Shown here one piece after another: positions 1-64,000 of a stretch of DNA of 64,000 nucleotides (its first letter is position 1; every line of letters starts with the position of its first letter). The translations under genes and the position numbers were made by a program. This DNA is from Mesorhizobium sp. C432A (GTDB lineage Bacteria > Pseudomonadota > Alphaproteobacteria > Rhizobiales > Rhizobiaceae). Below the pieces are notes generated by a model that did no database searches, was not told the DNA's origin, and saw only the letters and a list, made by a program, of their open reading frames with translations. The stretch spans positions 5,125,001 to 5,189,000 of the forward strand of contig NZ_CP100470.1 of assembly GCF_030323145.1 (NCBI RefSeq), written 5' to 3'.

Positions 1-552
1 GACGGTTGCGCCGGCGGCTTTCGCCAGCTGAAGGGTGAAGATGGAGACGCCGCCGGTGCCGAGCAGCACGACGACCGAGCCCGGCCCGACATCGGCGGCG
101 CGGACGGCGTTCCAGGCGGTGGTCGCGGCGATCGGCAGGGTCGACGCCGCCTCGAAAGAGAGACGGGCCGGTACCGGCACGAGCGAGTTGGCCGGCAGCG
201 CGACATATTCGGCGAGCGACCCCGGCAGCGAAATTCCGCGCATCTGTGTCATCTCGTTAGGCCGGGGCGGACCGCCGATCCAGCGCGGCTTGGCATGGGC
301 AACGACGCGATCGCCGACGGCGAAATCCGTAACGCCCTCCCCCAGCGCGACGATCTCGCCGGCGCCGTCGGCGACGGGAATGAGCGGAAAGCCGGGCACG
401 CGATAATTGCCGCTGGCCACCGCCACATCGACGAAATTCAGGCTCGCGGCGCGCTGGCGGATCAGCACTTCGCCGCGCTGCGGTTCAGGCGTGGCAATGG
501 TGGTGGCGCGAAAGGCGTCCAGTTTGGCGGCGGTCAGTTCGATGGCTTTCAT
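1..552 (-). CDS. Zinc-type alcohol dehydrogenase / quinone oxidoreductase (5' part only)
   Basis: The reverse strand is open from an ATG at 552 to the window edge and gives an N-terminus beginning MKAIELTAAKLDAF. It reads as the GroES-like half of a medium-chain reductase of the NADPH:quinone oxidoreductase group. A Rossmann-type run LGTGGVSIFTLQLAKAAGA lies close to the edge. The usual catalytic-zinc cysteine/histidine set is not evident, which favours quinone reductase over alcohol dehydrogenase. About 184 residues are visible of the roughly 330 usual for the family. It is divergent from the LysR gene at 659, so that regulator probably controls it. Substrate unknown. Confidence 0.85.
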   Translation of the reverse strand, partial: MKAIELTAAKLDAFRATTIATPEPQRGEVLIRQRAASLNFVDVAVASGNYRVPGFPLIPVADGAGEIVALGEGVTDFAVGDRVVAHAKPRWIGGPPRPNEMTQMRGISLPGSLAEYVALPANSLVPVPARLSFEAASTLPIAATTAWNAVRAADVGPGSVVVLLGTGGVSIFTLQLAKAAGATV

Positions 553-601
553 GGCTCACGCATTCCTGTTTAAGGGGTCAATCGTCAGGATTGAGTGAAG
601 C

Positions 602-625
602 TATCTGCTGCGCTACAAGCAGATA
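602..625. promoter_or_regulatory. Inverted repeat between LysR gene and its divergent target
   Basis: Perfect 8-bp arms TATCTGCT and AGCAGATA are separated by 8 bp. The element lies between the divergent starts at 552 (reverse) and 659 (forward), the usual place for a LysR operator. The assignment is inferred from position and symmetry. Confidence 0.55.
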
Positions 626-658
626 ATCCGAAATTTTTACATTTGAGTCCTGTGCTTT

Positions 659-1606
659 ATGCAGCAATCACACGACCCCGCCAGCCTTGCCGAAATGGCC
701 GCCTTTGCGGCCATCACCGAAGCGCGCTCCTTCACCAAGGCAGCGTTGCGCGTCGGGCGCGACTCGACGGTTCTGTCACGCCGCCTGCAATCGCTGGAGC
801 AGCGGCTCGGCGTGCGGCTGCTGCACCGGACCACCCGAAGCGTATCGTTGACGGAGGCGGGAGCGGAGTTCCTGGTACGCGTCCGCGCCATCCTGGCCTC
901 GGTAGACGAAGCCGAGGCTGCTGCTTCCGCGCATGCCAGCGGGACGCCGCGCGGCTTGCTGCGGCTGGCGCTGCCGGGAACCTTTGGGCGTATGTGGATC
1001 GGGCCGCTGTTGCCGCACTTTCTAGCGACGTTCCCGGATGTCCGCATCGAGGCCGAGTTCTCCAACCGGTTCGTCGATCTCGTTGCAGAGAACTTCGATG
1101 TCGCCGTCCGTCTCGGCGCGCTGGAGGACTCGCGCCTGGTGGCGCGCAAGATCGCGACACGGCGGCGGTTGCTGTGCGCTGCTCCCTCCTACCTCGCCCG
1201 CAGGGGCGCGCCGGAAGCGCCGGAAGCGCTGACCGAACACGCCTGCCTCGGCTTCTCCGGCTTCCAGACCTTTCCCACCTGGGAGATGACCGACAGTTCG
1301 GGCCGCCGCGTTAACGTCGAAGTCTCGGGGCCGATGGTTTGCGACGATGCCGAAGTGCTGGTCGAAGCCGCGGTGCAAGGCCTCGGCCTGATGATGAGCA
1401 CCGATTGGCTGGTCGGGCGCGAACTCGCCGACGGACGGCTGGTGCCGTTGCTGGAGGACTGGACGCTGGCCGACGAAGGCGCTGTCTATGTCGTCATGCC
1501 CTCGGCCAGGGGACAAGCCGCCAAGACACGCGCCTTCGCCGACTGGATCGGTAAGCGCTTCGCGCCGGAGCCGCCCTGGACGTCGAGGCCGGTCTCAAAG
1601 GCTTGA
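659..1606 (+). CDS. LysR family transcriptional regulator
   Basis: The 315-residue length is typical for LysR proteins. The N-terminal winged helix-turn-helix is clear (about residues 5-65, with AFAAITEARSFTKAALRVG and SRRLQSLEQRLGVRLLHRTT), followed by a periplasmic-binding-fold effector domain from about residue 90. It is divergent from the oxidoreductase at 552 with an inverted repeat between them, so it most likely regulates that gene and itself. The ATG at 659 has no strong Shine-Dalgarno, but the N-terminus aligns well with the family. The inducer cannot be read from sequence. Confidence 0.93.
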   Translation: MQQSHDPASLAEMAAFAAITEARSFTKAALRVGRDSTVLSRRLQSLEQRLGVRLLHRTTRSVSLTEAGAEFLVRVRAILASVDEAEAAASAHASGTPRGLLRLALPGTFGRMWIGPLLPHFLATFPDVRIEAEFSNRFVDLVAENFDVAVRLGALEDSRLVARKIATRRRLLCAAPSYLARRGAPEAPEALTEHACLGFSGFQTFPTWEMTDSSGRRVNVEVSGPMVCDDAEVLVEAAVQGLGLMMSTDWLVGRELADGRLVPLLEDWTLADEGAVYVVMPSARGQAAKTRAFADWIGKRFAPEPPWTSRPVSKA

Positions 1607-1697
1607 TCAATGGGGCGGGCCGGGGCTAAGACGGCATGCCGCTGTCGCGAGGCCTTTTGTCCTGTATGATCTCGTTGAATGTAGCTCGGAGGGGATC

Positions 1698-2198
1698 ATG
1701 CAAAGTGCATTGGCGAAGTTCATCATGGCAAGTTCCGTTCTGGCCGCGCTGCAAGCCGCGCAGCCGGCTTTTGCCGCGTCCTGCAACTGGAGCGCCAAGA
1801 TGGAAGAAGACGAAGGCGGCAGCGTGCTGACGGCTTCGGTGTGCGGCGGACCGAAGGCCGAGGCGCATCTGATGCTGGTCTGTTTCGACAAGCCGTTGCT
1901 GAGCTACGATCTGGGCGCGGCCGGCCAGCAGCTGGAGCCCGGCATCAGCGCTTCCTTCACCTTCAAGGGCGGTGACAAAAGCATGACCAAAAAGCTCGAC
2001 CTCGAGGCCATGTACAATTACTTCACGGCTGAGCTGAGCAAAGACGATCCACTGCTCGGCTTGTTGCGCGGCAAGGGCGACGTCACGGTTACGGCCGACA
2101 AATATGGCGAGAACAGCTTTCCGCTGACGGGCTCGAGCGCTGCGATCGGCAAGGTGCTGGCGCAGTGCGGCAAAGGTTCGGCCGGCGAAGCGGACTGA
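1698..2198 (+). CDS. Exported hypothetical protein
   Basis: The start at 1698 is chosen because a GGAGGGG ribosome site lies just upstream and the product then opens with a signal peptide (MQSALAKFIMASSVLAALQA, cleavage likely after AFA). Longer upstream starts would bury it. The mature part of about 140 residues is rich in Lys, Asp and Gly and has three cysteines, one near the mature N-terminus, one in the middle and one near the C-terminus. I recognise no family. It is probably periplasmic. It stands alone between the LysR gene and a reverse operon. Confidence 0.75.
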   Translation: MQSALAKFIMASSVLAALQAAQPAFAASCNWSAKMEEDEGGSVLTASVCGGPKAEAHLMLVCFDKPLLSYDLGAAGQQLEPGISASFTFKGGDKSMTKKLDLEAMYNYFTAELSKDDPLLGLLRGKGDVTVTADKYGENSFPLTGSSAAIGKVLAQCGKGSAGEAD

Positions 2199-2338
2199 AG
2201 CTCCCTACTTCGACCACGCAGCTTGGTCCCGCGCCTCCGTCAGGGCAAAGCCAAGCGGGTTCTAGCCGCGCCCCGGTTTGCCGTTTCGCTCATCGACGGG
2301 GGCACGGGTTTGGAGGCGGCAACATGCGGCCTGAGTTT

Positions 2339-3229
2339 TCAACGCGAGCTGCGCTCTCCCTCCGGTGTCGCCACCAGCAAGGCGGCGGTGGCATTGGCTG
2401 CGGCAATCGCTGCTTCCATCTGATGGCCACGCGCAAGGCCTGCCGCGAAGGCGCCGACGAATTCGTCGCCGGCGCCATGGGTGCTGACGACCTTGACGGG
2501 GACGGCCGCCAGCGCGAAGGCCGCGCCGGTCCGGTCGCAATAGGCGACGCCTTCGCCGCCGGCGGTGACGATCGCCGAGGGGTAGGCATCGATCAGCCGC
2601 CGCGCGGCTTCGGTTGCGCCGGCGAGCGTATCGACGACCGGAATGCCGGCCAAAAATTCCGCTTCGATGGCGTTGACGATGACGATGTCTATCAGCGCGG
2701 TCAATTCGGCCGACAGTGTTCGCGCCGGTGCGGCGTTGAGCACGACGCGGCCGCCGGATGCCTTCACCGCGCGCGCGGCAGCGATGTTTGCGGCGTCGGG
2801 CACTTCGTTTTGCAGCAACAGCACTGCCGTCTGTACCACCACCTCCCTTGCTGCCACGACGTCATCATCGTCCAGCGTGAGATTGCTGCCGGAGACGATC
2901 ACCGCACCATAGTCGCCATCGCTGTCGAAGATCGCCACGCTCATGCCGGAGCCTGCGCCTGCCGCCACGCGCACGAAGCGGCGATCGACGCCGGCGCGAT
3001 CTAGATTGGCCAGCAGCGCCGTGCCGAAATCGTCGTCGCCGACGGCGCCGATCATCGCCGCGCGCACGCCGGCGCGTGCCGCCGAGACCGCCTGGTTGCC
3101 GCCCTTGCCGCCGCATTTCGGCTGCCAGGCACGGCCGGTCACCGTCTCGCCCTTACGCGGACGGTCGGGCGCGTCCACCATGATGTCGTAATGCAGGCTG
3201 CCGAAGACGGTGACCAGCGGAACCGTCAT
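2339..3229 (-). CDS. PfkB family carbohydrate kinase (ribokinase-like)
   Basis: Both PfkB signatures are present: an N-terminal GGKGGNQAV glycine motif and a C-terminal THGAGDEFVGAFAAG motif containing the catalytic Asp of GAGD. The 296-residue length fits ribokinase-like enzymes, which phosphorylate a sugar hydroxyl with ATP. The start at 3229 (MTVPLVTVFGS) is preferred over an upstream one because it overlaps the RpiR stop as ATGA and begins at the first strand of the fold. It is last in a three-gene reverse operon with a sugar isomerase-like TIM barrel and RpiR, so it probably phosphorylates an imported sugar or sugar acid. Substrate unknown. Confidence 0.88.
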   Translation of the reverse strand: MTVPLVTVFGSLHYDIMVDAPDRPRKGETVTGRAWQPKCGGKGGNQAVSAARAGVRAAMIGAVGDDDFGTALLANLDRAGVDRRFVRVAAGAGSGMSVAIFDSDGDYGAVIVSGSNLTLDDDDVVAAREVVVQTAVLLLQNEVPDAANIAAARAVKASGGRVVLNAAPARTLSAELTALIDIVIVNAIEAEFLAGIPVVDTLAGATEAARRLIDAYPSAIVTAGGEGVAYCDRTGAAFALAAVPVKVVSTHGAGDEFVGAFAAGLARGHQMEAAIAAANATAALLVATPEGERSSR

Positions 3230-4101
3230 GTGCCGCGGTCTTTTCGTTTCGAGGTGACCGCCGACATGGTGCGGCCGAGATTGCGCTCCGCCGCCTGATA
3301 GTCGCGCTGCGCCACCGCCACGAACAAAGCGTCGAGGATGTTGAGCTGGGCGATACGCGCCGCCGCGTTCTCGCCCATCAGCGGCGAGCCTTGCGCCGTC
3401 GAGCACAGCACGATGTCGGCAATCTGCGCCAGCGGCGAGTTGTCGTAGTTGGTGATGGCCAGCGTGCGGGCGCCGCTCTTGCGGGCAAGATGGATGGCGT
3501 CGATGACGGCCGACGTGTTGCCGGAATGCGAGAAGCCGACGGCGATGTCGTCGGCGCCGAGCAGCGAGGCCGACATCAGCATCATGTGCGAGTCGTCATA
3601 GACCGATGCGCGGATGCCGATGCGCAGGAATTTGTGCGAGACATCGCGGGCGATCTGGGCGGAGCCGCCGACGCCATAGAAATCGCGGTTCCTGGCGCGG
3701 TAGAGCAGATCGGCGGCACGGTCGAAATCGTCCATGTCGAGGATCGCGAGCGTCTCCTCCAGCGCCTGGATCGAGGTGCGGAACACTTTCTGCACGATCT
3801 CGGCCGAGCTGTCGTCGACCGACAGTTCCTGGTGCATCTCGGCGGTCGGGAGGCGGCTGTATTCATAGACGGCGGTGCGGAAGTCGCGGTAGCCGGAGAA
3901 GCCGAGTTTCTTGGCGATCTTGACCACCATCGCCTCCGACACGCCGGCCTCCTCGGCGATCTGCTTGAGCGGAATGGTCTCGTCGAAACCGCGCCGGCCG
4001 AAGACGGTTTCCACCACCTTGGCCTCAAGCGGGGTGAGATGCGGCATCATCATGCGGATGCGCGGCCCCACGGCTTTCAGATCGAGATTGCTCAACGTCA
4101 T
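3226..4101 (-). CDS. MurR/RpiR family transcriptional regulator
   Basis: The 291-residue protein has an N-terminal RpiR helix-turn-helix (about residues 1-80; IPLKQIAEEAGVSEAMVVKI) and a C-terminal SIS sugar-phosphate-binding domain (about 125-265; GFSHSGNTSAVIDAI is the SIS loop). Such proteins sense a phosphosugar and regulate its catabolic genes. It overlaps the upstream isomerase gene (4098-4101) and the downstream kinase (3226-3229), each by ATGA, so the three are translationally coupled. The ligand is probably a product of the kinase or isomerase. Confidence 0.93.
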   Translation of the reverse strand: MTLSNLDLKAVGPRIRMMMPHLTPLEAKVVETVFGRRGFDETIPLKQIAEEAGVSEAMVVKIAKKLGFSGYRDFRTAVYEYSRLPTAEMHQELSVDDSSAEIVQKVFRTSIQALEETLAILDMDDFDRAADLLYRARNRDFYGVGGSAQIARDVSHKFLRIGIRASVYDDSHMMLMSASLLGADDIAVGFSHSGNTSAVIDAIHLARKSGARTLAITNYDNSPLAQIADIVLCSTAQGSPLMGENAAARIAQLNILDALFVAVAQRDYQAAERNLGRTMSAVTSKRKDRGT

Positions 4102-5099
4102 CCACGTCCCCTCGTCTCCGGCCCGAGCATGGCTTCCTGGACGATAGCCTGCGACGTCACGGCGTCCTGGCTGGCCATCGCGGCGGACAGGCGGTTATCC
4201 TTCTCCAGCCGGTCGACAACGCGCAGCAGGCGCTTGACGGTGGCGATGTTGACTTCGCATTCGCGCACCGGATCGAGCCCGGTCATGTCGGGGAAAGTGT
4301 CGAAGTAGATGGCGCCGGCGTAGCCGTCGCGACGGATCTGGCACAGCAGTTCGATGGTCTGCAGCGTGTGCACCGCGCCGACCATCAGGCCGTCGTCGCG
4401 CTTGGCATAGCCATCGTTGAGATGGACGCCGAGCAGCTTGCTGTGGCGAGCGATCAGCGCCGCGGCGAAGGCCGGCTGTTCGTCGGCATAGAGCACATGG
4501 GCGAAATCGAGCGTGACGCCGAGATTGGGTAGGCCGACCTCGCGGATCGCCAGCAAGGTGGTCGCCGCATCCGGCATCAGCGAGTAGGAGCGCGGTTCGT
4601 TAGGCTTGTACTCCAGGCTGATCTGGCAGCCGGGATCATGCGCGGCAACTTCACGAATCCCCTCGATTTCGTGCTGCCAGAGCGTCGCATAGTCAGTTTG
4701 AAATGCATAGTCGAAGCCATCCTGGCCCAGCCACAGCGTCATCAGACTGGCGCCGGCCGCGCGCACCGCATCGATACCGGCCTTGGTCAAGTCGATGGCT
4801 TCGCGGCGCACCGCCGGGTCCGGATTGGTGAAGGCGCCGAGCTTGAAGGCCGGATTGGAGTAGTAACGCATGGCAAAGCCATTGATGGAAAGCCCGAAAT
4901 CGCCGAGCTTTCGGGCGATTTCAGCCGGCTTTTCACTGACATGATCGGGGAAATTAAGATCAAGATCGGTCAACCCGTCGACCTTGGCCGCGCGAGTGGC
5001 CATCTGCAGCATGGACGGCTTGCCGGTGAGATCAGGCCATTCGGCTTGCGGCCGCGAGGCGAAGGAATTCAGGCGGGTGGCGAAGCGACTGTTTGTCAT
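4098..5099 (-). CDS. Sugar phosphate isomerase/epimerase-like TIM-barrel protein
   Basis: The 333-residue product resembles xylose-isomerase-like TIM barrels: an acidic metal-binding set is suggested by SLEYKPNEPRSYS, VTLDFAHVLYADE and GVHLNDGYAKRDD, and a late strand carries YFDTFPDM. These are the Glu/Asp/His positions that hold divalent metal in the family. It is first in the operon and probably feeds the PfkB kinase. Catalysis (isomerase, epimerase or dehydratase) cannot be decided from sequence. Confidence 0.85.
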   Translation of the reverse strand: MTNSRFATRLNSFASRPQAEWPDLTGKPSMLQMATRAAKVDGLTDLDLNFPDHVSEKPAEIARKLGDFGLSINGFAMRYYSNPAFKLGAFTNPDPAVRREAIDLTKAGIDAVRAAGASLMTLWLGQDGFDYAFQTDYATLWQHEIEGIREVAAHDPGCQISLEYKPNEPRSYSLMPDAATTLLAIREVGLPNLGVTLDFAHVLYADEQPAFAAALIARHSKLLGVHLNDGYAKRDDGLMVGAVHTLQTIELLCQIRRDGYAGAIYFDTFPDMTGLDPVRECEVNIATVKRLLRVVDRLEKDNRLSAAMASQDAVTSQAIVQEAMLGPETRGRG

Positions 5100-5128
5100 G
5101 ATCGACCTTTCAGTGATTTACTTCACAT

Positions 5129-5142
5129 AAATACGAGTATTT
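5129..5142. promoter_or_regulatory. Palindrome upstream of the RpiR operon
   Basis: AAATAC and GTATTT form perfect 6-bp arms around GA, 30 bp upstream of the reverse start at 5099, in an AT-rich patch of a GC-rich region. A candidate operator for the RpiR protein of the same operon; the link is inferred from position only. Confidence 0.4.
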
Positions 5143-5337
5143 GTAAAGTTATCATTTGCGAGGCGGTTTGTAGCGCGCAACATCCTGCTTGGCCGAGATC
5201 TTCGGCTGCGCCTCTGCATCCATGCCGGGAGTTTCGAGTCCCGCAACGGTGCGGATGCTGGTGCGAGCCCTTGCGCCCTGCCTGCCGATTGACCAATCTG
5301 GCCGACACTGTCATGAGCCGCGGTTGGGGGATCGCAC

Positions 5338-5940
5338 ATGCCAACGCTTTATCAACTGAAACCGGCCTTTCAGGCCAGGCTGCGGCCGTTGGCCGACCGG
5401 CTGGCCGATGCCGGCGTCACCGCCAACCAGATCACGCTTCTCGCCGCAGCACTGTCCATCGCCACAGGCCTGGTGGTCACTGCCTTTGCCTTCCGTCCCC
5501 TGGTGTTCCTGTTGATGCCGGTGGTGCTGTTTGTGCGCATGGCGCTCAACGCCATTGACGGGATGCTGGCCAGGGAACATGGACAAGCATCAAAACTCGG
5601 CATGTATCTCAACGAACTCTGCGACGTCGTCTCGGACCTAGCGCTGATCCTGGCCTTTGCCACCTTGTTCCCGGCCTGGGGTGTCGTCGCCTTCGCTATT
5701 ACCGCCATGCTGGTCGAGTTCGCCGGCGTGCTTGGCGTTGCCGCAGGCAGCGGGCGCAACTATGCCGGGCCGTTCGGCAAGAGCGACCGGGCCCTGGCGC
5801 TCGGCGTCATCGCCTTCCTCATCGCCTGCGGCCTGTGGTTCCAAGCGATTGTGCCCTTTGTGTTTCCGGTCATGGCTACACTGTCAGTCGTAACCGCCAT
5901 CAACCGGATACGCGGCGGCCTTAGAGCGGGCGGCGCATGA
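5338..5940 (+). CDS. CDP-alcohol phosphatidyltransferase family protein (YnbA-like)
   Basis: The CDP-alcohol phosphatidyltransferase signature D-G-x2-A-R-x8-G-x3-D-x3-D is present in order around residues 74-100 (IDGMLAREHGQASKLG then LCDVVSD). These Asp residues bind metal and the CDP moiety. Several hydrophobic helices follow, so this is an inner-membrane enzyme of about 200 residues. It is first in a forward gene run with CdsA-like, acyltransferase and phosphatase genes. It should transfer a phosphatidyl group from CDP-diacylglycerol to an alcohol acceptor; the head group is unknown. The layout recalls E. coli ynbA. Confidence 0.9.
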   Translation: MPTLYQLKPAFQARLRPLADRLADAGVTANQITLLAAALSIATGLVVTAFAFRPLVFLLMPVVLFVRMALNAIDGMLAREHGQASKLGMYLNELCDVVSDLALILAFATLFPAWGVVAFAITAMLVEFAGVLGVAAGSGRNYAGPFGKSDRALALGVIAFLIACGLWFQAIVPFVFPVMATLSVVTAINRIRGGLRAGGA

Positions 5941-7763
5941 TGCCAAAGCGTCAGGCGCCCGACCGCCAGAGGGAAACCATGATCCACCAGACCATTGCAG
6001 CCGGAGCACCGGCAAGCCTCGAGCGCATCGCGCTGGAGCGCACGTTCAAGAGCCATGACGGCACCGAGATCTTCTACCGCTACTGGCCGGCCGCCGGGTC
6101 GACGCCAAAGGGTGCGATCCTTCTGTTCCATCGCGGCCACGAGCATGGCGGCCGCATGGCGCATCTGGTCGACGAACTCGCCATGCCCGACCATGCCTTC
6201 TACGCCTGGGACGTGCGCGGCAATGGCCGCTCGGCCGGCGAGCGCGGCTATGCGCCATCCTTTGCCGCCCTGGTTCGTGACATCGACTGCCTGGTGCGTG
6301 AGATCGGCCGGGATGGTTTTGGCCAGCGCGACATCGCGCTGATCGCGCAGTCGTTCGGCGCCGTGCTGGCTGCTGCCTGGGTGCATGACTATGCGCCCGA
6401 CATCCGCGCGCTGGTGGTGGCTTCACCGGCCTTTTCGGTCAAGCTCTACGTGCCCTTCGCCAAAGAGGGCATTGCGCTGTGGCAGAAGCTCAAGGGCCGC
6501 TTCTTCATCAATTCCTACGTCAAGGCGAAGTTCCTGACGCATGATGCCGAGCGCATCGCTTCCTTCGACGCCGATCCGCTGATCACGCGACCGATCGCCT
6601 CCAACATCCTGGTCGAGCTTTACGACCACGCTGCCCGCATCGTCTCGGACGCGCGCGCCATCACCGCGCCGACGCAGCTCTTGATCTCCGGCAGCGATTG
6701 GGTGGTGCGGCATGGACCGCAGCACGAGTTCTTCGTCAATCTCGGCAGCAGCGCCAAGGAGCGGCATGTGCTGCCCGGCTTCTTCCACGACACGCTGGGC
6801 GAGCGCGATCGCCAGCAGGCGCTGGACCTGATCCGGCCATTCCTCGAAAAGCAATTTGCCACGCCGGGGAGAACCATCGACTTGCTTCAGGCCGACCGCG
6901 CCGGCTACACCCGCGACGAGGCCGAGAGGCTCGCCTCGCCGCTGACGCTGCTGTCGCCCAAGGGTATTTTCTGGGCGATGAGTCGCGCCTCGATCCGCAT
7001 GGGCGCCTGGCTGTCTTCGGGCATGAAGATCGGCATCGCCACCGGCTTCGATTCCGGCTCGACGCTCGACTATGTCTACGAGAACGATGCGCGCGGCACC
7101 GGCTTCATCGGCCGCATGGTCGACCGCACCTTCCTCGACGCCATCGGCTGGCGCGGCATCCGCCAGCGCAAGCTGCATCTGGAAGAGCTGATCGGCAACG
7201 CCGCCGCCAGCCTGAAGGCAGCCGGCCGTCCCGTCCACATGCTCGACATCGCCGCCGGTCACGGCCGCTATGTGCTCGATGCCGTCGCCAAATGCACTGA
7301 ACCACCAGCAAGCGTGCGGCTGCAGGATTATTCCGAGCTCAATGTCGGGTTGGGTTCGAAGCTGATCGCCGAGCGGCGTCTGCCGACCAGCGTCAGCTTC
7401 CACCAGGCCGACGCCTTCGATGCCGACATGCTGGCCGGGCAAAAGCCGGCGCCGGACCTCGCCATCGTCTCCGGGCTTTACGAATTGTTCGCCGACAACA
7501 CGATGATTTCCCGCTCGCTCGGCGGGCTGGCCAGCGCCATGCAGTCCGGCAGCCTGCTCGTCTACACCAACCAGCCATGGCATCCGCAGCTGGAGATGAT
7601 CGCGCGCAGCCTGACCTCGCATCGCGGCGGCCAGGCCTGGGTGATGCGGCGGCGCACGCAGGGCGAGATGGACCAGTTGGTGACGGCTGCCGGTTTCGAA
7701 AAGATCGACCAGCGCATCGACCAATGGGGCATCTTCACCGTCTCGGTCGCACGGCGCGTCTGA
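5937..7763 (+). CDS. Bifunctional alpha/beta hydrolase and SAM methyltransferase (YnbC-like)
   Basis: The 608-residue protein is a two-domain fusion. Residues about 30-310 are a serine alpha/beta hydrolase: LLFHRGHEHGGRMAHL near the oxyanion loop, nucleophile elbow IAQSFGAVLAAA, and a late catalytic His in GFFHDTLGERD. This half resembles monoacylglycerol lipases/lysophospholipases. Residues about 400-608 carry class I methyltransferase motifs (MLDIAAGHGRYVLDAVAK, then FHQADAFDAD). Its start overlaps the preceding stop by ATGA. The same architecture occurs in E. coli YnbC. The substrate is likely a lipid or lipid head group. Confidence 0.88.
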   Translation: MMPKRQAPDRQRETMIHQTIAAGAPASLERIALERTFKSHDGTEIFYRYWPAAGSTPKGAILLFHRGHEHGGRMAHLVDELAMPDHAFYAWDVRGNGRSAGERGYAPSFAALVRDIDCLVREIGRDGFGQRDIALIAQSFGAVLAAAWVHDYAPDIRALVVASPAFSVKLYVPFAKEGIALWQKLKGRFFINSYVKAKFLTHDAERIASFDADPLITRPIASNILVELYDHAARIVSDARAITAPTQLLISGSDWVVRHGPQHEFFVNLGSSAKERHVLPGFFHDTLGERDRQQALDLIRPFLEKQFATPGRTIDLLQADRAGYTRDEAERLASPLTLLSPKGIFWAMSRASIRMGAWLSSGMKIGIATGFDSGSTLDYVYENDARGTGFIGRMVDRTFLDAIGWRGIRQRKLHLEELIGNAAASLKAAGRPVHMLDIAAGHGRYVLDAVAKCTEPPASVRLQDYSELNVGLGSKLIAERRLPTSVSFHQADAFDADMLAGQKPAPDLAIVSGLYELFADNTMISRSLGGLASAMQSGSLLVYTNQPWHPQLEMIARSLTSHRGGQAWVMRRRTQGEMDQLVTAAGFEKIDQRIDQWGIFTVSVARRV

Positions 7764-7767
7764 GACC

Positions 7768-9138
7768 ATGGCCCTGCCTGTCACTGACCCTGCCCCGGCG
7801 CGGGAACCCTATTTGGGCATCGTGCTGAGGGCCGCCCTTTGGCTGGCGCTGCTGGCGCCGTTCTTCTATTCGACCTATGGCTTTGCCAACTGGCTGGCGT
7901 CGCGGCGCGACCATGTCGGCAGCATCGTGTTTGCCTGGGAACACGCCATCCCTTTCGTCGCCTGGACGATCGTGCCCTATTGGTCGATCAATCTGTTCTA
8001 CGGCCTATCGTTGCTGCTCAACACGACCAGGCGCGGTGTCGACCGGCTCGCCGGCCGTTATCTCTCGGCGCAGATCATTGCCGTCGCCTGCTTCATCGCG
8101 TTCCCGCTGACGGCGACATTCGTGCGGCCGGAAACCACCGGCCTGCCGGGTTTCCTGTTTGCAGTGCTCGGTGGTTTCGACAAGCCGTTCAACCAGGCGC
8201 CATCCCTGCACATCGCACTCCTGGTGATCATCTGGGACCATTGGCGTCACGTTCTGGCACGTCACCGTCTCGGCGGCATTCTCCGCCCCGTCTGGCACGT
8301 CTGGTGTTTTCTCATCGGCGCCTCGGTGCTGACGACGTGGCAGCATCATTTCATCGACATTCCGACCGGCGCGCTGCTCGGCCTGTTTGCGCTATGGCTG
8401 TTTCCGTTCAAGGGCGAATTGCCTTTCTGGGGTTTTCGTCTGACCGCCGACCCCAAGGCGCGGCGGCTGGCGGGCTACTACGCGCTGGGCGCCGCCCTTG
8501 CCTTGGCCGGCGCTGCCGGCGGAGCGTTTGTCTCCGCCGATTTTCTCATCCTGTTGTGGCCGGCATTGGCGCTGGCCATCGTCGCCTTCGCCTATGCCGG
8601 GGCCGGCGCCAAAGTGTTCCAGAAGGCGGCCGATGCCAGTGTCTCACTGGCCAGCCGCATCCTGCTCCTGCCCTACCGGCTTGGCGCCCGGATCAATGTG
8701 TGGGTATGGACCCGCCAACTGGCGCCGCAAGCGGAGATCACCGACGGTGTTTTCCTCGGCCGGTTTCCGAGTGCCGACGAGGCCAACCGCTTCGGCACAG
8801 TGATCGACCTTGCCGGCGAGATGGAACGGCCGCGCGGCGTGACCTGCCGCTGGATCAGCTACGCGATGCTCGACCTCGTGGCGCCGCCTCACGACAGGCT
8901 GGAGCGAGCGGTGGCGGCGATCGAGCTGGCGCGCCGGCGCGGCACCGTCCTGGTCTGCTGCGCGCTCGGCTTCCAGCGCAGTGCAGCCGTCGTCGCCGAC
9001 TGGCTGGTGGTGACGGGGCGCTCGTACACAGCTGCACAGGCGCGCAAGAAACTCGCCGCGTCGGGCAGGCCCGTGCACCTTCAGATCGGGCTGGATGAAC
9101 CGGGGCTGGAAGAACCGGGGCTGGAAGAACCGACATGA
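7768..9138 (+). CDS. PAP2 phosphatase fused to dual-specificity phosphatase domain (YnbD-like)
   Basis: The 456-residue membrane protein has an N-terminal PAP2-like domain: the phosphatase-type segments QAPSLHIALLV and TWQHHFIDIPTGALLG lie between helices. After further helices (about 230-290) a soluble dual-specificity/tyrosine phosphatase domain follows, with the CX5R loop CCALGFQRSAAVVADWL near residue 395-410. This order matches E. coli YnbD. It may dephosphorylate a phosphatidyl-phosphate intermediate such as phosphatidylglycerophosphate. The last codons are a 15-bp tandem repeat giving EEPGLEEPT-like residues, probably an unstable tail. Confidence 0.86.
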   Translation: MALPVTDPAPAREPYLGIVLRAALWLALLAPFFYSTYGFANWLASRRDHVGSIVFAWEHAIPFVAWTIVPYWSINLFYGLSLLLNTTRRGVDRLAGRYLSAQIIAVACFIAFPLTATFVRPETTGLPGFLFAVLGGFDKPFNQAPSLHIALLVIIWDHWRHVLARHRLGGILRPVWHVWCFLIGASVLTTWQHHFIDIPTGALLGLFALWLFPFKGELPFWGFRLTADPKARRLAGYYALGAALALAGAAGGAFVSADFLILLWPALALAIVAFAYAGAGAKVFQKAADASVSLASRILLLPYRLGARINVWVWTRQLAPQAEITDGVFLGRFPSADEANRFGTVIDLAGEMERPRGVTCRWISYAMLDLVAPPHDRLERAVAAIELARRRGTVLVCCALGFQRSAAVVADWLVVTGRSYTAAQARKKLAASGRPVHLQIGLDEPGLEEPGLEEPT

Positions 9139-9148
9139 GTTGGCCGGC

Positions 9149-9583
9149 ATGAGTGGCGACAATTTTCCCGAGAAGGCCGAAATATTCGCCGCCGGGCTGA
9201 TGGTGCAGGCGGTGTGGCCGATCCTGCTGGTGGTCGCGGCTGTGATGGCAGCGCCGGTCATCGGCCTGGTGGCCGAACCGCAGACGACAGCGCTGTCCGC
9301 GGCGGCCTGGCTGGTCGCGGCGGCGAGCGCCGTGGCCACGCTGGCTCTTTCGGCCTTGCTTTTGTTCGATGCGCTGCTGTTCCGGCTGATGGCAAGCCAC
9401 GCCAGCGAGGCCGCCGGGGGTGCCGCGGTCGACGATGTGCTGGCGCGCATGCGCCTGAAATCCACCACTGCCGGCGGCCGCTCGCTCGACCATCGCATGG
9501 CAGGCACGCGCCGCCTGCTGACAAGGCAGCGCATGGCGCTCGCCATGTTTGCTGCGGCATCCCTTTTCGCAGCATTTGTTTGA
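9149..9583 (+). CDS. Small membrane protein of the phospholipid cluster
   Basis: The start at 9149 (MSGDNFPEKAEIF) lies 10 bp after the preceding stop; the longer reading frame from 9095 would overlap the previous gene's repetitive end. The 144-residue product has two strong hydrophobic helices in its first half (about 18-45 and 53-80), a basic middle segment with RRLLTRQRM, and a short hydrophobic C-terminus (MALAMFAAASLFAAFV). I recognise no family. Its place between enzymes suggests an accessory subunit. Confidence 0.7.
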   Translation: MSGDNFPEKAEIFAAGLMVQAVWPILLVVAAVMAAPVIGLVAEPQTTALSAAAWLVAAASAVATLALSALLLFDALLFRLMASHASEAAGGAAVDDVLARMRLKSTTAGGRSLDHRMAGTRRLLTRQRMALAMFAAASLFAAFV

Positions 9584-9586
9584 GCC

Positions 9587-10255
9587 ATGACAAAACTTCA
9601 CCTGCGCGCCAACACCTTCACCTTGCTGCAGACGGTGACGTCGGTCGGCCTGTCGGCGGCGGCCTGGGTGGTAACCGGCGTCAGACCAATCTGGAACGGC
9701 AGCCAGCCGTCGGAGCGGCAGCGCATCTACTTCGCCAACCATGCCAGCCATGGTGATTTCATCCTGCTGTCGGCCTGTCTGAGTGAGAAGGTGCGCGCCC
9801 GGACCCATGCGATCGCGGCGGCCGAATATTGGGGCAAGTCGCGGCTGCGCCGCTTCATCGCGCAGGACATGCTGTCGTCCGTGCTCATCCACCGGCAGTG
9901 GACCGACGAAACGCAACACCCGATCTCGATCATGCTGTCGGTGCTCGACGACGGCCACTCGCTGATCCTGTTTCCCGAAGGCACTCGCAACACGACGGAG
10001 GCGGATCTGCTGCCGTTCCGCTCCGGCCTCTACAATCTGTCGATGGCGCGGCCCGATGTCGAACTCATCCCGTGCTGGATCGAGAACATGTCGCGCGTGC
10101 TGCCCAAGGGCCAGTTCCTGCCGGTGCCGCTTCTGTGCCGCGTCGTCTTCGGTCCGCCGGTGGCGATCGCGCCCGGCGAAGAACGCCGCACCTTCCTCGA
10201 GCGCGCGCGCCAGACGCTGCTGTCGCTCAACCCGCGTCCCGATCGGGACCACTAG
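9587..10255 (+). CDS. 1-acyl-glycerol-3-phosphate acyltransferase (PlsC family)
   Basis: The acyltransferase HX4D motif is in ANHASHGDFILL (about residues 45-50), and the glycerophosphate-binding motif LILFPEGTRNT follows near residue 130. The 222-residue length is normal for PlsC-like enzymes, which acylate lysophosphatidate or another lysolipid on the inner membrane. It begins 3 bp after the preceding stop and precedes the CdsA-like gene, so phosphatidic acid made here could be activated next door. It probably acts in this accessory pathway rather than as the housekeeping enzyme. Confidence 0.9.
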   Translation: MTKLHLRANTFTLLQTVTSVGLSAAAWVVTGVRPIWNGSQPSERQRIYFANHASHGDFILLSACLSEKVRARTHAIAAAEYWGKSRLRRFIAQDMLSSVLIHRQWTDETQHPISIMLSVLDDGHSLILFPEGTRNTTEADLLPFRSGLYNLSMARPDVELIPCWIENMSRVLPKGQFLPVPLLCRVVFGPPVAIAPGEERRTFLERARQTLLSLNPRPDRDH

Positions 10256-10279
10256 CATGACCAGGCAAAGAGACTTCGT

Positions 10280-11224
10280 ATGACACTGCCGCCAATGCAT
10301 GAAACCGTCATCCTGCTGGCCGGCCTGATCTGCGTGCTGACCATGGCGAGCATCGTTGCCGGTATCCTCTCATGGCGGGCGCCGAAGCCGCTGCCCTCGA
10401 CGCTCGTCAACTTGAACCAGCGCATCAACGCCTGGTGGGTGATGGTGCTGGCGATCACCGTCGCCTTCTTCTTCGGCCGCACCGGCATGACCATCCTGTT
10501 TGCGCTGATCTCGTTTGCCGCGCTGCGCGAGTTCGTGACGCTGACGCACAGCCGGCGCAGCGACCACTGGGTGCTGCTCGGCATGTTCGGCATCATCATT
10601 CCCTTCCAGTACTGGCTGGTGTGGACCGCCTGGTACGGGCTCTTCACCATTTTCATCCCTGTCTACTGCTTCCTCTTGATGCCGGCGGTCACCGCGCTCA
10701 ACGGCGACACCGAGCGCTTCCTCGAGCGCGTGTCCGCGCAGCAATGGGCGGTCATGATCTCGGTCTACTGCGTCAGCCATGTGCCGGCGCTGCTGACCCT
10801 CAACGTGCCCGGTTTCGAGGGCCGCAACCTCCTGCTCATCGCCTTCCTGATCATCACCGTGCAAGGCAGCGACGTGCTGCAATACATTTTCGGCAAGCTG
10901 TTCGGCAGGCATCTTCTGTCGCCCTCCGTCTCGCCCTCGAAGACCTGGGAAGGGCTGGGCGGCGGGCTGGTGGCATCGAGCCTTCTCGGCGCGCTGCTGT
11001 CGTTCCTGACGCCGTTCTCGCCGCTGGCGGCGGCAGGCGTCGCCTTCATCGCCTGCCTGATGGGGTTCCTCGGCGGGCTGGTGGCGTCGGCGATCAAGCG
11101 CGACCAGGGCGTCAAGGACTGGGGTCACCTGATCGAGGGTCACGGCGGCATGATGGACCGCGCCGACAGCCTGGTCTTCGCCGCACCGGTGTTCTTCCAC
11201 ATCGTCCGCTATTTCTGGACGTGA
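10280..11224 (+). CDS. Phosphatidate cytidylyltransferase family protein (CdsA/YnbB-like)
   Basis: The 314-residue multi-helix membrane protein carries the CDP-diglyceride synthase C-terminal signature: SPSKTWEGLGGG, then VKDWGHLIEGHGGMMDRADS with conserved acidic residues that bind metal. It should convert phosphatidate and CTP to CDP-diacylglycerol, the donor used by the first gene of the cluster. E. coli YnbB is the matching member of ynbABCD. It ends the forward run and converges on the kinase at 11235 with only 10 bp between stops. Confidence 0.9.
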   Translation: MTLPPMHETVILLAGLICVLTMASIVAGILSWRAPKPLPSTLVNLNQRINAWWVMVLAITVAFFFGRTGMTILFALISFAALREFVTLTHSRRSDHWVLLGMFGIIIPFQYWLVWTAWYGLFTIFIPVYCFLLMPAVTALNGDTERFLERVSAQQWAVMISVYCVSHVPALLTLNVPGFEGRNLLLIAFLIITVQGSDVLQYIFGKLFGRHLLSPSVSPSKTWEGLGGGLVASSLLGALLSFLTPFSPLAAAGVAFIACLMGFLGGLVASAIKRDQGVKDWGHLIEGHGGMMDRADSLVFAAPVFFHIVRYFWT

Positions 11225-11234
11225 GCGAAGCCGT

Positions 11235-12842
11235 TCAATCGCGGATGGCCCGGCCTGCCTGCTGCAGCAATTCGAAGGCGGCGAAGCGCTTGTCGTGCCA
11301 GGGCACGAGGTCGCCACCGGCCGGGCGATAGATGTCGCCGATGCGCGACATGCCGGTCATCGCCGCGATCACATCGGGAAATTTTTGCGCCGCCACCGCA
11401 GCCAATATGGCTGAGCCGAGCAGCACCGGTTCGGGCGAGGTCGAACCGGCGACGGTCAGGCCTGTGGTGTCGGCCAAAAGCTGACGTACCAGCTCGCTTT
11501 GCGCCGCACCGCCGCTGACGACGATAGTGTCGATGGCAATGCCTTTTTTGGCCATCGCCGCCAGGATCTGGCGAACGCCGTAGCCGATGCCCAGCAGGCC
11601 GGCGACATAGAGCGCGACCAGACTGTCGAGGGACGTGTCCATGCCAAGCCCGGCGATCAGGGCCTTGGACTCAGGATCGGCGAAGGGCGAGCGGTTGCCG
11701 AGGAATTCCGGCACGACATGCAGTCCATCGGCTAGGTGCGCTACTGCGGACAGGTCGGCGGACTGTTTCGCCGCCTGCTGACCAAGCCAAGCGGTCAGGC
11801 CGAGACCTTCCGCCTTGGCTTTTGCGGATGCCTCAGCCGTGGCCGGATGGAAAGCGACGAGGTGGTCGATTGCAGCACCCGCCGCCGATTGCCCGCCTTC
11901 ATTGAGCCAAAGCCCCGGCACCATCGAGGAAAAATACGGACCCCAGACGCCGGGCACGAAGGCCGGCTCGCTGGTGCTGGCCATGGTGCAGGCCGAAGTG
12001 CCGAACACATAGGCCATGCGCGACTGCAAGGTGCCGACCGAGCCCTGCCCGCCAACCGTGCCGACTCCCCCGGCATGGGCATCGATCAGGCCGGCCGCAA
12101 CCGGCGTTCCCGGCAGCAGGCCGAGATCGGCCGCGGCGGCCTCAGTCAGGCCTTGGGCAAGCGCGGTGCCGCCCTCGACGATCTCGGTGCCGATGCGGGC
12201 AAAGCCTTCATCGGCGAGCGCGCCGAGGCCGATGGCGCGGAAATAGGCTTCGTCCCAGCGCCGCTCGTGGCCGAGATAGGTCCATTTGCAGGTCAGCGTG
12301 CAGATCGAACGCCCCAGGCTGCCGGTCGAGCGCCAGGTCAGATAGTCGGTGAGGTCGAAGAAATGCTCGGCGGCATCGAAGGTGGCGGGCAGGTTTTCGC
12401 ACAGCCACAACAGCTTCGGCGTTTCCATCTCCGGCGATATGGTGCCGCCGACATAATCGAGCACGGCGTGCTTGCCGGCATTGATGCGCTGCGCCTGATC
12501 GAGCGCACGATGGTCCATCCAGACGATGATGTTGCGCTGGGCATCGCCGGAATGGCCGACCGGCAACGGCGCGCCGTCCTTGCCGACCACGACCAGCGAA
12601 CAGGTGGCGTCGAAGCCGATGCCGGCAATGTCGCGCCCAGCGAGCCCCGACTTGGTCACCGCCTCGCGCACGCTGGCGCAAACCGCACGCCAGATGTCCT
12701 CGCTCGACTGTTCGGCGATTTCGCCGGGCTCGATGAACAGAGCGATGTCGCGCTTCGCCGAGGCAAGCATGGCGCCCTTGCTGTCGAACACCCCCGCCCT
12801 GGCACTGCCAGTGCCGACGTCGATGCCGAGGAAGTGGGACAT
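11235..12842 (-). CDS. FGGY family pentulose kinase, probable D-ribulokinase
   Basis: The 535-residue FGGY kinase opens with the ATPase phosphate-binding loop FLGIDVGTGSARAGVFD and has the C-terminal adenosine-binding motif VVSGGAAQSELVRQLLAD. Length and the internal LIDAHAGGVGTVG segment fit the pentulose kinase subgroup that acts on D-ribulose and similar ketopentoses. It lies just downstream of a ribitol 2-dehydrogenase, whose product is D-ribulose; the pair gives ribitol to D-ribulose to D-ribulose 5-phosphate. The substrate is inferred mainly from this neighbour. Confidence 0.88.
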   Translation of the reverse strand: MSHFLGIDVGTGSARAGVFDSKGAMLASAKRDIALFIEPGEIAEQSSEDIWRAVCASVREAVTKSGLAGRDIAGIGFDATCSLVVVGKDGAPLPVGHSGDAQRNIIVWMDHRALDQAQRINAGKHAVLDYVGGTISPEMETPKLLWLCENLPATFDAAEHFFDLTDYLTWRSTGSLGRSICTLTCKWTYLGHERRWDEAYFRAIGLGALADEGFARIGTEIVEGGTALAQGLTEAAAADLGLLPGTPVAAGLIDAHAGGVGTVGGQGSVGTLQSRMAYVFGTSACTMASTSEPAFVPGVWGPYFSSMVPGLWLNEGGQSAAGAAIDHLVAFHPATAEASAKAKAEGLGLTAWLGQQAAKQSADLSAVAHLADGLHVVPEFLGNRSPFADPESKALIAGLGMDTSLDSLVALYVAGLLGIGYGVRQILAAMAKKGIAIDTIVVSGGAAQSELVRQLLADTTGLTVAGSTSPEPVLLGSAILAAVAAQKFPDVIAAMTGMSRIGDIYRPAGGDLVPWHDKRFAAFELLQQAGRAIRD

Positions 12843-12858
12843 GGGGAACCTCAGAAGT

Positions 12859-12955
12859 TAGGCAGTAGGCAGTAGGCAGTAGGCGAGATGGTCAGCAGTG
12901 AACGGCCAGTTGCAAGAGCCTCTCCCCATTCCCTACTGCCTAATGCCTACTGCCT
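12859..12955. repeat. TAGGCAG heptamer tandem repeat with inverted copy
   Basis: Between the kinase and dehydrogenase genes, 12859-12884 is a tandem run of the 7-mer AGGCAGT (about 3.5 units). 12932-12955 carries the same unit in reverse complement (CTACTGCC, then GCCTACTGCC), ending at the dehydrogenase stop. Together they can fold into a hairpin between the two genes. Function unknown; it could terminate or stabilise the mRNA. Confidence 0.6.
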
Positions 12956-13683
12956 CACAAATCATTGCTCTGCGGCAGGATCACCAGGTCCCGGATGGTG
13001 ACGTTCCGTGGCCTAGTCAGCATGAACAGCACGGCTTCGGCGACCTCGACCGGTTGAATCAGGCCGCCCTTGGCCAGTTCATCCTCAAGCTTGTCCTTCG
13101 GCCAGTCGCTGATCAGCGCTGTCACCACCGGCCCCGGCTGCACCGCGCCGACGCGCAGGCCGTGCGGGGCGACCTGGCGGCGCACCGTATGGACGAAGGC
13201 CTGCACGGCGTGTTTCGACGCTGTGTAGATCGGCTCCCAGACCACGGGCACCAGTCCGGCGATCGAAGACGTGACGATGATGTCGCCGGTCTTGCGTTCG
13301 ACCATATGCGGCAGCACGGCGTGGATGGAACGAAAGACCGCATTGATGTTGAGGTTCAGCATGCGGTCCCACACATCGGGGTCGCCTTCGAGCACCGGGC
13401 CGCCGACATAGGCGCCGGCATTGGCGTGGAAGATATCGAGCGGGCCGGCCTTGTCCAGGATTTGCGGCATCATCGTCGCGACGCTGGCCGGCTTCATCAG
13501 ATCGATCACCAGCGGGATCGCGTCGGGACCGAGTTCGGTGCAGACGCTTTTCAGCGCGTCTTCGGCGCGGTCGACGAGCACAACGCGAACGCCGGCGGCA
13601 ATCAGCGCTCTCGCGCATTCCAGGCCTATGCCCGACGCGGCGCCGGTGATCGCCGCGACCTTTCCACTCAAATCCTGAGCCAT
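12955..13683 (-). CDS. rbtD: Ribitol 2-dehydrogenase (short-chain dehydrogenase)
   Basis: A 242-residue short-chain dehydrogenase with the nucleotide-binding motif [16 protein letters not shown] at the N-terminus, the FHANAG segment, and the active-site YTASKHA (Tyr-x3-Lys) preceded by the catalytic Ser in VTSSIAG. Long stretches match, from memory, the Klebsiella ribitol dehydrogenase ([33 protein letters not shown]). It oxidises ribitol to D-ribulose with NAD. The start at 13683 (MAQDLSGKV) is where that protein begins; upstream codons do not resemble the family. Next to a FGGY kinase and sugar ABC genes. Confidence 0.9.
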
Positions 13684-13711
13684 TCTATCCTCGTATCGAT
13701 TGCGGTTGCGT

Positions 13712-14971
13712 TCAGGCGCGGCCGTGGGAAACCCGCGAGCGGCGTGCCAGGGAGTCGACGATGACCGCAATTGCCAGAACGGCGCCGGTGATCATGTAGC
13801 GAAGCGACGATGACAGATCGAGCAAGGTCAGCCCGCTGGCGATCGACTGGATGACGATGATGCCGAGCAGCGCGGAATAGGCGCTGCCACGGCCGCCAAA
13901 CAGGCTGGTGCCGCCTATGACCGCCGCCGCAATGGCGTTGAGGTTGACGTCGCCGGTGCCGGCCTGCTGGCTGGCAGAGGCCAGCCGCGCCGCCGACAGC
14001 ACGCCGCCAAGGGCGGCGAACATCGAGCACATGACGAAGGCGCTGAGGTAGATCGAGCGCACCTTGATGCCGGCGCGGCGCGCCGCTTCGCGGTTGCCGC
14101 CGACGGCGGTCATCGAGCGGCCCCATTGGGTGCGGGTCAGCGCATAGTTCATCGCCACCACCAGGCCGACGAACAGGCCGAACATCCACGGTATGCCGCG
14201 CGCCTGGTTGAGATAGCCGACGATCAGTTCGAGCAGGATGGTCAGGGCGGCGACGCGCACGATGAGGCCGCCGACAGACGGCGCCGACAAATTGACGGCC
14301 CGGCGGCGGCTGACGGTGCGCAGGCCGGCGATCAGCATGACAATGCCGGGCAATGCCGCCAGTGCATAGGACAGCCAGTCCGGCATGACCAGCAACTGGC
14401 CGAAATTCACCAGGTTCGAGCCATAGGGCAGATTGATCGAGCCGGTGGAGCCCAGAATATACAGCTGCAGGCCCAGCACGGCGAGCAAGCCGGCCAGCGT
14501 CGAGACGAAACTCGGCATGCCGAGCCGGTTGAACAGCAAGGCATAGAGCGCGCCGATGAAGCCGCCGACGGCGATCGCGGCGAGGATGGCGAGCGCCACC
14601 GGCCAGCCCTGGTTGACCCACAGCGTGCCGACCATGGCCGAAGCAAAGCCGCTGATCGAGCCGACCGACAGGTCGATCTCACCGACCATCAGCACACAGA
14701 CGATACCGAGCGCGATGACGCCGACGGTCGAGCAGTCGAACAGGAGATTGACCAGATTGCTCGACGAGACGAAGACCGGATTGAGGGCAGTGAACACGCT
14801 CCAGATGATGACCAGTCCGACAATCACCGGCAGCGAGCCGAGGTCGCCGGAGCGGACGCGGTCGAAGAAGGCGCTGATGGCGCCACCAACGCCGGCCTGG
14901 TGCTTGACGCGGACGTCGCTGCGGTCGAGCGCCGTCGACGAGGAGGTGTCCTGCTTGGGCTCCGCGCTCAT
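13712..14971 (-). CDS. Sugar ABC transporter permease (RbsC/FrcC-type), probable ribitol uptake
   Basis: A 419-residue permease of the carbohydrate CUT2 group: about ten hydrophobic helices, with the family motif [19 protein letters not shown] early and the EAA-like loop [20 protein letters not shown] late. The start at 14971 overlaps the ATPase stop by ATGA; reading further upstream would enter the ATPase gene in another frame. It is followed by the ribitol dehydrogenase, so ribitol or a related pentitol is the likely cargo. Confidence 0.9.
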
Positions 14972-15792
14972 GGCCGCTGCTCCTGATTGTTCGCTTGTTC
15001 GGCGGCCTTGCGCCGTTCGGCGCGGCGCGACACTGCATTGTTGGCGGCGCCGGTGATGGCGCTGACCAGTTCCTGGTTCGAGGCGTCGGGTTCGAAGACG
15101 CCGTTGTTGCGGCCGAGCCTGAGCACCACGATGCGATCGGCGACGGCGCGCACGTCCTCCATATTGTGACTGATCATCAGCACGCCGAGCCCACGTTCGC
15201 GCACCCGGTCGATGAGGTTCAGCACTTCCGCCGTCTGGGCGACGCCAAGCGCGGCGGTCGGCTCGTCGAGCAGGATGACCTTGGGGTCGAGCAGCAGCGA
15301 GCGGGCGATCGCCACCGTCTGGCGCTGGCCGCCGGACAGCGAGGCGACCGCCTCGCGGACGCTTGGAATACGCGCCGACAATTCGTTGAGCAGCGTCCAG
15401 GCGCGAATTTCCATCGCCACCTCGTCCAGCCGCAGCGGGTTGAGCTCCTTGCCGAGAAAGATGTTGGCTACGACGTCCAGGTTTTCGCACAGCGCCAGAT
15501 CCTGGAAAACGGTGGCGATGCCGAGCGTCAGCGCGGCGCTCGGGTCGGGCATCGTCACTTGCCTGCCGCGGAAATTGATGGTGCCCGAGCTCGGCTGGTG
15601 GACGCCGGCCAGAATCTTGACCAGCGTCGACTTGCCGGCGCCATTGTCGCCGACCAGCGCCACCACCTCGCCGGCATGGACATCGAGATCGATATCGGTG
15701 AGCGCCGAAACGGCGCCGAAATTCTTCGAGATGCCGCGCAGGCTGAGCACCAGCTCGCCTGCCGAAACCGGTCCGTCAGAGATGTCAGACAT
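14968..15792 (-). CDS. Sugar ABC transporter ATP-binding protein (half-size, FrcA-like)
   Basis: Walker A is GDNGAGKSTLVKIL, the signature is ASLSGGQRQTVAIARS, and Walker B is KVILLDEPTAAL. The 274-residue protein holds a single nucleotide-binding domain, unlike the duplicated RbsA of about 500 residues, so it should work as a homodimer like FrcA-type ATPases. The start at 15792 (MSDISDGPV) has GGAAAGG upstream and is preferred over 15822. The C-terminus is basic and Gln/Asn-rich. Confidence 0.92.
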   Translation of the reverse strand: MSDISDGPVSAGELVLSLRGISKNFGAVSALTDIDLDVHAGEVVALVGDNGAGKSTLVKILAGVHQPSSGTINFRGRQVTMPDPSAALTLGIATVFQDLALCENLDVVANIFLGKELNPLRLDEVAMEIRAWTLLNELSARIPSVREAVASLSGGQRQTVAIARSLLLDPKVILLDEPTAALGVAQTAEVLNLIDRVRERGLGVLMISHNMEDVRAVADRIVVLRLGRNNGVFEPDASNQELVSAITGAANNAVSRRAERRKAAEQANNQEQRP

Positions 15793-15836
15793 GGTGGCAA
15801 ACCTTTCCGGATGGACGGTCAAGAGTGACTGCGAAC

Positions 15837-15863
15837 TTCCGGCCGCCGCAAGGGCGGCCGGAA
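15837..15863. terminator. GC hairpin between binding-protein and ATPase genes
   Basis: A perfect 11-bp stem (TTCCGGCCGCC and GGCGGCCGGAA) encloses a 5-nt loop. It lies in the 150-bp gap between the binding-protein gene and the downstream ATPase gene, where an intercistronic hairpin usually keeps binding-protein mRNA more abundant. There is no long U tract, so attenuation or RNA stabilisation is as likely as termination. Confidence 0.5.
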
Positions 15864-15893
15864 AGCAGGATCAGGATTCTAGGTCATCCTTTT

Positions 15894-15941
15894 ATGCATG
15901 TCTTATCCCAAAACCGCTGCGCGATTTTGGGCGACCTGCAT
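15894..15941. repeat. Rhizobial intergenic hairpin repeat (CCCAAAAC...TTTTGGG)
   Basis: The element starts ATGCATGTC, contains CCCAAAA and TTTTGGG arms around CCGCTGCGCGA, and ends GACCTGCAT. I recognise this as a very common intergenic repeat in rhizobial genomes. It sits 2 bp from the binding-protein stop and may add to the intercistronic structure. Confidence 0.65.
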
Positions 15942-15943
15942 TG

Positions 15944-17008
15944 TCACTTTGTGATGCCGAGCTTCTTGCAGCCTTCGGCATAGCGGTCGACGCAGAGCTC
16001 TTCGGCGGTGTTGATCTTCTTGTCGATGATCTCGGCCTTGAGGTTTTCCTGCGTCACCACCGCCGGCGTGAACAGCTGCGATGGGGTGTCGTAGAGGGTC
16101 ATTTCGGCCTTCGGCGTCTCGCCCGACAGAAGCTGGACGGCGACGTTGGCGGCAGCCGCCGCAACGATCTCGCTCGGCTTGGAGATGGTGTTGTACTGAT
16201 CGCCGGCGATGATCAGCTGCAGTGCGGCGATCGTCGCGTCGTTGCCGGTCACCGGCGGTACCGGATCGACACCGGCGGCCTTGAAGGCGGCGATGGCGCC
16301 ACCACCGGTGCCGTCATTGGCCGCAACGACGCCGACGATCTGCGTGGAGAAGCGGGTGATCTGGCCGCTTGCCCATTGCTGCGCCTTCGGCGGCGCCCAT
16401 TCCGGCGTGTCGTATTCGGCAAGGATCTTGTAGCCGCTGTTGTCGAGGCTGGAATGGATGCCCTTCTTGATCAGCCCGGCGGCCGCGTCGGTCGGCGATC
16501 CGTTGATCTGCAGCAGGCCGCCGCTGGCGGGGTCGACCTTCAGCGCCTTGAGGTGTTCGACGAGCGAGTCGGCAATGGCCTTGCCGATGCCTTCATTGTT
16601 GAACGAGACGTAGAAGTCGGCAGGTGCGGTCGGGATCGGGCGATCATAGGCGATGACCTTGACGCCCTGGCTCTGCGCCAGCTTGACCAGCGAGGCGGCG
16701 GCGGTCGAGTCGACGGGGTCAAGCACGATCGCCTTGGCGCCTTGCGAGATCACCGAGTTGAACTGCTGCTGCTGGCGCGAGGCGTCGGCATCGGCGTTCT
16801 GATAGATCACCTTGCAGCCGGGGCAGAGTTTTTTCATCTCGGCGACGAAGCCGGGATAGTCGTGCTGCTCGTAGCGCGTCGAGGCCTGGTCGGGCATCAA
16901 GAAGGCGACCGTGGCGTCGGTAACCGGGGCGGCAAAGGCAGCGGTGCCGCCAAGAAGAGAAAGAGTGAGCGCGATGGCTCCCGTCGATTTCCAGGCAAAT
17001 CTGGTCAT
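15944..17008 (-). CDS. Sugar ABC transporter substrate-binding protein (RbsB-like)
   Basis: A 354-residue periplasmic binding protein with an N-terminal signal peptide (basic start MTRFAWK, hydrophobic core, cleavage after AFA). The mature part has the RbsB-type layout: VAFLMPDQASTRYEQHDYPG at the first lobe, KAIVLDPVDSTAAASLV and VIAYDRPI near the hinge, and VVAANDGTGGGAIAAFKA in the second lobe. It is first in the ribitol-type transporter operon. The sugar is inferred from the downstream dehydrogenase and kinase. Confidence 0.93.
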   Translation of the reverse strand: MTRFAWKSTGAIALTLSLLGGTAAFAAPVTDATVAFLMPDQASTRYEQHDYPGFVAEMKKLCPGCKVIYQNADADASRQQQQFNSVISQGAKAIVLDPVDSTAAASLVKLAQSQGVKVIAYDRPIPTAPADFYVSFNNEGIGKAIADSLVEHLKALKVDPASGGLLQINGSPTDAAAGLIKKGIHSSLDNSGYKILAEYDTPEWAPPKAQQWASGQITRFSTQIVGVVAANDGTGGGAIAAFKAAGVDPVPPVTGNDATIAALQLIIAGDQYNTISKPSEIVAAAAANVAVQLLSGETPKAEMTLYDTPSQLFTPAVVTQENLKAEIIDKKINTAEELCVDRYAEGCKKLGITK

Positions 17009-17236
17009 TTCGATAGCTCCGTTTCAAGGAATGGTTTCATGAAGCCTTGGACACCACATGGCGCCGGGCCTTGACTGCAGTCGGCTGTTGCGAGGAACAA
17101 CGGAGCACTTGATCCGTGCTGCGCATCCTCTTGATATCTCTGGATTTCGGGACAAGCGATCTCCAGCACGGGGCGCCTCCAACGCACCCCGCGTTCTTAC
17201 CTCAGTAAATGTCTAGGCTCCTCCCGGTCCTCCCTG

Positions 17237-18121
17237 TTAGGCGGCAATCTCCGCGCTGACGTTTTCCGCCAGCAGGGCCCTGAAGCGCGAAGGCGACATG
17301 CCTTTCTGGGTCAGGAACTGGCGGTTGAAATTCGAGATGTTGTTGTAGCCGGCGGCGTAGCAGATCTCGGTGATCGGCATGTCGGCCTCGCTCATCAGCA
17401 ACTGGCAGGCAAGGTTGATGCGCAGCCGGTTGACGTACTGAACCAGCGCCATGCCGGTATGACGGCGGAAGCTGCGCGAAAACGCGCTCGGGCTGCGCCC
17501 GGCAATCGCCGCCAGATCGCTTTCGCTGAACGGCTCGGTCAGGTTGGCGTTGATAAAGGCAAGCGCCTTGTTGACGCCGGCCGACATGAAGCCTGAGGGA
17601 TCCGGCAGATAGCTGGCGCTGGTCAGCGTCCGTACATCGGCGGCGCGGCTCAGAATATCGATCAGCTCCATGAACAGCGCGATGCGGCGAACGCCTTGCG
17701 CCTCGACCAGTTCGGCCAGCACAGGTGCGGCGAGCTTGGCGGTAGCGGTGGAGAACAGCGCGCCGCGGCGGCTGAGCTCGAGAATGTTTTCACAACCGGC
17801 AAGTTCCGGCAACGCGGCGGTGGCGTCTGCGATGAACTCTTGCGAGAATTGCACGACGCGGCCGCGCAGCGGCACGCTGGCGCCTGCCGGCACGTCGCTG
17901 ACCCAGTTGTGCGGCAGGTTCGGGCCGGTGAGCACGAGATTGCCGGGCTCGAACTCGCCGATGAAGTCACCGACGAAATAATGGCCCGTGGTGGCGACGA
18001 CGTGATGGATTTCGTATTCGGGGTGGAAGTGCCAGCGCACCGTGTGGAAGGGGTAGCCGTGGGCCCAGGCCTTGAACGACTCGCCGCGTCTGATCTGGAC
18101 GACTTCCAAGTCCGGATTCAT
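17237..18121 (-). CDS. AraC family transcriptional regulator
   Basis: A 294-residue protein with an N-terminal cupin-type sensing domain (HFHPEYEIHHVV, GNLVLTGPNLPHNW) and a C-terminal pair of helix-turn-helices typical of AraC (ESDLAAIAGRSPSAFSRSFR and PITEICYAAGYNNISNFNRQF). The start at 18121 (MNPDLEVVQIR) is chosen because upstream codons read as non-coding sequence. It lies between the transporter operon and the divergent dehydrogenase at 18430 and probably activates one or both in response to the sugar. Confidence 0.93.
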   Translation of the reverse strand: MNPDLEVVQIRRGESFKAWAHGYPFHTVRWHFHPEYEIHHVVATTGHYFVGDFIGEFEPGNLVLTGPNLPHNWVSDVPAGASVPLRGRVVQFSQEFIADATAALPELAGCENILELSRRGALFSTATAKLAAPVLAELVEAQGVRRIALFMELIDILSRAADVRTLTSASYLPDPSGFMSAGVNKALAFINANLTEPFSESDLAAIAGRSPSAFSRSFRRHTGMALVQYVNRLRINLACQLLMSEADMPITEICYAAGYNNISNFNRQFLTQKGMSPSRFRALLAENVSAEIAA

Positions 18122-18429
18122 GTCAGTTCCTCCCGGCGCCGGTCCGGTCATGCGACCAGTTGCAGTGCCATCTCCCGCAGGCCGCGTTTGCCGCTCTCTG
18201 CAGTGATCGAAGCTTAGGCGGCAATTCATGCAGCCGCCACCACGGTGTGTCCACCTCACTGATACTTTTTTGACGTTTTTGTGGTCAAGGCGATACGTTT
18301 GCGAGTACGCGGGAGAGATCAGGCCCCGCTTGCGAGACGGTAACGACGCAAACGTGTCGCCGGCGACGAGAGCTGGTCGTTCGATTTCGGCTCCGTCACA
18401 GTGATAGTATGCAAAAGGAGCGGATCGGC
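18122..18429. other. Divergent intergenic region, AraC gene / iron dehydrogenase
   Basis: 308 bp without a gene. It contains TTGAC and GTCAA 9 bp apart within an AT-rich patch near 18268-18287, and a forward TTGACG/ATACGT pair with 17-bp spacing that could be a promoter for the gene at 18430. A GATAC sequence flanks the patch on both sides. These are candidate AraC sites only. Confidence 0.35.
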
Positions 18430-19491
18430 ATGACAAGGACGTTCACCTACTCCGGCAGCCCTGCGCATATTGTCTTCGGCAATGGCGCGTCGTCCGAGGT
18501 GGGCACCTGGATCGAAAAGCTCGGCTGCAAGCGCGCGCTGGTGCTGTCGACGCCGCATCGGGCTGCCGACGGCGAGGCGCTTGCCAAGTCCCTCGGCGCG
18601 CTGGCGGCCGGCATCTTTTCGGGCGCCGCCATGCACACGCCGGTCGAGGTAACCCAAACGGCAATGGCCAAGGCAACCGAGGTCAAGGCTGACTGCGTTG
18701 TCGCGCTTGGCGGCGGCTCTACCACCGGTCTCGGCAAGGCGATCGCCTGGCGCACCGACCTGCCGCAGATCGTCATCCCGACCACCTATGCCGGCTCGGA
18801 GGTGACGCCGATCCTCGGTCAGACCGAGAACGGCGAAAAAACCACAATGCGTGACGCAAGGATCCTGCCGGAAGTGGTGATCTACGATCCAGAGCTGACC
18901 GTCGGCCTGCCGATAGCGATGAGCGTCGCGTCAGGACTCAACGCCATGGCGCACGCGGCCGAAGCGCTTTACGCGCAGGATCGCAATCCGATTTCCACCC
19001 TGATGGCGAAAGAAGGATTGCGCGCCATGAAGGCGGCGCTGCCGGTGTTGACCAAGGAGCCTGGAAATATCGATGCACGCGGCGATGCGCTTTACGGCGC
19101 CTGGCTGTGCGGTACGGTGCTCGGCGCCGTCGGCATGGCGCTGCATCACAAGATCTGTCACACGCTCGGCGGCTCTTTCGACATGCCGCATGCCGAGACG
19201 CATGCGGTGATGTTGCCGCACACGATCGGTTTCAACGCCGTCGCGGTGCCCGACTTGTTGAAGCCGGTCGCCGACTTGTTTGACGGCAGCGCCGGTAGCG
19301 GTCTCCACGATTTCGCCAAGGCGGTCGGCGCGCCCCTTACATTGAAAGAACTCGGCCTCAAGCAGGCCGATCTCGACCGCGCCGCCGAGATTGCGACCAG
19401 GAACCCATACTGGAATCCGCGGCCTTTCGACCGCGCCGCAATCCGCGCCCTGTTGCAGGACGCGTGGGAGGGAAGGCGTCCGCAAAACTGA
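18430..19491 (+). CDS. Iron-containing alcohol dehydrogenase, maleylacetate reductase-like
   Basis: A 353-residue group III alcohol dehydrogenase. The NAD(P) site is VVALGGGSTTGLGKAIA, and the metal-binding histidines sit in LHHKICHTLGGSFDMPHAET; this pattern is that of maleylacetate reductases, which reduce maleylacetate to 3-oxoadipate at the end of (chloro)aromatic and hydroxyquinol pathways. The start at 18430 has AAGGAG 9 bp upstream; the ATG at 18409 would lie before that site. No ring-cleavage dioxygenase is near, so its role next to ribitol genes is unclear. Confidence 0.87.
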   Translation: MTRTFTYSGSPAHIVFGNGASSEVGTWIEKLGCKRALVLSTPHRAADGEALAKSLGALAAGIFSGAAMHTPVEVTQTAMAKATEVKADCVVALGGGSTTGLGKAIAWRTDLPQIVIPTTYAGSEVTPILGQTENGEKTTMRDARILPEVVIYDPELTVGLPIAMSVASGLNAMAHAAEALYAQDRNPISTLMAKEGLRAMKAALPVLTKEPGNIDARGDALYGAWLCGTVLGAVGMALHHKICHTLGGSFDMPHAETHAVMLPHTIGFNAVAVPDLLKPVADLFDGSAGSGLHDFAKAVGAPLTLKELGLKQADLDRAAEIATRNPYWNPRPFDRAAIRALLQDAWEGRRPQN

Positions 19492-19654
19492 CGTCAACAA
19501 GCAAGGAACTTACCCGCCGCGAATTCATCAGGATACCGCCATGAGTGGCTCCGCCTGATCGGCGCAGGCCGCTCACGGTTTTGTGCGCGTGAAAAACTGC
19601 GCGGCTCGAAAAGCCCATTGACATCAGCCGTATTTTCGACGCAAACGTTATATT

Positions 19655-19673
19655 GTTACTGTTATACAGTTAC
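19655..19673. promoter_or_regulatory. Candidate Zur operator upstream of znuA
   Basis: A 19-bp imperfect palindrome, GTTACTGTT then ATACAGTTAC, has perfect CTGT/ACAG cores and one mismatched pair in the outer arms. It lies about 50 bp before the znuA start in an AT-rich patch, where a zinc-uptake repressor site is expected. Zur is assigned by position and by the Fur-family style of the palindrome. Confidence 0.55.
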
Positions 19674-19723
19674 ACAGCCCGCCTCTCCGGCGACATACAT
19701 TTCAGACTGCAAGGAGACCACGG

Positions 19724-20605
19724 ATGCGTCGCATTCCCTTTCTCGCCGCGCTGCTCGTCGCGGTGCCGCTTTTGACCGGCACGGCTGCCCGCGCCGAAGA
19801 CAAGCTGACCATCGTGGCGGCCGAGAATTTCTATGGCGACCTTGCCCGCCAGATCGGCGGCAGCAACGTCACCGTCACCAGCATCCTGGCCAATCCCGAC
19901 GACGATCCGCATCTGTTCGAGACCAGCCCGTCGACGGCGCGCACCATCGCCGATGCCAAGATCGTCATCTATAACGGCGCCGATTACGATCCGTGGATGG
20001 ACAAGCTGCTGTCGGCCTCGACAGCCAAGGATCGCACGACCATCGTCGCCGCCGACCTGATCGGCAAGAAGTCGGGCGACAACCCGCATCTGTGGTACGA
20101 CCCGGCGACGCTGCCGGCCATCGCCAAGGCGCTGAGCGCCGACCTTGCCAAGCGCGATCCGGCCAATGCCGTGTATTATGAGGCGAACCTGAAGGCATTC
20201 CAGACCTCGCTCGAGGCCATTGACAAGGAAATCACCGACGTCAAGAACACCTATGCCGGCACCGAAGTGACGGCTACCGAGCCGGTCTTCGGCTACATGG
20301 CGGAAGCGCTCGGTCTCAAGATGCTGAACTACGATTTCCAGGTGGCCTTGATGAACGATGCGGAGCCGAGCGCCACGCAGGTGGCGGCGTTCGAAAACAG
20401 CCTGAAGGACGGCTCGGCCAAGATCCTGTTCTACAATTCGCAGGTGACCGACGAGGCAACGACAAGGCTGCTCGACATCGCCAAGCAGAACAAGGTCACG
20501 GTCATCGGCGTCACCGAGACGGAACCGGCGGGTCAGACGATCCAGACTTGGTTCGGCGGCCAGATCGACGCGGTCCAGAAGGCGCTCGCCGCCCGCACAC
20601 AATGA
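19724..20605 (+). CDS. znuA: Zinc (metal) ABC transporter substrate-binding protein
   Basis: A 293-residue cluster A-I metal-binding protein with signal peptide (cleavage after ARA). Two metal histidines are visible, in NPDDDPHLFE and GDNPHLWYDP, and a late acidic ligand region is suggested by YNSQVTDEATT. The position that normally supplies the third histidine reads TEPVFGYMAEALGL, with no His, and there is no His-rich loop, so metal choice may differ from classical ZnuA. The operon continues with znuC and znuB. Zinc is most likely from the context and the upstream palindrome; manganese or another metal is possible. Confidence 0.85.
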   Translation: MRRIPFLAALLVAVPLLTGTAARAEDKLTIVAAENFYGDLARQIGGSNVTVTSILANPDDDPHLFETSPSTARTIADAKIVIYNGADYDPWMDKLLSASTAKDRTTIVAADLIGKKSGDNPHLWYDPATLPAIAKALSADLAKRDPANAVYYEANLKAFQTSLEAIDKEITDVKNTYAGTEVTATEPVFGYMAEALGLKMLNYDFQVALMNDAEPSATQVAAFENSLKDGSAKILFYNSQVTDEATTRLLDIAKQNKVTVIGVTETEPAGQTIQTWFGGQIDAVQKALAARTQ

Positions 20606-20631
20606 ATGTGACTGCGAATGAATGTGACTAA

Positions 20632-21425
20632 ATGAACGCAATCGAATTCGACAAGGTCACGCTGACCTATGGGGACGCCGGGTTTTATCCGACGTCTCCT
20701 TTTCTCTACCGCAAGGCGCCTTTGTCGGCCTGCTCGGCGCCAATGGCGCCGGCAAGACGACGATGCTGCGCGCCATTCTCGGCCTGATCAAACCGGCCGG
20801 CGGCGCCATTTCGGTCCTTGGCAAATCGCCGACGCGCGGCAACGCCGACATCGGCTATATGCCGCAGGCGCGGCGCGCGCTTGGCGATGTCGGCGTCAGC
20901 GGCCTCGACTTCGTGCTGAGTGCCGCCGGCGGGCATCGCTGGGGCTGGCCCGTCGCATCGGCTGCCGAGAAGGAGGCGGCGTGGAAGGCTCTTGAAGAGG
21001 TGGGCGCCGGCGACCTTGCGCGGCGGCCGCTGGGCGAGCTTTCCGGTGGCGAGCGCCAGCGCATCCTGATCGCGCAATCCTTGATCGGCAATCCGCAACT
21101 GCTTTTGCTCGACGAGCCGCTGATCAGCCTCGATGCAGGCCATCAGCGCGCGATCATCGACCTGGTGCATCAGATCGGCGAACGGCTCGGCATTGCGGTG
21201 CTGTTCTGCTCGCACGAGATCAACCCGCTGCTGCGCGCCGTCGACCGCGTGCTCTATCTCGGCAACCGCAAGGCGGCGATCGGCTCCGTCGACGAGGTCA
21301 TCAGCGGGCCGGTGCTGTCGAAACTCTACGGCACGCATATCAATGTGGTGCGGGTTGCCGGCCGCATCTTCGTCATGGCCGACGATGTCGAACTGGAGAG
21401 CGGGGCGCATGTCCACGATCTTTGA
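20632..21425 (+). pseudogene. znuC: znuC, metal ABC transporter ATPase, frame-disrupted near its start
   Basis: An ATG at 20632 opens MNAIEFDKVTLTYGDA, the expected N-terminus, but the frame is then lost in the GC tract at 20671-20686. The rest of the ATPase continues in another frame: VLSDVSFSL, Walker A LLGANGAGKTTMLRA, signature GELSGGERQRIL, Walker B QLLLLDEPLISLD. One missing base (or two extra) explains it. The first ATG in the second frame, at 20763, lies after the Walker A lysine and would give a dead protein; no other start codon exists between the upstream stop and that ATG. Either a sequencing error or a real mutation that would disable uptake. Confidence 0.85.
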
Positions 21426-22236
21426 CTATGAATTCATGCGCAACGCCTTTTATGCCTGCACCATCGTCGGCATCGTTTCGGGCGCGGTCGGCTATTTCCT
21501 CGTGCTCCGGGGCCAGACCTTCGCCGGCCATGCGCTCTCCCATGTCGGCTTTCCCGGCGCCACCGGCGCCGGCCTGATCGGGCTGTCGCCGTTTCTCGGC
21601 CTCACCGTGTTTACCGTCGCCGCCGGCATCGGCATCGGCCTGCTCGGCGAACGCGCGCATCGCGACGTCGCCATCGGCATCGTTTTGACGCTGTCGCTCG
21701 GCCTGGGCTTGCTGTTTCTGCATTTCTACACCGCCTTCGCCTCGCAGGCGACCAACGTGCTGTTCGGCAATGTGCTGGGCATCAGCCTGCGCACCGTGAT
21801 CGTGCTTGCGGTGCTGGCGGTGGCGATCCTTGTCGCGCTTTTGCTGATAGCGCGGCCGCTGCTGTTCGCCAGCCTGCAGCCGGAACTCGCCGAAGCGCGC
21901 GGCGTGCCGCTCACTCTTGTCTCGACCCTGTTCATGGTGCTGGTCGCCGTCGCCACGTCCGAGGCGGTGCAGATCGTCGGCGTGTTGCTCGTCTTCGCGC
22001 TGATGGTGGCGCCTGCAGCCACCGCCCTCAGGCTTACCAGCGGCGTCGGAGCCGGCGTGCTGACCTCCATCGCGCTTGCCGTGATCATCGCCTGGATCAG
22101 CCTGACGCTCGCCTTCCTGACCGACTGGCCGACGAGCTTCTGGATCACGGCGCTGGGCGCGGCGGCCTATGTCGTCAGCGGCATGGTCCGGCGCCCGTCC
22201 GTCCGAGAGTCTCAGAGCGCCGACGCCGGCCCCTGA
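21409..22236 (+). CDS. znuB: Metal (zinc) ABC transporter permease
   Basis: A 275-residue permease of the ABC-3 family with about eight hydrophobic helices; FAGHALSHVGFPGATGAGLIG and QIVGVLLVFALMVAPAATA are typical ZnuB/MntB segments. The start at 21409 (MSTIFDYEFMRNAF) overlaps the end of znuC by 17 bp. It forms the channel of the ZnuABC importer. The C-terminal tail after the last helix is short and polar. Confidence 0.92.
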   Translation: MSTIFDYEFMRNAFYACTIVGIVSGAVGYFLVLRGQTFAGHALSHVGFPGATGAGLIGLSPFLGLTVFTVAAGIGIGLLGERAHRDVAIGIVLTLSLGLGLLFLHFYTAFASQATNVLFGNVLGISLRTVIVLAVLAVAILVALLLIARPLLFASLQPELAEARGVPLTLVSTLFMVLVAVATSEAVQIVGVLLVFALMVAPAATALRLTSGVGAGVLTSIALAVIIAWISLTLAFLTDWPTSFWITALGAAAYVVSGMVRRPSVRESQSADAGP

Positions 22237-22929
22237 GGCTTGCCCTCCGGCAGGTCGATCGGGCCGGCTGAGGTGCAAAACTGACGTGAGGGAAATACAC
22301 CCAAAAAAAGTCAGGTCTACAAACCGGCTCCTGAAACGTTTCAGCCGAGAAAGACAAATTCATCCAATCGCCTAGATCGCGACCTCTGTCGCGCCAAAGG
22401 GCCGCTCCGGAGCGGCCGGAACACCCGGAAAACCGCCATTTCAAGCGCATTTTGCAGCGGCGAATGGCTTGCGCGAGGCCGGCTGGAAAGCTGGCCGGGA
22501 GACGCAAAAGGGACCTCCCGCGGCCATTGCGGGCGGCGTTGACAGACCGCGGTGCTGCATGCGTATAGCAAGCCATGGGTCACGCCATGGCCGTGGCGGT
22601 TGAGACGGGGCTGGGGGGTTTCGTAACAACAGCATTGACGGCCCGGCGCCGGACGGGCGGCATGCACTCTCGAAGTGCGCCGCTCGCTCTTGGCTGACGC
22701 GCCGGCGACCCGGCAGCAGTCCTGGCCTGCGTTCTCTCGACCAGGCTCCGCAGAACGCCATCGTCTCAGCTTTTCGATCCGCATCGGTTCGAAGCGAACG
22801 AGGTGACGCCCTCTTAACCGATATTCGCTTCGCTACGTCCCCCTCCCCTGCTGGGCGAGGGGGACGCTGGCGATGAACCGCGCCGGCCGAGGTGTATCGG
22901 CACCGATCAGGCAAGCCTGACGACGTCGA
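22237..22929. other. Gene-free region with palindromes and a possible small RNA
   Basis: 693 bp with no convincing coding sequence. It holds a perfect 14-bp palindrome CTGAAACGTTTCAG (22331-22344), a perfect 18-bp GC palindrome (22400-22417), a forward promoter-like pair TTGACA (22539) and GTATAG (22563) with 18-bp spacing, and a strong hairpin (22837-22865; arms GTCCCCCTC/GAGGGGGAC). The last two could bound a transcript of about 290 nt. I recognise no known RNA family in it. Confidence 0.4.
22331..22344. promoter_or_regulatory. LacI/GalR-type palindrome without an adjacent regulator
   Basis: CTGAAACGTTTCAG is a perfect palindrome with the central CG and the AAACGTTT core typical of LacI-family operators. 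No LacI-family gene lies in the window, and the nearest genes are znuB (upstream end) and a reverse cupin gene. Function inferred from sequence only. Confidence 0.4.
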
Positions 22930-23283
22930 TCAAGCAAGCTTGACGACGAAGTGCTTGGTTACCGGCTCGAGGATCTGCCAGGTGCCCTTGAAATCGGCTT
23001 CGACCACGAACGCATCGCCCGGACCGACCTCGACAGGCGTGCCGCCATCGGGCGTGATGATGATGCGGCCGGCGATCATGTGCACGAACTCATAGTCGGT
23101 GTAGGTGGCGTGATAAGTGCCGGGCGAGGCCCGCCAGGTGCCCGACAGCACCTTGCCATCGGCGGTGGTGTGCTGCACGGCGGTCTGCATGGTCGGCCGG
23201 CCCGCCACAACGATCCAGCCCGGCAAGTCGCCGCCCTCGGCATGCTCGACAGCGCCGAATTTGAAAATGGTGGTGTTGGTCAT
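22930..23283 (-). CDS. Cupin domain-containing protein
   Basis: A 117-residue single-domain cupin. The two cupin motifs are degenerate but visible: GTYHATYTDYEFVHMIAGR and the later GGTPVEVGPGDAFVVEADF, which resemble the ureidoglycine aminohydrolase-like (DUF861) group. The start at 23283 (MTNTTIFKFGAVE) has GGAG at a good distance; upstream codons do not fit. The enzyme or binding role is unknown. It is divergent from the SGNH gene at 23327. Confidence 0.82.
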   Translation of the reverse strand: MTNTTIFKFGAVEHAEGGDLPGWIVVAGRPTMQTAVQHTTADGKVLSGTWRASPGTYHATYTDYEFVHMIAGRIIITPDGGTPVEVGPGDAFVVEADFKGTWQILEPVTKHFVVKLA

Positions 23284-23326
23284 GGGAGGCTCCGTTTGAA
23301 TTGCATGGCTGCCGGTTGGATAGCCG

Positions 23327-24199
23327 ATGCGTGTGACAGGGGCAACGCAAGGGCCGACCCCGGATGTCGGAGATTTGGCGAAGGAGGCGGTGGCCGCGCG
23401 TGGAGCGCCTGCCTGCATTGCCGCCAGCGCCGCGCAGCCTTCCACGGCGCGCGCGGCCGGCTGTATTCTCTCCTTTGAGACGGTGACGCCGAAGGCCTGC
23501 GTGTTCGGCAACAAGGACGCCCCGCGCTCGATTGCGCTGTTCGGCGATTCGCATGCCGACCACTGGTCGACGCCGCTGATCGAGGCCGCCGAGAAGAACG
23601 ACACCAAGGTCGTCACCTGGCTCAAATCCGGCTGCCGCGCCTCGCGGCTGACGGTATGGGCGACCAAGCTGAAGCGGAACTACACCGAATGCGATCAATG
23701 GCGCGCGCAATCGATCCGGCAGATCATCGCCGCGCGGCCGAACCTGGTGGTGATCTCGGAGATCGCGCTGGACAGCCTGGACAAGATGTCAGCCGGCACG
23801 CAGGCGCCCGTCAGCCAGGATGCCGACGGGCGCGCCGGCCTGCACGCGACGCTCACCGCGTTCAGCCAGGCGGGCTTAAAGGTTGCCGTCATCCGCGACG
23901 TGCCGTTCAGCGACGATCATGTCGACACCTGCGTGGCGCGCGCGCTGTGGCGCGGCGAAAAGCCGTCGCTGTGCGACCAGAAGCGCACCGAAGCCGCCAA
24001 CGACGCCAACGCGGCGGCGGAGCGCAACATCGTGCGCGCCGTGCCCGGCGCCAGCTACATCGACATGACCAACCAGTTCTGCGACGCCAAGACCTGCCAC
24101 GTCTTCATCAACGGCAAGATCGCCTACCGCGACCAGCATCATTTGGCGACACCATTTGCGGAGACGCTGGAGCCGGCGGTGGAGAAGGCGCTGTTTTAG
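23327..24199 (+). CDS. Free-standing SGNH domain, likely remnant of an acyltransferase-SGNH protein
   Basis: The 290-residue product contains SGNH hydrolase blocks: SIALFGDSHADHWS (catalytic Ser in GDSH) and YRDQHHLATPFAE (Asp-x2-His pair, here DQHH). This is the domain normally found at the C-terminus of OafA/YrhL-type membrane acyltransferases of about 650 residues; the multi-helix N-terminal half is absent and the first 40 residues read like a linker. There is no clear ribosome site before 23327. It may be a truncated gene. It ends 1 bp before the reverse-strand island genes. Confidence 0.7.
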   Translation: MRVTGATQGPTPDVGDLAKEAVAARGAPACIAASAAQPSTARAAGCILSFETVTPKACVFGNKDAPRSIALFGDSHADHWSTPLIEAAEKNDTKVVTWLKSGCRASRLTVWATKLKRNYTECDQWRAQSIRQIIAARPNLVVISEIALDSLDKMSAGTQAPVSQDADGRAGLHATLTAFSQAGLKVAVIRDVPFSDDHVDTCVARALWRGEKPSLCDQKRTEAANDANAAAERNIVRAVPGASYIDMTNQFCDAKTCHVFINGKIAYRDQHHLATPFAETLEPAVEKALF

Positions 24200-24600
24200 G
24201 GCCGGTGGGGCGAGGTAGAGGTAAAGATGCGACACTCCGAAATCGCCGAGATCATCGGCGTAGGTAACATGACGGTTCGCTTGAAAGCAGCTTGGAGCAA
24301 CGAGGAAGGCGCCGTCTTCAATCGTCTCGACCTGTCGGAGCGCCACTTTTTGATAGCCAGCCTCCAACACTTGGTTGCCTTATCCTGCTCGACCGCCCCC
24401 TCGGATTCCATGATTGAGAGCAGTGTCCTTGGTATGTGCCCCTGATGCTCAACATGGCCCATATAAATGCCCAACTGGCGGCCAATCTCGGAATTCCTAA
24501 GCCCCTGTTGTGGCGCTTGACTTAGAAGCATATGAATGGCCGCCTTCAGTTGTGCCATAGCCGACTGCGCCATGAGGTAAGGTTGAGTGATGCTTGTCAC
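24196..24600 (-). CDS. Small winged-helix-like protein, last gene of defence-type operon
   Basis: A 134-residue protein with a likely winged helix in the middle: LRNSEIGRQLGIYMGHVEHQ as helix-turn-helix and AVEQDKATKCWRLAI as the wing. No enzymatic motif is visible. Its ATG overlaps the TGA of the preceding gene (24597-24600), so it is translationally coupled to it. The C-terminal tail is basic then Thr/Pro-rich. It overlaps the last bases of the convergent SGNH gene. It may be the DNA-binding or regulatory subunit of the system. Confidence 0.72.
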   Translation of the reverse strand: MTSITQPYLMAQSAMAQLKAAIHMLLSQAPQQGLRNSEIGRQLGIYMGHVEHQGHIPRTLLSIMESEGAVEQDKATKCWRLAIKKWRSDRSRRLKTAPSSLLQAAFKRTVMLPTPMISAISECRIFTSTSPHRP

Positions 24601-25307
24601 CTTTCGTTCCTTCTGAAACGATCGAACTCTGGCGGCAGCTTACTCAGCAGCTGGGCTGATGACATGGCAAACAGATCCCACGTCACATCCAGCTGCTGGC
24701 GCACCTTTGCAAGACGACGGGCAGACCCCCCTCTCTTGCCTCCGGCCCCCCTCCGCAACCCTCTCTGAGCCTCATCATAGTAGAGGTTGCGCGCTGCCCC
24801 CTGAAAGGTTTGGTGAAACATGTCTTGCTGGCTTGTCAGCTGCTCTCTCAGTTCCCCAGGGACCGAAGGCGATCCACAAAGCAGATGGTCCGCATTATCT
24901 CCTAGTGTTGAAAAAAGCAGAACCGGCATTCGGATTAAGTGGCGCTGTCCTTTCTGCCAATCATTTAGATTGCTAGGATACCAGCGATGAACCTCGCCAA
25001 GTTTTCGCACCCCATCCTTGTTCTCAGGAAATAATTCATCCCGAGAAACAAAAGCGAGCCATGCCCAAAGCCCGTTATTTGCGAGCAGTTCCGGGACGTC
25101 TCGTGCCCCCATCGCAGCGACTATTTCTTCGGCCATACTCTTTGACGTTTTCCAAGCGCCGACGGTGAAGGACGCAGTGCCCGACAACCTCCTCGCGATC
25201 GTCTGGTCTTGGAGATCAACTGCCTCGTCGGGAATCTGTCCGATCATTGCCGCTTGAAATGCGAGCATGCCGTGCTCGGTGAACTCGTAGAGTGCAGCGT
25301 ATTTCAT
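24597..25307 (-). CDS. Uncharacterised island protein (236 aa)
   Basis: No catalytic motif that I recognise. The sequence is mixed alpha/beta with aromatic clusters (LANNGLWAWLAFVSRDELFP, EVHRWYPSNLNDWQKGQRH) and a basic C-terminal stretch (RRGAGGKRGGSARRLAKVRQ). It resembles the small partner proteins next to GHKL ATPase/cytosine methylase operons, possibly DUF6339, but I cannot confirm this. ATGA overlaps with both neighbours (25304-25307 and 24597-24600) mark it as a fixed member of the operon. Confidence 0.7.
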   Translation of the reverse strand: MKYAALYEFTEHGMLAFQAAMIGQIPDEAVDLQDQTIARRLSGTASFTVGAWKTSKSMAEEIVAAMGARDVPELLANNGLWAWLAFVSRDELFPENKDGVRKLGEVHRWYPSNLNDWQKGQRHLIRMPVLLFSTLGDNADHLLCGSPSVPGELREQLTSQQDMFHQTFQGAARNLYYDEAQRGLRRGAGGKRGGSARRLAKVRQQLDVTWDLFAMSSAQLLSKLPPEFDRFRRNER

Positions 25308-26071
25308 TTGTCCACCTGACTAGCGGTCAGCATATCCACAATTCTATCCGACAGATGATGTCGCTGGCAGAATGAATCGATCAAGTCCTCGATCCACCTC
25401 CGTCTGTCTCCAACTTCATCCGATGAGGCCGGCGGCGGTTTACCAGGCATGACGGAATCGGCCCACATGATCCAGTCCTTCATCCAAGGCGTGTCTTGCG
25501 GAGAATCCTGCGACAACACGTCGTCAAACACCTGATACAGTATCGCAGGTAGCACCGCGCTAATGAAGACCGGGTCGGTTCTAACCCACGTACGCGCATC
25601 CGGGATGCGCTTATCGATCTGAACGACTGGATGGGCATTTTCTTGGATATCGAGCTTCCAGACTCGTGGCGCAATATCCTTAGGGAGGAAGCGAAGAATG
25701 CCCTTGCTGCCGCCCTCTTGGTGTTCTTTCTCAGAGTTCAGGCGCCAAGAGTCGCTGCTGCCCAATAGCAGGCCAAGCTGATCAGTGCTGGCAGAAGCCA
25801 CACGCAACTGGCAGCTGGGATCACCGAACGAAGTATTGTTGATCTCAGTAGCATGCCTAGGCGAGCCCACCGCTCCGAATTGGACTGATTCCATTTGCTT
25901 GTTTTCTGTCAAGCGCACGCTTATTCGCGCGTCTTCAGGAAAACCTCGAAATACTTTTGGATCGGTGATGGCAATAGTGAGAAGTCTCTTTTCGCCAACC
26001 TCGGTAACCCGCACCGCGACGGATGACTTTGCAAGCTGCCGCCTGCCGGTCAGTCTAATCGTCCTGTGCAT
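25304..26071 (-). CDS. Uncharacterised island protein (255 aa), coupled to GHKL ATPase
   Basis: The N-terminal half is beta-rich (RQLAKSSVAVRVTEVGEKRL, ARISVRLTENKQMESVQFGA), the C-terminal half helical (VFISAVLPAILYQVFDDVL, RRRWIEDLIDSFCQRHH). I recognise no family. Its start lies 17 bp inside the end of the GHKL ATPase gene and its stop overlaps the next start, so its amount is probably tied to the ATPase. A structural or substrate-binding partner of the ATPase is a reasonable guess. Confidence 0.7.
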   Translation of the reverse strand: MHRTIRLTGRRQLAKSSVAVRVTEVGEKRLLTIAITDPKVFRGFPEDARISVRLTENKQMESVQFGAVGSPRHATEINNTSFGDPSCQLRVASASTDQLGLLLGSSDSWRLNSEKEHQEGGSKGILRFLPKDIAPRVWKLDIQENAHPVVQIDKRIPDARTWVRTDPVFISAVLPAILYQVFDDVLSQDSPQDTPWMKDWIMWADSVMPGKPPPASSDEVGDRRRWIEDLIDSFCQRHHLSDRIVDMLTASQVDK

Positions 26072-27899
26072 TTTTCCATACCTTTATTCGAGCATCCAAC
26101 TCTCGCTTTATGTCAAAGCCCGAAACTTCAATGACCGAATTAGGGCCACAGTTCACCGCCCGGAGTTTGTTCTTTATGTATTGATATTCACAGTTGCTGG
26201 CGACCGTTGTCAGGTCGCTAGAACGAAAGTCGAACTCACTCCAAGCTGGGCTGCGGGAACCATCCGCATAGGCCATTGTGATCGAAACGTTCACTGGCCA
26301 CTCTGTGTAAGCTGGGTTTGCCTTGAATCGAAAGCCATCGCCTACAGTCTCGAGCGCAAAGGGCGGGATCCTCGGCGGTGGCGGCGGAGGTGGCGGCTCA
26401 GGCGGTTTGTCCGGCTTCTTTACCTTCCCCGACTTCTTGCCTGGGTCTGGATCGGCTATGGCGAAGAACGTATCGAACACATTTTCGTCTGGTTCGGTTA
26501 TGTCGGGCGTCAGGAAGTTTCTGAGCTCTGCTTGCAATCCCTTCACTAACCTCTTCACCTTAAAAGGCTGACGATAACCTCGATCCTCAAGCTTAGTCCT
26601 GATCTCCTTAGATTCCAGCAGATCTAGGTGAGCCTTCCCTTCACAGCAGTTGAGGTAGGTTGCCAGCTCGAGTTCCTCAACCAGCAAGATAACATCAAGT
26701 TCACCTGGAGTTTTCGCTCGAACGTCAGGCAAACTCATGCCTTCGCGATAGAACCTGTCAATGGGCCTGCTGTTTTCCGGCGTCTTCCTGACAATGGCCT
26801 TCAGTGAGACGTCGTGGGTTTTTGCACCCTTCTGGAGAGGGAAACCAATTTCAAGACAGACGGCCTTTCCTTCCCGCACCGCGTTCTGGAGAACTATGGC
26901 CCATTGCTCGTTTCTTAGGCCCTGCAATCCCGAATTTACGTCCGAAATCGAAATCGCGATGGGCTCGGCCCTTAGGGCCTCACGAATGAGTTCGAGATAT
27001 CGCGCCACGTCTTTTTGAATGGCCTCCACCCGGAATTCCGAAACAACCCCTTCCGCTATTTCGTCAATGGTGCTGGCATCAAGAACGGTGTCATTAGTTC
27101 GGACTACAAGTGTCCCGGATATGATTGCAGGGGCGAAATGTTCGATAGACGAAGCCAGAATTCCTTCGCGCGTGAGTTCTTGGTGAGGATAAGGGATAAT
27201 CAGTGCAAGCCCGCTCTGGGCGCTGGCGTCTCTGTACCCCGTCAGTCCAAAAGCAGACACGAGGCTGTCGTGAAATTCTGTGCTATCGTGAAGCCGGTAG
27301 ATAGAGGCTTCGTCATCCTCCTCCGCAGCCAGATACGCATGAGTAGATCTGAACCCTTTGGGCGTCTGCATAGCTCGGAGGACAGTCATTCCACAGGCTA
27401 CAGTCCTGCCGTCCTGCACCCTTCTCGTGAACCCGACAACAGAATGAACCCGCGATGCAATCAGAAACGTTACACGACCGATTCCTCGTCCGCCTCGGCC
27501 CGCTCCATCCTTGTTCGATTGCCCGAAATTGAGCCAGTAATTCCAAAAATTGCTGATTCGGCTACCAAGGTCACCATCAAGTCCCCTTGCATTGAAATCC
27601 TCGATCGCGATCCACGATACTTCGCCTCGAGCCCATTCCTCAGGCACTGCTAGTCCCGCCTGATTTCTCAGATCAATGGCTTCTGCAAGAAAAACCCTTT
27701 GTTCGCCGAGGTCTTTCTGATGGAAGGTGAAACTGATTGTAACAGGGAGCGTCAGATCGTGCCGGGCATCTAGACTGTTTTGGATTGCCTCCCGAACAAA
27801 CGTATCCGAGTAAGGATAGTCCGCCCGGTCAAACATCTCGCTATCGAGTCCCTGCGAGATCGGTGTTGCCCCTACGCGAGGCCAAATCCACTTCCACAT
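26055..27899 (-). CDS. GHKL (MutL/MORC-like) ATPase of a modification/defence operon
   Basis: The 614-residue protein carries the Bergerat fold in its N-terminus: motif N in VREAIQNSLDAR (about residues 35-46), a second ATP-binding motif in IAIEDFNARGLDG, and a glycine-rich lid DGAGRGGRGIGRVTF. The rest is unlike HSP90, gyrase or histidine kinase and includes a proline run (PPEPPPPPPPP, about residue 490) before a C-terminal beta-rich domain. The start at 27899 has GGGGAAG 7 bp upstream; 27914 is an alternative. ATPases of this type occur in restriction-modification gene clusters with C5 methylases and Vsr. It probably loads on or reshapes DNA. Confidence 0.85.
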   Translation of the reverse strand: MWKWIWPRVGATPISQGLDSEMFDRADYPYSDTFVREAIQNSLDARHDLTLPVTISFTFHQKDLGEQRVFLAEAIDLRNQAGLAVPEEWARGEVSWIAIEDFNARGLDGDLGSRISNFWNYWLNFGQSNKDGAGRGGRGIGRVTFLIASRVHSVVGFTRRVQDGRTVACGMTVLRAMQTPKGFRSTHAYLAAEEDDEASIYRLHDSTEFHDSLVSAFGLTGYRDASAQSGLALIIPYPHQELTREGILASSIEHFAPAIISGTLVVRTNDTVLDASTIDEIAEGVVSEFRVEAIQKDVARYLELIREALRAEPIAISISDVNSGLQGLRNEQWAIVLQNAVREGKAVCLEIGFPLQKGAKTHDVSLKAIVRKTPENSRPIDRFYREGMSLPDVRAKTPGELDVILLVEELELATYLNCCEGKAHLDLLESKEIRTKLEDRGYRQPFKVKRLVKGLQAELRNFLTPDITEPDENVFDTFFAIADPDPGKKSGKVKKPDKPPEPPPPPPPPRIPPFALETVGDGFRFKANPAYTEWPVNVSITMAYADGSRSPAWSEFDFRSSDLTTVASNCEYQYIKNKLRAVNCGPNSVIEVSGFDIKRELDARIKVWKNAQDD

Positions 27900-27948
27900 A
27901 ATACTTCCCCCCATACTTCTCTAACCCAGATCGAGCCTGCAGCAAAAT

Positions 27949-28182
27949 CTATTCCAACCTGAAACCCTCTGTCCGATCGCTGGCGTCGTCCCCAAACTTG
28001 GATTTCGCAGCTTCGAGTTCACGGTGCAGCGCTTTAAACATCTTACGAATGTCGTCGTCTCCGTACGCATATGCGCTTCTGTTTGACAGATTTCCGATCA
28101 GCCGTATGTCATTCATTGCCCGCGTAACACGGGCCTCAGCCAGCTGCACAAATTTCTTTCTCTTGTCTCTCACAATCGGCAT
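27949..28182 (-). CDS. Small basic island protein (77 aa)
   Basis: Reads MPIVRDKRKKFVQLAEARV at the N-terminus and contains NDIRLIGNLSNRSAYAYGDD, a highly polar helical protein. Similar small proteins seem to accompany such methylase/ATPase operons, but no function is known to me. The reading frame opens at 28305, yet the upstream part contains an operator-like palindrome, so 28182 is preferred. A GTG at 28173 has the better ribosome site (AAGGA, 9 bp) and is a close alternative. It lies between the methylase and the ATPase. Confidence 0.68.
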   Translation of the reverse strand: MPIVRDKRKKFVQLAEARVTRAMNDIRLIGNLSNRSAYAYGDDDIRKMFKALHRELEAAKSKFGDDASDRTEGFRLE

Positions 28183-28187
28183 CCTTT

Positions 28188-28208
28188 TGTACAAATTGGA
28201 TTTGTACA
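28188..28208. promoter_or_regulatory. Operator-like palindrome inside the defence-type operon
   Basis: Perfect 9-bp arms TGTACAAAT and ATTTGTACA flank a 3-bp spacer, 6 bp upstream of the start of the 77-aa gene. Such symmetry is rare in this sequence. It resembles the TGTACGA half-sites near the S24 repressor at 36367. It may control an internal promoter for the ATPase part of the operon. Confidence 0.55.
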
Positions 28209-28323
28209 TAACATTTCGTATTTGTGCGGTCAAACTTTTAACAGGTACGTGATTCTGGTATGCAAAATGCATAAGAATTGGCGACTCCTTGCCGCACTTA
28301 GCCACATGGGCGTGAAAGGAGTG

Positions 28324-29934
28324 CTAAAGGCTCAGGGCAGGTTCTATGACCGGCCGCGAGAGCTTGGCTTCCGCACCGCTATCGAAGACCGGTAGCAGTG
28401 TTTTTGCGATCTGATATGCCAAGAACGGAGGAACAGCATTTCCGACCTGGACATACTGCTCGGTTCGGTTTCCGAGAAAAGTGTAGTTGTCCGGAAAGGT
28501 CTGCAAACGGGCGGCTTCGCGCACCGTCAGACTGCGGCACTGCGCGGAATCGGGATGGATAAAATAGTGGCCATCCTTTGAAATGTGACTGGTGACCGTG
28601 GAAGAAGGACGGCTCGCCAGTTGCACCCGGAAACGATCGTTGAATTTGCCAGTCTCCCAATTGCGGTGATTGGGTGCGAGCGCAGCAGGAAAATCTGCCG
28701 CCTTGGGACTGTTCCCAAAGACACGGCCGTAGCAGGCTGCGAACAAATATCTTCCGAGGTCCGAAGGCATATGTCCGCGTGTTTCGTTTTGGGGGAGTCG
28801 GTTCAGTTGCGTATCGGAAAGCCAGGCGCGCAGGTCGGGCGGACAGTCATTGGGCAGTGCAATCCCGCCGATGACTTCATGCCCGCGCGAAACAATGGAC
28901 CGGTGCTCATCTTCGACCCTGCGAAGCTCATGCACGAACGCTTCCCGGCTTGGTGACGGGAGCCGGTACAGCTCACCCTTCACGATCCCGATCGCCTCTG
29001 CCATGGCGCCGGCCCACGCCGATGCGTTGTCGGCTCGACTGAGACCACTTCGCATTCTCGGCATGGCGCCCAGAACCATCGAAAGGGTCACCGGTTGCTC
29101 CCTGCGATTGAGACGCGGCAAAAGATATTCAGGCAGCCCCCCAATTACGTCTCGCCGCAGGCCTATAATAATTACCCGATGGCGGGCCTGCGGAACCCCA
29201 TGGTCCTCGGCTCGGACGATGAAATCCTGCGGCCGTGGTTCGTCGCCGAACTGCAGTTGACCCGACGGCGCAAGGGCAAGGAGCCGATAGTTGTCGGTGC
29301 CGCCTGCGTGCCTTAGATCTTGCATGACCTTCTGGAATATGGCGCTGCCCTCGACCGCGGCGGACAGCATCCCCTTGACGTTCTCCATAACGAATGCAGT
29401 GGGTGCCAATGCCTCCAGCACCTTGACGTATTCGTCGTACAGGAAGTTCCGACTATCCAGTTCTGGTTGATAATTCGCCTTTCCGACGTTCCTTGCGCGT
29501 CCAACGAGGGAATACGCTTGGCAAGGTGGCCCCCCGATCAGAATCGTTCGACCACCGTGTCGCGAGCGAATTGCCCGAATCCGGCTGTCAAGAAAGCGAG
29601 ATGTCTCCGGCCGCCCTAGTTCGAGACAGCGTGCTTCGTCTTCGGCCGCTGCCCATTCACGTGGAAAGATCGATCTCCAGTCGGGTTGCTCGCTTTCGCC
29701 ATTGAGCCATGCATGATACTCGGACGGAAATTCATCGAACTGGCGCAGGAAAGCTCGCAGTCTAAGTGTCTGATGAGCGGAAGCTTCCTTTTCGATCGAC
29801 ACGTCGATCTGGTACTGCCGCTCGCCTGTCGGCGTCCGGCAAGCCGAAAAACCTTCTCCCAGGCCGCCTGGCCCTGAGAAGAGATCGACCACAGCAACCG
29901 GACTGGACTCGCGAGAAATCATTGGGAAACTCAT
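28324..29934 (-). CDS. DNA (cytosine-5-)-methyltransferase
   Basis: All main C5-methylase motifs are present in order: I VVDLFSGPGGLGEGF, IV IGGPPCQAYSLVGRARN with the catalytic Cys, VI FVMENVKGML, VIII RHRVIIIGLRRDV, IX RSLTVREAARLQTFPDNYTF, and X YVQVGNAVPP. At 536 residues it is longer than Dcm; the space between VIII and IX is the target-recognition region. It methylates cytosine in an unknown site. It is divergent by 50 bp from vsr and upstream of the GHKL ATPase genes, matching a modification module that protects self DNA. Confidence 0.95.
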   Translation of the reverse strand: MSFPMISRESSPVAVVDLFSGPGGLGEGFSACRTPTGERQYQIDVSIEKEASAHQTLRLRAFLRQFDEFPSEYHAWLNGESEQPDWRSIFPREWAAAEDEARCLELGRPETSRFLDSRIRAIRSRHGGRTILIGGPPCQAYSLVGRARNVGKANYQPELDSRNFLYDEYVKVLEALAPTAFVMENVKGMLSAAVEGSAIFQKVMQDLRHAGGTDNYRLLALAPSGQLQFGDEPRPQDFIVRAEDHGVPQARHRVIIIGLRRDVIGGLPEYLLPRLNRREQPVTLSMVLGAMPRMRSGLSRADNASAWAGAMAEAIGIVKGELYRLPSPSREAFVHELRRVEDEHRSIVSRGHEVIGGIALPNDCPPDLRAWLSDTQLNRLPQNETRGHMPSDLGRYLFAACYGRVFGNSPKAADFPAALAPNHRNWETGKFNDRFRVQLASRPSSTVTSHISKDGHYFIHPDSAQCRSLTVREAARLQTFPDNYTFLGNRTEQYVQVGNAVPPFLAYQIAKTLLPVFDSGAEAKLSRPVIEPALSL

Positions 29935-29983
29935 TGGCTAATGTCTTCCCAGGTTCTGCCTCCCATGTAAAGGGCCTTGCCTG

Positions 29984-30433
29984 ATGACGGACGTGGTCGA
30001 CAAGGCAACCCGATCGAGAATGATGGCGGGTATACAGGGGAAGAATACCATCCCCGAATTGATGCTCCGCAAGGCGCTGCATGCAAAAGGCATCCGCTAT
30101 CGCTTGCATTACGCCAAACTGCCGGGCCGCCCGGATATCGTGTTCCCCAGGTTCAAGTCCGTCTGCTTCGTTCATGGCTGTTTCTGGCACAGGCATCCTG
30201 GTTGCCGGTTTGCAACCACGCCCGCAACGCGCCCTGAATTCTGGCAGACAAAGTTCGCTTCGAATGTGGCCCGCGATCATCGAAACCGAGACGAGCTGAT
30301 GGCCATCGGCTGGAGGGTTGCCACGGTTTGGGAATGTGCATTGCAGCGGAAAGATCTTGATCCCGTGGTCACCACATTGATTGGCTGGCTGATAGGCGGC
30401 GGCTCAGAAGTCATTGAGATTGGAGGGGGGTGA
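29984..30433 (+). CDS. vsr: Very short patch repair (Vsr) endonuclease
   Basis: A 149-residue Vsr protein. Asp51 falls in GRPDIVF, the catalytic position of E. coli Vsr, and the zinc site and active-site histidine are in FVHGCFWHRHPGC (His64, Cys66, His69, His71, Cys74). It nicks beside T:G mismatches made by 5-methylcytosine deamination, which fits its place opposite the C5 methylase. The first 20 residues (RSRMMAGIQGKNTIPE) also match the family. In GHKL-type systems Vsr-fold proteins may instead serve as the restriction nuclease, so either role is possible. Confidence 0.94.
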   Translation: MTDVVDKATRSRMMAGIQGKNTIPELMLRKALHAKGIRYRLHYAKLPGRPDIVFPRFKSVCFVHGCFWHRHPGCRFATTPATRPEFWQTKFASNVARDHRNRDELMAIGWRVATVWECALQRKDLDPVVTTLIGWLIGGGSEVIEIGGG

Positions 30434-30550
30434 CGGGCAAGTCCGGCATTCCCCTCGCGCGCTCCGCTCGCACCGCTTGCAAATCTCCCCCCAAATGCCA
30501 TCTACATCACAGACGCACCGCCGGTGTGCCGGCAGCCACGGAGACAACCC

Positions 30551-31825
30551 TTGACGCAGCGAAGCGGCAGTGCGGACTTGCCGCTGCATGGCGGGCGGGT
30601 GCCGAAATGGCTGGGCGATCGCATGACGCGGCTGGGCGCGGTGCTGTGCGAGGCGATCATCCATCATTATGGCCGCGACGAGCTGTTGCGGCGGCTGGCG
30701 CATCCGTTCTGGTTCCAGTCCTTCGGCGCCGTCATGGGCATGGACTGGCACTCCTCGGGCATCACCACCTCGGTCGTCGGCGCGCTGAAGCGCGGACTGA
30801 ACCCGATGTCGCGCGAGCTCGGCATCCATGTCTGCGGCGGGCGCGGCGCGCATTCGCGCAAGACGCCGCAGGAGCTGGCGGCAATCGGTGAGCGCGTCGG
30901 CATCGATGGCGCGGCGCTCGCCACGGCCAGCCGCCTGGTCGCCAAGGTCGACAGCGCGGCCGTGCAGGACGGTTTCGACCTCTATCTGCACGGCTTCATC
31001 GTCACCGACGACAGCCGCTGGGTGGTGGTGCAGCAAGGGATGAACGGCGACAGCCGCCAGGCGCGGCGCTATCACTGGCTGTCCGAAGGGCTGACCAGCT
31101 TCGTCGACCAGCCGCACGCGGCGATCGAGGGTGAGCGGCAGGGCGAGATCGTCAACCTCACCGACCATCGCGCCGAGCCGTCGCGGACCGGACAGCTCGA
31201 CCTGTTGAAGACCATGAGCCCGGAGCGGATCCTTGACGAGCTTGCCGTGCTGGAGCCGCCGCCGAAAGCGGCGCCCGCGAAACCGCCGGCGCAGCCGATG
31301 CTGCCCAATCTGGTGATGCCGGCGCATCATGACGTGCGCGAGAGCGACATCGTCATGCACCGGCTGCACGGCAACATTTCGGCCGCCATCGAAAGCGGGC
31401 CGGCCGATTTTCCCGAACTGCTGTTGGTGCCCGGCGTCGGCGCGCGCACCGTGCGAGCGCTGGCCATGGTGGCGGAAGTTGTGCACGGCGCGCCCTGCCG
31501 CTTCTCCGATCCGGCGCGCTTCTCGCTCGCCCATGGCGGCAAGGACCGCCACCCCTTCCCGGTGCCGCTGAAAGTCTATGACGAGACGATCGCGGTGCTG
31601 AAATCGGCCGTCGGCAAGGCCAAGCTCGGCCGCGAGGAAGAGCTCGGCGCGCTGAAGCGGCTGGATGGCGAGTCGCGTCGGCTGGAGCGCTACGTCACCG
31701 GGCCAAGCCTTAAGGAGATCGTCGCCGGCGAGTTCGACCAGTCGCATCTGCTTGGCGGGCGCAGTGTGTTTGGGTGGGAGGGGGCGGCGGAAAGCGACGA
31801 CGGTTCAGACAGGGGCCGCCAGTAG
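30551..31825 (+). CDS. DUF763 domain-containing protein
   Basis: Starts best at TTG 30551, giving MTQRSGSADLPLHGGRVPKW, the usual DUF763 N-terminus, with GGAG 7 bp upstream; an in-frame GTG at 30524 is less likely. Conserved blocks follow: VVGALKRGLNPMSRELGIHV and GGRGAHSRKTPQEL. Near residue 290, LLLVPGVGARTVRALAMVAE looks like a helix-hairpin-helix DNA-binding motif. About 424 residues. A nucleic-acid role is likely but unproven. It lies at the right edge of the island and has normal GC-rich composition. Confidence 0.85.
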   Translation: MTQRSGSADLPLHGGRVPKWLGDRMTRLGAVLCEAIIHHYGRDELLRRLAHPFWFQSFGAVMGMDWHSSGITTSVVGALKRGLNPMSRELGIHVCGGRGAHSRKTPQELAAIGERVGIDGAALATASRLVAKVDSAAVQDGFDLYLHGFIVTDDSRWVVVQQGMNGDSRQARRYHWLSEGLTSFVDQPHAAIEGERQGEIVNLTDHRAEPSRTGQLDLLKTMSPERILDELAVLEPPPKAAPAKPPAQPMLPNLVMPAHHDVRESDIVMHRLHGNISAAIESGPADFPELLLVPGVGARTVRALAMVAEVVHGAPCRFSDPARFSLAHGGKDRHPFPVPLKVYDETIAVLKSAVGKAKLGREEELGALKRLDGESRRLERYVTGPSLKEIVAGEFDQSHLLGGRSVFGWEGAAESDDGSDRGRQ

Positions 31826-31942
31826 CGGCCTGTCCATCATGCAGAGATAGTGCGCGGCCGATAGAAACACGTGCTCGGCTTGTTTTGATAATGCTTGCAA
31901 AGACCCATTTCTCAAGTGATGCTCTGCCAGGCGAGGCTCGGC

Positions 31943-32740
31943 ATGAAGACATTCGCATGGACGTTGGTTTTCGTGCTGCTGGCGATTGGCGGCGCGATCG
32001 CCCAAACGACGCCTGAGCCTGCCATACTGGCATATACACCGCCGATGCACTTCGTCGTTGTACGCAACAGCACGCCAGGATGCGAGCCGACATGCCCGGA
32101 ATGGATTTCGGCGGAAGGTCACATCGTGGCCGGCACGCCAGCTTTGCTGAAGGCCTTGCTGAAAAAACTCGGCCCCCGCAAATTGCCTTTGGCGTTGAAT
32201 TCCCCGGGCGGCGAGACCGATGCGGCGATGGCGCTTGGCCATATGATCCGCGCCAGCGGGCTCGACACGATGGTTGGCAAGACGGAGTTCTCCGAATGCG
32301 CGCCAGACACAAAAGCCTGCGGGCCGGGCGACCTCCGCTTCGGCGTCGCCAACCCCGTCGGCGCAGTCTGTTCGTCAGCTTGTACGATGGTTCTTGCGGG
32401 CGGCGTACGGCGCCTGGCAGACAGCCGCGCCTTTGTCGGCATTCACCGGATCATGCTGCCGACCGCCAAGAAAATCCACGGCAAGAAGACCATCGTCCTC
32501 GTTCCGATACCCAAATGGTATGAACGCAAGGTCGACAGCTATTTCACCGAGATGAAAGCAGGTTCGTGGATCGTATCGGCCATGCAAAAAATACCCGACG
32601 ACAGCATACGATACCTCGTGACATACGAACTTTTGGACCTGAATCTGGTAACCGAAACCGGTCACGGCGACACGCGCACCTCCATCGATATCTGCAAGAC
32701 CACGCCGCCGGCGGGCAACTGCCGAACGGTCAGGCAATAG
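31943..32740 (+). CDS. Exported ClpP-like serine protease family protein
   Basis: The start at 31943 gives a signal peptide (MKTFAWTLVFVLLAIGGAIA). The mature part has the ClpP/crotonase-type fold signals: LALNSPGGETDAAMALGHMI, then CSSACTMVLAGGVRRLA, where the Ser-Ala after SS is the expected nucleophile region, and AFVGIHRI with a candidate catalytic His. Several cysteines suggest disulfides. 265 residues. Probably a periplasmic protein; activity is not proven. Homologues are common in rhizobia next to unrelated genes. Confidence 0.75.
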   Translation: MKTFAWTLVFVLLAIGGAIAQTTPEPAILAYTPPMHFVVVRNSTPGCEPTCPEWISAEGHIVAGTPALLKALLKKLGPRKLPLALNSPGGETDAAMALGHMIRASGLDTMVGKTEFSECAPDTKACGPGDLRFGVANPVGAVCSSACTMVLAGGVRRLADSRAFVGIHRIMLPTAKKIHGKKTIVLVPIPKWYERKVDSYFTEMKAGSWIVSAMQKIPDDSIRYLVTYELLDLNLVTETGHGDTRTSIDICKTTPPAGNCRTVRQ

Positions 32741-32797
32741 GAATAGCGGGCCACGTAGGTCGTCGAAGCGCCTGTTTCTCAACAGCAACCCTTCACT

Positions 32798-33682
32798 TTA
32801 CGCTGCGCCCTTCAACAGGTCTTCCGGCCGGCCCTCGATGAGCGCAGCAATATAGCTTTCCAGGCTGGTCGTGCCGCGCTCCGGGTTTTCCGGCTGCATC
32901 GGCTTGTCCAGCGTGGCCCCGGTCATGCGGGCATAGGACTCGGCCGCCGCTTTGGAGAAGCCTAGTTTTTCGTAGGTTTCTGTCCAGCGCTCCCGCGGCA
33001 CCGTGACCACGCGCACGTTTTTGCGCAACGCCGCACTGAAGGCTGCGGCGACATCGGCGGCGGAGTAGCGCCGAGGACCCTCGATATAGTGCGTGCCGGT
33101 CTTGTCCGCCGGCTCCAGCAGACGTCTCGCCGCAGCCTCGCCGAGATCCTGCGGCGCCACCATCGGCAGCTCGAAATCCGCCGGGAAGAAGGAGGTGATG
33201 ACGCCGTCGCGCCGCGCCGTCTCCAGGGCCTGATCCCAGTTGCTCATGTAATAGGCGGCGCGGTTGATGCTTGCCGGAATGGCCTGGGCCTTCAGCTTCT
33301 GCTCGAGGCCGTAAAGGACGGTGAGATCGCCGACACCCTCGCCGGCTTGCGCGCCATAGGTCGATTCCGCTACCACTTTTTCGAGGCCGGACCCCTCCAG
33401 TGCCGTCGCAATCGCGGCAACCGTCTTGCGCTCCTCGGCGTCGGTGTCGGTCGATGGATCGGCCGGCGGGTTGAGCAGAAACGCCCGCTTGCCGCGCCGC
33501 AAGATTTCACGCAGTGCCTCGACATCGAGCACATCGGCAACCGCGGCCTCCGCGCCCTGTTCAACCAACCATGCGGCCTTCGCCTCGTCGCGCGTCACCA
33601 CCGTGACATCCTCGCCCTGCCGCAACAGCGCCATTGCCGCCGCCGAGCCGACATGGCCGGTACCTCCAAGAATGACATGCAT
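32798..33682 (-). CDS. NmrA-like NAD(P)-binding protein
   Basis: A 294-residue protein with an N-terminal Rossmann motif VILGGTGHVGSAAAMALL followed by VTVVTRDEAKAAWL, and the NmrA/atypical short-chain dehydrogenase layout (KVVAESTYGAQ, SINRAAYYMSNW). The start at 33682 has AAGGA at the right distance. Such proteins act as redox sensors or quinone/isoflavone-type reductases; no Tyr-x3-Lys active site is evident, so a sensor or binding role is possible. It is not in an operon. Confidence 0.85.
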   Translation of the reverse strand: MHVILGGTGHVGSAAAMALLRQGEDVTVVTRDEAKAAWLVEQGAEAAVADVLDVEALREILRRGKRAFLLNPPADPSTDTDAEERKTVAAIATALEGSGLEKVVAESTYGAQAGEGVGDLTVLYGLEQKLKAQAIPASINRAAYYMSNWDQALETARRDGVITSFFPADFELPMVAPQDLGEAAARRLLEPADKTGTHYIEGPRRYSAADVAAAFSAALRKNVRVVTVPRERWTETYEKLGFSKAAAESYARMTGATLDKPMQPENPERGTTSLESYIAALIEGRPEDLLKGAA

Positions 33683-33885
33683 GGTCTCGTCCTTCCCTTG
33701 CTGATTCATGCCGGATTAATGGCTGGGGCGGCGAAGGGTTCAAAAATCGGGGGACGATGCTGACAGGAGGTGACGCTGACTTTCCTCGCAATGCACGGCG
33801 CAGGGGTCGTTCGCATCTTGCAAAATTATGGAACGAGGTCGTGCCCAGCGAGTTATATTAGCGCAACCTTGAATAGGAGGCAGCT

Positions 33886-34194
33886 ATGAGAAAGCTCCTG
33901 CTTGCTTCGGCTATCGCTATCACTGCGGCGGCGGCGATGATCGCCCCGGCGAATGCCGGCGGGCGCGTCGTGATCGGCATCGGCAACGGCTACTATGACG
34001 ATGAGTACAATGACAGCTATGGCGACTATTACGATCGCTACGCTCCTCGCCCCTACTACCAGTATGATGCCTACGACAACGGCTTCAGGTACCACAGGTA
34101 TCACAGGCACCATCGCCATTGCCGTATAGAGTTGGTCAAGCATTGGCGCCATCATCACAGGATCGTCGAGGAAATTCGCGTTTGCGAACGGTGA
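33886..34194 (+). CDS. Small secreted Tyr/His-rich protein
   Basis: A 102-residue product with a signal peptide (cleavage after ANA) and a strong AGGAGG ribosome site. The mature part is very rich in Tyr, Asp, His and Arg (NGYYDDEYNDSYGDYYD, then HRYHRHHRHCRIELV), with two cysteines. I recognise no function. The His cluster could bind metal. Single gene. Confidence 0.75.
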   Translation: MRKLLLASAIAITAAAAMIAPANAGGRVVIGIGNGYYDDEYNDSYGDYYDRYAPRPYYQYDAYDNGFRYHRYHRHHRHCRIELVKHWRHHHRIVEEIRVCER

Positions 34195-34261
34195 TCCGAT
34201 AGGGTGAAACCGGTTCGGCCGGCATCTGCCGGCCGGCCGCTTCACTACGCGGCTGCCGGCC

Positions 34262-34861
34262 TTATCGCGGCTTCCGCATCAGCATCATCCCATAATCCAC
34301 GGCCAAAAGGTCGAGCCCGACCTTCAACAGCTTCACCACCACATCTCGTCCCTCGCCGGTGCGTTCGGCGAGCGCCTTCACCGACTGGCCTTCGAGGCAG
34401 ATTTTGCGAACCACCTCCGCCACTTCCCAGTGGGCCATGGCGGCGATGGCATGGGTGTGGGCGCGGCCGGCGTTGAGCACGCGGTCGGGGATGCCGCCAT
34501 TGATGCGGCCGCCGTCAATGCGCTCTTCCCACGGCATCGGCCGCAGCCCGTCACGCGAGGCGCGCTCGAAATCGTCGCGAAACCGCTGGCCGGCCTCACG
34601 CTGCTGGCGGGTCAGCGAGGTGATGCCGACCAGCGGATCGACATTGCGCACCCGCACGATGCCGCCGGTCGCGGTGTAGCCGTCATTGGAGACCTCGTAG
34701 ACGCGCCGCGCCTCTTCGGTGCCGACGCTCAGCCGCTTGCGGCCGAAGCGATCGTCCTTCAGCGCGAAATCATGGCCGATCTCGCGGCGGATGCGCACCT
34801 GCTCGGCTTCGCCCGCAGGCAATTTCGGCGGTTTGGCTTTCTGCGCGGTTTTTTTGCTCAT
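34262..34861 (-). CDS. DUF6456-type hypothetical protein
   Basis: The 199-residue protein starts with a Lys/Pro-rich basic tail (MSKKTAQKAKPPKL), then RRVYEVSNDGYTATGGIVRV and LTRQQREAGQRFRDDFERAS, and ends with a likely helix-turn-helix (GQSVKALAERTGEGRDVVVK). The middle block recalls DUF6456 proteins. Probably a DNA-binding regulator. It is upstream of a composite repeat and has no operon partner. Confidence 0.65.
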   Translation of the reverse strand: MSKKTAQKAKPPKLPAGEAEQVRIRREIGHDFALKDDRFGRKRLSVGTEEARRVYEVSNDGYTATGGIVRVRNVDPLVGITSLTRQQREAGQRFRDDFERASRDGLRPMPWEERIDGGRINGGIPDRVLNAGRAHTHAIAAMAHWEVAEVVRKICLEGQSVKALAERTGEGRDVVVKLLKVGLDLLAVDYGMMLMRKPR

Positions 34862-34912
34862 CGGGGGATCCTTGTGGGATTGGGTTGTTGAGCCGGAAGG
34901 TTGAGATCCTTC

Positions 34913-35070
34913 GCGCCCCCCTCTGCCCTGCCGGGCATCTCCCCCTCAAGGGGGAGATTGGCAGCTTCGGTCACGTCGCTGACTTGCAACGCCGGCGATT
35001 GGCAAATGCGGTGGTGACATCCAATCTCCCCCCTTGAGGGGGAGATGGCCGGCAGGACAGAGGGGGGCGC
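34913..35070. repeat. Inverted pair of Mesorhizobium-type intergenic repeats (first pair)
   Basis: 34913-34961 and 35023-35070 are near-identical 48-bp units in opposite orientation around about 60 bp. Each reads as CTCCCCCTTGAGGGGG-like hairpin, GATGGCCGGCAGG, then ACAGAGGGGGGCGC. The whole can fold as a long stem-loop. Related pairs occur at 37049, 39781 and 53741. Confidence 0.8.
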
Positions 35071-35132
35071 TGTCCCGCCGGCTTTCGATCATTGGTGGGG
35101 TCGTCCGGAGGCGAGGAACGGAGCCCAGCCGC

Positions 35133-35837
35133 TCACACCACCTCCGCCACAGGCCGGTGGAAGCGCGCCTGGTGGTATTCGCAGTAGCTTTTCAGCGCCC
35201 TTGTGCGCAGGCCGCAGCACAGCATCTCGAGCCCCGGCCGGCTGCCGGGAGCATCGTTGTCGGGGTCTTCCTCCAGCGTCAGGTCGAGCGGCGCGCGGCA
35301 GCGGTCGAACAGGCAGTCGATGAAGCGCATGGCGGCGACATGCGGCTGACGCCCGAGCGAGGCAGGGCGCGGCGCCGGCACATTGAAGCGGTAGATTTCG
35401 CCGTCCACCACCAGCCGTCCTTCACCCGGGATCGAGGGCGCCGGACGGGCTGGCAACAGAGGCCTGGCCGATGGCTGACGGGTCGGTTTGGCGGCCGGTT
35501 TGACCGGCGCGGCCTGCTTCGAAACTCCTACTTCCCTTACGGGCTTGCTTGGCTGCGCCGGCGGATTCCTCTTGGCGGTATTCTCGTTTGCCGCAGTCTT
35601 CCCCGTCGCATTCTTCCTCGGTCGGCCGCCGGACCTGCCGCCTCTGGGGTTGGCGAAGCCGATGGTCTTCAACGCGCTGTTGCGGTGGACGATGCCGATG
35701 ATGGAATTGCGCGAGACCGGACTGCCGCGCAGCGCCGTGAAGCGGACGGCGATCCCTGTGGCCGACAGGCCATCCCTCAGCCAGACGGCGATCTCCTGCA
35801 ATTCGGTGTCGGTATAGGCAGTCATGTCGGTATCCAT
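35133..35837 (-). CDS. GcrA-like regulatory protein
   Basis: The 234-residue product starts MDTDMTAYTDTELQEIAVWL and contains GLSATGIAVRF and SRNSIIGIVHRNS, the GcrA N-terminal DNA-binding pattern. A long Lys/Pro/Ala linker follows. The C-terminus carries the GcrA-like cysteine block (IDCLFDRCRAPL, LEMLCCGL, YCEYHQARFHRP). GcrA controls cell-cycle genes with sigma-70 in alphaproteobacteria. The unusual sequence suggests a divergent paralogue, not the core gcrA. The frame is open upstream to 36335 but this part looks non-coding; 35825 is another start. Confidence 0.75.
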   Translation of the reverse strand: MDTDMTAYTDTELQEIAVWLRDGLSATGIAVRFTALRGSPVSRNSIIGIVHRNSALKTIGFANPRGGRSGGRPRKNATGKTAANENTAKRNPPAQPSKPVREVGVSKQAAPVKPAAKPTRQPSARPLLPARPAPSIPGEGRLVVDGEIYRFNVPAPRPASLGRQPHVAAMRFIDCLFDRCRAPLDLTLEEDPDNDAPGSRPGLEMLCCGLRTRALKSYCEYHQARFHRPVAEVV

Positions 35838-35911
35838 TGATTGCGCGCGCAAAGGCCGAGCGCCGGCCCCGAGGGCCCACGGGAAAAAATCAGAGCGGAT
35901 GGTCGGTGCGG

Positions 35912-36286
35912 TCAGCCGATACTGGCGGCCGGCAGCGAGCCGGCGAGATGCCGCAAGGCGGCTTCGGCGGCCGCTTTGGTGAGGGCGGAAACCGCCCTGC
36001 CCGTCAGCCGGTCGAACAGGATGACGGTGCCATCTTCCGTGCGGATGCAGGAAATACCCTGCCCGCCGGAGACAGCCCTTGGCGCACCGGCGGCGCCATG
36101 GGCTGAAGAGGTGGCCGGAGCCGGGAGAGGAGCGGCTCCGGCCGTTCCGGTCGATCGGGGGGACGACGGTTCGACCGGATCCGGGGCAGAAGCCCCGGTT
36201 TGCGTCCGGACCGGGGAGGAGGACAGCCCGGACGATGGGAGAAAGCTGAGGATGTCTGCGGAAACGCTTGCGATTTGTTCGATCAT
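35912..36286 (-). CDS. Hypothetical low-complexity protein divergent from S24 repressor
   Basis: The 124-residue product begins MIEQIASVSADILSFLPSSG, has a Ser/Pro/Ala-rich middle, and ends with a short folded part (SCIRTEDGTVILFDRLTGRA then ALTKAAAEAALRHLAG). No family recognised. It is divergent from the repressor gene at 36367, and the operator cluster 36294-36337 lies immediately before its start, so it may be a target of that repressor. Confidence 0.5.
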   Translation of the reverse strand: MIEQIASVSADILSFLPSSGLSSSPVRTQTGASAPDPVEPSSPRSTGTAGAAPLPAPATSSAHGAAGAPRAVSGGQGISCIRTEDGTVILFDRLTGRAVSALTKAAAEAALRHLAGSLPAASIG

Positions 36287-36293
36287 GCGCTAA

Positions 36294-36366
36294 GCGTACG
36301 ATATGTACGAAACGTACGCAAGCGAAATCGTACATATTGGACGATAAATTTCAGGCAATTTGTACG
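36294..36366. promoter_or_regulatory. Dense GTAC-centred operator cluster of the S24 repressor
   Basis: Nested perfect inverted repeats: GCGTACG/CGTACGC (36294-36319) and ATATGTACGA/TCGTACATAT (36301-36337, 17-bp spacer). A further TGTACG touches the repressor start codon at 36361. Five GTAC cores occur in about 70 bp between the divergent genes, so autoregulation by the S24 protein is likely. Confidence 0.65.
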
Positions 36367-37029
36367 ATGCAGGAACCGAGGCACAGATTGCAGCAGGCGC
36401 GGGCGGAGGCGGGCTATGCCTCGCCGAGCGACGCTGCGCGGGCATTGCGCGACATCAACAAGAACACGCTGATCAGTCACGAGAACGGTAACCGGCCGCT
36501 GTCGCGCAAGGCGGCGGAGAAATACGGCCGCCTGTTCGGCGTCGATCCCGGCTGGCTCTTGTTCAACGGCGACGGCGGCAGCCTTTCGGGTGGCCATTTC
36601 GGCTTTGACGAGTCGGGCCGGCAGATCCCGATGCCGTCGCTGGCCACCGTCGACGTGCCCATCGTCTCATGGATCAGCGCCGGCGAACTCGGCAGCCAGG
36701 ACATGGTGGTCAATCTCAGCGACTATCCGACCATCCCCACCACCGATCTGGAGCAGGGCCAATGGATTGCGCTACGCGTCGACGGCCCGTCGATGAACAA
36801 GATCTCGCCACCGGATTCGATCATCTTCGTCAACCTCAGGGACAAGCGGCTGGTGACCAATGGCTGCTACGTCATTTCGGACGAATCCGGCCAGGCCACC
36901 TACAAGCGTTACCGCCCCAACGAGAACCCGCCCTTCCAGCCGGCCTCCTACATGGACATCCCGCCGCCGGCGCTCGAAGGCGCCATCACCATCATCGGCC
37001 GGGTGAAGCGCTCGATGATCGATATGTGA
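36367..37029 (+). CDS. XRE/S24 LexA-like (phage repressor type) regulator
   Basis: A 220-residue protein with an N-terminal XRE-type helix-turn-helix (RLQQARAEAGYASPSDAARA, then NTLISHENGNRPLSRKAA) and a C-terminal S24 peptidase-like domain (VPIVSWISAGEL, then RVDGPSMNKISPPDSIIFVN, where Ser in DGPSM is the usual nucleophile). The Lys partner would be in the TYKRYRP segment. Such repressors may self-cleave after DNA damage. The start at 36367 follows a GTAC site closely. No phage genes are next to it. Confidence 0.88.
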   Translation: MQEPRHRLQQARAEAGYASPSDAARALRDINKNTLISHENGNRPLSRKAAEKYGRLFGVDPGWLLFNGDGGSLSGGHFGFDESGRQIPMPSLATVDVPIVSWISAGELGSQDMVVNLSDYPTIPTTDLEQGQWIALRVDGPSMNKISPPDSIIFVNLRDKRLVTNGCYVISDESGQATYKRYRPNENPPFQPASYMDIPPPALEGAITIIGRVKRSMIDM

Positions 37030-37048
37030 GGGAGAAGGCGGTGAGGCG

Positions 37049-37199
37049 CAATCTCCCCCCTCGAGGGGGAGATGGCCGGCAGGCCAGAGGGGGTCGCACG
37101 CGTAAGGCGCTGACGTCCTCTGTCCGCGATAGGAAGTCGCGTCAGGACGTACCGACCCCCTCTGTCGCCTTCGGCGACATCTCCCGAGGGGGGAGATTA
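37049..37199. repeat. Inverted pair of intergenic repeats (second pair)
   Basis: 37049-37095 (AATCTCCCCCCTCGAGGGGG, GATGGCCGGCAGG) and its inverted copy 37151-37199 (ACCCCCTCTGTCGCC, CCCGAGGGGGGAGATTA) flank about 55 bp. The pair fills the space between the S24 gene and the transporter gene end at 37197, overlapping the latter's stop. Confidence 0.8.
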
Positions 37200-38204
37200 C
37201 GCGCCCAAAAACTCGTTCGTAAAATACCCCCCGAAATCCGGCCGCTCTTTCAGCCCCTTGCCATCGGCGTCAAGCAGAATGCCGGCCCTGAAGAGGTAGG
37301 TTCCGATCGCCTCGATCTTGGCCTTGTCGATGGTGCCGATGACGCCGGCCTGGCTTCTGAGGAAGTGCCCGTCGACGAGCATCTTCAGCGAAGCGTGGAT
37401 CAGCGCCGGGTCGGTCAGCGCGTCCTTGTTGGACGCGATCAGCAGGTCGCCAGCCTCTTGCGCATGATCGACCGCAAACTGATAGCCACGGCGCGTCGCC
37501 TCGAGAAAGGATGACGCCGCCTTTGGATTTGCCTGGAGATAGGCATCACTGGAGGCGATCAAGGTGGTGTGCTCGTCGGGCACGCCGTAGTCGGCGTAGC
37601 GGAAGCCGCGCTGCCTGACGCCTTTCAACTCGGCAGCGACGCCTTCCCAGGTCGAGACCTCCAGCGTGAAGTCGACCGAGCCGTTGGCCAGCGCCTCATA
37701 GGCCGAGGTGCCTAATGTCACCGTCTCGAAAACGCCCTTGCCGCCATCGTGGCGGATGATGGTCGAGATCAGCGTGTTTTCCCAGGCGCTGCCGAAGCCG
37801 CCATAGGTCAGACCGTCGAGATTCCTGGGACTCTTGATCTCGCCGCGATCCGCGTTGAAGACCAACCGGCCGGTCTCCTGCTGGACCACGGCGTAGACCG
37901 CCTTGAGATCGGCGCCGGCAGCCCGCTGGGTGAACAGGCCGACGCCGGCAATGCCGAAATCGGCGATGCGGTTGGCGACCAGCGTGCCGGCGCCAGTATC
38001 GCCATAGGGCAGGATCTCAACATCGAGCCCGGCCTCGTGGTAGAACCCTTTGTCGCGGGCAACGAACAGGCCGACATGGTTGGTGTTGACCGTCCAGTCG
38101 AGCGCGACGGTGATTTTTTGCGCAGCCGCATGAGCGCGCGAGGCCAGCGGCAATCCGGCGGCCAGCGTCAGCAGCAAAGCCTGCCGGCGTGTGAATTCGG
38201 TCAT
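37197..38204 (-). CDS. thiY: NMT1/THI5-like substrate-binding protein of thiamine-precursor transporter
   Basis: A 335-residue periplasmic binding protein with a signal peptide (RRQALLLTLAAGLPLASRAHA). The mature start KITVALDWTVNTNHVGLFVA and GAGTLVANRIADFGIAGVGL are typical of the ThiY/NMT1-like group that binds pyrimidine precursors of thiamine. It is last in a TPP-riboswitch operon, overlapping the ATPase gene by ATGA. HMP or a formylaminopyrimidine is the likely cargo by family and context. Confidence 0.88.
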   Translation of the reverse strand: MTEFTRRQALLLTLAAGLPLASRAHAAAQKITVALDWTVNTNHVGLFVARDKGFYHEAGLDVEILPYGDTGAGTLVANRIADFGIAGVGLFTQRAAGADLKAVYAVVQQETGRLVFNADRGEIKSPRNLDGLTYGGFGSAWENTLISTIIRHDGGKGVFETVTLGTSAYEALANGSVDFTLEVSTWEGVAAELKGVRQRGFRYADYGVPDEHTTLIASSDAYLQANPKAASSFLEATRRGYQFAVDHAQEAGDLLIASNKDALTDPALIHASLKMLVDGHFLRSQAGVIGTIDKAKIEAIGTYLFRAGILLDADGKGLKERPDFGGYFTNEFLGA

Positions 38205-38983
38205 GAAAAACTCCTTTGAGCGGTCTGCGGAAACAAGCCCCGGTCAGTCCCGGGATTGAGCAGCGTGTCGAGGATGTCGGCTTCGAGCGCGGCGGCCTGG
38301 CGCGCGGCATCGCTGCCGGTGGTGCGCGGGCGCGGCAGCGGCACGGCAATCTCGCCGATGATGCGGGCCGGCCGCGCCGACATCAGATAGATTCGATCGG
38401 AGAGGTAGACGGCTTCGCGCACGTCATGGGTGATCAGCAGCGCGGTCCAGCGGTGGCGCTGCCACATGCCTTCCAGCCAGCGCTGCATACCCGCGCGGGT
38501 CAGTGCATCCAGCGCGCCAAAGGGCTCGTCGAGCAGCAGCATGTCGCGCTGCTGCACCACGGTGCGCAAAAGGGCGGCGCGCTGGCGCATGCCGCCGGAA
38601 AGCTCGGCCGGCCAGGCGCGCTCGAAACCGGCAAGGCCGAACTCAGCGAACAATGGCGCAACGGACGCGCGCGCCTCGCGGCGCTTCATGCCCTGCACCT
38701 CCAGCCCCAGCGTCACATTGTCGATGACGCGTCGCCACGGCATCAGCGCGTCGCGCTGCGGCATGAAGGCGAAGGGGCTGCCCTGCAATGGCGCGCCGTC
38801 GAAGCGCATGTCGCCCTCACCTTTCAGCGCGCCGGTCAGCAACTGGAACAGCGTCGACTTGCCGGCGCCGGAAGGGCCGAGGATGGAGACGAACTCGCCG
38901 GCCGCGACATGAAGCGAAATGCCGGCGAGCACCTCAAGCGCGCCGAAGTTCTTCCTGATGTCCCGGAGTTCGAGCCGCGTCAT
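38201..38983 (-). CDS. thiZ: ABC transporter ATP-binding protein, thiamine-precursor uptake
   Basis: A 260-residue ATPase with Walker A GPSGAGKSTLFQLL, signature AELSGGMRQRAAL, Walker B DMLLLDEPFGALDALTRAGM and the switch histidine in LLITHDVREAVYLSD. It belongs to the nitrate/sulfonate/taurine-like branch used by ThiXYZ systems. It overlaps permease and binding-protein genes by ATGA on each side. Confidence 0.92.
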   Translation of the reverse strand: MTRLELRDIRKNFGALEVLAGISLHVAAGEFVSILGPSGAGKSTLFQLLTGALKGEGDMRFDGAPLQGSPFAFMPQRDALMPWRRVIDNVTLGLEVQGMKRREARASVAPLFAEFGLAGFERAWPAELSGGMRQRAALLRTVVQQRDMLLLDEPFGALDALTRAGMQRWLEGMWQRHRWTALLITHDVREAVYLSDRIYLMSARPARIIGEIAVPLPRPRTTGSDAARQAAALEADILDTLLNPGTDRGLFPQTAQRSFS

Positions 38984-39885
38984 TGACGGTTCTCTTCTGC
39001 AGCTTCAACCTTGCCGTCGCGGCTTTCGCTCCCTGCATTCTCCCAAGGCATGGCGAAGCGCTGGACGAGCACCGCAATGGCGAACAAGACAAGCGTGAGC
39101 GCGGCGCTGACGGCGACCGCGGCGAGCACCAGATCGGGCCGAAAGTTGTTCTTGGCATTGAGCATGTAGATGCCCAGCCCCTTCGCCGCCCCCGCATATT
39201 CGGCGAAGATCGCGCCGACGACGGCGTAGGTGATGGAGATGCGCAGCCCGGCGAAGAAATAGGGCAGCGCCGAAGGCAGGCGCGCCAGCCAGAAGATGCG
39301 CCAGCGCCCTGCCCCCATGGTGGCGAGCATCTGCGAAATCGCCTTGCTGGTCGCGGCAAAACCCTCGACCAGCGCCACCATCATCGGGAAGAAGGTAACG
39401 AGCGCCACAAGCAGGATTTTTGGCATCAGCCCGAAGCCGAACCACAGCACGATGAGCGGCGCGATCGCGACCAGCGGCAAGGTCTGGCTGACGATCAGCA
39501 GCGGAAACAGCGCGCGGCGCAGCGGGGCCAAGAAATCGACCAGCGCCGAAAGCACGAAGGCAGCGACCAACGAGCAGGCGAAGCCGGCTGATGTGGCGCG
39601 GATGGTAGGCAGCGTGTTGTCGGCCAGGGCGGCGCGATGCTCCCAGGCCTGCTGCAGCACGCGCGACGGCGCCGGCAGCACGGTGGGGGCGACACCGCCG
39701 TAGCGGGCGTAGAGCTCCCAGGCCGCGAGGAGCAGGGCGAAGGCGAAGGCGGCGGGGATGGTCTTGGCGATGCCGGCGGCTAATCTCCCCCCTCGAGGGG
39801 GAGATGTCGCCGAAGGCGACAGAGGGGGTCGTCTCGCATAGAGCGCCCACGCCTTGCCGATGCGAAAAGGACGTCGGCGCTCCAC
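38980..39885 (-). CDS. thiX: ABC transporter permease, thiamine-precursor uptake, with repeat at its 5' end
   Basis: From about IAKTIPAAFAFALLLAAWEL on, this is a typical six-helix permease of the NitT/TauT type, with the EAA loop MGAGRWRIFWLARLPSALPYF. The usual 5' end is masked by a 50-bp intergenic repeat: the frame stays open through it (PPLSPSATSPPRGG) and on to 40041. I place the start at GTG 39885, which has AGAGGGGG from the second repeat unit upstream; this is uncertain. The repeat adds about 30 residues ahead of the first helix. Confidence 0.78.
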   Translation of the reverse strand: MERRRPFRIGKAWALYARRPPLSPSATSPPRGGRLAAGIAKTIPAAFAFALLLAAWELYARYGGVAPTVLPAPSRVLQQAWEHRAALADNTLPTIRATSAGFACSLVAAFVLSALVDFLAPLRRALFPLLIVSQTLPLVAIAPLIVLWFGFGLMPKILLVALVTFFPMMVALVEGFAATSKAISQMLATMGAGRWRIFWLARLPSALPYFFAGLRISITYAVVGAIFAEYAGAAKGLGIYMLNAKNNFRPDLVLAAVAVSAALTLVLFAIAVLVQRFAMPWENAGSESRDGKVEAAEENRQ

Positions 39886-39939
39886 GCGCTGGGACCCCCT
39901 CTGGCCTGCCAGCCATCTCCCGCTCGAGGGGGGAGATTC
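39781..39939. repeat. Inverted pair of intergenic repeats inside the thi operon (third pair)
   Basis: 39781-39832 (AATCTCCCCCCTCGAGGGGG, GATGTCGCCGAAGGCGAC) and the inverted unit 39892-39939 enclose about 60 bp. It lies between the YkoF-like gene and the permease and runs into the permease reading frame. It probably inserted within the operon. Confidence 0.8.
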
Positions 39940-40077
39940 GTGGGCATCGCGGTCTTCGCCAATCGCCAATGGCTCCCCTCCTCTTTGTGCTGAGGGGTCA
40001 GAGGCATCTCCTCCACGCAATGGGTCAGATAAACCAGCCACGGCAATATCCTCAAGGAACGACGCTTGAGCCGCGGC

Positions 40078-40686
40078 TCAGACGGCGCTCGGGCTGTTCG
40101 CCGAGATCGTGATGTCGAGGGTGACGTGGCCGGCGCCGGGGCCGAAGCGGCAGAAGGCCTCGTTGAGCGTGGCAAACACGGCACCGGCATCGCCACGCAA
40201 TTTGGTGCAGAAGTTCTTTGAGCGCTCAAAGACGCCGGACTGTTTCAGGAAATCGATGCAGCCGTAGATCTCGTCCATATGGTCGCCCGTGCCCATAACG
40301 TAGAGCGAGAACTGCGCCGCCACCGGCTGGCCGGTCGACGGCGTGGCCTGGACAGCGCGGATCGCGGCGATCTTGCGCTCGTCCAGCGGAATGGCGGGGC
40401 CGCCGGTCTCGTCGGAGCGGCAGATCGGATCGTCGGGCTCACCCGGACAGCCGCGCGAGACCGCCGCCGAAAGCACGCAGTGCTTGCCGCTTTTGGCCGC
40501 CGCCACGAACAGGTCGCGCATAGCGGGAAACAGCACCTCGGGCGGCCCGACCGTAAGGGTCGAGATGTCATCGGTTTCGATCCGCAGCCGGTCGCGCCAC
40601 GGATCGAGCGCGCCGAGCGCGCCGAGGATGACGCCGACGAAATCGTCGGTCATGGGATAAAGGGAAATCTGTGCGCCTGAAAACAT
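40078..40686 (-). CDS. YkoF-like thiamine/hydroxymethylpyrimidine-binding protein
   Basis: A 202-residue protein with two related halves (GAQISLYPMTDDFVGVILGA and QFSLYVMGTGDHMDEIYGCI), as in YkoF, whose tandem ACT-like domains bind thiamine or its pyrimidine. It directly follows a TPP riboswitch and is followed by ThiXZY-type genes, so it belongs to pyrimidine or thiamine salvage. The start at 40686 is the first ATG after the riboswitch. Cytoplasmic. Confidence 0.88.
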   Translation of the reverse strand: MFSGAQISLYPMTDDFVGVILGALGALDPWRDRLRIETDDISTLTVGPPEVLFPAMRDLFVAAAKSGKHCVLSAAVSRGCPGEPDDPICRSDETGGPAIPLDERKIAAIRAVQATPSTGQPVAAQFSLYVMGTGDHMDEIYGCIDFLKQSGVFERSKNFCTKLRGDAGAVFATLNEAFCRFGPGAGHVTLDITISANSPSAV

Positions 40687-40693
40687 CGCCCGC

Positions 40694-40784
40694 CTCGCTC
40701 CGCTGGTATTATCCAGATCAGCTTTAGGGTCCGAAGGCTTGCCGCCCTCATCTCAGCCCCGACGATACGGAGCACCCCTGTGGA
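40694..40784 (-). promoter_or_regulatory. TPP riboswitch (THI element)
   Basis: Read on the reverse strand, the conserved parts appear in order: CAGGGGTGC, GGGCTGAGATGAG, then GACCCTAAAGCTGATCTGG and ATAATACCAGCG. These are the pyrimidine- and pyrophosphate-sensing arms of the thi box. It ends 8 bp before the YkoF-like start, and the last stem overlaps the ribosome-binding region, so translational control by TPP is likely. Confidence 0.95.
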
Positions 40785-40907
40785 TGGGCGGGTTAAAGCA
40801 TTGTTCGAGACATTGGGGAAGCCGTTTGTTGAGGCACTGCGGCAAAGTGTTTTAGGCCAGACGTGCCGGGCGCCTGGGCGTTAACAGACGACTCGTCAGT
40901 TCGTTGC

Positions 40908-40937
40908 GTTATAAGGTTTCCACGAACTTCTTATAAC
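40908..40937. promoter_or_regulatory. Inverted repeat upstream of nucleotidyltransferase remnant
   Basis: GTTATAAG and CTTATAAC are perfect 8-bp arms with a 14-bp spacer; a third TTATAAG half-site follows around 40967. AT-rich and operator-like. The binding protein is unknown. Confidence 0.4.
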
Positions 40938-40972
40938 TGCGTTGGAATTCAAGCTGATAAACGTAATTATAA

Positions 40973-41389
40973 GAAAACGGCAGAGACTCCGCGCAGCCCT
41001 TACGGTTTCTGGATCTCCTTATCCGCGACCCCATCCGGACTGTGCTCCTGCATCGCTCGGGCTTGCCTGTGCTGGTCCCCTCGCCCCAGCGCCACGCCAT
41101 CCACAAGCTGATCGTCGCCTCGCGACGCGGGCCGAGCGCTGGCGCCAAGCGGGAGAAGGATCTCCATCAAGCGCGCCTGCTGACCCAAGTGCTCGAAGCC
41201 ACGCGTCGCCAGGACGACCTTGCCTTCGCCTTCATGGAAGCGTGGGAGAGGGGCGAAAACTGGCGCGAGACGATCCGGGGCGGCTTGAACCTGTTCGACG
41301 CCGCCACGAGGGAAACAGTCAACACCATCCTGGGGAAATCCCTCCGCGAAATTGGTGCGACTCCTGAAGGATTCACGATGCGGGATTAG
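40973..41389 (+). pseudogene. C-terminal remnant of a GSU2403-type nucleotidyltransferase-fold protein
   Basis: The frame opens after a TAA at 40970-40972 and reads PLRFLDLLIRDPIRTVLLHR, then GLPVLVPSPQRHAIHKLIVA, the C-terminal half of GSU2403-like proteins of about 300 or more residues. No N-terminal nucleotidyltransferase core (G-S-x-D-x-D) is found upstream. A GTG at 41042 could start a 115-residue fragment. It is probably a truncated gene; a functional short form is less likely. Operator-like repeats lie upstream. Confidence 0.65.
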
Positions 41390-41429
41390 CTGAAGCGACC
41401 GCTGCTATATTCATTTCCATCGTCCCAAC

Positions 41430-41471
41430 TGTACGAATTGGCTTGACGCTTATTCGTACATAAAGTACGAT
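41430..41471 (+). promoter_or_regulatory. Promoter with TGTACGAAT operator before the 41492 gene
   Basis: Perfect 9-bp arms TGTACGAAT and ATTCGTACA (41430-41460, 13-bp spacer) overlap a TTGACG (41443) and TACGAT (41466) pair with 17-bp spacing. A third half-site AGTACGATAT follows at 41464. The half-site matches that of the S24 repressor cluster at 36301. Confidence 0.6.
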
Positions 41472-41491
41472 ATCTCTTTTCTCAGAGAGGA

Positions 41492-41890
41492 ATGTCCTTG
41501 AGCACAGCGAACCATGTTGCCTTCGCCGATCTCTCTCGTCCTTTGCAGTCATCTCCGTCGTTGCCGCCGCCTTTATTGCCGCCCCCTTTGTTGCCCTTGT
41601 CATTCGATCAGTGCCAACGCCTCGCCGGGGCCTGGCGAATGGCCAGCCAGGACATCGCCGACGACATCCGCTTCATCCGCCAATATCTGAAAGTCGTTGC
41701 CGAGAAGGACGAGAGGCTGTCGACCGGCACCCTTGTTCACAGCCGCGCCTATGTCGAGGCCTGCGCCGGCTGGCTGCCACAGACTGTAACGCGCTATCTG
41801 CGCCACCTGCGCCAGATCACCGAATGCGAACTGGCTATGACAGCTGCCGGGATTCGCTTTGCGCTGTCGAGTTATGCCTGGGAGGCATGA
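41492..41890 (+). CDS. Hypothetical protein behind a repressor-type operator
   Basis: A 132-residue protein. The N-terminus has a Ser/Pro/Leu-rich run (PPPLLPPPLLPLSF); the C-terminal 90 residues are helical (QDIADDIRFIRQYLKVVAEK, GWLPQTVTRYLRHLRQITEC). No family recognised. A TTG at 41498 has a better-spaced GAGAGG than the ATG at 41492. The promoter carries TGTACGA sites, so it may belong to the regulon of the S24 protein at 36367. Confidence 0.6.
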   Translation: MSLSTANHVAFADLSRPLQSSPSLPPPLLPPPLLPLSFDQCQRLAGAWRMASQDIADDIRFIRQYLKVVAEKDERLSTGTLVHSRAYVEACAGWLPQTVTRYLRHLRQITECELAMTAAGIRFALSSYAWEA

Positions 41891-42046
41891 GGGGCGGCTG
41901 TCGCCAAACACAAGGAATTGCGCTGCCCGTCGCAGGCGCAATTCGTCAGGTTGAGAGGCTCGGGCGCGCCTGAACGGCGGGCGCCAAGGATGGCCCGGCC
42001 AGCGAATTCCGGCCTTGCTTTATTTCGACTGGCCTTATTTCTGGCC

Positions 42047-42286
42047 TTATTTCGATTTGGCTTTGCCGGACTTTGCGGCGGCAGGCTTCGCGGCCTTTGG
42101 CTTGGCGGCTGCCTTGGCGGGCTTGGCGTCAGCTTTCTTCGCCGCCTTTTTGGGCTTGGCGACCGCGCCATCAAATTCAGCCGTGGCCTGCTCCCAGTGT
42201 TCCTGATGCGCGCCTTCAGGCCGGCCGGCCTTTTCCCAGATCTCGTGCGCGCGCTGGCGAATGCGGTCCTGTTTGTCGTCCGTCAC
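42047..42286 (-). CDS. DUF2934 domain protein with Lys/Ala-rich tail
   Basis: The first 40 residues (DRIRQRAHEIWEKAGRPEGA, then HWEQATAEFD) are the DUF2934 block. The last 35 are Lys/Ala/Pro repeats (AKPAKAAAKPKAAKPAAAK), a histone-H1-like tail. 79 residues. A second DUF2934 protein is at 61322. Function unknown; the tail could bind DNA. Confidence 0.8.
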   Translation of the reverse strand: MTDDKQDRIRQRAHEIWEKAGRPEGAHQEHWEQATAEFDGAVAKPKKAAKKADAKPAKAAAKPKAAKPAAAKSGKAKSK

Positions 42287-42378
42287 TTAAGCCTCCGTGG
42301 TTGGGTCCGGTCGGTTGGTCCAGATTCCACGAAAACATTAGCCGAAAATTCGGCCGGCGTCTTGAGTGACGAGACATC

Positions 42379-42594
42379 TCAGCGCGGGTCGGAAATCACC
42401 GCAACGCCGAGCAGCGCCGCCTTCTTGACGATCAGCCCCGCGAGGTCGGCATCCGAACGATCGGTGCCGGTGCGCTCCCGCAGGAGCGCGATCGCTTCCT
42501 TCATCGATAACAGCGCCGTGTTGCGCTCGGCCAGCAACTTGTCGCAACACGCCGCAACATTGGCGGAGTTCGGGGTCTCGACATGCGGCAACAT
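42379..42594 (-). CDS. Small hypothetical protein
   Basis: 71 residues: MLPHVETPNSANVAACCDKL, then LSMKEAIALLRERTGTDRSD and LAGLIVKKAALLGVAVI. Mostly helical; no signal peptide and no known family. Reading frame and codon use look like a real gene, with AAGGAG-like sequence upstream of 42594. Confidence 0.55.
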   Translation of the reverse strand: MLPHVETPNSANVAACCDKLLAERNTALLSMKEAIALLRERTGTDRSDADLAGLIVKKAALLGVAVISDPR

Positions 42595-42691
42595 GGCAAT
42601 TCTCCTTCATCATGTTCATCATTCGGCCCTGCCGCCCTTTTAGGAAGAACGACAGGGCCGTATCACCGATGAATGGTTAGGTTGTCGAGCG

Positions 42692-43021
42692 TTACTCGAC
42701 CACCTCGACAATCCTGCGCGTGCTGGGGTCGACCAACACGGTATGGTTGTCGACGACGGCGTATCTGTACTGAACGTCGGGAACCTCCTGCAGCTCGACA
42801 GTGTCAGGCAAGGCAGTGCCGACATTCAATTCGACGCCGAGCAGATTGACCGAGGCAAGCGGATGTTTCTTTACGTATTGGTGCACGACCGTGCGCTGTT
42901 CCGGGGTGATGATCACCTGCTGCTGTGCCGGCTGCGTGACGATGACCTCGTCGGCGGCGGCAATGCCGATACCAGCGATCATGGCGAGCCCGGCGACGGC
43001 GGGAATAAGGATGGTTTTCAT
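42692..43021 (-). CDS. DUF1236-type exported protein
   Basis: The start at 43021 (MKTILIPAVAGLAMIAGIGI) gives a signal peptide. The mature part has ITPEQRTVVHQYVKKH and GTALPDTVELQEVP followed by YRYAVVDNHTVLVDPSTRRI, the DUF1236 pattern common in rhizobia. 109 residues, periplasmic. An upstream extension to 43210 looks non-coding. Confidence 0.85.
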   Translation of the reverse strand: MKTILIPAVAGLAMIAGIGIAAADEVIVTQPAQQQVIITPEQRTVVHQYVKKHPLASVNLLGVELNVGTALPDTVELQEVPDVQYRYAVVDNHTVLVDPSTRRIVEVVE

Positions 43022-43361
43022 CTTCGTCTCCTGTCGTTGTTGGCGAGCTCCGCCGTGTTCCCGCATAAGGCGAAAACAGCGCAGATCGAGGTGGCGGGCT
43101 CCTGGAGGCAAACGCAGCCGGTACGGTCTTGTTCCGCAAGCGGAGACTAAATTGATCGGCTTCCGGTCATGCCAGCAGAACCCGCACCCGCAAGATTCGC
43201 ATTGAAGCACAATCCCTCAGGAGACCTTCGACATGGATGATGCACGGCTCCAATTCCGGTGGCGATTGCGGCCGGCGCCGGCATTGATCCGGTGACCGCG
43301 TCGCCCGGCCAAGACCGGAACCGACCGCCTTCGTGCCACGCCGTGAAGTTTCAAGCAAAGG
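43022..43361. other. Intergenic region without clear gene
   Basis: 340 bp between two reverse exported-protein genes. I see one short forward frame (ATG near 43233 with AGGAGA upstream, about 20 codons) but no support for it, and no repeat or RNA motif. Confidence 0.4.
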
Positions 43362-43664
43362 TCATTGCTTCGGCGGCTGCGCAGGCACCTCGCCAGGCTT
43401 GATCACCGGCGTCTTGCCCTGATCCGGCGGCGGCTGCGTCATACCCTGGTCACCACTGGGCGGCGGCTGCAGCACGCCGCCGCAGGGACCGAGCGTGCTG
43501 GTCGATTCGCCGCCGCCATTGGCGACCGGCGGCTTCTGACCATCGTCCTGAGGCTGCGCCTGGCAAGGCGCGGCAGGGCCGTGCTGGTCGCCATTGTCCT
43601 GCGCAGCCGCCGGGTCGGCCAGCGCCAGGAGCAGCACGCATGGGATGAGGGGGAAAGTCTTCAT
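43362..43664 (-). CDS. Small exported proline-rich protein
   Basis: 100 residues with a signal peptide (MKTFPLIPCVLLLALADPAA, cleavage after AAA). The mature part is Pro/Gly/Gln-rich (QPQDDGQKPPVANGGGEST, PPPSGDQGMTQPPPDQGK) and has two cysteines. Low complexity, probably unstructured in the periplasm. No known function. Confidence 0.65.
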   Translation of the reverse strand: MKTFPLIPCVLLLALADPAAAQDNGDQHGPAAPCQAQPQDDGQKPPVANGGGESTSTLGPCGGVLQPPPSGDQGMTQPPPDQGKTPVIKPGEVPAQPPKQ

Positions 43665-43824
43665 GGTCCAGCTCCTCTGGATTCATCTCCTTGGCAAAGC
43701 AGACTAGTCCTTGGCAAAGCAGACTGGCGGCAATTGGTTCCACGGAGATGGAGTGGTTGCCGGAACCTGACAGCCGGAAGTGAGTTCCACCTTCTCGACG
43801 CAAAGCCGCCCGGAGGAGGCAATC

Positions 43825-44153
43825 ATGGAAGAACGAAACAGAAAACCCAATGACGAGGTCGAGGCGCCACCGAGCAAAACGATGCCCGCGACAGGATCGC
43901 CAATGACGAGGTGGAAGCGCCGACGCCGCGCCGGCAGGATTAGGATGCGCTGCGTGGCGCAACGGTCCTGCCCGACGGAGCAGATGAGGAAAGCCTGCCG
44001 GACACCACCGGTGTCGAGAAGGAAGGCGAATTGCCCGAGGAGGATGACGACAACCCCTACCAGGACAGTGACGATGCCTTGCCCGACGACGCCGAGGAAG
44101 CCGCCATTGGTCACGACCTGGCGAGGCGCGGCGGCCCGTTCGACGACGTGTAA
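43825..44153 (+). pseudogene. Degenerate gene for a small acidic protein
   Basis: A GGAGGAGG site precedes ATG 43825, which reads MEERNRKPNDEVEAPP. About 45 bp on, the likely continuation (NDARDRIANDEVEAPTPRRQ) is in another frame, ends at TAG 43941, and then stays open in that frame for an acidic stretch (PDGADEESLPDTTGVEKEGE, PFDDV) to TAA 44151. One frameshift and one in-frame stop therefore break a plausible gene of about 110 codons. Family unknown. Confidence 0.5.
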
Positions 44154-44544
44154 GGCAGCGACCGCGGACTTTCGAGAGGTTTCCCGGGACGTCCACGCCG
44201 TCACCAGTTGGACCAAGGATGAGCTGAAGGCGATGCCGGAGCATCGCGATTTTTCGAAGGATCCGGCTGGCCGGATCCTTCGTTTAAGCCGCCTTGGCGG
44301 TTTGGCTTAGCCCTTGTGGTCAAGGGCTGGACGGCGACAATCTCGGCACCTTCGACAGCCGAGAAGCAGCCGAGAAGCACGAACGCGAAGCCCAATATTT
44401 CAAGCGCCGTCGAGGCCGCTCGCCTGAAATCTTCAAAGTGCGCAAGAAATCCCCGCCGCGGGCGGTGCAGACACGCTCCGGCATCGCGGCGCTGCGAACC
44501 GGGCCATCGACCGCCGGCACTTGGGTGCCGACGGGCTCTGACCT
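44154..44544. other. Intergenic region with palindrome and a small gene remnant
   Basis: 391 bp. 44257-44280 is a near-perfect palindrome (AAGGATCCGGC and GCCGGATCCTT, 2-bp loop). From about 44328 to 44425 a forward frame reads GDNLGTFDSREAAEKHEREA, like a short rhizobial protein whose start is lost. No complete gene seen. Confidence 0.35.
44257..44280. terminator. Strong palindromic hairpin
   Basis: Eleven-base arms AAGGATCCGGC and GCCGGATCCTT with two bases between. It could terminate transcription of the degenerate gene upstream. There is only a short T run (CGTTT) after it. Confidence 0.4.
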
Positions 44545-44766
44545 TCAATTCGACCCGGGATCGCCGAGCGCCTCGGTGACGAAGGACGCCGCGATCAGGT
44601 CGTCGGCGTCGAGGCGTAGGGAGCCTTCGACACCTCCCATGATGGCTGCGACCTTCTGGAAGGTCTGCATCTCGTGTTCAGTAACGCTGGCGTCTCGCAT
44701 CCTGGCTTTCAGATCGGCGATGCGTCGGCCCAGGGAGGCCGACGTTCCGATTTCTCTGTTCGACAT
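44545..44766 (-). CDS. Small hypothetical protein
   Basis: 73 residues from ATG 44766 (MSNREIGTSASLGRRIADLK), which has GGAGCAGGA upstream; an earlier start at 44787 is possible. The middle (KARMRDASVTEHEMQTFQKV) is helical and polar. No family recognised. A palindromic TATATA element lies 45 bp upstream. Confidence 0.55.
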   Translation of the reverse strand: MSNREIGTSASLGRRIADLKARMRDASVTEHEMQTFQKVAAIMGGVEGSLRLDADDLIAASFVTEALGDPGSN

Positions 44767-44810
44767 GGTGTCCTGCTCCTCCCCCAACCCATGCTGTGGA
44801 CGTACTCAAG

Positions 44811-44831
44811 GCTGCCTATATATAAGGCAGC
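44811..44831 (-). promoter_or_regulatory. Palindrome around TATATA upstream of 44766 gene
   Basis: Arms GCTGCCT and AGGCAGC flank ATATATA. The AT centre could serve as a -10 element for the reverse gene and the arms as an operator. Inference from symmetry and position. Confidence 0.35.
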
Positions 44832-45032
44832 GCGAATACAGTCGCCGCAACGCGCGATATCTGGGAAGGTTCCGGCGCCAAATAGTCACGAAATAATACG
44901 TGGTGGGACTCGGGTATGTTAAGCGCCGACGCGGAGATAGACACCGCAGCAAGCGGCTGCGGCAATCGGCCTGGCCAACCCGTGTCGCGGGTCGCGAACG
45001 CGGGTCGGACTTTGATCGCCGCGCGCGAACAG

Positions 45033-45437
45033 TCAGCGAGAGGCCGGAACCACGCCGGACACCGAGCGCGTTTCGGGCGAAAACACCACGAAAGCAAAAA
45101 CCAGAACGGCAGCGGCGATAATGAGCGAGCCGCCGGCGACGATCGGTTCAAGCGCCGGGTTTCCCTGCAGCATCACGTACAGCGCCGGCAGCATGATCAC
45201 CAAGCCGAGAGTGTAGAGCCCGTAGTGGATCATGGCGACGCGACGCGCCGCCTTTTGCGGATTGAGCGCGTAGTAGCCGCCGAAGATGGCGCTCGTCACC
45301 CAACCGAGCAGATTGATATGCGCGTGCGCCGGAAAAGCGGCGTGGTCGCCCGAGATCGCCATCTGCAGGCCGGCCGCAATCCCCAACATCAGGAACAAGA
45401 TGGCAGTTTTGAAAAAGAGTTCCGAAATCCTCGGCAT
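45033..45437 (-). CDS. Small membrane protein resembling heme-copper oxidase subunit I segments
   Basis: 134 residues with four hydrophobic helices. The second carries AFPAHAHINLLGWVTSAIFG, a His-rich segment like that in heme-copper oxidase or nitric-oxide-reductase subunit I-like proteins. The start at 45437 (MPRISELFFKTAILF) is the first one in register with the first helix. It may bind heme or be a small accessory protein; function unproven. Confidence 0.72.
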   Translation of the reverse strand: MPRISELFFKTAILFLMLGIAAGLQMAISGDHAAFPAHAHINLLGWVTSAIFGGYYALNPQKAARRVAMIHYGLYTLGLVIMLPALYVMLQGNPALEPIVAGGSLIIAAAVLVFAFVVFSPETRSVSGVVPASR

Positions 45438-45590
45438 GTCATTTCTCCCCCTATGCGGTCTGCGACCGCTTGCGTCCTGGAGAATACACCCACGCGCAGA
45501 AATTTTCCACGCCGCGCTTATGGGCCATGCCTGCACAGCTTTTTGCACGCTGTTCGACTTTTCTGGCTGCCACAACCCGGCGCCGCCCCG

Positions 45591-45827
45591 CTACGGCGTC
45601 AGCAAGATGTCGGCGCCCGCTCGCTCGTCGAACACCACCGCGCAGCCGCGCCCCAGCGCCACTGCCGACAGCGCGTTGGCCACCGTCTCGTCCGGCGATA
45701 CGAAATCACCGGTCAGCACTCGCAACTCCTCCACCGCCCTGGCCATTGACACGCAGTGCCCGGCAACGCGATCGCTCGTGCAGGCGTCAATGACGCTGAC
45801 GAGGTCGATCATCTCGAACTTGCCCAT
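45591..45827 (-). CDS. Small hypothetical protein divergent from dinB
   Basis: 78 residues from ATG 45827 (MGKFEMIDLVSVIDACTSDR), with GGAGG 5 bp upstream. The frame runs open far upstream (46844), but that part is antisense to dinB. The protein is acidic to neutral with VEELRVLTGDFVSPDETVAN. No family known. The SOS box before dinB lies upstream of it and might also affect it. Confidence 0.55.
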   Translation of the reverse strand: MGKFEMIDLVSVIDACTSDRVAGHCVSMARAVEELRVLTGDFVSPDETVANALSAVALGRGCAVVFDERAGADILLTP

Positions 45828-45963
45828 ACCGGCCTCCACAAAAACAGCGTCCCGTCGCGGATATGAACGCCGAGGCGAGAGACAATGTTCCGCAGGTCCG
45901 ATGCCCAGGCGGAGCACTCGACAGCCCGACCTGGAACGGGCCGGCCGGCGACAACCGCTTCGC

Positions 45964-45997
45964 TTGACAATAGGCCCTGTTTGTTCTCTATTTGTTC
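45964..45997 (+). promoter_or_regulatory. dinB promoter with LexA (SOS) box
   Basis: TTGACA (45964) and TCTATT (45987) are 17 bp apart. The alphaproteobacterial LexA box GTTC-N7-GTTC covers 45983-45997 and overlaps the -10, so LexA would block transcription. It lies 64 bp before the dinB start. Confidence 0.8.
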
Positions 45998-46060
45998 GGC
46001 AAAAACGCCTCTCACAACAGACGCGGCTAATGCTGCAACGCCGCAAAGGGAACGGTCGGG

Positions 46061-47300
46061 ATGGAGCCCACCATCCTGCATGCGGATCTCGACGCCTTCT
46101 ACGCCTCGTCGAGCAGCTGCTCGACCGGCGCTCAGGGGCAAGCCGATCGCCGTCGGCGGCGGCGTCGTGCTTGCCGCTTCCTACGAAGCCAGGGCTTTCG
46201 GCGTGCGCGGCGGCATGCCCGGACGACGCGCGCGCGAGCTTTGCCCCGGACTGATCTTCGTCGGCGGCCATTTCGCCGACTATCAGCGGCTGGGCGACGC
46301 CGCCATCAAGGTGCTCGACGATTTCACGCCGCTGGTCGAGCGGATTTCCATCGATGAAGCCTTTGCCGACGTCGCCGGCTGCACGCATCTGTTCGGGTCG
46401 CCGGCCGAGATCGCCGCCACGGTGCGTCGGCGCGTCCGGGCAGAGCTCGGCCTGCCGATCTCGATCGGCGTGGCGCGCACCAAGCATCTGGCCAAGATCG
46501 CCTCGCAGGTGGCCAAGCCCGACGGGCTGGTGGTGGTCGATCCGGACACCGAACTTGCCTTCCTGCATGATCTGCCGGTCGGGCTGATGTGGGGCGTCGG
46601 CCCGGCGACCAGAGCGCGGCTGGCCGAGATCGGCATCGAGACCATCGGCCAGTTGGCAAAGACGCATGGTGGGGCGCTGCGAAGATTGCTCGGGCCCGCC
46701 GCCGGCGAAAAGCTGGCGTCGCTGGCATGGAACCGCGACCCGCGAAAGCTCGAAACCCACAGGCGGTCGCATTCCGCCGGCGCGCAGTCGGCGCTTGGCA
46801 GACGGCCGGCCGAGGCGCGTATCTTCGGACCCGTCCTGCTGCATCTGGCAGACCGGGTCGCCAGCCGGCTCAGGGCGAAATCACGGCCCGGGCGCACGGT
46901 GACGGTGCGCGTGCGTTTTGCCGATCTGCACGCTGTCACACGCTCGCTGACGCTCGAGCAGCCGATTTCGGCAACCGCGATGCTGGCCGAAATCGCCGGG
47001 GAGCTGGTGCGCGGCGTGCTGGCCGCCAACCCTCGAGAGAAGACCATCTCGCTGCTGGCGATTTCGGTGTCGCAGATGGAAGAAAGTGCCGAGCTGCAGC
47101 TGGAGCTGCCGCTCGGGCTTGCCGATGAAAAGCAGCGACCCGGCAGCAGGCAAGGCCTGGCGCGCTTTGGCGCCGACCGCGCCATCGACAAGATCCGCCA
47201 GCGCTTTGGCAGAGAGGCTGTCGGCTACGGCGCCGTGGCGCTGGAAGCCCGGCGCTCGGTTCCCGATGCCTTCCGCGAACTGGCGGAAAAGGAACTGTGA
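46061..47300 (+). pseudogene. dinB: dinB, DNA polymerase IV, with two apparent 1-nt deletions
   Basis: ATG 46061 opens MEPTILHADLDAFYAS, the catalytic first strand of Y-family polymerases. The expected VEQLLDPALRGKPIAVGGG follows only if one base is restored near 46107 and another near 46129; after that the frame is open to 47300 with SIDEAFADVAG (catalytic acids), GIGVARTKHLAKIASQ-like palm/finger block and the little-finger domain. Length about 413 residues if corrected. As it stands the N-terminal catalytic Asp is separated from the rest. Two nearby deletions in GC-rich DNA could be sequencing errors or a real null allele. Confidence 0.85.
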
Positions 47301-47534
47301 GTGCGGCGCGACGGCGAGGCCAATGTTTAGGCTGGGCCAGTCCGCGCTGCATTGCCGCTCTGTTTGAGCAGGCCGACCAACCAGGCCAGACCCGCCGCAG
47401 TTTCGGACATTTTTCGCACCGCAACCCGGCCACGCCATGCACGCCCAAGAACAACGCTTTGTCGATGAAGGTGGACTTGCAGTTAGTGCATCGGGACCAA
47501 GAAAACCCGGGACGGGACGACGGCGCCGCGAAGG

Positions 47535-47563
47535 TTGACAGTGCCGATCCGTCTGGCATTATC
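47535..47563 (+). promoter_or_regulatory. Promoter for the precursor-peptide genes
   Basis: TTGACA (47535-47540) and ATTATC (47558-47563) are separated by 17 bp. The first precursor start at 47586 follows with a GGAGG at 47574, so the leader is short. A good sigma-70-type match. Confidence 0.65.
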
Positions 47564-47585
47564 GCGTAAGCTTGGAGGATTCACT

Positions 47586-47684
47586 ATGAAGAAAACCTAT
47601 TCGAAGCCTGTTCTGGTCAAAAAAGGCAAGCTTTCGCAGGTTACGGCGCTCGCCAATGGAGCGGGTTCCGGCCCGATCGAGTGA
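47586..47684 (+). CDS. RiPP (lasso-type leader) precursor-like peptide 1
   Basis: A 32-residue peptide: leader MKKTYSKPVLVKKGKLSQVT, then ALANGAGSGPIE. The leader fits the Y-x2-P-x-L-x3-G-x-L-x3-T pattern recognised by RiPP recognition elements in lasso peptide systems, with Thr at the penultimate position before the presumed core. It has a GGAGG site and a promoter upstream. Two paralogues follow with the same leader and different tails. No processing enzyme is in the window, so modification is unproven. Confidence 0.75.
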   Translation: MKKTYSKPVLVKKGKLSQVTALANGAGSGPIE

Positions 47685-47742
47685 GGTCGTTGAGTCGGAC
47701 TTTCGCCTGATCTGGCGGCCCGCCTTACACTGGAGATGCGGC

Positions 47743-47841
47743 ATGAAGAAGACCTATTCGAAGCCGGTGCTGGTCAAGAAGGGCAAGCTCTCGCAGGTTA
47801 CAGCCGACAATGGTAACGGCTCCGGGCCAGTCGCAGTCTAG
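47743..47841 (+). CDS. RiPP (lasso-type leader) precursor-like peptide 2
   Basis: A 32-residue peptide with the same 20-residue leader as peptide 1 and the tail ADNGNGSGPVAV. Codons differ at synonymous positions from the first copy (for example GTGCTGGTCAAGAAGGGCAA), which shows selection on the leader protein. GGAG lies upstream of the ATG. The tail keeps NG and GSGP from peptide 1, so core variation is moderate. Confidence 0.75.
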   Translation: MKKTYSKPVLVKKGKLSQVTADNGNGSGPVAV

Positions 47842-47914
47842 CAGCCGATTATCCGACGCCTCGTGCCGTCTGGCCGGGAACAGGGCTTTGGGTGCCCGAC
47901 GTGGAGAGTGGAAA

Positions 47915-48001
47915 ATGAAGAAAACCTATCTGAAACCGGTGCTGGTCAAAAAAGGCAAGCTCTCGCAGGTCACCGCGAACGGTGCTTCCAATCCGCGATA
48001 A
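47915..48001 (+). CDS. RiPP (lasso-type leader) precursor-like peptide 3
   Basis: A 28-residue peptide: leader MKKTYLKPVLVKKGKLSQVT (Ser6 changed to Leu) and the short tail ANGASNPR. GGAG precedes the ATG. The tail lacks the GSGP of the first two and ends in Arg, so a different core is likely. It converges on the reverse gene ending at 48033. Confidence 0.75.
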   Translation: MKKTYLKPVLVKKGKLSQVTANGASNPR

Positions 48002-48032
48002 ACCCTTTCACCCCGATTAATCGCGACACGCT

Positions 48033-49223
48033 TCAGCGCACAACCACCAGATCGTCGAGCACGAGCTGCCAATAGTGGCTCGTGGAGAGGCGCACGCGCG
48101 TCACCGCCGCCAGCATCGGCGCATAGTGGACGGGCGCCAGTGCCGACAGGACGATCGTGTCGCTGGCGATCAGCCGGTCGCCAAGCCAGCTCTCGACCAG
48201 TGCGGTTTCGCCTTCGGACTTCAACCATGCCGCTGTCAGCATCACGGAATGGAACCCGAACGGTTTGTCGCTCGAGAATTCGGCCGGGTGTCCGCTGCTC
48301 GTATAGCAGACATGGTCTCCCGAGATATTGCCGTTGACGTAGCCTTCGCTGCCTTCGGTATGATCGCGCGCCAGTGCGTTCAGGTTGAACCAGGTCAACC
48401 CGGCATAACCGGACGGCACCTTGCGTAGGCCGCGCGTCGTGACATCGTCGAAACCGATGGCCTGCAAGGACGCGGCGCTGTCGACAGCCGCGTTCTCGGG
48501 CGACAGCAGGCCGAGCTCGGTCGGGTAGGCGGACAAGGCCAGTCGTCGTTCCATGCCATCGCCGGTGACTTCGATCGCGTCGGCGTCATCGGGCAGATCG
48601 AGACGGAAGCCAGCCCCAGCACTTAGCGGATGCACCGCCACCTCTTGCCCTTTCGCCATCACCGAGATGCTCGCCGAAGCACCGTCCGCTACGCGGCCGC
48701 TGAGCCGGCGTATCGCAAACAGGCCGACCGGCTGCAGCATTGCTTCCGAGGCCAGCCCGGTGGGCGAGCCCGGCAGCGGCCGGAGGTGCTGCGACTGGAC
48801 CTCGTTGGCGCTGCTGGAGCGCCAGCCGGGCGGAACCGACACGGTGAAGCGGTAGCTGCCCGGCACATGGATGGGCGCGGCCCGACGTTTCGCCGACGCC
48901 AGGAAATTGGCAAAGCCGCCGCGGTTGCTCCGCGCCGCGGCGACGAAGCGGCCGTCGCCATCATGCAGTCTGACCATGATGCCGGCCATCGGGCGGTCGC
49001 CGAGCCCGTAGCGGCCGTCGCGATCGGCATCGAAATAGACAAAGGACGAATGATTGAGCTTGCCGTGGTTGCCCGACCAGTCCCGGCGCACGGCGTAGTC
49101 GTTGGCCGGATCTTCACGAAGCCGGGCTCTGAGACGAGACCGCGCCAGCCGCCAGGCGAGAGCCGCAACGACAGCGGCGAACCCGACAAGGAGTATTGCC
49201 TTGATCACGGACGGCTCAAGCAA
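48033..49223 (-). CDS. Membrane-anchored protein with SdrD B-like domain
   Basis: 396 residues. A single N-terminal helix (AILLVGFAAVVAALAWRLAR) anchors it; the rest would be periplasmic. Residues about 58-115 (SSFVYFDADRDGRYGLGDRP, then GIMVRLHDGDGRF) look like an SdrD B-type calcium-binding domain. The C-terminal part (YWQLVLDDLVVVR) is beta-rich, perhaps lectin-like. It converges on the RiPP-like precursors, sharing a short gap. No known family function. Confidence 0.7.
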   Translation of the reverse strand: MLEPSVIKAILLVGFAAVVAALAWRLARSRLRARLREDPANDYAVRRDWSGNHGKLNHSSFVYFDADRDGRYGLGDRPMAGIMVRLHDGDGRFVAAARSNRGGFANFLASAKRRAAPIHVPGSYRFTVSVPPGWRSSSANEVQSQHLRPLPGSPTGLASEAMLQPVGLFAIRRLSGRVADGASASISVMAKGQEVAVHPLSAGAGFRLDLPDDADAIEVTGDGMERRLALSAYPTELGLLSPENAAVDSAASLQAIGFDDVTTRGLRKVPSGYAGLTWFNLNALARDHTEGSEGYVNGNISGDHVCYTSSGHPAEFSSDKPFGFHSVMLTAAWLKSEGETALVESWLGDRLIASDTIVLSALAPVHYAPMLAAVTRVRLSTSHYWQLVLDDLVVVR

Positions 49224-49353
49224 TGCTGTCGGCCCTGCTCATCTGGATCTCCTGCACATACATCGATCCATATATCGATGCTGCAGGCGCTTGAGCAACC
49301 GGACACGGGACCGGCGGACCACGGCATCGGCGTCACATACCCATTTCAGGCAC

Positions 49354-50331
49354 CTATTCCGGCGATGGCACCGGCGGCTTCGTGGTCAGCGCGGCGCCGA
49401 AGGCGGCGACGACCACGGCGGCGACGCCCGCGCATTGCAGCGGGCTCAGGGTCTCGTGCAGGAACAGGAAGCCGGCCAGCGCGCCCAGCGCCGGCTCCAG
49501 ACAAGTCAGCGTGCCGTAGAGCCTGGCCGGCATCCGGGTCAGCGCCACCATCTCCAGCCAGAACGGCAAGGCGCTGGAGAACAGCCCGACCAGCAGCGCG
49601 CTGACCAGGATCGCGGGTGCGATCAGGCCGGTACCCGCCTCGGCTAGGCCGAACGGCAGGGCGAGAGCAGCGGCAATGACCAGCCCGTAAGCCGTGGTCT
49701 GGCTGCCAAGCTCGGCGCCCGCCTTTTGCGCAAAGACGATGTAGAGCGCCCAGCAGCCGCCGGCGGCCAGCGCCAGCATCACGCCGATCGGGTCGAGTGC
49801 ACTGCCGGAGTGGATGAAGGGCGACAACAGCAATATGCCGGCAACGGCCAGCACCACCCAGACGAAGTCGGTGGCGCGCCGCGACGACAGCGTCGCCACG
49901 AGCAGCGGGCCGCAGAATTCGAGCGCCACCGCGACGCCGAGCGGAATTCTGGCGAGCGCTGCATAAAACAGCAGGTTCAGCGCCGCGAGGTTGACGCCGT
50001 AGGCGATGAGCCAGGGCAGCACGGCGCGCGACGGCCGCACCCGCCACGGCCTCAGCACCGCCGCCAGCATCAGCGCCCCCACGACCAGCCGCAGCGCCGT
50101 GGTGCCATTGGCGCCGATCAGTGGAAACAGGCCCTTGGCGAAGGTGGCGCCGATCTGGATCGACACCATGGCGCCAAGCAACGCGCCGATCGGCAAGCCC
50201 TTCGCTTCAGCTGCGGCAATCTGCGTCGACGTCAATTCCAGTCCCTCCGCGCGGTGCGCCGCAGCGTTGGCCCGAGATATGGATAATAGGCCTGGCTGTC
50301 GTGTGGCACGGGCAGACTGTTGATGGGGCAA
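49354..50331 (-). CDS. EamA/DMT family exporter (RhtA-like)
   Basis: A 325-residue protein with ten hydrophobic helices in two EamA repeats (GALLGAMVSIQIGATFAKGL and GVMLALAAGGCWALYIVFAQ). The layout and the ARIPLGVAVALEFCGPLLVA segment resemble RhtA, the threonine/homoserine exporter. The first 45 residues are polar, and a later start near 50190 is possible. Substrate unknown. Confidence 0.85.
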   Translation of the reverse strand: MPHQQSARATRQPGLLSISRANAAAHRAEGLELTSTQIAAAEAKGLPIGALLGAMVSIQIGATFAKGLFPLIGANGTTALRLVVGALMLAAVLRPWRVRPSRAVLPWLIAYGVNLAALNLLFYAALARIPLGVAVALEFCGPLLVATLSSRRATDFVWVVLAVAGILLLSPFIHSGSALDPIGVMLALAAGGCWALYIVFAQKAGAELGSQTTAYGLVIAAALALPFGLAEAGTGLIAPAILVSALLVGLFSSALPFWLEMVALTRMPARLYGTLTCLEPALGALAGFLFLHETLSPLQCAGVAAVVVAAFGAALTTKPPVPSPE

Positions 50332-50360
50332 GACGTGGAAGGCGAACGCCGACGCATTTC

Positions 50361-50541
50361 CTCTCCTCCGTCGATCGGGGGAGAGGTGTCGAGCGAAGCT
50401 CGACGGAGTGGGGGTCGACCGTCCATCACATCCGCCCGATTGCCTGCTTGCCGGAGGCGGCGACCGTGGGTTTCATGAGCGCCTTCCCCCACTCCGTCGC
50501 CGCTTCGCGGCGCCACCTCTCCCCCTCCGGAGGGAGAGGAA
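50361..50541. repeat. Inverted pair of a related GC-rich intergenic repeat
   Basis: 50361-50418 (CTCTCCTCCGTCGATCGGGG, GAGGTGTCGAGCGAAGCTCG) and the inverted relative 50486-50541 (CCCACTCCGTCGCC, CTCTCCCCCTCCGGAGGGAG) flank about 65 bp. Same design as the other pairs but a different core. The IS element inserted 8 bp after it. Confidence 0.65.
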
Positions 50542-50548
50542 AAGAGGC

Positions 50549-51877
50549 TGTCCGAACCGGATAGATAGGTAACAGAATGGACCGATAGCATGGGTGACAG
50601 TTTTCTTGTCCGCCGGAGGACCGGCGATGGTTTGGCGAGAGACTGGCATCATGGACGAGCGGCTACGGTTTGTTGTGGAGTGTCTTTCTGGGGATGAGAC
50701 GATGGTTGCGCTTTGTGCGGCCTACGGGATCTCACGCAAGAACGGCTACAAATGGCTAGGACGCTATCGGACGTTTGGGCCTGAGGGTTTGCACGACCTG
50801 CCGCGAGCCCCGCTCAATCATGGCCGGGCGACAGCTCAGGATCTGGTTGAGCGGATTGTGGCGGCCAAGGAGCTGCATCCGCTTTGGGGTCCAAAGAAGA
50901 TCGTGGCACGGCTCAGGCGCACGGCTCCCGAGTTCATGTGGCCTTCAGCCTCGACGGTCGGCGCGATCCTTGCGCGGCATGGGCTTGTCCGCGCCCGCAA
51001 GCGACCCCGCCTGCGGGCCTGCGGCAATGGACCCTGGCCACAGCCGCAAGAACCGAACGCGGTGTGGACTGGCGATCACAAGGGCTGGTTCCGGACCCGC
51101 GACGGCTGGCGTTGCGAACCCTTGACGGTGATGGATGCGTCGAGCCGCTACCTCCTGGCGCTCGAAGCGACGGGATCGACGGCCGATAGCGAAGCCTGGC
51201 CGGTGTTCGAACGGCTGTTTGAAGAGCATGGCCTGCCGGATCGCTTCAGAAGCGACAATGGCCCGCCCTTCGCATCGGCCGGCGTCACCGGGCTGACGCC
51301 GCTTGTCGTGCGCTTCATCAAGCTCGGCATCACCTTGGAGCGGATCGCACCCGGCAGGCCACAGCAGAACGGACGTCACGAGCGCTTTCACCTGACCATG
51401 CTGCCGATGGCCGAGGCACCGGAAGCCGACCGAACGGCACAGGGCCAGGCCTTCGAGACCTTCCGCCAAAGCTACAATGAGGAACGTCCCCATGAGGCGC
51501 TGGGCATGGATACGCCCGCCCAGCACTACCGGTCCTCACAGCGCGCCATGCCCAGGACACCACCCGAGCCCGTCTATCCGGCCGAGGCCTCGGTCCGCCG
51601 CGTGCGCCACAATGGCGAGATCCGATGGAATGGCGGCTTCATATATGTCTCGCAAGCGCTGGCGGGCGAACCGGTCGCTGCGTTGGAGACCGAAGACGGA
51701 CAATGGACACTCTCATTCCATGCCCACCCGCTCGGCATCATCGACACACGGCACATGAAGCTTGCCCGCCGCAGCGCCGCGCCAACCAATCCGCTTGGCG
51801 CTGCGGCGGACGCATAGGGGGAGAGAAGTGTCACCTATGTATCCGGTTCAAAGTGTTACCCATCTATCGGCTGGACA
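50549..51877 (+). mobile_element. IS481-family insertion sequence, apparently complete
   Basis: The ends are TGTCC and GGACA, and the inner 50 bp of each end align as imperfect inverted repeats (GATAGATAGGTAACA left; GATAGATGGGTAACA right, reverse complement), each with a second copy like GATACATAGGTGACA. AGGC flanks both sides (50545-50548 and 51878-51881), a likely 4-bp target duplication. One transposase fills the interior. 1329 bp. Confidence 0.88.
50627..51817 (+). CDS. IS481 family transposase
   Basis: A 396-residue transposase. The N-terminus has a helix-turn-helix (LCAAYGISRKNGYKWLGRYR), then an rve integrase core with the DDE triad in VWTGDHKGWF, RFRSDNGPPF and GRPQQNGRHERFHLTM. The start at 50627 (MVWRETGIMDERLRF) has GGAGG 8 bp upstream and fits the family; 50594 is a longer option. 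The frame is intact, so the element may be active. Confidence 0.93.
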   Translation: MVWRETGIMDERLRFVVECLSGDETMVALCAAYGISRKNGYKWLGRYRTFGPEGLHDLPRAPLNHGRATAQDLVERIVAAKELHPLWGPKKIVARLRRTAPEFMWPSASTVGAILARHGLVRARKRPRLRACGNGPWPQPQEPNAVWTGDHKGWFRTRDGWRCEPLTVMDASSRYLLALEATGSTADSEAWPVFERLFEEHGLPDRFRSDNGPPFASAGVTGLTPLVVRFIKLGITLERIAPGRPQQNGRHERFHLTMLPMAEAPEADRTAQGQAFETFRQSYNEERPHEALGMDTPAQHYRSSQRAMPRTPPEPVYPAEASVRRVRHNGEIRWNGGFIYVSQALAGEPVAALETEDGQWTLSFHAHPLGIIDTRHMKLARRSAAPTNPLGAAADA

Positions 51878-51880
51878 AGG

Positions 51881-52462
51881 CTAGCTCGCCAGCCCATACA
51901 CCAGGCTCACACGTCCATCCGAAAGCGCCTCGGCCTTGCGCAGTTCCAGTCCGTGCCGGGCGTGCACCGTGCCGAACAGCGCCTTGCCGTCGCCGGCGAG
52001 CAGCGGATAGACAATGAGCCGCATTTCATCCACTAGCCCCGCCTCGATCAGGCTGGCGGTGATGCGGGCGCCGCCCATGAGGTAGATGTCCTTGCCGGGC
52101 TCGCGCTTCAGCGCCGCGATGTCGTCGAGGCTGCGCAGGAAGCGCGTCGATGCCCAGGCGGCCGAAGTCATGGTGTTCGACAACACATAGTGCGGTGTCT
52201 TGGCGGCAAAGCGCGCCCATTCGAGTTCGGCCGGGTCGACCAGTCTGCCGGTCATCGGCAATGGCTGGTCCGGCTCGTTCTCAAGGATCGCGCTCCAGTA
52301 GCGCTCATAACCGGCATACATCACGCCGCCGAGCAGGCAGGCGTCGATCTCAGGCATCAGGCCGTATTCCTCCGACCAGTTGTCGACCCAGTCGGCAAAG
52401 CCTTCGGGGCCTTCGATCTTGCCGTCGATGGAGATCTTCATTCCGGTGATCAATTTACGCAT
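51881..52462 (-). CDS. Dihydrofolate reductase family protein (RibD C-terminal-like)
   Basis: A 193-residue single-domain protein: MRKLITGMKISIDGKIEGPE at the N-terminus, DIYLMGGARITASLIEAGLV in the middle and DEMRLIVYPLLAGDGKALFG at the end, all typical of the RibD-C/YyaP-like reductase branch. It uses NADPH on an unknown substrate. The start at 52462 has GGAGGA upstream. The IS element inserted 3 bp after its stop codon, without damaging it. Confidence 0.88.
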   Translation of the reverse strand: MRKLITGMKISIDGKIEGPEGFADWVDNWSEEYGLMPEIDACLLGGVMYAGYERYWSAILENEPDQPLPMTGRLVDPAELEWARFAAKTPHYVLSNTMTSAAWASTRFLRSLDDIAALKREPGKDIYLMGGARITASLIEAGLVDEMRLIVYPLLAGDGKALFGTVHARHGLELRKAEALSDGRVSLVYGLAS

Positions 52463-52627
52463 GACTTCCTCCTTCGGGCTTGCGGGATGCAAGCACGTTG
52501 CCTGGTTTCATTTCCGCTGGCGCGCCGCGGTGTCTGGCGAAGGCGCGTGTTTCGCCGGCCCCTGCGCCGGCATCCGGCGCAAGGGATCGATGGTGCCCGG
52601 TTGGACCGGGCGATGCGTCAGGTCAGG

Positions 52628-53164
52628 TCAGGCCGGCAGGCGCCGGTCGTATTCCGCCACGATACGGCTAAAGCTGTCCCAGAACGGTTCGGGCTTCTCG
52701 GCCGCCACGCGGGCAACCAGGAGGTCGAGATGCACGTGCCAGCCGGCGGCATGCATCATCAGGCTCGAGCGGTCCGGCAGGCGGCGGTGGACCAGGGTGA
52801 GCAGGACGTCGTCGCCGCGCTGCGCCAATTCGAAGGTGACATTGCCGCTGCCGTTCCAGGTGATGGTGAGCTTGCGCGGCGGATCGCACTCGACGATCTG
52901 GTTGTGCATCCGCTGCTCGCCGCCACTGAAGCTGGCCGGCCTGTCGCCGGGCGGGTCGGTCAGTTCGTCATTGCGCCAGACCAGCTCGAAGGAAGAGCCT
53001 TCCTCCATCTCCATGTCGCCGGCCGCCAGCCATTTGCGGCGCAGATCGCTCTGCGTCAGATATTCCCAGACGCGCTCCCTGGTTCCGGGCAAAAGCCGTT
53101 CGACCCTCAACGTGGCCGGCTGGATCAGCTGGGCGTAGCCGTCGAAGCTGTTCATCTGGTTCAT
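52628..53164 (-). CDS. SRPBCC (AHSA1-like) domain protein
   Basis: 178 residues with the START/AHSA1 fold pattern: TLRVERLLPGTRERVWEYLT at the N-terminus, LRRKWLAAGDMEM, and VTFELAQRGDDVLLTLVHRR with a C-terminal helix (HVHLDLLVARVA). The start at 53164 overlaps the ArsR stop by ATGA, so the two are co-translated. ArsR/AHSA1 pairs are common; the ligand is unknown. Confidence 0.87.
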   Translation of the reverse strand: MNQMNSFDGYAQLIQPATLRVERLLPGTRERVWEYLTQSDLRRKWLAAGDMEMEEGSSFELVWRNDELTDPPGDRPASFSGGEQRMHNQIVECDPPRKLTITWNGSGNVTFELAQRGDDVLLTLVHRRLPDRSSLMMHAAGWHVHLDLLVARVAAEKPEPFWDSFSRIVAEYDRRLPA

Positions 53165-53592
53165 CGGTCGTCTCCCTTGGAAGGTGTTGGCCTGGGTGAT
53201 TCCGGCTTCGATGGTTCTGGATTTGCCGGTGCCGGCGTTGACGGCGTTGTCGACGTTTTGCGCCCCGCCTCCTCGCGCAAAAGCTGTTCGAGGACATCGA
53301 GGCGGCTGTTCCAGAAACGCGCGTATTGGCCGAGCCACTGATAGGCGGTGGCCAGCGGGCGGGCCTCGAGGCGGCAGACATGGGTGCGCCCGCGCACTTC
53401 GCGCCGGATCAGCCCGGCATGCTCCAGCGCCTTGATGTGCTTGGAGGCGGCGGCCAGCGACATGGCAAAGGGTTGAGCCAACTCGCTCACCGTACGCTCG
53501 CCGCCGGCGAGGTGGTTAAGCATGTTCCGGCGCGTGGCGTCGCCGAGGGCGTGAAAAACCTGGTCCATCTGGGGCGCCTCTAATTCAACCAT
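53161..53592 (-). CDS. ArsR family transcriptional regulator
   Basis: 143 residues with a winged helix (FHALGDATRRNMLNHLAGGE, TVSELAQPFAMSLAAASKHI, GLIRREVRGRTHVCRL). No metal-binding CxC motif is seen in the recognition helix, so it probably senses something else. A Pro/Ser/Thr tail ends the protein (STTPSTPAPANPEPSKPESP). Two palindromes at its start suggest autoregulation. It overlaps the SRPBCC gene. Confidence 0.9.
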   Translation of the reverse strand: MVELEAPQMDQVFHALGDATRRNMLNHLAGGERTVSELAQPFAMSLAAASKHIKALEHAGLIRREVRGRTHVCRLEARPLATAYQWLGQYARFWNSRLDVLEQLLREEAGRKTSTTPSTPAPANPEPSKPESPRPTPSKGDDR

Positions 53593-53640
53593 GTAGTTGA
53601 ATATAGAGGCGAGATTTTAGATAGTCAACTAGTTGGTTGA
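53583..53640. promoter_or_regulatory. Two ArsR operator-like palindromes
   Basis: ATTCAAC/GTTGAAT arms (53583-53602, 6-bp spacer) straddle the ArsR start codon, and TCAAC/GTTGA arms (53625-53640) lie upstream and contain the perfect palindrome CAACTAGTTG. Both share the CAAC/GTTG unit, as expected for one repressor. The site overlaps the start of the gene, so repression is likely. Confidence 0.55.
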
Positions 53641-53666
53641 ATGTTTTTTGGGGATTAGCGCAAACG

Positions 53667-53915
53667 CCCTACCTCCCCCTTGTGGGGAGGTCGGACCGCA
53701 GGTCCGGGTGGGGGTGGTTGGCGCAGGCGAGCGCGAGGAGCGCAATCTCCCCCCTCGTGGGGGAGATGTCCGGCAGGACAGAGGGGGGCGCGAAGGATCG
53801 CTACATCTCAGCGAATCCAGATCTTCGGCAAAGCCGTTGCTACATGTAATCGACAGGCCGGCGGGACAGCGCCCCCCTCTGGCCTGCCGGCCATCTCCCC
53901 CACAAGGGGGGAGAT
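53667..53915. repeat. Cluster of intergenic repeats before minE
   Basis: 53667-53716 is a GC-rich hairpin-type unit (ACCTCCCCCTTGTGGGGAGG, CGGACCGCAGGTCCG). 53741-53791 and its inverted partner 53870-53915 belong to the same family as the pairs at 34913, 37049 and 39781 (AATCTCCCCCCTCGTGGGGG, GATGTCCGGCAGGACAGAGG). No gene lies here. Confidence 0.8.
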
Positions 53916-53929
53916 CAGCAGCTTCAATC

Positions 53930-54202
53930 TCACCCGGCCATGGCCAGCGGCACCGCGCTCTTGTTGGGGATCTGGATGTCGATCTCCAGCGTCGACATGG
54001 TCTCGCCGCGGTCCATCGAAACTTGCAGATAATCCTGGTCGATCTGCACATGCTTGGCGATCACCGCCATGATCTCTTCGCGCAGGATGGAGACGAGATC
54101 GGGCTGGCTGCGGTTGCGGCGCTCATAGGCAAGCAGCACTTGCAGCCGTTCGCGCGCCACCGGCGCGCTGGTGCGCCGCTTGAAGATGTCGAGCAGGTTC
54201 AT
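53930..54202 (-). CDS. minE: Cell division topological specificity factor MinE
   Basis: 90 residues with the MinE N-terminal amphipathic start ([20 protein letters not shown]), then [20 protein letters not shown] that contacts MinD, and the C-terminal dimer domain. It stimulates MinD ATPase and makes the Min proteins oscillate so that division is kept at mid-cell. It overlaps minD by ATGA. Confidence 0.96.
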
Positions 54203-55014
54203 GCCGCCCTCCTTCCCAAAAGACGATCGAGGAAGCCCTTGCGTTCGAAGGGCACGATGACCGGCAGCTGTTCGCCCTCGAGGCGCTTGGCCGCGTCGAT
54301 GTAAGCCTTGGCAGCGGCGTTCAGCGGCTCCGACAGCGTCACCGGCGAACCGAGGTTGGAGGCGCGCAGCACATCCTGGCTTTCCGGAATGATGCCGAGC
54401 AGCGGCACCGACAGGATCTCCAGCACATCGTCGATCGACAGCATTTCACCGCGCGCGGCGCGTCCCGCATCGTAGCGCGTGACCAGCACATGCTTGGCGA
54501 TCTGCTCGCCCTCCTCGGCGCGCAAGGTGCGGGAATCGAGCAGGCCGATGATGCGGTCGGAATCGCGCACCGACGACACTTCCGGATTGGTGACGATGAC
54601 CGCCTCGTCGGCAAAGCGCATGGCGAGCTGCGCGCCGCGCTCGATGCCGGCTGGGCTGTCGCAGAAGACATAGTCGAACACCGAGCGCAGCTTGCCGATG
54701 ACCTCGGCGACGCCCTCCTCGGTCAGCGCATCCTTGTCGCGCGTCTGCGAGGCCGGCAGCAGGAACAGCGTCTCGACCCGCTTGTCGCGGATCAGCGCCT
54801 GCGACAGCTTTGCCGAGCCCTGGATGACGTTGACGAGGTCGAACACCACGCGGCGTTCGGCGCCCATGATCAAATCGAGGTTGCGCAGGCCGACATCGAA
54901 ATCCACCAGCGCCACCTTCTTGCCGGTCTTGGCGACCGCCGCCCCCAGAGCCGCGGTAGAGGTCGTCTTGCCGACGCCCCCCTTGCCCGAGGTGACCACC
55001 ACTACCTTGCCCAT
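54199..55014 (-). CDS. minD: Septum site-determining ATPase MinD
   Basis: 271 residues. The deviant Walker A motif is [20 protein letters not shown], followed by [15 protein letters not shown] and [15 protein letters not shown] Walker B region. The C-terminus [17 protein letters not shown] is the amphipathic membrane-targeting helix. The start at 55014 is the ATG just after a TTG. It recruits MinC to the membrane and is released by MinE. Confidence 0.97.
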
Positions 55015-55063
55015 CAATAAAGCCTCCGTTGTTGTTCGTTATGTCGTTGTCGGGCGAGACGCA

Positions 55064-55894
55064 TTAGCTGAAAGGGGCGATGCGCAGCATGCCGTTTTCG
55101 AGAAATGCCTGCACAGGCTTGCCCCGGACTGACGGGTCCATCTCCTCGGCCGTGCAATACCAGCCATCGACCGAGAGAAGTTCGGCTTCGTTCCTGCGGC
55201 AGAAGACACGCGCCGCCGTGTTCCCTTGAGCGCCTGCCGAAGCGCGGCCGCGCAGCGTGCCATAGACGTGGATGGAACCAGTGGCGACGATCTCGGAGCC
55301 GGACGCGACGGAGCCCAGCACGATGACATCGCCATGCGGATGGAAGATCAGCTGCCCTGAACGGATCGGCGAGCGGATCATCAGCGTGCCAGCGTCGGGT
55401 GCGGCAATTTTGGCGTCTTTCGGCTGTGCCTTGGCATCGCTCGCCGGTTTCAAATCGCCCGCCTTCAAATCGCCGGCCTCTGCCTTGATGTCACCGGCCG
55501 CCTTCATGTCGCTTACCGCAGTGTCCTCCTCCGCCCTGCCCGCCTTGCGGCTCGGCTGCAGCAGCCCGTCGGTGGTCGCCTCCTTGGCGCCGACCAGCAC
55601 CGGCGGCAGATGCGTGCCAAGCTCGGCGCCACCATCGAGTTCCATGGCATAGATGCGGATTCCGCGCTGGCCGAGCAGATCGACCAGCGCTTCGATGGCC
55701 ACGACATCGGGCTTGAGCACGTTCAGGTCGAGCACCACCGGGCGCCCCGCAAAATATCCCGGCGAATTGCCGACCCAGCGATCGAGGCTCTCCAGCCAAA
55801 CGTCCAAAGGCGCCTCGGGCGTCAGCGTGAAAGCCACGAAGGAGCGGGCGCGAAAGCGAATGGATTTGGCCTCGAGGGGAGCGGCAAAGGTCAC
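55064..55894 (-). CDS. minC: Septum inhibitor MinC
   Basis: 276 residues: N-terminal FtsZ-inhibiting domain (FVAFTLTPEAPLDVWLESLD, VDLLGQRGIRIYAMELDGG), then a low-complexity linker (about 120-165) made of repeats such as DMKAAGDIKAEAGDLKAGDL, and the C-terminal beta-helix (IRSGQLIFHPHGDVIVLGSV, GSIHVYGTLRGRASAG). It blocks FtsZ rings away from mid-cell. First gene of minCDE. The Ala/Asp/Lys linker is longer than in many MinC proteins. Confidence 0.95.
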   Translation of the reverse strand: MTFAAPLEAKSIRFRARSFVAFTLTPEAPLDVWLESLDRWVGNSPGYFAGRPVVLDLNVLKPDVVAIEALVDLLGQRGIRIYAMELDGGAELGTHLPPVLVGAKEATTDGLLQPSRKAGRAEEDTAVSDMKAAGDIKAEAGDLKAGDLKPASDAKAQPKDAKIAAPDAGTLMIRSPIRSGQLIFHPHGDVIVLGSVASGSEIVATGSIHVYGTLRGRASAGAQGNTAARVFCRRNEAELLSVDGWYCTAEEMDPSVRGKPVQAFLENGMLRIAPFS

Positions 55895-56140
55895 GGCGGG
55901 CGATTCCTTACTGAGAGGTAAACGCTAGCGGTGGTATGGTTAATGAAAGGTTAATGGACTGAATAACCGCATGGCAGATCGCAAGAAATTTGAAGATCGG
56001 GGTAGACGCCGGTTGCGGACGCCAATTGGCCACACAGACCGCGACATTCACGAACCTAAGCGCGATTGCTAAGGAACAACGCTGGCGTTGCAAGGGCTTT
56101 CTAAAGTATCACCACTGGGTGAAATCTGGGGCTTGGCGAG

Positions 56141-57193
56141 ATGAAGTTCTTTCGTGTGGCGTTGGCGGCAATCACCGCCGCGGCAATCTACCTGCCGTCC
56201 GCGGCAAGCGGCGGCGAGATCGCTTGCGCAACCACCTACGCCGGCCGGCGAATCACCCTCGTTGTCCCCAACGCTGCCGGCGGCGGCTATGATACCTATG
56301 CCCGTGCATTTGCGCCGGCCCTTGCCAGCACGACCGAGCTCAATGTCAGGGTCGTCAATATGCCTGCGGCAGGCGGATTTGCGGCGCTAAAGCGTGTAAC
56401 GAATGCCCCGTCCGACGAACTGGTCCTTATGATTGAAAGCGTCTCAGACATAATTTCGCAAGGTGACATTCCGGCTGGCGTCGACAACTGGATGAATCGG
56501 CTAAATCCGATAGGACTGATTCACATCGATCCCGAAGCGTGGATTGTTCGGAACGATGTCGATTTGCAAAGCGCCAAACATCTGGTCGCGTCGGTTTCAT
56601 CGCTTGAAGCCGGCATCCTGCCGATAGTGCTCACCGCGCACCTCCTCGATATCAAGGTCGACGTGGTCTCGGGCTATGAAGGCAGCGGCGCACTCATGTC
56701 CGCGCTCCTGCGTGGCGAAGGCGATATGACATCCAATTCATTGACGACAGGCTTGCGCTCGACCGCCGCAGGCGAAGCCAAAGTCGGTCTGGTTCTCACG
56801 GAGGGACCTGACCCGAACGCGCCAGGCGTGGCTTTCCTGGCGGGTGAAGGAGGGTTGGTGTGGCAGCGCAGCCAAGGCCTTTCCAAGGAGAAGCAGGAAG
56901 AACGATTGCGGTTGGCCATCGCCGTCGCGAAAGCTTCGGCGACAGCGCGGGGATTTTTTGCCCCTGCCGACATGGAGCAGAAATCGCTAGGTTGTCTTCG
57001 TGACGCCGTCTCCGCCGCGGTCAAGAGCGATGGGTTCAAGGTGGCGCTTGAAGCTCAGAAACGTCCAATCGAGCCGCGCGACGCTGACCAGACCGTCATC
57101 GTGATCAACGATATGCTCAGTGCCTTCCATGAGGCGGAAGCGTATCTGAAAAAACACCCGGAACTCGAGCGGGATGCGCGAGCAACGCGCTGA
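56141..57193 (+). CDS. TctC-type tripartite tricarboxylate transporter binding protein
   Basis: 350 residues with a signal peptide (MKFFRVALAAITAAAIYLPS). The start of the mature part, RRITLVVPNAAGGGYDTYAR, is the Bug/TctC ligand-loop pattern, followed by NVRVVNMPAAGGFAALKRV. It is directly followed by a TctA-like gene (1-bp TGATG overlap), so it is the periplasmic receptor of that carrier. Ligand unknown; carboxylates are typical for the family. Confidence 0.88.
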   Translation: MKFFRVALAAITAAAIYLPSAASGGEIACATTYAGRRITLVVPNAAGGGYDTYARAFAPALASTTELNVRVVNMPAAGGFAALKRVTNAPSDELVLMIESVSDIISQGDIPAGVDNWMNRLNPIGLIHIDPEAWIVRNDVDLQSAKHLVASVSSLEAGILPIVLTAHLLDIKVDVVSGYEGSGALMSALLRGEGDMTSNSLTTGLRSTAAGEAKVGLVLTEGPDPNAPGVAFLAGEGGLVWQRSQGLSKEKQEERLRLAIAVAKASATARGFFAPADMEQKSLGCLRDAVSAAVKSDGFKVALEAQKRPIEPRDADQTVIVINDMLSAFHEAEAYLKKHPELERDARATR

Positions 57194-59151
57194 TGACCGG
57201 ATATTGGGCTGCCCTCGGCACTGGACTGGGCAATGTATTCTCCTGGCCGAACATACTGATCCCGGTGCTTGGCACCTTGGTTGCCATGGCTACGTCCTTT
57301 CTTCCAGGGATTGGCGGCGCCAGCCTTGCAACCCTTCTGCTGGTCGCAACCGTGCATTGGGATCCGGTATCGGTGTTGTTGCTGTTTGGCGCCCTGACCG
57401 GCGGCGCGACCTTCATGGGATCTATAACGGCTATCCTCTTCAACATACCGGGCAACGCGCCAAGCGCGGCAACCCTGCTCGACGGCCATCCGATGTCCAG
57501 GGCCGGCCTGCCTCGCACCGCGATAGCCGCCGCGGCAACGGCCTCGGCCGTCGGATCGGTTTTTGGCGTCCTCGTCCTCATAGCGCTCATGCCGATCATT
57601 CGGCCGTTCATCCTGCAATTCGGACCGTTTGAATACGTGCTGCTCGGCGTGTGGGGCCTGTCGACGATCATTGCGGTTCCAAGCGCGTCCCGTCTGAAAG
57701 CGCTGGCGATGGCGCTGCTGGGGCTTTTGGTCGGTCTTGTCGGAACTGATCCGACCTATGGCCAACCACGCTGGACGTTTGGGAGCATCGCTCTCTTCGA
57801 CGGCGTCGACATGGTCGCGCTGCTGCTTGGCTTTTTCACCGTTTCTGAAATCATCTCGTGGCGAAAAAGATTGCAGCTTGAAAAAGCGGCTGGCCTGGAA
57901 AACCCGAACGACTCGATCTGGACCGGTATGCTTGCTGTCTTTCGTCATTGGGGACTAACAATGCGATCGTCGGCCATCGGCGTGTTGGTCGGCATCATTC
58001 CAGGTGTTGGAGGAACGGTCGCCAGCTTCGTTGCCTACGGGCAGGCGATCCAGACAACCCCCAGGGACCAGCGCTCAAGGTTCGGATCTGGTGACATCAG
58101 GGGCATCATTGCGCCGGAAGCGGCCGTCGATTCGAAGGACGGAGGCTCGCTTCTGCCGACCGTTGCCTTCGGCCTTCCCGGCAGCGAGGGCGGCTTGATC
58201 CTGCTGACAGTCCTGACGGTACACGGCATCGTTCCGGGCATACCGATGCTGACGACCGGCTTGCCCCTGACGTTCACGTTGATTACCGCGCTGCTGCTGT
58301 CGAACCTGCTGACGTCCGCAGTGGGATTGGCGTTGACACCATATTTTGCGCGCCTGACTGCTCTCAGGATCGACCGCATCGCGCTCCCGATCATTGTCGT
58401 CAGCTTCGTGACGATCGTGCAGCTAAACGGGCTGCTGATCGATCTGTACGTAGCCGTCGCTTTCGGGCTGGCCGGCTACATGCTGAAGCGCCTCGCCTGG
58501 CCGCAAATTCCTTTTGTCATATCATTCGTCCTGGGCGGCTTCATCGAGCGAAACCTGGCGCTCAGTGTGGAGTTGGCCCGTGTCGGCAGGCTGAACCCTC
58601 TACAACGGCCGGCGTCGTTGACGATCATGGTCATAATCGCGCTTTCCCTCGCATGGATCGTGCGCGGTGGTGTTTTGCCGCCGCGACGTGTCAAGCCAAA
58701 GCGTGCCGATGCCGCAGTCGCATGGCTGTTGACCGGTGGATGCGCTGTGATGGCAGCGATATCGCTCCAAGGGCAGCCAGGCTATTCGATCTTCGCGCAG
58801 GCCGTGGCCTGGTGTTGTCTGTTTGCGATGCTCGCGGTCGCCCTTGTGCAAACGATCTCGCTTGTTGGCCACGAGAAACAGGGAGGCGGACGGACCCATA
58901 CGATCCCGGAAAGCCATCGTGTGCCGTTGATGATGATGCTCCTGTTGCCGGCCGCTGTCTGGCTGGCGGGCCTCCCGGCGGCGCTATCCCTGTTTACCCT
59001 GATATGGATTGCAGCCGGTCAGAAGCTGACCTTGAAGTCGGCGGCACTGGCATCTTGCACCTCGGTTGCGGTCGCAGTGGCGACCTGGTTTTATCTAGAT
59101 CGGATAGCGGCTATCGACCTTCCCGCTTCTGCGATGTCGCACTTGTTCTAG
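57193..59151 (+). CDS. TctA permease fused to a TctB-like C-terminal domain
   Basis: 652 residues, against about 500 for TctA alone. Residues 1-490 form the TctA large subunit (LPGIGGASLATLLLVATVHW, FNIPGNAPSAATLLDGHPM, and a second GIIPGVGGTVASFVAYGQAI). The last 150 residues (AVAWLLTGGCAVMAAISLQG and four helices) look like TctB. So one gene may encode the whole membrane part of the tripartite importer. It is coupled to the binding-protein gene. Confidence 0.85.
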   Translation: MTGYWAALGTGLGNVFSWPNILIPVLGTLVAMATSFLPGIGGASLATLLLVATVHWDPVSVLLLFGALTGGATFMGSITAILFNIPGNAPSAATLLDGHPMSRAGLPRTAIAAAATASAVGSVFGVLVLIALMPIIRPFILQFGPFEYVLLGVWGLSTIIAVPSASRLKALAMALLGLLVGLVGTDPTYGQPRWTFGSIALFDGVDMVALLLGFFTVSEIISWRKRLQLEKAAGLENPNDSIWTGMLAVFRHWGLTMRSSAIGVLVGIIPGVGGTVASFVAYGQAIQTTPRDQRSRFGSGDIRGIIAPEAAVDSKDGGSLLPTVAFGLPGSEGGLILLTVLTVHGIVPGIPMLTTGLPLTFTLITALLLSNLLTSAVGLALTPYFARLTALRIDRIALPIIVVSFVTIVQLNGLLIDLYVAVAFGLAGYMLKRLAWPQIPFVISFVLGGFIERNLALSVELARVGRLNPLQRPASLTIMVIIALSLAWIVRGGVLPPRRVKPKRADAAVAWLLTGGCAVMAAISLQGQPGYSIFAQAVAWCCLFAMLAVALVQTISLVGHEKQGGGRTHTIPESHRVPLMMMLLLPAAVWLAGLPAALSLFTLIWIAAGQKLTLKSAALASCTSVAVAVATWFYLDRIAAIDLPASAMSHLF

Positions 59152-59159
59152 TGGTCGGG

Positions 59160-60052
59160 CTACATCCTGACGGCGACGATTTCGTATCTTGGAATTGTCT
59201 GGACGCTGTCGGCAGCGGCAAGCGGGGAAACGCTTTTCCCGGTATGATGCTGCTCCGAGCCGACAATCGTCAGGTTGGATTGCTTCAGCATATCCGCAAG
59301 GTCTGAATATGTAGTGCGATCTTCATGCAGCGGTTCACCCCAGAGCGCTTCGACGGCCGTCTTCAGCTCCGCCACGGCAGCGGCAGGAAAATGCGCCGCG
59401 ACGGCGGCCTTCTCGATGGTCGAAAGCCTTCGGCCGATTTCAGCGATGCCGCGAGGCCCCCTCGGCTGGTCTTTTTCCGATAGCAACCTCTGGGAGAGAA
59501 GCAGGCGTCCGCCAGGCTTGAGACTACGCGCCCAACTGTCGACCACCTGCTGGCGTGCGCTGCGGTCGAAGAAATTAAGAACGCTATGCGCGACAACTGC
59601 CTGCACCGGCGCACAGTCGCAACCGCGAATGTCGGCGCGGTGGGTCTCGAGCGCAAAACCGGCGGAGCGGGCAAACAGCCTGTTCTGTTCGACCGTCGTT
59701 TCACAGCGATCGATCAGCACAAATTCGGGCTCGATGCCGACCGGCCTCGTTTGGCCCAGAACCATTGCCGCCAGGCCGGTGTCGGCCGCGCCCGACAGGA
59801 GAATGCGACAGCGGCCCTCCTGGGCCACGGCAGCCAATTCACGTCCAAAGAACCCCCGCCGGCCGGCTTGGCACCTTTCGATTCCAGCAGGCGGATCATG
59901 CTCCACGTGCGATGGTAGGGCATACACCCATGGCTCGGGTCACACAGCACCTCAGCCCAATCAAACGAAAAACGGGCAAGTTGCGTGAGTGGTTCGTCGG
60001 TGTAAATCGAGAGCCGTTGTCCTGCCGGTGGGCTTTCTCGCGGGCCGTTCAT
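59160..60052 (-). pseudogene. Class I SAM methyltransferase, frame-disrupted in a poly-G tract
   Basis: From ATG 60052 (MNGPRESPPAGQRLSIYTDE) the frame reads DPSHGCMPYHRTWSMIRLLE and is lost at GAKPAGGG. The rest, FFGRELAAVAQEGRCRILLS and GAADTGLAAMVLG (SAM-binding motif), then RRADIRG-type region and KPGGRLLLSQRLLSEKDQ, continues in another frame to 59160. The shift lies in a 5-C run (plus strand 59853-59857). Together they make one protein of about 297 residues. The start overlaps the ATP-grasp gene by ATGA, so it should be co-translated. Confidence 0.8.
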
Positions 60053-61056
60053 TGCGATTGCATCTTCCTTCGCCGGGCCATTCTTGTTCTCCAAAGCCAT
60101 CTCACCGGCCATATCCAGCGGCCCGACTGAATGAATTGGTAAGATCCGGCTGAAGGCAGGAAGTCGATTCTCCCGGTGCCGGAACTGTCGATTGCCTCGA
60201 ATGCAACTTTCAACGCCGCGATAATGTGGCCACGTCGTTCCTCACGGGCGGCTGCGCCACCTTTGAACTTCGGAAAAGTCGGATTGGGGTTGACCTCGAA
60301 TATCACCAATGCGCCGTCTCGCAACGTGTAGTCCACGCGGCCGAACTGGATATGGCCCGTATTGCAGGCGCGAAGCAGGTCCTCAGCGTGCGGATTGTCC
60401 TTTACGAAGGCGAGTTCCTCGCGCACGAAATCCGGGTCGGTGCTGCTTGCCGATGACTTAACGTTCCAGTCGACGGACCTAAGTATGTGCTGGGACACAA
60501 TCGCGTCCCCAATGCGGAATGCGCCATACTTTCGATAGTAGCCGTTCGAATCGCGATCGGCTTCAAAGGAGACGGCGATGCGCCGCTTCATCGGCTTGGC
60601 GTTGCCCTGGAGAACGGCGATCGCCTCTTCAAGTTGGCGTGGGTTTTCCAGAAGCTTGGTTTCCGGCCCCCAGAAGCCATCTTCCATCCGGATAAAAACA
60701 GGGTAACGGGTTGGTCGCTCATCCTGCTCCAGACGCGATACTTCGACCGGGTTGATTCCTCTAATACGAAGCCGGCGGAGCAGGGCGAACCGCTCCAGGA
60801 CAGTCGCGGGATGGTTTAGAATTCGAGCATCAGGGTCGGCGCGCTTTGCGGCTTCGGCAATATCCGCCGCCGCCATCATTTCCATGCCATTCAGATACTC
60901 AAAATCAGTAAAAACCAAGGTACCCGCGGGAAAGTTCAGTCGGCGGAAGACTGACTGATAGGTTTCCATGCGCAAAAGCGGCAACAAGTGCCCTGCCGAC
61001 GAAATCAGCCGCCGCATCGGCGTCTGATTCAACTCGTGCACCAACACTGTGATCAT
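60049..61056 (-). CDS. ATP-grasp domain protein
   Basis: 335 residues. The C-terminal half has the ATP-grasp metal-binding pattern: HIQFGRVDYTLRDGALVIFE followed by VNPNPTFPKF (Asp, Glu and Asn ligands). The N-terminal half contains LVFTDFEYLNGMEMMAAADI and RILNHPATVLERFALLRRLR as the pre-ATP-grasp part. ATP-grasp enzymes join a carboxylate to an amine or thiol through an acyl phosphate. It overlaps the methyltransferase gene by ATGA; the two may build or modify one small molecule. Confidence 0.8.
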   Translation of the reverse strand: MITVLVHELNQTPMRRLISSAGHLLPLLRMETYQSVFRRLNFPAGTLVFTDFEYLNGMEMMAAADIAEAAKRADPDARILNHPATVLERFALLRRLRIRGINPVEVSRLEQDERPTRYPVFIRMEDGFWGPETKLLENPRQLEEAIAVLQGNAKPMKRRIAVSFEADRDSNGYYRKYGAFRIGDAIVSQHILRSVDWNVKSSASSTDPDFVREELAFVKDNPHAEDLLRACNTGHIQFGRVDYTLRDGALVIFEVNPNPTFPKFKGGAAAREERRGHIIAALKVAFEAIDSSGTGRIDFLPSAGSYQFIQSGRWIWPVRWLWRTRMARRRKMQSQ

Positions 61057-61321
61057 CGTTGCTCGCCACCCCGTCTCGACGTCGTATAGAGAAAGTGGCG
61101 AGAGTGTCTACAGGCACGCTGGTGCCGCGAAGTGGTTGGCACTTCGTATCGCAGCATCTGGGCTGCTTCGCCGGCATCGGCACCGTCCGCTTACGGATGT
61201 TGCTATGGCCAGCACGGATCAATTTAGGCGCAAAGCTGTCAGAGAATGACGGCCTCTGTCGCGACTGCCAAAGTGATAAGTGTCAACAAGACCACTCTGA
61301 AAGATCGTCCTGGGCCTCTGA

Positions 61322-61639
61322 TCAGGACGTCGCCCGCCTCTTCCCCTCAATCCCCCGCGCAGCCTGCTCAACCACCGCCCGGTCCGTGCCCAGCCTGTCG
61401 ATCAGCTCCTGCGCCTCGTCGCCCGATATGCCGGTGCGCACGGCGAGTTCCTCGACGGTCAGGACGTCGGTGCTGGCGATCTCGCGCGGCAGGGCGTCGT
61501 CGGCCGTCAGCGGCAGGGCTGCTTCGCGGTCGATTTCGGCCTCGGCCCGGTGCCAGTGGTGCTCGGGGTCGCCAGTGCCTTCGCGCTCCCAGATCTGGTA
61601 GGCGCGCTGCTGTATCTTATGATGCCTGTCGTCGTTCAT
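61322..61639 (-). CDS. DUF2934 protein with DUF3606-like tail
   Basis: 105 residues. The N-terminus (RHHKIQQRAYQIWEREGTGD, then HHWHRAEAEIDRE) is DUF2934, as in the protein at 42047. The C-terminal 45 residues (VEELAVRTGISGDEAQELID) resemble the short helix-turn-helix-like DUF3606. Function unknown. Confidence 0.82.
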   Translation of the reverse strand: MNDDRHHKIQQRAYQIWEREGTGDPEHHWHRAEAEIDREAALPLTADDALPREIASTDVLTVEELAVRTGISGDEAQELIDRLGTDRAVVEQAARGIEGKRRATS

Positions 61640-61726
61640 AGTGGTTCCTCCCCTGGGCTTTGAGGACGATCCGAACGATCCCAGAAATCGCGCGGTCGCA
61701 ATCGTTCGCGGCGCCCTTCGCGCTGG

Positions 61727-62317
61727 CTACTCGCATTGCCGTCTCGGCCCGCCGGAATATGGCTGGTAGCTGTTGTCTTCCGGACGGTAGGAGCGATAGC
61801 GGCTGAAGCAGGAGGCGACATGGTCCGGTTCGCCGCCGGCAGCCGCGTAGGCGCCCGCGCCCTCGACATAGCTTGCCTCTCGCGGCGCGACGCGGTCGGC
61901 GGCGAGATAGGGCGATACGCAGGTGCGCTGCTGTCCGCTATAGGACATGTAGCTGTTGTCGTCGGGATCGTAGGAGCGGTATCGGCTGGCGCACCAGGCG
62001 AGATGCGGCGGCGGCAGTTCGGCCGGCGCGATGGCGCCGGTGACTGTGGGATCGGGCTGCTGCCTGGCCGGGTCCTGGGCTGGCTCCCTGGCGGCGATGT
62101 CGGCAGGCGCGGACTGCTCGGGCGGCACACGTTCGAAGTCCTGCGCCGTGTTGTCCACCGGCCGCGCTTTCCGGGTCCACAGTTCCGCCACGCTGACGGT
62201 GGGCCTTGCTTCCCGCACAGGCTTGGCGGCAAGCAGCCAGGCTGCGAAAACCAGCCCGCTGCCGAACACCGCAAGGGTCAGCACGAAGCCGCCGACCAGT
62301 CCCAAAATCGCTTTCAC
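61727..62317 (-). CDS. BA14K family protein with two BA14K motifs
   Basis: 196 residues with an N-terminal membrane anchor ([20 protein letters not shown]). Two copies of the BA14K motif are seen: [20 protein letters not shown] and [20 protein letters not shown], each ending in a Cys (RTC, RQC). BA14K is a lectin-like immunoreactive protein first described in Brucella. The linker between anchor and repeats is Pro/Ala-rich. Confidence 0.86.
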
Positions 62318-62506
62318 TCGACACTCCTTGTGTCCCTGCCAATAAAATGCGGGACATCACGGCTTGTTCCAGAAAAGCAGGCGCGAGGGACCTAAGTCTG
62401 ACCGACCCACAACCGGCAGCTCGCCGAGAACCGGGTGCGGCGCGATTTTTTTCGACGGTGAAAATCAAGGGAGCGGTCGAGCAGCCATTGGGCCACGTCG
62501 CAGCCG

Positions 62507-64000
<1,494 letters not shown>

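What the first reader, a model, noticed from the sequence alone, without database searches (positions are those of the whole stretch)
47586..48001. Three tandem precursor-like peptides with identical lasso-type leaders and variable tails
Leaders MKKTYSKPVLVKKGKLSQVT are conserved at the protein level but differ at synonymous positions, and the tails differ (ALANGAGSGPIE, ADNGNGSGPVAV, ANGASNPR). The pattern Y-x2-P-x-L-x3-G-x-L-x3-T is that of RiPP recognition. The tails lack a clear Asp/Glu at positions 7-9 (peptide 1 ends in Glu), so this may not be a lasso. No enzyme is nearby, so a distant or unknown processing system is implied.
Basis: partly seen in the sequence, partly recalled or inferred. 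Interest (0 to 1): 0.75.

Follow-up and report, generated by a model that had tools for sequence, protein, structure and literature searches.

The report
Scattered peptides served by one cassette
Three tiny genes here belong to a family of short peptides scattered over Mesorhizobium genomes, and genome comparison ties them to one remote set of enzymes that probably cuts and phosphorylates them into short linear peptides instead of knotting them into lassos.

Summary
The three tandem peptides are real genes. They are 3 of at least 12 at 8 places in this 6.02 Mb genome (genus Mesorhizobium, inferred). Their likely enzymes lie far away: a cassette of PqqD-type RRE, lasso leader peptidase B2, HprK-like kinase and NTP_transf_5 nucleotidyltransferase, without macrolactam cyclase. 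In 99 congeneric genomes, 67 of 67 with the cassette-type B2 carry the peptides (3-20 each); 1 of 32 without has one, a relic. The B2 type of a true lasso cluster 23 kb away does not predict them. Seven genomes with peptides and cassette-type B2 have no lasso cyclase over cut-off. The tails share one thing: 224 of 226 contain Ser, 212 of them at tail positions 3-6, including 40 of 40 in loci fetched through B2, not through the peptides. Best reading: linear Ser-phosphorylated, perhaps phosphoglycosylated RiPPs (tails 5-38 residues, median 10), one cassette serving many scattered precursors. It resembles the linear polyphosphorylated peptides published for Bacillota in 2026, but with B2 instead of an SpI-like peptidase, in Alphaproteobacteria, with scattered precursors. 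Chemistry, expression, export and function are untested.

The parts
47586..47684 (+). precursor peptide 1 (32 aa): leader to A21, tail LANGAGSGPIE, candidate acceptor Ser28
   Evidence: 58-60 bits against a model that was built with it
47743..47841 (+). precursor peptide 2 (32 aa): tail DNGNGSGPVAV, candidate acceptor Ser27
   Evidence: leader 8 synonymous and 0 nonsynonymous codon differences to copy 1
47915..48001 (+). precursor peptide 3 (28 aa): tail NGASNPR, candidate acceptor Ser25
47535..47562 (+). promoter-like site TTGACA-16-CATTAT upstream of peptide 1
   Evidence: 24 TTGACA sites lie 40-79 nt upstream of starts in 62 non-redundant upstream regions of the family
47574..47578 (+). ribosome-binding site GGAGG of peptide 1
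   Evidence: read; G is the commonest base at -7 to -12 across 113 family members
47732..47735 (+). ribosome-binding site GGAG of peptide 2
   Evidence: read
47903..47906 (+). ribosome-binding site GGAG of peptide 3
   Evidence: read
48033..49223 (-). conserved convergent neighbour, 396 aa, SdrD_B-like below cut-off; similar DNA lies beside 2-4 gene peptide arrays in five other genomes; functional link unknown
   Evidence: (L058, L061, L063, L066, L077)

Best explanation
The three genes are precursor peptides of a RiPP system whose enzymes lie elsewhere in the chromosome (genome 600,090-603,277): PqqD-type RRE, cysteine leader peptidase B2, HprK-like kinase and NTP_transf_5 nucleotidyltransferase, without a macrolactam cyclase. 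Shown by comparison: peptides and cassette occur together; the leader and one tail Ser are conserved; kinase and peptidase keep catalytic residues. Inferred: the RRE binds the YxKPxL leader; the kinase (poly)phosphorylates the tail Ser; B2 cuts near the VT-A motif; the nucleotidyltransferase extends the phosphate, perhaps with a sugar; the product is a short linear phosphopeptide. One cassette serves many scattered precursors, many with a promoter of their own. Export and function are unknown.
For: Co-occurrence in 99 congeneric genomes: cassette-type B2 in 67, all 67 with peptides; 1 of 32 without (Fisher 7e-25), and that one is a relic lacking start, YxxP and tail Ser. In 151 family genomes the 6 with this B2 score class are the 6 with real leader peptides; four weak extra hits gave no leader peptide on inspection. 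All 8 loci of at most 53% B2 identity among the 80 come from genomes with peptides, best E 0.0036 or lower in each; in 3 of them (L182, L183, L188) none had been seen beside the cassette. Linkage: a peptide gene inside the fetched locus in 36 of 80 cassette loci; directly upstream of the RRE gene in L095, L096, L102 and L104. Cassette constancy over those 80 loci: RRE 80, kinase 80, B2 79, NTase 79. Tail Ser in 224 of 226 (about 54 expected without, P 1.7e-24 if tails were independent), and in 40 of 40 from loci fetched through B2. Kinase His, P-loop Lys and Asp-Asp invariant in the sequences aligned, as reported for PadeK-type kinases (PMC9266682, passages); B2 Cys and His invariant. The RRE of a congeneric cassette (L104) matches lasso RREs TfuB1 and TbiB1 best among solved structures.
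Against: No biochemistry. The kinase scores below the family cut-offs (19.2 of 33.3 bits; 27.7 of 200), and its model is nearest to PEP carboxykinases in the PDB. The Ser is not at a fixed distance from the leader (first Ser at tail positions 1-7, rarely 12-14), whereas paeninodin uses the C-terminal Ser and LPP Ser3. In G038 all three peptides have Thr at tail position 5 and only one has a Ser, at position 14. Co-occurrence and Ser counts were not corrected for relatedness. 44 of 80 cassette loci have no peptide within the fetched stretch. No transporter belongs to the cassette. Loci and public peptides behind 186 of the 226 tails were fetched with models that included tail columns (the other 40 were not).
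Confidence: 0.8

Rival explanations
1. They are lasso precursors matured by the lasso cluster at 626-634 kb, which has RRE, B2, cyclase, kinase, NTase, ABC transporter and its own precursor.
For: Leader matches lasso leader models weakly (NF033528 at 17-23 bits of 33, NF033534 at 16-20 of 30, NF033521 at 14-18.5 of 19). A lasso cluster exists in the genome.
Against: 9 of 10 genomes with lasso-type B2 but no cassette-type B2 have no peptides and the tenth has a relic; 3 genomes with cassette-type but no lasso-type B2 have 6 each. Of 14 genomes searched, 7 with peptides and cassette-type B2 (G025, G038, G085, G131, G189, G217, G218) have no lasso cyclase over cut-off, and G131 has no match at all. 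Asp/Glu at ring positions 7-9 is found in 19 of 226 tails if the cut is after A21, 9 of 226 if after T20, and in none of the three window tails. In this genome the cyclase reading frame is broken.
Confidence: 0.05
2. The tails are attached through the phospho-Ser to a sugar or polysaccharide, so the product is a peptide decoration of exopolysaccharide and not a free peptide.
For: NTP_transf_5 is a near-constant partner (79 of 80); PsmN, annotated as a nucleotidyltransferase, puts hexoses on phospho-Ser (PMC9266682, passages). Lasso cluster and cassette lie near polysaccharide-type genes here (ORFs read by eye).
Against: No further gene recurs widely beside the cassette except an AMP-ligase and a GNAT (genes shared by only three of the 14 loci were not annotated, apart from one formyltransferase). 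In the LPP system deletion of lppN changed nothing detectable (PMC13381572, section 7).
Confidence: 0.12
3. The peptides act as leader-only RRE ligands or regulators, with tails under no constraint.
For: Tails vary widely in length and sequence.
Against: Ser in 224 of 226 tails with positional concentration (212 of 226 at tail positions 3-6; shuffle mean 116, maximum 142).
Confidence: 0.03

Closest known systems
Linear polyphosphorylated peptides (LPP), Bacillota, lpp clusters (PMC13381572, 2026)
   Same: Discrete RRE, HprK-like kinase, NTP transferase, no cyclase, YxxP leader with variable C-terminus, core Ser phosphorylated in LPP, often beside a kinase-bearing lasso cluster in capsule loci (sections 6, 7, 12 read)
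   Different: LPP uses an SpI-like peptidase and an MsbA-like exporter and has 1-3 precursors per cluster, 35-200 aa; here lasso B2, no exporter in the cassette, 3-20 precursors per cassette genome of the genus, mostly 26-50 aa, Alphaproteobacteria. The paper states LPP is restricted to Bacillota.
Paeninodin / pseudomycoidin type lasso peptides
   Same: RRE, B2, HprK-like kinase, and in pseudomycoidin a nucleotidyltransferase; Ser phosphorylation in the known members (PMC9266682, passages)
   Different: No cyclase in the cassette; the Ser is internal, not C-terminal, in nearly all tails (2 of 76 end in Ser); few tails have a ring acceptor
Prochlorosins (recalled, not read here)
   Same: One enzyme set, many genome-scattered precursors with conserved leader and variable core
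   Different: Lanthipeptide chemistry; unrelated enzymes
NCBI names 'putative RiPP precursor' and 'lasso RiPP family leader peptide-containing protein'
   Same: Public names of relatives of these peptides
   Different: The names state no enzyme, modification or acceptor; many other entries are 'hypothetical protein' or unnamed

Membership tests
Lasso peptide | macrolactam cyclase tied to the precursor | tested here: not met
   No lasso cyclase in the cassette (one weak Asn-synthase-like match in 80 loci); none over cut-off in 7 peptide-bearing genomes
Lasso peptide | RRE and B2 leader peptidase | tested here: met
   PqqD 39.1 of 23.4 bits, B2 NF033537 67.8 of 33 bits
Lasso peptide | Asp/Glu ring acceptor at core position 7-9 | tested here: not met
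   None of the three window tails; 19 of 226 or 9 of 226 family tails, by the cut assumed
LPP | RRE + HprK-like kinase + NTP transferase without cyclase | tested here: met
   kinase below Pfam cut-off
LPP | SpI-like leader peptidase | tested here: not met
   B2 is the peptidase of the cassette; the rest of the genome was not searched for SpI
LPP | MsbA-like exporter in the cluster | tested here: not met
   Match to the lasso cluster's ABC protein in 4 of 80 loci; no exporter recognised among genes recurring in the 14 loci compared, but genes shared by three loci were mostly not annotated
LPP | multiple phosphates on a core Ser | not testable with these tools
   Ser conserved; phosphorylation not shown
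LPP | RRE falls in the LPP clade | not tested
   No LppB sequence was used; best solved matches are TfuB1 and TbiB1
TIGR04352 HprK-related kinase A | score over the curated cut-off | tested here: not met
   27.7 of 200 bits

The most novel reading that the evidence does not exclude
A separate RiPP family: one cyclase-free lasso-type cassette acts in trans on up to about 20 scattered precursors per genome and makes a set of short linear phospho- (or phosphoglyco-) peptides, in some lineages perhaps also N-formylated or N-acylated by the formyltransferase, or the AMP-ligase and GNAT pair, that lie with the cassette.
Probability: 0.5. Interest if true: 0.85.

Novelty: new variant of a known kind. 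Interest (0 to 1): 0.72.

Why it matters
It gives a candidate enzyme set and a candidate modification site to a public family of peptides (176 matches, 120 listed) whose names say at most 'putative RiPP precursor', in a genus of nitrogen-fixing symbionts. It suggests that a cyclase-free phosphopeptide branch of the lasso enzymes is not confined to Bacillota, and that it can run in trans on scattered precursors, which cluster-based genome mining would miss. The prediction is directly testable by gene deletion and mass spectrometry.

Tried and rejected
Lasso product of the nearby lasso cluster: rejected by co-occurrence and missing cyclases. Chance ORFs: rejected. RNA element: no Rfam match at gathering scores in 46500-49500. 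DUF5972 (Pfam): only below cut-off (12-16 of 22.6 bits); the name occurs in no paper of the library. A draw of 337 class genomes with the B2 profile found only the own genome at E<=1e-10 (at most 11 candidates scored per genome in the rows shown), so the cassette seems rare outside the family. The fold search of the kinase model (from L156, pLDDT 91.6) ranked PEP carboxykinases first (E 3e-9, TM about 0.5); by sequence, HPr kinase matches over residues 150-189 only; the kinase label rests on P-loop, motif and context. No solved relative of the B2 profile at E<=1. AMP-ligase matches of 67-71 bits and about 24% identity in 12 loci look like a neighbouring acyl-CoA synthetase and were not counted. 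In the upstream search TTGACA was the clear signal (38 of 76 regions, shuffle maximum 26); some other short G+C-rich words were also slightly over the shuffles and were not followed.

Full report
What is there. The three ORFs at 47586, 47743 and 47915 are as described, except that copy 3 differs at one leader residue. Their leaders differ mostly at synonymous codons (8 and 0, 6 and 1, 7 and 1 synonymous and nonsynonymous). A promoter-like site lies at 47535. Similar arrays of 2-4 genes with other tails lie beside DNA similar to the convergent neighbour in five other genomes.

The family in this genome. The window is 5,125,001-5,189,000 of a 6,020,017-base single contig. A search with peptide 2 found 12 such ORFs at 8 places: the window array, pairs at 4,105 kb and 283-284 kb, and single genes at 500, 600, 5,028, 5,078 and 5,221 kb. 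The weakest had E-values near 1 in that search, and the model later built from them finds them by construction, so 12 is a minimum read by eye, not a test. The aligned consensus is MKKTYxKPVLxKxGKLSxVTA followed by a free tail. Of 176 public relatives 120 were listed; those with an organism name are nearly all Mesorhizobium, called 'putative RiPP precursor', 'lasso RiPP family leader peptide-containing protein' or hypothetical protein. The genus is inferred from these names and from contigs of drawn congeneric genomes that match named Mesorhizobium records in length.

The enzymes. The genome has two PF13471 B2 genes. One belongs to a lasso cluster at 626-634 kb: NTase, lasso-type precursor, RRE, B2, cyclase, kinase and ABC transporter; its cyclase frame is broken here. 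The other, 23 kb away, belongs to a cassette at 600-603 kb: RRE, B2, HprK-like kinase, NTP_transf_5 enzyme and one peptide of the window's type, but no cyclase.

Which enzymes serve the peptides. In 99 congeneric genomes (own included) the peptide model finds 68. PF13471 falls into two separate score classes: lasso type 66-83 bits in 74 genomes, cassette type 42-50 bits in 67; one further match at 26 bits (G216) fits neither, and its genome has no peptides even at E<=1. The classes were checked by gene content in nine of these genomes for the cassette and two for the lasso cluster, and otherwise rest on the score. All 67 cassette-type genomes have peptides (3-20, median 8); 1 of 32 others has one. 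That one, in G245, has lost the start, the YxxP motif and the tail Ser. Ten genomes have the lasso type but not the cassette type: nine have no peptides, the tenth is G245. Three have the cassette type without the lasso type and carry six peptides each. In 151 family genomes from 109 genera the six with cassette-type scores (40-47 bits) are the six with real leader peptides. Ten genomes had a peptide hit at E<=0.01; the other four (G051, G142, G144, G148) gave no leader peptide near the hit. G066 and G077, with lasso-type scores, and five genomes with sub-cut-off B2 matches have none. The eight loci of at most 53% B2 identity among the 80 kept of 110 were used to search their genomes: all eight have peptide hits, best E 0.0036 or lower (threshold 0.05). 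In five of them a peptide had already been seen beside the cassette, so only three (L182, L183, L188) are a blind test.

Why not a lasso. Fourteen genomes were searched for the lasso cyclase model. Five pass the cut-off (G184, G207, G232, G238, G245). In G025, G038, G085, G131, G189, G217 and G218, all with peptides and cassette-type B2, none passes, the best reaching 236 of 525 bits; G131 has no match. The remaining two below cut-off are the own genome (in pieces, 458 bits) and G165 (321 bits, no peptides). G217 is 79% and G038 88% complete, so absence there is weaker. Few tails have an acid where a ring would close (19 or 9 of 226).

The acceptor. With a leader-only model, 226 distinct peptides were collected, assigned after removal of duplicates to 113 public entries, 73 peptide-fetched loci or regions, and 40 B2-fetched loci. 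Tails are 5-38 residues, median 10. Ser is present in 224; about 54 tails should lack it if it were scattered at its own frequency (P 1.7e-24, treating related tails as independent). No other residue shows such an excess; Pro is next with 31 observed against 47 expected without. The two exceptions, both from G038, have Thr at tail position 5; the third G038 peptide has Thr there too and its only Ser at position 14, so this lineage may use Thr. Ser lies at tail positions 3-6 in 212 of 226, against a mean of 116 in shuffled tails, and 151 of 226 tails have exactly one Ser. In the 40 peptides from loci fetched by B2, which the tail cannot have biased, all 40 have Ser. The peptides read from the eight further genomes have one each or more (fetched with the full model, part of them already in the 226).

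How it probably works. The kinase keeps the His, P-loop Lys and Asp-Asp residues described for lasso kinases that phosphorylate Ser (PMC9266682, passages). B2 keeps Cys and His; a third catalytic acid is not evident in all. The RRE of a congeneric cassette matches lasso RREs best among solved structures. So I infer leader binding by the RRE, Ser phosphorylation, leader removal, and extension of the phosphate by the NTase. Cleavage after A21 is inferred from the lasso rule of Thr at -2 (start of the abstract of PMC10368454 in the listing); cleavage after T20, as in LPP, is not excluded.

Closest known. PMC13381572 (sections 6, 7 and 12 read; passages) describes linear polyphosphorylated peptides: RRE, HprK-like kinase, NTP transferase, SpI-like peptidase, exporter, no cyclase, and calls them restricted to Bacillota. 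The present system has the same logic with another peptidase, no exporter in the cassette, another phylum and scattered precursors. It should not be filed as LPP, since two features fail. Ten paper searches listed nothing that describes this cassette or these peptides, judged from titles and abstract starts; only two papers were opened, and the eight listed were not. Subscription papers are mostly missing from that library.

Extra genes. Of 93 cassette loci compared (a few are one genome fetched twice), 16 have a formyltransferase match: in 13 it lies between kinase and NTase, in L096 just after the NTase, in L188 before the RRE gene, and in L186 it is weak and distant. Eight loci of other genera carry an AMP-ligase and a GNAT acetyltransferase next to the NTase, in three of them between kinase and NTase. 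An N-acyl or N-formyl cap is possible and untested.

Noticed in passing
L016:8775-10690 (genome 628,774-630,689): The lasso cyclase of the own genome lies in two reading frames (343 aa piece, then another frame), while G207, G232, G238 and G184 have one frame of 636-641 aa; real damage or assembly error.
   Followed up: partly
L102:9499-10242, L096:11474-12421, L182:10626-12685: The cassette has exchangeable acyl-transfer neighbours: a formyltransferase, or an AMP-ligase with a GNAT acetyltransferase.
   Followed up: partly
window 48033-49223: A 396 aa protein with a sub-cut-off SdrD_B match is a conserved neighbour of the peptide array in five other genomes.
   Followed up: partly
L016:7776-7940: Lasso precursor with Asp at core position 9 if the core starts at GGSG, and a C-terminal Ser, in a cluster with kinase and NTase: looks like a proteobacterial paeninodin-type lasso cluster.
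   Followed up: no
window 50594-51817: IS481-type transposase 2.6 kb downstream of the array.
   Followed up: no
L186: A contig titled Phycisphaera mikurensis (MAG) carries the cassette and a peptide; transfer or a binning error.
   Followed up: no
upstream regions of the family: 24 TTGACA sites lie 40-79 nt upstream of starts in 62 non-redundant upstream regions, so many scattered genes seem to have their own promoter.
   Followed up: partly
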